Assembly: GCA_021789095.1 (NCBI GenBank)
Contig: JAJYJX010000052.1
Span: forward strand, 1-13,751
Direction: 5' to 3'
Source of the DNA: a bacterium
GTDB taxonomy: Bacteria > JAMCPX01
DNA: 13,751 nucleotides
Position numbers and translations under genes: made by a program. The notes beneath the pieces were generated by a model. It was given only the letters and a program-made list of their open reading frames with translations. It was not told the DNA's origin and did not search any database. Positions 1-13,751 of the stretch are shown one piece after another. Position 1 is the stretch's first letter. The number at the start of each line of letters is the position of its first letter.

Positions 1-1
1 G

Positions 2-1513
2 TTGATTATCGCAGGGTGCGGTGCTGTGCAGGATAAACCTGTCCAGTATAATGAACCTGTTGCCGCATACCAGATAGACTATAATGCAGGTACAAGTGTA
101 CTGAGTATAAAATCTATTGATGTAACGCCTTCACAGCCAGGGGTGAACCAGACAGGCAAGGCAGGTGTGTTCCAATCCGGCAGCACAATCCTGAACGGTA
201 ATCTTATAACAGCGCCTGTGTACATAACAAACAATGATACACAGCCGTGGACAGGGGTTGAGATGCAGGCATACAAGCTTTTGTCAGGTACTGCCATTGT
301 AAGCAATCCTGACCTTGGTACGGGCTGGTTTGTAAACACCCCGGCTTACGGCGCATGGGGATGGCTGTTCACATCGGGTACAGCAGGCTCAGCTTATACT
401 ATCCCAGCTGGCGGGCAATCAACATCCAGGATCATAGGTTTCAGCACAGTATCGAGCTTTGTAGGATGGATTTATATTTATGCTAATATACCTGTAATAA
501 CCGGTATTTCTTCATCAGGGGCTTTGACAGATTCAACAATTACCATATCCGGATTTAATTTCTCGACAACGCAGGGCTCTGTAACATTCAACGGCATAAC
601 AGCAACTGTAACAAGCTGGAACCCCACATCCGTTGTAGTAACAGTTCCTGCAAATGCAACACTTGGTGATATTATTATTAAGACTATATATGCCAATCCC
701 CCTTATACCAATCCTGTCCTCTTTACGCCTTACAGTGTATTCTCAAATAATCCTACTATCCAAAACCCAGCAGGTATAACAGTTGATACAACGGGAAATC
801 TCTATGTCGCGGTTTATAACGCTCATAATTATATAGATAAGATTACTTCTGCAGGCGTTATAGCGAGATATTCAAATAGTGGTGGCGGCAGAAAAGGTGT
901 TAAATATAATTGGCCGCTTGATGTCGCTCTGGATACATCAGGCAATCTTTATGTGGCTAATTCCAGAAACAACAATATCTTGGTTGTATCTTCAGGCGGA
1001 GGCGCACCGTCTGTTTTCGCAAGCGTTGGAACAGGACCTGATGCGCTTTATTTTTCTCAAGCAGGTCAGACATGGCCCTTGTTTGTTGCCAATGGAGGCA
1101 ATGGGACAATCTCAGAGGTTGCAAGCAACAAAACAGTAATACAATTCGCATCAGGTTTTACAAATCCGACTGCTATTGCAACAGATGCATCAGGTAATGT
1201 GTATGTTGGCGAATGCAGTAATGGTAATGTGTATAAGATAAATTCAGGGGGTACTGTTACAACGACTGTTATCGCAGGCTTATCCTGCCCTGCTGGCATG
1301 AAGCTGGACAGCTCCGGCAATATCTATGTCCTTGATGCTGGAACAAATACAATGTATAAATACATCCTCAGCACTGGTACGCTTTCTGTTTATGCGGCAG
1401 GCACCGGTATTGCAAATGCAAATGGCGGATTTGCTTTCAATGATACATTCACCACGCTTTACATAAGTCAGGATAACCCGACAAACGATATAACAGCCAT
1501 TCCGTTGCAGTAG
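2..1513 (+). CDS. IPT/TIG plus NHL-repeat lipoprotein, 5' end cut by window edge
   Basis: The reading frame is open from the window edge. Its first residues read (L/M)-I-I-A-G-C, a lipobox with the cysteine at residue 6. The TTG at position 2 is therefore more likely a Leu codon near the end of a type II signal peptide than the true start; roughly 15-20 upstream residues would be missing. After the cysteine come an unrecognised beta-rich domain (about 27-160), an IPT/TIG Ig-like fold (about 162-243, with PVITGISSSG and a GFNF turn), and at least four NHL-like blades with the pattern NPxGIxxDxxGNLYVA (about 252-290, 300-335, 385-420, 428-465). NHL propellers usually act as binding scaffolds; no catalytic motif is visible. 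I infer an envelope-anchored, outward-facing binding or structural protein. It converges on the O-antigen ligase gene with only 4 nt between the stop codons, leaving no room for a terminator. The domain calls are fairly sure; ligand and role are unknown. Confidence 0.85.
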   Translation: MIIAGCGAVQDKPVQYNEPVAAYQIDYNAGTSVLSIKSIDVTPSQPGVNQTGKAGVFQSGSTILNGNLITAPVYITNNDTQPWTGVEMQAYKLLSGTAIVSNPDLGTGWFVNTPAYGAWGWLFTSGTAGSAYTIPAGGQSTSRIIGFSTVSSFVGWIYIYANIPVITGISSSGALTDSTITISGFNFSTTQGSVTFNGITATVTSWNPTSVVVTVPANATLGDIIIKTIYANPPYTNPVLFTPYSVFSNNPTIQNPAGITVDTTGNLYVAVYNAHNYIDKITSAGVIARYSNSGGGRKGVKYNWPLDVALDTSGNLYVANSRNNNILVVSSGGGAPSVFASVGTGPDALYFSQAGQTWPLFVANGGNGTISEVASNKTVIQFASGFTNPTAIATDASGNVYVGECSNGNVYKINSGGTVTTTVIAGLSCPAGMKLDSSGNIYVLDAGTNTMYKYILSTGTLSVYAAGTGIANANGGFAFNDTFTTLYISQDNPTNDITAIPLQ

Positions 1514-1517
1514 ATTA

Positions 1518-3851
1518 TTAGTCCCGCTTTCTGTTAGCCGGCTGGAGGACGAACACCTTCCCTGTTAAGAGCTCTTTCATGCGCGGCTTGCCAAGCAGTT
1601 TTGCGAATTCGCTGTCATTAACGACAGTCATCTTGTAAGAAGGGTTGATCTTGAAAAGTTTTGCGAGTGCATCAAAGGTGCGGGCCTCGTTATGCAGCAT
1701 TATATAACTGCGTGCAAGTGTATACCACGCAACAGGATTGTTTGGTTCGATCTTTGTAAGCTGCAGGGCATAACTTAATGCGTCATTATAATGGTTTGTT
1801 TTCTGGAGACATTCGGTAAGATTTAAAACAGCATTAAAATCCGCCGGGTTTATTGTTACGGCCTCTTTGAGGTATCTTGTTGCGTTTTGGTAATCGGCCT
1901 TCATTGAATAAGCCGTGCCGAGCAGGAAATAATAGGCATCGTTTTTAGGATCATCTTTTAACAGGCTGCTGGCAAGGGACAGCCCGTTATCAATATCGTT
2001 TATGCTGAGGTATGAACTTACAAGGTAGGGTCCCACTTCTTTTATGGACAACGGCATCAGATCAACAGATGTGCGGAATTCATTTATGGCCCCTGCATAG
2101 TTGTCTTTATTGTAGTATAAAAATCCAAGCAGTTTGTGTGCGTAGAAAAAATAAGGCGCCAGGCTTATAACCTTTTTTGTGTTTACTATTGCATCTGCCG
2201 TGTCCATGCTCCCGGCTTGTGCCCTTGCAAGGGTATAGAGTATCATGTAGTCATCGGGTGCAAGTCCATGTGCCCTGGTCATGATATCCATTGCCTTTTG
2301 GGGCATCTTGAGATCAAGGTATGTTTCTGCCTCCATAGTGTAAGCATTGGCCCTGGCCTGTTTATGGGAAAAAGCCGTCAGGTTTCCCAGGATGATAACA
2401 ACGAAGACAAACATTGTTGCAAAAATAATGGTCAGGGTGTAGTTGCTGCCGGTGCCGATCTCGAAATCGTATTTCCATCTCCATTTGAAGCCCGATAACT
2501 TCTTCAGTATCGATATGAATCCGTACTCATCTTCAAAGTGCCTGTACTTGCGTTTGCCTACAACAAGCCCCGCAAATGTCCAGAACATCAATGAAGAGGC
2601 AGGGTTCTCCAGATTGAATGTGAAGAAGGCCGTTACAAGTGCCGCAACAATACCGGATATAATGGCTATGTCCCACAGTATGGTTGGTGTATCATCCTTT
2701 GCGTCTTCAATACTTCGTATACCGGTAACAAAGATCTCAATGATAAACCATAAAAAGAGCACGAGGCCTGTAATGCCGAGTTCGAAAAGTATCTGAAGGT
2801 ATTCATTATGCGCATTGTCAAGGTACCTGAGTTCATGCCAGTCGGTAGACTTCAACGCATTTACCTCATACAGGGGAATGTTGATTTGGTAGTTGCCGAT
2901 GCCTATGCCGAAGGCAGGGTTGTCCTTTGCGCCTTTCAGCGTGCTTTCCCATACAAGCAGTCTGAATGCGTTGGAAGTATAGTCTTTGCTGAATATGCTT
3001 TCGCCCCTCTGGATTAGATCGCTGCCCGTCCTGGTAAAACCTGCAACAATGCCGAAGGTAACAACCGCGGTGATCACGGAATAAAGCAATACCCTCTTCG
3101 TAGTATTGCTGAGCAGCATGTAACACTTGTATGCGCCAAACATTATTGCGTAAAATGAGACTGAGATAACGAGAGCTACCCAGCCTGCCCTGTTCCTGCC
3201 GATAATTATGTAGAACAGCGACAACACAACACCTGCGTAAGCTGCATATTTCAGCGGAACTCTGTCAGACTCTTTTAAGAAAACCGTGAGCATCAAAGGT
3301 ATGACCATCACAAGGTAGTCCGTTGTAAAGTTTGTCAGTCCCATTGTGCTTGCCGGGTTCGGTCTTCCCCATGGATCTACCGGAGGTGAAATGATGTGAA
3401 AGAACTGCATCATACCGTATATGCTTACTATGACGGATACGGCGATCGTAATTATTGTAACCGTCCTCAGCTTTATGTACCTTGCATAATAAATGGAAAG
3501 AAAAAAGGGCGCCTGGTAAGCTATCTGCTTTACGAGCATCTGTATTGCCAGATAATTATTATATGCATGGAAAACCGATATTCCTGCAATAGTATCCAGC
3601 AATATCAGGGGGATAAGCACAGGGGTATAGAAGAAATCCATGCTTTTATAAAGCATGGATTTCAGGAAGTATACTATGATGATAGGCCAGAGAAACAGGT
3701 ATATTACGAAGATCTTTGTCCATATGTATTCGTTCTTATGAAAGATCAGCGGAACAAACAGCAGCATGAGCAACAAGCTTGCTATACTCACATAATCCAG
3801 TTTGCTGAGCAGCGCGTCCGGATGTTTTATAAGAAGCTTATTTTCCATCAT
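1518..3851 (-). CDS. O-antigen ligase/polymerase family membrane protein with C-terminal TPR domain
   Basis: 777 residues. The N-terminal part (about 20-435) holds roughly ten or more hydrophobic segments; a further one lies at about 472-494. It carries Wzy_C/O-antigen-ligase hallmarks: DPWGRPNPAST (159-169), an arginine in GRNRAGW (218-224), GIGIGNYQ (315-322) and the periplasmic-loop motif NAHNEYLQILFELGITG (346-362), where His348 is the likely catalytic-type residue. Residues about 500-740 form several TPR-like helix pairs (for example A-YYFLGTAYSMKADYQNA and AVLNLTECLQKTNHYNDA patterns). Family members transfer or polymerise undecaprenyl-linked glycans on the periplasmic face; lipid A core, protein or polymer acceptors cannot be told apart here. 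The start has an AAGGTGG ribosome site 9 nt upstream, inside the end of the radical SAM gene, which it overlaps by 14 nt. A second Met follows at once. The coding sequence contains a perfect 14-bp inverted repeat (3633-3663). Confidence 0.88.
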   Translation of the reverse strand: MMENKLLIKHPDALLSKLDYVSIASLLLMLLFVPLIFHKNEYIWTKIFVIYLFLWPIIIVYFLKSMLYKSMDFFYTPVLIPLILLDTIAGISVFHAYNNYLAIQMLVKQIAYQAPFFLSIYYARYIKLRTVTIITIAVSVIVSIYGMMQFFHIISPPVDPWGRPNPASTMGLTNFTTDYLVMVIPLMLTVFLKESDRVPLKYAAYAGVVLSLFYIIIGRNRAGWVALVISVSFYAIMFGAYKCYMLLSNTTKRVLLYSVITAVVTFGIVAGFTRTGSDLIQRGESIFSKDYTSNAFRLLVWESTLKGAKDNPAFGIGIGNYQINIPLYEVNALKSTDWHELRYLDNAHNEYLQILFELGITGLVLFLWFIIEIFVTGIRSIEDAKDDTPTILWDIAIISGIVAALVTAFFTFNLENPASSLMFWTFAGLVVGKRKYRHFEDEYGFISILKKLSGFKWRWKYDFEIGTGSNYTLTIIFATMFVFVVIILGNLTAFSHKQARANAYTMEAETYLDLKMPQKAMDIMTRAHGLAPDDYMILYTLARAQAGSMDTADAIVNTKKVISLAPYFFYAHKLLGFLYYNKDNYAGAINEFRTSVDLMPLSIKEVGPYLVSSYLSINDIDNGLSLASSLLKDDPKNDAYYFLLGTAYSMKADYQNATRYLKEAVTINPADFNAVLNLTECLQKTNHYNDALSYALQLTKIEPNNPVAWYTLARSYIMLHNEARTFDALAKLFKINPSYKMTVVNDSEFAKLLGKPRMKELLTGKVFVLQPANRKRD
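3633..3663. repeat. Perfect 14-bp inverted repeat with 3-nt loop inside the O-antigen ligase gene
   Basis: The left arm 3633-3646 (GAAATCCATGCTTT) is exactly complementary to the right arm 3650-3663, separated by TAT at 3647-3649. On the coding (minus) strand it encodes part of the KSMLYKSMDF stretch (residues 64-73), between the second and third hydrophobic segments. No poly-T run follows on either strand, so it is not a standard intrinsic terminator. It would form a stable mRNA hairpin early in the gene, or could be a protein-binding palindrome. Confidence 0.9.
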
Positions 3852-6372
3852 CGTTAAAATCCACCTTAACTTTTTTTAATGGTGCACCAATAATGTCCAT
3901 GTAAGGTATGCCAAGCCCCTTTTCCATGATATCAACAGGACCTATTATCCTGCCCTGTATCCGTTTTATCACCATAAAAAGCCTGCCCGAAACATCGATG
4001 CTTATAACATCGATAAACGGTCTTATGTCAAGTTCACCGGTTTTGTCTTTATGGCCTGATACTATCATAAATTTTTCGCTGCTTAAAAGTAAATCTATTG
4101 CAGAACTCAACACGGACATATTGCAGCTGTTTACTGCGTCAAGTACAAGTTCATAATGGACAGCCCGTATTGCGCTGCTTACGGGTTTGCTGCCGTATGG
4201 AATGCTTACGGCGTTTATGAACGTCAGCCCCCTGTGCTCAGTCTTCTTAAGGGCCTGCATCACTTTACCTGGATCCATATCGCCATTCAGCCTTACATCC
4301 ATGTATTCTGCACTGCTTTCAATGCCTAAGGGCAGGGGATCGCTGAACGATACGACAGGTTTTGGGTGGAACCCGGCCGTGTATGCTAATGGCAGTCCTG
4401 ACCTATGCAGTGCATGCATCAAAAAGTCCATAAGTTCCAGATGTCCCAAGAATCTCATCAATCCTGCTTTTGTATACTGTATCCGCATGACCGTTGACCA
4501 TCTTTCGGTATCATGCTGTTCAACGCTTACCGCGATCTTTGGCGGTTCGGTCTCTGCCGCTACCGGCTCTATACGCTTGAAATCGCAAACCCCGCAATCC
4601 GTGCATACCGCCTGGAAACAGTCAGGCGTGAGGCTGCCGTGTTGCGACTCCTGATATTCCTGCCACAGGAAGGATTTCGGAATAAGCGTGTCTATATGAT
4701 CCCACGGAAAGGGGTCTTCGTGTGAACGCTGCTGAAGCAAATCCGGCAGGGACAGTCCGTTGTTTCCGACCGCATCAACCCATGCTTTATACCATGCCGT
4801 GTAATCAATGCCTGTTTCCGAGCTGTCAATTGTAAATCCATGTTCAACGACCTCTTCAATGACACGCGCCATTCTTCTGTCACCCTTTGCAAGCAATGCC
4901 TCTACAATGCTTATTTCAGGGAGCTGCTGTTTTATAACAACGCCTGTATTCTTTAAGCTGTTTTTCACGATTGAAAGCCTTTTCCTGTATTCTTCCGGCG
5001 CGATCATCCCGGCCCACTGAAAAGGGGTGTGAGGCTTGGGAATAAATGCAGATATGCTTGCGTTGACCAGGGTTCTTTTGCTGTGTTTTCTTACGGCCGC
5101 ATAGATGCGCTTTATGAGTGCTGCCATGCCGTTTACATCATCTTCTGTTTCGAACGGAAGGCCAAGCATAAAATACAGCTTTATAGTCTGCCATCCCATT
5201 TTTGCCGCAAGTTCCACGCTCGAGATTATTTCTTCGTCTGCAATGTTTTTATTTATTGCATCCCTGAGCCTCTGTGTGCCTGCCTCGATAGCCACCGTAA
5301 ACCCGGTCTTCCTTACCTGTTTTATATGCTCAAGCATCTGGCTGGTAACAGAATCTATCCTTAAAGACGGTAGTGACAGGGAACATCTGTCGTCCGCAAA
5401 TTCTGACATAAAGGATTTTAAAAGCTGATGTATGTGCGAATAATCTCCCGCACTCAAAGATAAAAGGCTTATATCGGAGAATCCTGACACATCCACATTA
5501 TGTTTTATTTCTTCAAGAATTGTTCCCATATTTTTTTCCCTTACAGGTCTGTAGATCATGCCTGCCTGGCAGAACCGGCAGCCCTTTGTGCAGCCCCGCG
5601 CTATCTCGACAACGAGCCTGTCATGGACGGGCTTTATTAAAGGGACAATGGAATTTTTCAGGACAACATTGTTTATGCCGGGCAGTATCCTTCTCTTAAG
5701 AGGCCGGGCAGGCTTGTTAACAGGCATGATACCTTTGAAATTGCCGTGTGTGTCCTGGATCTGCCTGTAAAGGCACGGCACGTAAACACCTTCTATATGT
5801 GCAATCCTCTCAAGGCACTCCTGCTTCAACAGGCCCTGTTCCCTGCAAGCTATTGATGTGTCTATCAGCTCCCTTACTGCTTCTTCACCGTCTCCGATTA
5901 CAAAGGCGTCAAAGAAATCCGCAACAGGCTCCGGGCTGAAGGCGCAGCTGCCTCCGCCTATAACAAGAGGGAAGGTATCCGTCCTTTCCCGTGAGTATGG
6001 CTTTAAGCCTGAAAGCCCGATCACATGAAGTGCGTTCGGGAAGTTGAGCTCTGTTTGCAATGTTATGCCTATGATATCGAATTGATCGAGAGGGGTGTCC
6101 GATTCTATGGTAGATAATGTTACGGCATGTCGTTCCATGGCGGCTTCCATGTCTTTGCCTGGCATGTATGCCCTTTCTGCAAGTGCGTACGGCAGGTCGT
6201 TTATCAGCCCGTAGAGTATCCTGAGTCCCAGATTCGATATGCCGATCTCATAGAGATCGGGATAAACAAGAGCAATCTTTAATTTTACCGAATCATGCAG
6301 TTTTACAACGGCGTTCGGTTCAGGACCTATATACCTGCCCGGCCTTTTTACATATTGTAAGAGTTCCCTCAT
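3838..6372 (-). CDS. Radical SAM protein of the TIGR03960 type with C-terminal DUF2344/TIGR03936 domain
   Basis: 844 residues, a normal length for this fusion family. Residues about 30-200 form a B12-binding-like Rossmann region (IALVYPDLYEIGISNLGL, VIGGGSCAFSPEP, VIGDGEEAV). The radical SAM core follows with the 4Fe-4S motif C261-x3-C265-x2-C268 (RGCTKGCRFCQAG), then a SAM-site-like FTVAIEAGTQRLRD segment (358-371). A second cysteine cluster, C585-x4-C590-x2-C593-x2-C596, suggests an auxiliary metal or Fe-S site. DUF2344 starts near residue 628 (MRIQYTKAGLMRFLGHLELM, then GFHPKPVVSFSDPLPLG). The family is widespread and, to my knowledge, has no established reaction; in many genomes it sits near ribonuclease G or ribosomal genes. 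Here it is coupled to envelope genes: its ATG overlaps the upstream phosphoesterase stop as ATGA, and its own end overlaps the O-antigen ligase start by 14 nt. Family assignment is firm, function unknown. Confidence 0.92.
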   Translation of the reverse strand: MRELLQYVKRPGRYIGPEPNAVVKLHDSVKLKIALVYPDLYEIGISNLGLRILYGLINDLPYALAERAYMPGKDMEAAMERHAVTLSTIESDTPLDQFDIIGITLQTELNFPNALHVIGLSGLKPYSRERTDTFPLVIGGGSCAFSPEPVADFFDAFVIGDGEEAVRELIDTSIACREQGLLKQECLERIAHIEGVYVPCLYRQIQDTHGNFKGIMPVNKPARPLKRRILPGINNVVLKNSIVPLIKPVHDRLVVEIARGCTKGCRFCQAGMIYRPVREKNMGTILEEIKHNVDVSGFSDISLLSLSAGDYSHIHQLLKSFMSEFADDRCSLSLPSLRIDSVTSQMLEHIKQVRKTGFTVAIEAGTQRLRDAINKNIADEEIISSVELAAKMGWQTIKLYFMLGLPFETEDDVNGMAALIKRIYAAVRKHSKRTLVNASISAFIPKPHTPFQWAGMIAPEEYRKRLSIVKNSLKNTGVVIKQQLPEISIVEALLAKGDRRMARVIEEVVEHGFTIDSSETGIDYTAWYKAWVDAVGNNGLSLPDLLQQRSHEDPFPWDHIDTLIPKSFLWQEYQESQHGSLTPDCFQAVCTDCGVCDFKRIEPVAAETEPPKIAVSVEQHDTERWSTVMRIQYTKAGLMRFLGHLELMDFLMHALHRSGLPLAYTAGFHPKPVVSFSDPLPLGIESSAEYMDVRLNGDMDPGKVMQALKKTEHRGLTFINAVSIPYGSKPVSSAIRAVHYELVLDAVNSCNMSVLSSAIDLLLSSEKFMIVSGHKDKTGELDIRPFIDVISIDVSGRLFMVIKRIQGRIIGPVDIMEKGLGIPYMDIIGAPLKKVKVDFNDDGK

Positions 6373-7103
6373 GCTGTTTTGCCGTAATACCTGAGATCGA
6401 ATTTACCGTCCTTCAATACCACATAGCTGTACGTATCGAACCAGTTCCCCGTGTTAATATACGCAATCTTCTTCCCGTTAAATGTGTATTCCCTGATCAC
6501 GGGCTCATGGAAATGCGCTGCTATCACGACATCGAATCCCTGCGCAGCCTTTTCCTCTATATACTCATCGAGGACATGGGCAGGCATTGTTCTTTTTTTT
6601 GTCCAGACCTCCCTGCTGTGCCTCGAAAGGCTTGACGCAATATAATTGATAGGGCCTGCGGGAAGTATATATGCAAGCATACGTACAACCCGGCTTCTGA
6701 GGATGAACCTGAACACTCTGTACCATTTGTCGGTATAATCTATCATGTCACCGTGTGTAATAAAGCACCGTATGCCGTCAAGCCCGATGCCTATGCCGTT
6801 TTCTATGATGTCCATGCCGGCAAATACCTTTTTGAATACGCTCCGTGTAAAAAAATCGTGGTTCCCGATATTGTAGTAGAGTTTAATGTCGCGTTCATAT
6901 AACTTCCTGAGTGCGTCCATGAGATTCGCGTAAGCAGGGTCTATGAGTCCGCTTGTGCTCACCCAGTAGTCAAATATATCGCCGAGAAGGAATACAGCAT
7001 CGGGTTTTTCTGTGTCCAGGTTATCAAGAAATGCGACAAGCCTGCCCTGGTTAGGATCGTCCGCGCCTTTAAGGTGTGCATCGGAAAGAAATATGCAATA
7101 CAT
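6369..7103 (-). CDS. LpxH-like calcineurin-type metallophosphoesterase (probable UDP-2,3-diacylglucosamine pyrophosphohydrolase)
   Basis: 244 residues, close to E. coli LpxH. The dinuclear metal ligands are all visible: D8 and H10 (SDAHL), D42 (GDIFDYW), N81 (GNHDFF), H117 (THGD), H197 and H199 (AHFHEP). Their spacing follows LpxH, which removes UMP from UDP-2,3-diacylglucosamine at the inner membrane to give lipid X for lipid A synthesis. An amphipathic region (about 125-160, YRVFRFILRSRVVRMLAYILPAG) corresponds to the LpxH lid that holds the acyl chains. One point is odd: classical LpxH has GNRDF, while this protein has GNHDF, as in generic phosphoesterases and some divergent LpxH-like enzymes, so substrate identity is likely but not proven. 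The start has no Shine-Dalgarno sequence; a TATAAT box lies 6 nt upstream, suggesting a leaderless mRNA. The 3' end overlaps the radical SAM gene by 4 nt. Confidence 0.85.
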   Translation of the reverse strand: MYCIFLSDAHLKGADDPNQGRLVAFLDNLDTEKPDAVFLLGDIFDYWVSTSGLIDPAYANLMDALRKLYERDIKLYYNIGNHDFFTRSVFKKVFAGMDIIENGIGIGLDGIRCFITHGDMIDYTDKWYRVFRFILRSRVVRMLAYILPAGPINYIASSLSRHSREVWTKKRTMPAHVLDEYIEEKAAQGFDVVIAAHFHEPVIREYTFNGKKIAYINTGNWFDTYSYVVLKDGKFDLRYYGKTA

Positions 7104-7109
7104 GGGAAA

Positions 7110-7140
7110 ATTATATTTCGCTAAACAGGGGGTATGTCAA
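7110..7140 (-). promoter_or_regulatory. Sigma70-type promoter for the LpxH-like gene, leaderless geometry
   Basis: On the minus strand a perfect TTGACA (7135-7140) and a perfect TATAAT (7110-7115) are separated by 19 nt, slightly longer than ideal. Only TTTCCC separates the -10 box from the ATG at 7103-7101, so transcription would begin at or next to the start codon. No purine-rich ribosome site lies in this stretch. It would drive the phosphoesterase, radical SAM and O-antigen ligase genes independently of uvrC and tatA. Confidence 0.55.
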
Positions 7141-7219
7141 ATCATATCTCAAGAAATTCAATAGCTGGATTTGCTTGTTTGCTCAACCCGATACAGAGGT
7201 CTATTTGCCGGGCAAGAGA

Positions 7220-7444
7220 TTAGTTCGGCTTTGTTGGAGTGTCTTTTTTCTCTTCCGGTTTATTTTCCGGAAGTGATTTTTTTGTTTCAGTTGTTGATGG
7301 GGACTCAAGCTCATTCATCGACTTTTTGAAGTTCTTGATTGCTTCTCCAAGGCTCTTACCAACCTCGGGGAGTCTTTTGCCGCCAAAAAGCACAAGTATG
7401 ATTATGAATATCACTATCAGCTCTGGCATGCCTATATCAAACAT
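7220..7444 (-). CDS. tatA: Twin-arginine translocase TatA/TatE-family subunit
   Basis: 74 residues. A short N-terminal stretch MFDIGMPEL leads into one membrane helix (about 8-20, rich in I/V/L). The hallmark [21 protein letters not shown] (20-40) follows, forming the hinge and amphipathic helix, and then a charged Lys/Glu/Pro-rich tail. TatA oligomers form the conduit through which folded Tat substrates cross the cytoplasmic membrane. Residue 8 is Glu, as in some TatB proteins, but the FGGKRLPE hinge and short tail favour TatA/E. The open frame extends 19 codons further upstream, but I place the start at 7444 because AAAGGAG lies 6 nt before this ATG and the family begins here. No tatB or tatC is in the window, so the partner genes must lie elsewhere. 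It sits 69 nt after uvrC with its own promoter candidate. Confidence 0.92.
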
Positions 7445-7450
7445 CTTTTT

Positions 7451-7457
7451 CTCCTTT
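7451..7457 (-). promoter_or_regulatory. Ribosome binding site that fixes the tatA start
   Basis: AAAGGAG on the minus strand, 6 nt before the ATG at 7444. It supports the 74-residue form over the longer open frame starting at 7501, which has an out-of-family N-terminus. Confidence 0.8.
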
Positions 7458-7472
7458 TGCCTGCTTTTTATT

Positions 7473-7501
7473 ATGATAAACTTTATTAAAATAAATTTCA
7501 A
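7473..7501 (-). promoter_or_regulatory. Candidate promoter for tatA
   Basis: Minus strand: TTGAAA (7496-7501), a 17-nt spacer, and TATCAT (7473-7478), in an A+T-rich gap between the uvrC stop and tatA. It leaves a leader of roughly 20-25 nt that includes the AAAGGAG ribosome site. The surrounding A+T bias makes chance matches easier, so the confidence is moderate. Confidence 0.4.
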
Positions 7502-7513
7502 CTGTTTTGAGAA

Positions 7514-9358
7514 TTACCCGGCCAGGCGCCCATGGATCTCCTTTGCCACGCTTATCGGTATACCGGTGCGTTTGACGATCTCCTCAGGCAGGGCATTCCT
7601 GATCTCCTCAATGCTGCTGAAAATCGACAGCAAAAGCCGTTTTCTTTTCTGTGATACTCCTGCAATACCGTCAAGCGCAGAGAGAAGGCCGGTTTTTGAC
7701 CTTAGTTTCCTGTGATACGTTATTGCAAACCTGTGCGCTTCATCCCTTATACGTTTTAAAAGCATAAGCGGTTCCGAGCCGTGTATGAGGTTTAATGGAT
7801 CTTTCCTGTTCGGTATGTAGACCCTGTCTTCTTCCTTATCTATACGGTGCCTGTTGCTGACTGAGGATAGGTTTTCCCTGCGCAGTTTTGCAATGCCTAT
7901 AACATCGGGCTGTTCGATATCCAGATCCTTCAGCACTTTGAGCGCTATGCTGAGCTGCCCCTTGCCTCCATCCACAATAATGAGCGAAGGTATGTCCTGC
8001 CTGTCCCTGAACCTTCTTGTAAGCACCTCGTGCATCATTGCATAGTCATCGGGCCGTTGTACCTCCCTGAGCCTGTAATGCCTGTACTTTGCCTTCACAG
8101 ATAAACCGTTTTCAAACCGCACCATTGATGACACGCTGTTTGTGCCCATGATGTTTGAATTGTCAAAGCACTCTATTGCCGTGGGAAGGTTTTTGAGATG
8201 CAGCAGGTCCTTTAATGATTCGACTGCGGACAATGATACCGCCTCTTTATGCAGGGATAACTGCATATACTCTGTAGCGTTCTTTGCGGACAGATTGAGC
8301 AAATCCAGTTTTTTTCCGCCTGAAGGCACATTTATACGGACGTCGCCGCCTTTTAGTTCTGCCAGACGTGACCGCACGACCTGCATGTCCGGTATTTCGA
8401 ACGGCAGATATATGTTGGCAGGTACAAAATGGCCGTTCTCGTAGTACTGCCTTATGACGGAGCTCATAAGCTCCTCGGGGTCAAGCACTGTATCCCTGAA
8501 CATGTAGTTCGTTGAATTCAGGAGCTGTCCGCTGCGTATGAAAAGCCCGTTTACGGCAAATGTTGTACCGACGGACGAAAGGTTGAACACATCAATGTCA
8601 ACGGCCCTTGCGGATTCCACCTTCTGCTGCTCGACAGTCTTTTGTATATTGAAAATGAGGTCCCTTATCCGGGCTGCCTTTTCATAGTGCTCACTGTCCG
8701 ACTCTGATTTCATCTGTGCCTTCAGTCCTTTAATGACTGCGTTTGTTTTCCCTTCGAGAAAGAGTTTTGCCTGTTTTACACGTTCTTTATAATCTTCCTG
8801 TGTTATGCGGTTCGCGCACGGAGCTGAACATCTTTTGATCTGGTACTTCATACACGGCCTTATCCTGTTCCTGAGCTCTGCGTCTGTGCAGGTTCTTAGC
8901 TGGAACAGGTCTGTTATCAGTTTTACGGTTTCCCTTGCTGCACGTGCTGAGGAATACGGACCGAAGATCAATGAACCGTCCCTCACCGGCCTTCTCACGA
9001 CCTGTATGCCCGGGAATTTATGATCCGTCGATATGCGGATGTTAACATAGGTCTTATCGTCCTTTAAGCGTATATTGTATCTGGGTCTGTTCTTCTTGAT
9101 AAGATTGTTTTCAAGCAGCAGTGCCTCTTTCTCGGTGTCTGTCAGCATGAATTCTATGTGCTTTATCCTGGGTTTGAGAAAATTTATAAATGGGCGCGTA
9201 TCGGGTGACGCCGTAAAATACGCCCTCACCCTGTTGTTGAGGTCCAATGCCTTGCCTATATAAAGTATGCTGTCCCTGGCATCCTTGAACAGGTAAACAC
9301 CGGGCTGTTTCGGCACAAGGCCGAGTTTGTCATGAATGGTCTGGTCTACTTCTATCAT
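7514..9358 (-). CDS. uvrC: UvrABC excinuclease subunit C
   Basis: 614 residues, full family length. The N-terminal GIY-YIG nuclease (about 15-95) has PGVYLF, LYIGKA (Y33), R43 and E83, and makes the 3' incision. Cysteines C157, C169, C177 and C181 have the 12-8-4 spacing of the Fe-S cluster described in UvrC. A UVR motif (about 203-240) contacts UvrB. The RNase H-like domain has D399 (IECFDNSN), D463 (IIVDGGKGQ) and H542 (EAHRFA), and makes the 5' incision. Tandem helix-hairpin-helix motifs (about 555-612) bind DNA. All catalytic residues are present, so it should be active in nucleotide excision repair. The ATG at 9358 gives the expected 18 residues before PGVY. It has no Shine-Dalgarno sequence, and a TATAAT ends 7 nt upstream, implying a leaderless transcript. 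It is the first gene of the minus-strand block. Confidence 0.97.
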   Translation of the reverse strand: MIEVDQTIHDKLGLVPKQPGVYLFKDARDSILYIGKALDLNNRVRAYFTASPDTRPFINFLKPRIKHIEFMLTDTEKEALLLENNLIKKNRPRYNIRLKDDKTYVNIRISTDHKFPGIQVVRRPVRDGSLIFGPYSSARAARETVKLITDLFQLRTCTDAELRNRIRPCMKYQIKRCSAPCANRITQEDYKERVKQAKLFLEGKTNAVIKGLKAQMKSESDSEHYEKAARIRDLIFNIQKTVEQQKVESARAVDIDVFNLSSVGTTFAVNGLFIRSGQLLNSTNYMFRDTVLDPEELMSSVIRQYYENGHFVPANIYLPFEIPDMQVVRSRLAELKGGDVRINVPSGGKKLDLLNLSAKNATEYMQLSLHKEAVSLSAVESLKDLLHLKNLPTAIECFDNSNIMGTNSVSSMVRFENGLSVKAKYRHYRLREVQRPDDYAMMHEVLTRRFRDRQDIPSLIIVDGGKGQLSIALKVLKDLDIEQPDVIGIAKLRRENLSSVSNRHRIDKEEDRVYIPNRKDPLNLIHGSEPLMLLKRIRDEAHRFAITYHRKLRSKTGLLSALDGIAGVSQKRKRLLLSIFSSIEEIRNALPEEIVKRTGIPISVAKEIHGRLAG

Positions 9359-9365
9359 TATAAAT

Positions 9366-9393
9366 ATTATAATTTAAAAAAACGATTTGGCAA
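9366..9393 (-). promoter_or_regulatory. Sigma70-type promoter for uvrC, leaderless geometry
   Basis: Minus strand: TTGCCA (9388-9393), a 16-nt spacer, and a perfect TATAAT (9366-9371). Seven nucleotides, ATTTATA, separate the -10 box from the ATG at 9358, so the start site falls at or within a base of the initiation codon and no ribosome site can be accommodated. The region is A+T-rich, so a coincidental box cannot be excluded. Confidence 0.5.
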
Positions 9394-9451
9394 TGAGGTT
9401 CTTTACAATCTTATTGCAGTTCCGGGTTAACAGGTATGCGTCTTTATTTAT

Positions 9452-9480
9452 TTGCATATCTTAATAAAAATGCGTATACG
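9452..9480 (+). promoter_or_regulatory. Weak promoter candidate for the glycosyltransferase operon
   Basis: TTGCAT (9452-9457), a 17-nt spacer and TATACG (9475-9480) lie about 37 nt before the GT2 start, within the 159-nt divergent gap between uvrC and this operon. The match is partial. No operator-like palindrome is clear; the sequence ATGCGT occurs at both ends of this stretch (9436 and 9470 regions). Confidence 0.3.
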
Positions 9481-9517
9481 GAATAATACAAGGACAGGAT
9501 ACTAACGGAGATATTAA

Positions 9518-10255
9518 ATGGAAGGTATTACAATCTTTTATCCGATGTACAATGAAGAGCTGTATATAAAACGGGCTGTGGAAGCGGCAAAAGAGGTGTG
9601 TGAGCGCATGTTGAAGATCGGGGAAATACCCGATTACGAGGTCCTGCTCATTGATGATGCTTCAAACGATGCAACAGGCAGGATCGCGGACGAGCTTTCT
9701 GCGCAGGACAGCCGTATACGGGTCATCCATCATACATCCAACAGGGGACTGGGCGGTGCTTTGAAAACGGGTTTTTCAAATGCAAAGATGGATACGGTGC
9801 TTTATTCCGATACGGATCTTCCATTCGACATGATGGAACTGAAGAAGGCGTTCAGGCTCATGAGATACTACGAGGCAGATATTGTTTCCGCATTCAGGTT
9901 TGACAGGACGGGAGAGGGGCTTATCCGGCTTATATATTCCTATGTGTACAACACACTTATAAAAGCACTGTTCGGCCTAAGGATAAAAGATGTGAATTTC
10001 TCATTCAAGCTTGTGCGTAAAGAGGTATTTGAATACGTAATCCTTAAATCCGAAGGCAGCTTTATAGATGCGGAGCTGCTTATCAGGGCGCAGAGGTACG
10101 GATTTAAGATCATACAATTTGGGACAAATTATTTCCCGCGCAGCAGGGGCATTTCAACTTTGTCGAGCACTGCCGTTATCGTCAAGATTATCAAAGAGAT
10201 GTTCTCCATATACAGGGAGATTAAATCCATCCGGCCAGTTGTTAAGAGACGATGA
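9518..10255 (+). CDS. Family 2 glycosyltransferase, dolichol/undecaprenyl-phosphate sugar synthase type
   Basis: 245 residues with a GT-A fold. Features are FYPMYNEE at the start, the nucleotide-sugar acidic pair D46-D47 (LIDDASNDAT), a NRGLGGALKTGF segment (75-86), the metal-binding SDTD (97-100), and a KDVNFSFKLVRKEVF segment (157-171) typical of polyprenyl-phosphate sugar synthases such as DPM1, ArnC and FlmF. A later FIDAELL (182-188) fits the catalytic-base region. These enzymes move a sugar from a UDP or GDP donor to a polyprenyl phosphate at the inner membrane. Unlike ArnC it has no C-terminal transmembrane helices, so it should be a cytosolic or peripheral enzyme. The ATG has CGGAG 7 nt upstream. 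It is the first gene of a three-gene operon and its stop overlaps the deacetylase start (ATGA). I infer that it loads a HexNAc on undecaprenyl phosphate; the donor sugar cannot be read from the sequence. Confidence 0.88.
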   Translation: MEGITIFYPMYNEELYIKRAVEAAKEVCERMLKIGEIPDYEVLLIDDASNDATGRIADELSAQDSRIRVIHHTSNRGLGGALKTGFSNAKMDTVLYSDTDLPFDMMELKKAFRLMRYYEADIVSAFRFDRTGEGLIRLIYSYVYNTLIKALFGLRIKDVNFSFKLVRKEVFEYVILKSEGSFIDAELLIRAQRYGFKIIQFGTNYFPRSRGISTLSSTAVIVKIIKEMFSIYREIKSIRPVVKRR

Positions 10256-11055
10256 CGAAATTCCTTGTAGTAAACGCGGACGATTTCGGACTTTGCAGGG
10301 AAATTACAACAGGTATTATCAAAGCATACAAAGAAGGAATCGTTACGGCAACATCGGTCGTTGTTAACGGCAGGTATTTTAAAGAAGGCATACGGCTTTT
10401 AAAGGACTCAGGCATTGATGCGGGCATACACCTTACATTTACAGGCGGGGAAAAGCCTGTTTTATATGATGTTGATGGGCTTGTTGATAATAACGGCTTT
10501 TTTTTAAATAGCTACAGAGAGGTAATTCCAAGGATTATACTTCGAAGGTTTGATCGCAATGCGCTGGAGAAAGAATTATCGGGACAGATCGGCATACTCA
10601 AAGATAACGATGTATCGGTCAGCCATATAGACAGTCATCAGCACCTTCATCTTTTACCCGGCATTAAGGATATTGTAATAAAACTCGCACAGCGATTTAA
10701 GATAAGATGGATAAGAGTACCGCGTTCAACCGGTATAGGTATTAAAGACTTTGTCATGAAGATGTTAGGCAATACCCTTCAGTCAAGATTAAGGGACAAC
10801 AGTCTCGGTTTTACAGACTGGTTCAGGGGTTTTGAAAGGGGCGGGCACATGAACGAATATGTACTTTCTTCCATGCTGCCAGGTATTGCGGACGGCATTA
10901 CAGAACTGATGGTCCATCCGGGTTATGATGCGTCCGGTTCTTATGACTGGGGATATGCATGGGAGGATGAGCTGAAAGCGCTTACGTCCGCAAGTATAAA
11001 GTCATTGGTAAAAAGAAGTGGCATAGTATTGACAAACTTTAAGGAGATTAGATGA
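10252..11055 (+). CDS. YdjC/ChbG/HpnK/NaxD-family sugar deacetylase
   Basis: 267 residues. Characteristic motifs are NADDFGLC (8-15, with acidic residues D10-D11), GIHLT (58-62, H60), SHIDSHQHLHLLPG (124-137, D127 and a His cluster that binds the catalytic metal), RVPRS (155-159) and the late MVHPGYD (220-226, H222). The family removes N-acetyl groups from carbohydrates. Known members act on chito-oligosaccharides (ChbG), on undecaprenyl-phosphate GalNAc (NaxD of Francisella) and in hopanoid glucosamine synthesis (HpnK). No signal peptide is visible, so it should act in the cytosol. It sits exactly between a polyprenyl-phosphate sugar synthase-like GT2 and an ArnT-like transferase, with 4-nt overlaps on both sides. 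This favours the NaxD role, making a lipid-linked amino sugar. An HpnK role is the main alternative, but no hopanoid genes are in view. All metal and acid motifs appear intact. Confidence 0.88.
   Translation: MTKFLVVNADDFGLCREITTGIIKAYKEGIVTATSVVVNGRYFKEGIRLLKDSGIDAGIHLTFTGGEKPVLYDVDGLVDNNGFFLNSYREVIPRIILRRFDRNALEKELSGQIGILKDNDVSVSHIDSHQHLHLLPGIKDIVIKLAQRFKIRWIRVPRSTGIGIKDFVMKMLGNTLQSRLRDNSLGFTDWFRGFERGGHMNEYVLSSMLPGIADGITELMVHPGYDASGSYDWGYAWEDELKALTSASIKSLVKRSGIVLTNFKEIR
11041..11046 (+). promoter_or_regulatory. Ribosome binding site for the GT39 gene, inside the deacetylase end
   Basis: AAGGAG lies 5 nt before the ATG at 11052, within the last codons of the deacetylase. It supports efficient re-initiation at the ATGA overlap and fixes the GT39 start. 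Confidence 0.75.
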
Positions 11056-12563
11056 AAGGTAAGAGGTATACATACGTAACTTTTGCTGTAATTGCTGGAT
11101 TCTTGATATTCAGGGTATTTTACTTGGCAACAACACATTACACCCTTTCTCAGGATGAGGCATACTTCTGGGATTGGTCAAGACATCCAGCCCTCAGTTA
11201 TTATGATATGGGGCCAATGATTGCATGGATCATAGCCTTTTTCACGCATATACTTCCATTATCCGCATTCTCTGTAAGGCTTGGAGCACCGGTATTTGCA
11301 GCCATGACCGCTGTTGTTGTCTATCTACTAACAGTTGAAGTTACAGAATCAAGGATGCTTGGACTTATAGTAGTGCTGCTGTTTCATATCCTGCCCATAG
11401 GTATGGCAGGAGGCGTTATAATGACATACTATTCCCCTCAAGTTTTCTTTATGTCTGTAACAGCACTTTTTTTATGGAAACTTATAACCGATGGCAGGGC
11501 ATGGTGGTGGTATCTTATAGGGTTAAGCCTTGGGCTTGGTCTGCTGTCACATCACATGTTTATCTTTTTTACGGCAGAGGTGGGTTTATTTATATTTCTT
11601 TCTGACAACAATAGAAAATGGCTGAGGCACAAAGAACCTTACCTTGCTCTTCTTATAGAGTTGATCGTGGCAAGTCCTATTCTGATCTGGAATGCAATGC
11701 ATAACTTCGTTATGTTCAGACATGCCATTGGTATGATGTCGGAAACACACAACATCACATTTACATTATTTGAATATATTGGAGGACAGGCGGGTATAGA
11801 AGCCGGATTTTTCTTTGTTGCGGTTGTTTATGGGCTAAGCGTAAGTGGTTACAGAGGCATAAAATTCAAGAATGATAAATATCTGTTTCTATTCTGCTTA
11901 TCTGCACCGGTTATACTTTTTATAGCGCTTCTCAGCATAGGCGGAAGAACAGAGCCGAACTGGCCTGTATCGGGTTACGTAACAGGTTCTATTGCTGCCG
12001 TATACGTACTCTATGAAAAGTATAAAAACGGCAGGCGTGGTATCCGCATACTTATTGATGTTGGTCTTGGATTTACCATATTTATATGTGTACTTGCATC
12101 GGCACTCGCATATTATCCTTCTCTTATGCACGCTGGAGGTATATATATACCACCGCAAAGAGATCCTACAAATAGAATGTATGGATGGAGAGAACTTGGA
12201 GAAAATGTGTCGGAAGTATTGAAGGATATGCCGGCCGGGAGTTTTGTTGCAACGCATGAGTACGGGCTTAATGCAGAGCTCGCCTTTTATGTAAAAGGAC
12301 ATCCGGAGGTTTATGAGATACCCGTGATCAGGCGTTTCAGCCAGTATGATTTCTGGAACAACTTTAGGGCGGTTAAGGGCAGAGACGCTGTTTATGTAGG
12401 GTATGCACCTATGGAAAAAGAGGTCGACGCCTTATTTAATAAGGTAGGACCTGCTGAGGAACTTGTAATCAGAACCAGACATACTCATGCCGCACGGTTC
12501 ACGTTTTATATTTACCGGTGCTATGGATACAAGGGAACACCGGAAGAACTGGCAACATTTTGA
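11052..12563 (+). CDS. GT39/ArnT-like polyprenyl-phosphate-sugar glycosyltransferase, integral membrane
   Basis: 503 residues with about ten to twelve hydrophobic segments over residues 8-355 and a soluble C-terminal part (about 360-503). The PMT_2/ArnT signature TLSQDEAYFWDWSRHP (31-46) lies in the first periplasmic loop, with the catalytic-type acidic pair D35-E36. The downstream YYDMGPM (50-56) replaces the more usual YYDHPP. GGRTEPNWPVSGY (297-309) is another family motif. Such enzymes take a sugar from an undecaprenyl- or dolichyl-phosphate carrier on the periplasmic side and pass it to an acceptor; ArnT and FlmK use lipid A. Being last in an operon with a carrier-loading GT2 and a deacetylase suggests that it transfers a deacetylated amino sugar. 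The acceptor (lipid A, core, protein or another lipid) is not decided by sequence. Confidence 0.88.
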   Translation: MKGKRYTYVTFAVIAGFLIFRVFYLATTHYTLSQDEAYFWDWSRHPALSYYDMGPMIAWIIAFFTHILPLSAFSVRLGAPVFAAMTAVVVYLLTVEVTESRMLGLIVVLLFHILPIGMAGGVIMTYYSPQVFFMSVTALFLWKLITDGRAWWWYLIGLSLGLGLLSHHMFIFFTAEVGLFIFLSDNNRKWLRHKEPYLALLIELIVASPILIWNAMHNFVMFRHAIGMMSETHNITFTLFEYIGGQAGIEAGFFFVAVVYGLSVSGYRGIKFKNDKYLFLFCLSAPVILFIALLSIGGRTEPNWPVSGYVTGSIAAVYVLYEKYKNGRRGIRILIDVGLGFTIFICVLASALAYYPSLMHAGGIYIPPQRDPTNRMYGWRELGENVSEVLKDMPAGSFVATHEYGLNAELAFYVKGHPEVYEIPVIRRFSQYDFWNNFRAVKGRDAVYVGYAPMEKEVDALFNKVGPAEELVIRTRHTHAARFTFYIYRCYGYKGTPEELATF

Positions 12564-12566
12564 CCC

Positions 12567-12585
12567 GGTGCGATCCACCATTTTT
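12567..12585 (+). terminator. Weak terminator candidate after the GT operon
   Basis: GGTG (12567-12570) can pair with CACC (12576-12579) across a 5-nt loop, followed by A and five T, starting 3 nt after the GT39 stop. The stem has only four pairs, so this is marginal; the adjacent palindromic element may do more to stop transcription. Confidence 0.25.
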
Positions 12586-12725
12586 GAAATACTAAATTCC
12601 AATATCTAAATCCTAAACAAATCAAAAATCTTAAATATGAATATCTAAAACACAGCAATAACTTTTGAATTTTCGTCATTTGATATTGTTTAGAAATTAG
12701 GATTTCAGATTTGGAATTTGATTCC
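12586..12725. repeat. A+T-rich palindromic (MITE-like) intergenic element
   Basis: The left arm (about 12586-12628) and the reverse complement of the right arm (about 12682-12725) align over most of their length with small gaps. They share AAATTCCAA, ATCT, AAATCCT and CTAAACAA blocks in the same order; the right arm carries about four extra bases. The middle (about 12640-12670) would be the loop of a long imperfect hairpin. AATATCTAAA also occurs as a direct repeat at 12601 and 12640. There is no open frame. It resembles the small A+T-rich palindromic elements dispersed in intergenic DNA of some bacterial genomes, but the copy number here is one, so its mobility is inferred. It lies between convergent genes and could act as a bidirectional transcription stop. 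Confidence 0.6.
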
Positions 12726-12793
12726 ATAAATTGACGCAGAGTTATCGCTCACTACACGAACTTTCTTATTTAAAAATGCATTTTTGTGGTTAA

Positions 12794-13621
12794 CTAATTG
12801 TGGACCGGCTGACCAAAATAGGTCAGCAAGATTGCGTTCAGTTGATCGGGCGCATCCAGCGGAATCCAGTGACTTGGGCCTTCGAGTTTCTCGTAGAGCC
12901 ACGGCCCATCAACATACCTGGCGCTGTTTTTCATCTGATCCTGTGACAGGAACCTGTCTCCGGTACTCCAGATCCCAAGTACAGGGACTTTCGCATTCGG
13001 GAAGTCTCCAAAGAGAATCTCCAGTGCATTTGCACGGTACCAGTTCAGACCGGCCGTCAACATGCCTTCTCTCGATAGATCCTTGATCCAGTGATCTGTC
13101 TCGGGATGGGCACTGGTCAGCCTGCGTAAGACATACCAATCGAACATACGTACAGTCCACTCTGAGACAAAGGGGAATTGAAACCCGAGTGCATACCATG
13201 CGCGAAGTTTCTGTTCGATGCCGGAACGATACGCTCTCGGATGCCCGACAGATACCGCAACGTAGCGTATCAAGCGTTCGGGATGATGGATGGCGAGGAG
13301 CCACCCGACGACCGCTCCCAGATCGTGACCGATGACGGACACCTTCTTGATGCCCAGGTGATCCAGCAGGGCGATCACATCACCCGTGATGATATCGAAA
13401 GTATAATGCCTCTTGCCCTGTGGAGCGTCGGAATCCCCGAACCCCCGCAAGTCCGGAGCAATGACCTTGTACCCTTTGCCGGCCAGTGCGCTGATCTGGT
13501 TGCGCCAGAGAAAGGCTGAGTCAGGGAATCCATGGAGCAAGATGACCGGCTGACCTTCGCCCTCGACAACAACGTTGAGGTGAATGTCATTGACCCTGAT
13601 CCTCCGGCCCGCGAGACTCAT
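12794..13621 (-). CDS. Alpha/beta hydrolase, epoxide-hydrolase-like
   Basis: 275 residues. The core motifs are the oxyanion segment H30-GFPDS, DLRGFGDSD (57-65), the nucleophile elbow GHDLGA with Asp100 in place of Ser, an acid residue at D222 (STGDRF), and the catalytic His251 (GPSHWIPLDAP). The Asp nucleophile, the HGFP motif and NWYRA in the cap (Y195, in the position of a ring-opening Tyr) favour epoxide hydrolase over esterase; haloalkane dehalogenase is less likely because the cap Tyr is present and the typical halide-binding HGN/EPxW pattern is not. No signal peptide is seen, so it should be cytosolic. GAGGAG lies 5 nt before the ATG. It follows a partial gene by 22 nt and probably shares its transcript. 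Its base composition is visibly richer in G+C than the GT operon: 38 of 60 at 13261-13320 against 20 of 60 at 11581-11640, counted by hand. The substrate is unknown. Confidence 0.88.
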   Translation of the reverse strand: MSLAGRRIRVNDIHLNVVVEGEGQPVILLHGFPDSAFLWRNQISALAGKGYKVIAPDLRGFGDSDAPQGKRHYTFDIITGDVIALLDHLGIKKVSVIGHDLGAVVGWLLAIHHPERLIRYVAVSVGHPRAYRSGIEQKLRAWYALGFQFPFVSEWTVRMFDWYVLRRLTSAHPETDHWIKDLSREGMLTAGLNWYRANALEILFGDFPNAKVPVLGIWSTGDRFLSQDQMKNSARYVDGPWLYEKLEGPSHWIPLDAPDQLNAILLTYFGQPVHN

Positions 13622-13643
13622 TCCAGCTCCTCACACACCGGAT

Positions 13644-13751
13644 CTACCTGAGCAGGGTGGGAAGCATCTTGAACAATGCCAGAGGGTTATTGACCTGCGT
13701 GTAAACCGGAGGGACCTTCTCCCCTGTATTTAAAAGAGTACTCACTGCTAT
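13644..13751 (-). CDS. C-terminal 35 residues of an unrecognised protein, cut by window edge
   Basis: On the minus strand an open frame enters from the right edge and ends at TAG (13646-13644). The tail reads as an ordinary protein end (motifs EKVPPVYTQVNNP and ALFKMLPTLLR) with no stop for 35 codons. It lies 22 nt upstream of the hydrolase with a ribosome site in the gap, so the two likely form one operon. I do not recognise the family from this fragment. Its coding status rests on the open frame, its position and the plausible spacing, and 35 codons is short enough for chance. Confidence 0.5.
   Translation of the reverse strand: MAVSTLLNTGEKVPPVYTQVNNPLALFKMLPTLLR

Follow-up and report, generated by a model that had tools for sequence, protein, structure and literature searches.

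A GT2-YdjC-GT39 operon as a candidate route for hexosamine decoration of lipopolysaccharide, apparently built from enzyme branches other than those of the Acinetobacter NaxD operon

The window, the whole 13,751-nucleotide stretch of bacterial DNA analysed here, carries on its forward strand three overlapping genes encoding, in this order, a predicted polyprenyl-phosphate N-acetylhexosamine synthase of family GT2 (9518..10255; 245 aa, soluble, Pfam Glycos_transf_2), a YdjC-family deacetylase (10252..11055; 267 aa) and a GT39/PMT_2 GT-C membrane glycosyltransferase (11052..12563; 503 aa, with a DEAYFW...YYDMGPM signature). Both junctions read in the sequence as ATGA overlaps (10252-10255 between GT2 and YdjC, where the ATG of the deacetylase gene lies within the GT2 stop, and 11052-11055 between YdjC and GT39), and the ORF coordinates agree exactly with the gene order and overlaps described in an earlier note on this DNA. 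The 5' border of the operon is the divergent uvrC (7514..9358, minus strand; TIGR00194, 2.8e-166, above cut-off), which also adjoins the trio at loci L012, L013 and L015. Two minus-strand neighbours lie outside the operon, a metallophosphoesterase gene (6369..7103) and a gene for a Wzy_C (O-antigen ligase/polymerase-like) and TPR protein (1518..3851; Wzy_C 4.8e-22). The description of the former as LpxH-like stands insofar as the NCBIfam LpxH models are its top matches, but the scores fall below both cut-offs (106 against 134 and 93 against 190); the gene order including this neighbour is retained in genome G001 (locus L015). Promoter matches were no commoner than in shuffled sequences (8 versus 9.5).

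The GT2 protein matches Pfam Glycos_transf_2 at 1.1e-29, and a profile of 13 relatives matched ArnC (1e-20), dolichyl-phosphate-mannose synthase (6e-19) and the GtrB-type sll0501 (2e-18) in the PDB, the first two over nearly their full length. This similarity to solved members places it among the polyprenyl-phosphate sugar synthases. The lack of membrane helices remarked on in the earlier note was borne out, since the highest 19-residue Kyte-Doolittle mean is 1.12 and no hydrophobic helix is present, compared with three in the GT2 that the naxD operon of Acinetobacter encodes. These two GT2 proteins fall in separate clades of the tree (100/100), and the trio GT2 is also distant from HpnI. Its identity is 80-82% within the window's phylum and 45-62% to Actinobacteria, and the PpgS model matches it weakly (21 bits against a cut-off of 370).

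Membership of the second protein in the YdjC deacetylase family is supported both by its profile match (Pfam, 1.6e-58; 199 bits against a cut-off of 29.7) and by the conservation of the metal and catalytic residues, D10, D11, H60, H129 and H222 being invariant with NaxD, HpnK and ChbG in the alignment. Its relatives in the PDB are a chitooligosaccharide deacetylase (7vi8) and a YdjC protein (8jqe), and its top NCBIfam match is HpnK, at 149.8 bits and under the cut-off of 232.6. In the tree, the trio YdjC forms a clade of its own, outside the NaxD, HpnK and ChbG branches; identity to the A. baumannii NaxD, the one NaxD used as reference, is 24%, and a long branch separates the two. The protein is probably cytoplasmic, since it has no signal-like hydrophobic segment. 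A scan of viral contigs with YdjC gave no match.

The GT39 protein has about 11 hydrophobic segments and matches PMT_2 in Pfam (5.3e-24), with a PF13231 score of 85.7 bits against a cut-off of 26.1. It is retained in 8 genomes at 72-87% identity, and YYDMGPM is invariant across all 8 relatives, so that the reported occurrence of DMGPM in place of DHPP is real. The label "ArnT-like", in contrast, had to be abandoned in favour of PMT_2/RgtA-D-like: a search of GT39 for the ArnT motifs RYA/YFEKP found none, and the protein splits from ArnT at 100/99, on the side of the rhizobial GT39 homologues with which it groups. The RYA pattern is missing from the Acinetobacter ArnT too, in which the KP motif is present. 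The RgtA-D-type enzymes of rhizobia have in common with the trio the GT39 domain family and a DEAYYW...DHPP arrangement, but identity to the trio GT39 is about 23-28% and a YdjC step is missing; the characterised Rgt enzymes transfer galacturonic acid. Rhizobial plasmid homologues are accompanied by a GT2 and, in the case of Martelella, by a PAP2 phosphatase as well. The sister of the trio GT39 is a paralogue that adjoins gmhA in 5 of 5 genomes examined. The GT39 profile found no match in the PDB, and an AlphaFold model from 3 sequences (pLDDT 41) was discarded.

Of 9 genomes from the small phylum to which the window belongs, 8 keep the order of the trio, as do two unrelated "Deltaproteobacteria" MAGs (L030 and L031), a conservation exceeding chance, and this excludes the scattering among related genomes that the earlier note had named as evidence against its reading. 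GT2 and YdjC are co-inherited, their distances correlating over 18 loci (Mantel r 0.835, 0 of 2000 permutations), and in an actinomycete (L065) they form one 554-aa ORF. In both MAGs the trio sits between lptF and lptG, whose products score above the NCBIfam equivalog cut-offs. Across the gap between the phylum and the MAGs the trio proteins are 61-78% identical, whereas LptF, LptG and LpxC reach only 29-36%, a difference showing that the trio travelled between lineages as a unit. LptF and LptG share 86-89% identity between L030 and L031, and the lptF-trio-lptG placement is a single evolutionary event in one lineage; neither lptF nor lptG adjoins the trio in the window's phylum. Among 198 genomes searched from the phylum of L030, trio-level matches came from the two known MAGs only, the rest being distant YdjC proteins. 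The SAM methyltransferase of L030 was considered as part of the window's version and rejected, the window's phylum having no ortholog (best E 2e-8, 20% identity).

The nearest GT2+YdjC pairs occur in Actinobacteria that lack LpxC and carry other GT-C genes; therefore, the pair by itself does not imply lipid A, and the two genes that make the donor are not confined to lipid A modification. YdjC was not detected within about 1.5 kb of 14 of the 22 close actinobacterial GT2 genes, so the GT2 can work without the deacetylase. An actinobacterial cassette of GT-C, GT2, YdjC and SAM methyltransferase genes resembles the trio in having the closest GT2 (45-62%) and a sister YdjC clade, but differs in its GT-C family, its additional methyltransferase and its hosts without LpxC. 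No name for this cassette was found in the literature searched, and a literature search joining Acidimicrobiia and YdjC found no paper.

Among the known systems nearest to the trio are FlmF2-NaxD-FlmK of Francisella and the naxD operon of A. baumannii, which place galactosamine on lipid A, and LgmA/B/C of Bordetella, which place glucosamine on lipid A phosphates. NaxD deacetylates undecaprenyl-linked GalNAc ahead of transfer to lipid A (PMC10927774), and LgmB is described as an inner-membrane enzyme adding GlcN to the phosphates (PMC11401268). Likened by description, the Lgm system and the trio have the same proposed outcome, a +161 Da hexosamine. The likeness to the NaxD systems extends to the presence of a GT2, a YdjC deacetylase and a GT-C in one operon and to the predicted chemistry. 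Nevertheless, the Acinetobacter operon has the order YdjC-GT2-ArnT instead of GT2-YdjC-GT39, its GT2 is membrane-anchored, its transferase is ArnT-type with a KP motif, and its YdjC lies on a different branch. Thus, the match to the FlmF2-NaxD-FlmK/Lgm systems proposed earlier stands for the functional logic and not for family grouping, as no trio protein groups with the A. baumannii NaxD operon. An orthologous system that has simply diverged, which the common enzyme classes and YdjC catalytic residues would suggest, is very improbable and already contradicted, with the Acinetobacter operon as reference, by the clade separation and missing anchor of the GT2, the long branch between the YdjC proteins and the split of GT39 from ArnT. 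By descent, the trees indicate, the trio is not an FlmF2-NaxD-FlmK operon. "Divergent version" thus understated the difference; given the separate branches and the actinobacterial, LpxC-less nearest pairs, convergent assembly appears to be the better description.

A pathway in which a carrier-linked HexNAc is made, deacetylated and transferred outside is well supported. The soluble GT2 would move HexNAc from UDP-HexNAc onto undecaprenyl phosphate at the cytoplasmic membrane surface, and YdjC, as a metal-dependent deacetylase, would deacetylate this product, still on the cytoplasmic side. A flippase would then turn the lipid-linked amino sugar to the periplasmic side, where GT39 would pass it to lipid A or the LPS core, reducing negative charge. 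What we infer is which sugar is used (GlcN or GalN), that its carrier is a polyprenyl, in which order the steps run and what the acceptor is. It is, on balance, probable that the three enzymes produce a hexosamine linked to polyprenyl phosphate and attach it to LPS. The capacity to make lipid A is present throughout the window's phylum (LpxC in 9 of 9 genomes, LptF/LptG likewise), and LPS is favoured as the putative acceptor because of LpxC, the lptF/lptG location and the GT39 paralogue adjoining gmhA. Both the functional logic and the likely acceptor of the earlier proposal thus found support, to which the lack of hopanoid synthesis adds.

Hopanoid decoration of the HpnI/HpnK type, suggested by the top NCBIfam match of YdjC, is scarcely credible. 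Hopanoids are excluded because no squalene-hopene cyclase reaches the cut-off in any of the 9 genomes, and the HpnI/HpnK grouping that the earlier note had named as evidence against its reading is likewise excluded; moreover, YdjC is distant from annotated HpnK, as GT2 is from HpnI, and that pathway has no GT39 step. This, together with the HpnK score below cut-off, led to its rejection. Deacetylation might instead follow transfer and act on the completed glycan, or its substrate might be a soluble oligosaccharide, as for ChbG-like enzymes. The YdjC relatives do include soluble chitooligosaccharide deacetylases, and many actinobacterial GT2 genes lack a nearby YdjC, but the coupling, correlated divergence and fusion of GT2 and YdjC favour action on the GT2 product, and the enzyme has no signal-like segment, so we regard this as improbable.

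A more serious contender, though still unlikely, leaves the donor pathway unchanged and has the hexosamine go to a non-LPS envelope glycan, surface polymer or protein. GT2+YdjC pairs accompany other GT-C genes in Actinobacteria and in a Chloroflexi genome without LpxC, and in mycobacteria the GT2 PpgS and the GT-C Rv3779 place galactosamine on arabinogalactan (PMC3485146; PMC9671496). The latter system likewise joins a polyprenyl-phosphate-HexNAc synthase to a GT-C moving an amino sugar to an envelope glycan, but its acceptor is not LPS and those papers name no YdjC partner. Several observations count against the LPS reading: GT39 lacks the ArnT motifs, the nearest pairs belong to hosts without LpxC, the lptF/lptG placement is confined to one event outside the window's phylum, and 14 of the 22 actinobacterial GT2 genes have no YdjC nearby. 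On the other side, the acceptor-choosing GT-C proteins of the LpxC-less pairs are not PMT_2-like, LpxC occurs in all tested genomes of the trio clade, and the contexts are LPS genes (lptF/lptG, and gmhA for the paralogue).

Amino-sugar decoration of lipid A is known mainly from Proteobacteria, in which it bears on resistance to polymyxin and on recognition by the immune system. The chemistry proposed for the trio is that of the known lipid A modification route; what sets the trio apart is its construction from other branches of each enzyme family, and the annotations "ArnT-like" and "hopanoid HpnK" would be misleading for its proteins. It is conceivable, although quite doubtful, that the trio is a horizontally mobile LPS "amino-sugar licence", in which a donor pair shared with LPS-less Actinobacteria is joined to an Rgt-type transferase and LptFG recognises the product, hence the settling of the trio within the lptF-lptG pair of the recipient lineage. 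Burkholderia cenocepacia requires L-Ara4N on its lipid A to export LPS, with suppression of L-Ara4N loss arising in lptG (PMC5377068). The lptF-trio-lptG operon connects lipid A decoration with LPS export in a way open to test and, if the trio does carry out the proposed chemistry, envelope amino-sugar decoration would be modular, with a common donor pair and an exchangeable, acceptor-choosing transferase.

The three genes taken as an operon in the earlier note, which encode a GT2 glycosyltransferase (9518-10255), a YdjC-family deacetylase (10252-11055) and a GT39 transferase (11052-12563), were confirmed as plus-strand open reading frames joined by two ATGA overlaps (10252-10255 and 11052-11055), and their products matched the Pfam families GT2, YdjC and PMT_2, each far over cut-off. 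The window, contig C185, belongs to an assembly of 2.15 Mb (203 contigs, ~92% complete), and the phylum-level group compared comprises only nine genomes from one family and four genera. Trio order was intact in eight of the nine, so the scattering across related genomes that the earlier note had set against its reading was not observed. None of the three genes was found in G007, the sole phylum genome without the trio (92% complete), reflecting either loss or an assembly gap; this genome retains two other GT39 paralogues, LpxC and LptFG. In pairwise comparison with G001, another genome of the phylum, identity was higher for GT2 (81%) and GT39 (83%) than for either UvrC (70%) or the product of the LpxH-like gene (64%), with YdjC at 65%. 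Genes flanking the trio are partly swapped in G006, and the trio therefore represents a stable unit.

A profile from 13 GT2 relatives matched polyprenyl-phosphate sugar synthases with solved structures (PDB), namely ArnC, sll0501 (GtrB-type) and dolichyl-phosphate-mannose synthase. YdjC residues D10, D11, H60, H129 and H222 are invariant across the window protein, NaxD, HpnK and ChbG, and a chitooligosaccharide deacetylase is among its solved relatives. The PMT_2-type GT39 has ~11 hydrophobic segments and the signature DEAYFW...YYDMGPM; a PDB sequence search returned no match, and neither RYA nor YFEKP is present, motifs whose Tyr and Lys, respectively, were shown to matter in ArnT (PMC5377068). 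The closest characterised system among those compared was an Acinetobacter locus (L022), assigned by gene content to the naxD operon (NaxD function as in PMC10927774), with YdjC at 5980-6774, GT2 at about 6768-7751 and an ArnT-type GT39 at 8141-9787. The two systems work alike, but GT2, YdjC and GT39 all fell apart from their naxD-operon counterparts in trees that had few, long-branched NaxD, ChbG and HpnK rows and left out the Francisella and Bordetella proteins. In addition, the window GT2 lacks a hydrophobic helix, in contrast to that of Acinetobacter. Thus, the proposed match to FlmF2-NaxD-FlmK stands as working logic, but not as shared descent.

A scan of named genomes revealed the complete trio also in two groundwater MAGs labelled Deltaproteobacteria (GT2 78%, YdjC 61% and GT39 61-65% identical to the window). 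In L030, the first of these loci, lptF (2412-3620) is followed by a SAM methyltransferase (3617-4255), GT2 (4267-5004), YdjC (5001-5810), GT39 (5807-7315) and lptG (7442-8524); L031 adds one methyltransferase-like gene between GT2 and YdjC. LptF and LptG exceed NCBIfam equivalog cut-offs in both. Whereas the trio is 61-78% alike between the two lineages, LptF, LptG and LpxC are only 29%, 33% and 36% identical, so the trio must have been transferred horizontally as a unit. The lptF-trio-lptG placement was scored as one event, since L030 and L031 come from closely related genomes (LptF/LptG 86-89% identical); in the window's phylum, lptF adjoins lptG and the trio lies elsewhere. This arrangement is noteworthy because in B. 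cenocepacia L-Ara4N on LPS is reported to be required for LPS export, with arnT loss tolerated solely in the presence of an lptG suppressor (PMC5377068).

Regarding the acceptor, LpxC, LptF and LptG were each found in all nine phylum genomes, which are therefore equipped for lipid A synthesis and export. The hopanoid (HpnI/HpnK) grouping, raised in the earlier note as a competing outcome, did not hold and was ruled out, as no squalene-hopene cyclase was found at cut-off in any of the nine. The window GT39 is sister (support 100/99) to a paralogue sharing the DMGPM motif, probably an LPS core enzyme, which directly adjoins gmhA (profile match slightly below its equivalog cut-offs) in 5/5 genomes examined (L122, L124, L126, L128, L129). 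A third GT39 paralogue, with an EHPP motif, is paired with its own soluble GT2 (L125:5996-9879; also L123, L127, L130), a predicted second carrier-linked sugar pathway in the phylum; in G002 an ArnT-like gene adjoins this pair.

Outside the trio, the closest GT2+YdjC pairs belong to Actinobacteria, including Acidimicrobiia (45-62% identity for GT2, 32-36% for YdjC). Sampling 148 genomes of that class yielded 22 close GT2s; YdjC was adjacent to 8 of them and was not detected within ~1.5 kb of the other 14. In the YdjC tree the actinobacterial pairs are sister to the trio (support 94), with NaxD, HpnK and ChbG placed elsewhere, and across 18 loci the distances between GT2s rise with those between YdjCs (Mantel r 0.835), as expected for a co-inherited donor-making pair. 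Of the genomes tested for LpxC, some of which are incomplete MAGs, seven from Actinobacteria and one from Chloroflexi gave no match, whereas those of L030 and L031 and those from Verrucomicrobia and Omnitrophica have the gene. GT2+YdjC alone is therefore no sign of lipid A. In the LpxC-less hosts the pair is accompanied by another GT-C, often with a SAM methyltransferase, and the third gene would set the acceptor. The cassette of GT-C, soluble GT2, YdjC and SAM methyltransferase occurs at L052 (2903-6504) and at L054, L047, L065, L073, L167-L169, L171, L183 and L187, where the genomes tested showed no LpxC, and no name for it was found in the literature searched; at L065:4173-5837, GT2 and YdjC are naturally fused in a single uninterrupted 554-aa ORF, which joins steps one and two.

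Elsewhere in the window, 3838-6372 encodes a fused B12-binding radical SAM protein (TIGR03960 with TIGR03936/DUF2344, over both cut-offs), and 1518-3851 a protein that combines a Wzy_C domain with a long TPR stretch at its C terminus, a candidate polymerase, ligase or oligosaccharyltransferase. Rhizobium/Martelella plasmids (L163, L164, L165) carry GT39 and GT2 alongside two-component regulators, with a PAP2 phosphatase in Martelella, as candidate regulated envelope-lipid decoration loci.

Altogether, the trio is a real, conserved and horizontally mobile operon. There is good reason to think that it assembles the donor, and LPS is slightly favoured as the acceptor; it would make an envelope amino sugar, GlcN or GalN, and attach it most likely to LPS.
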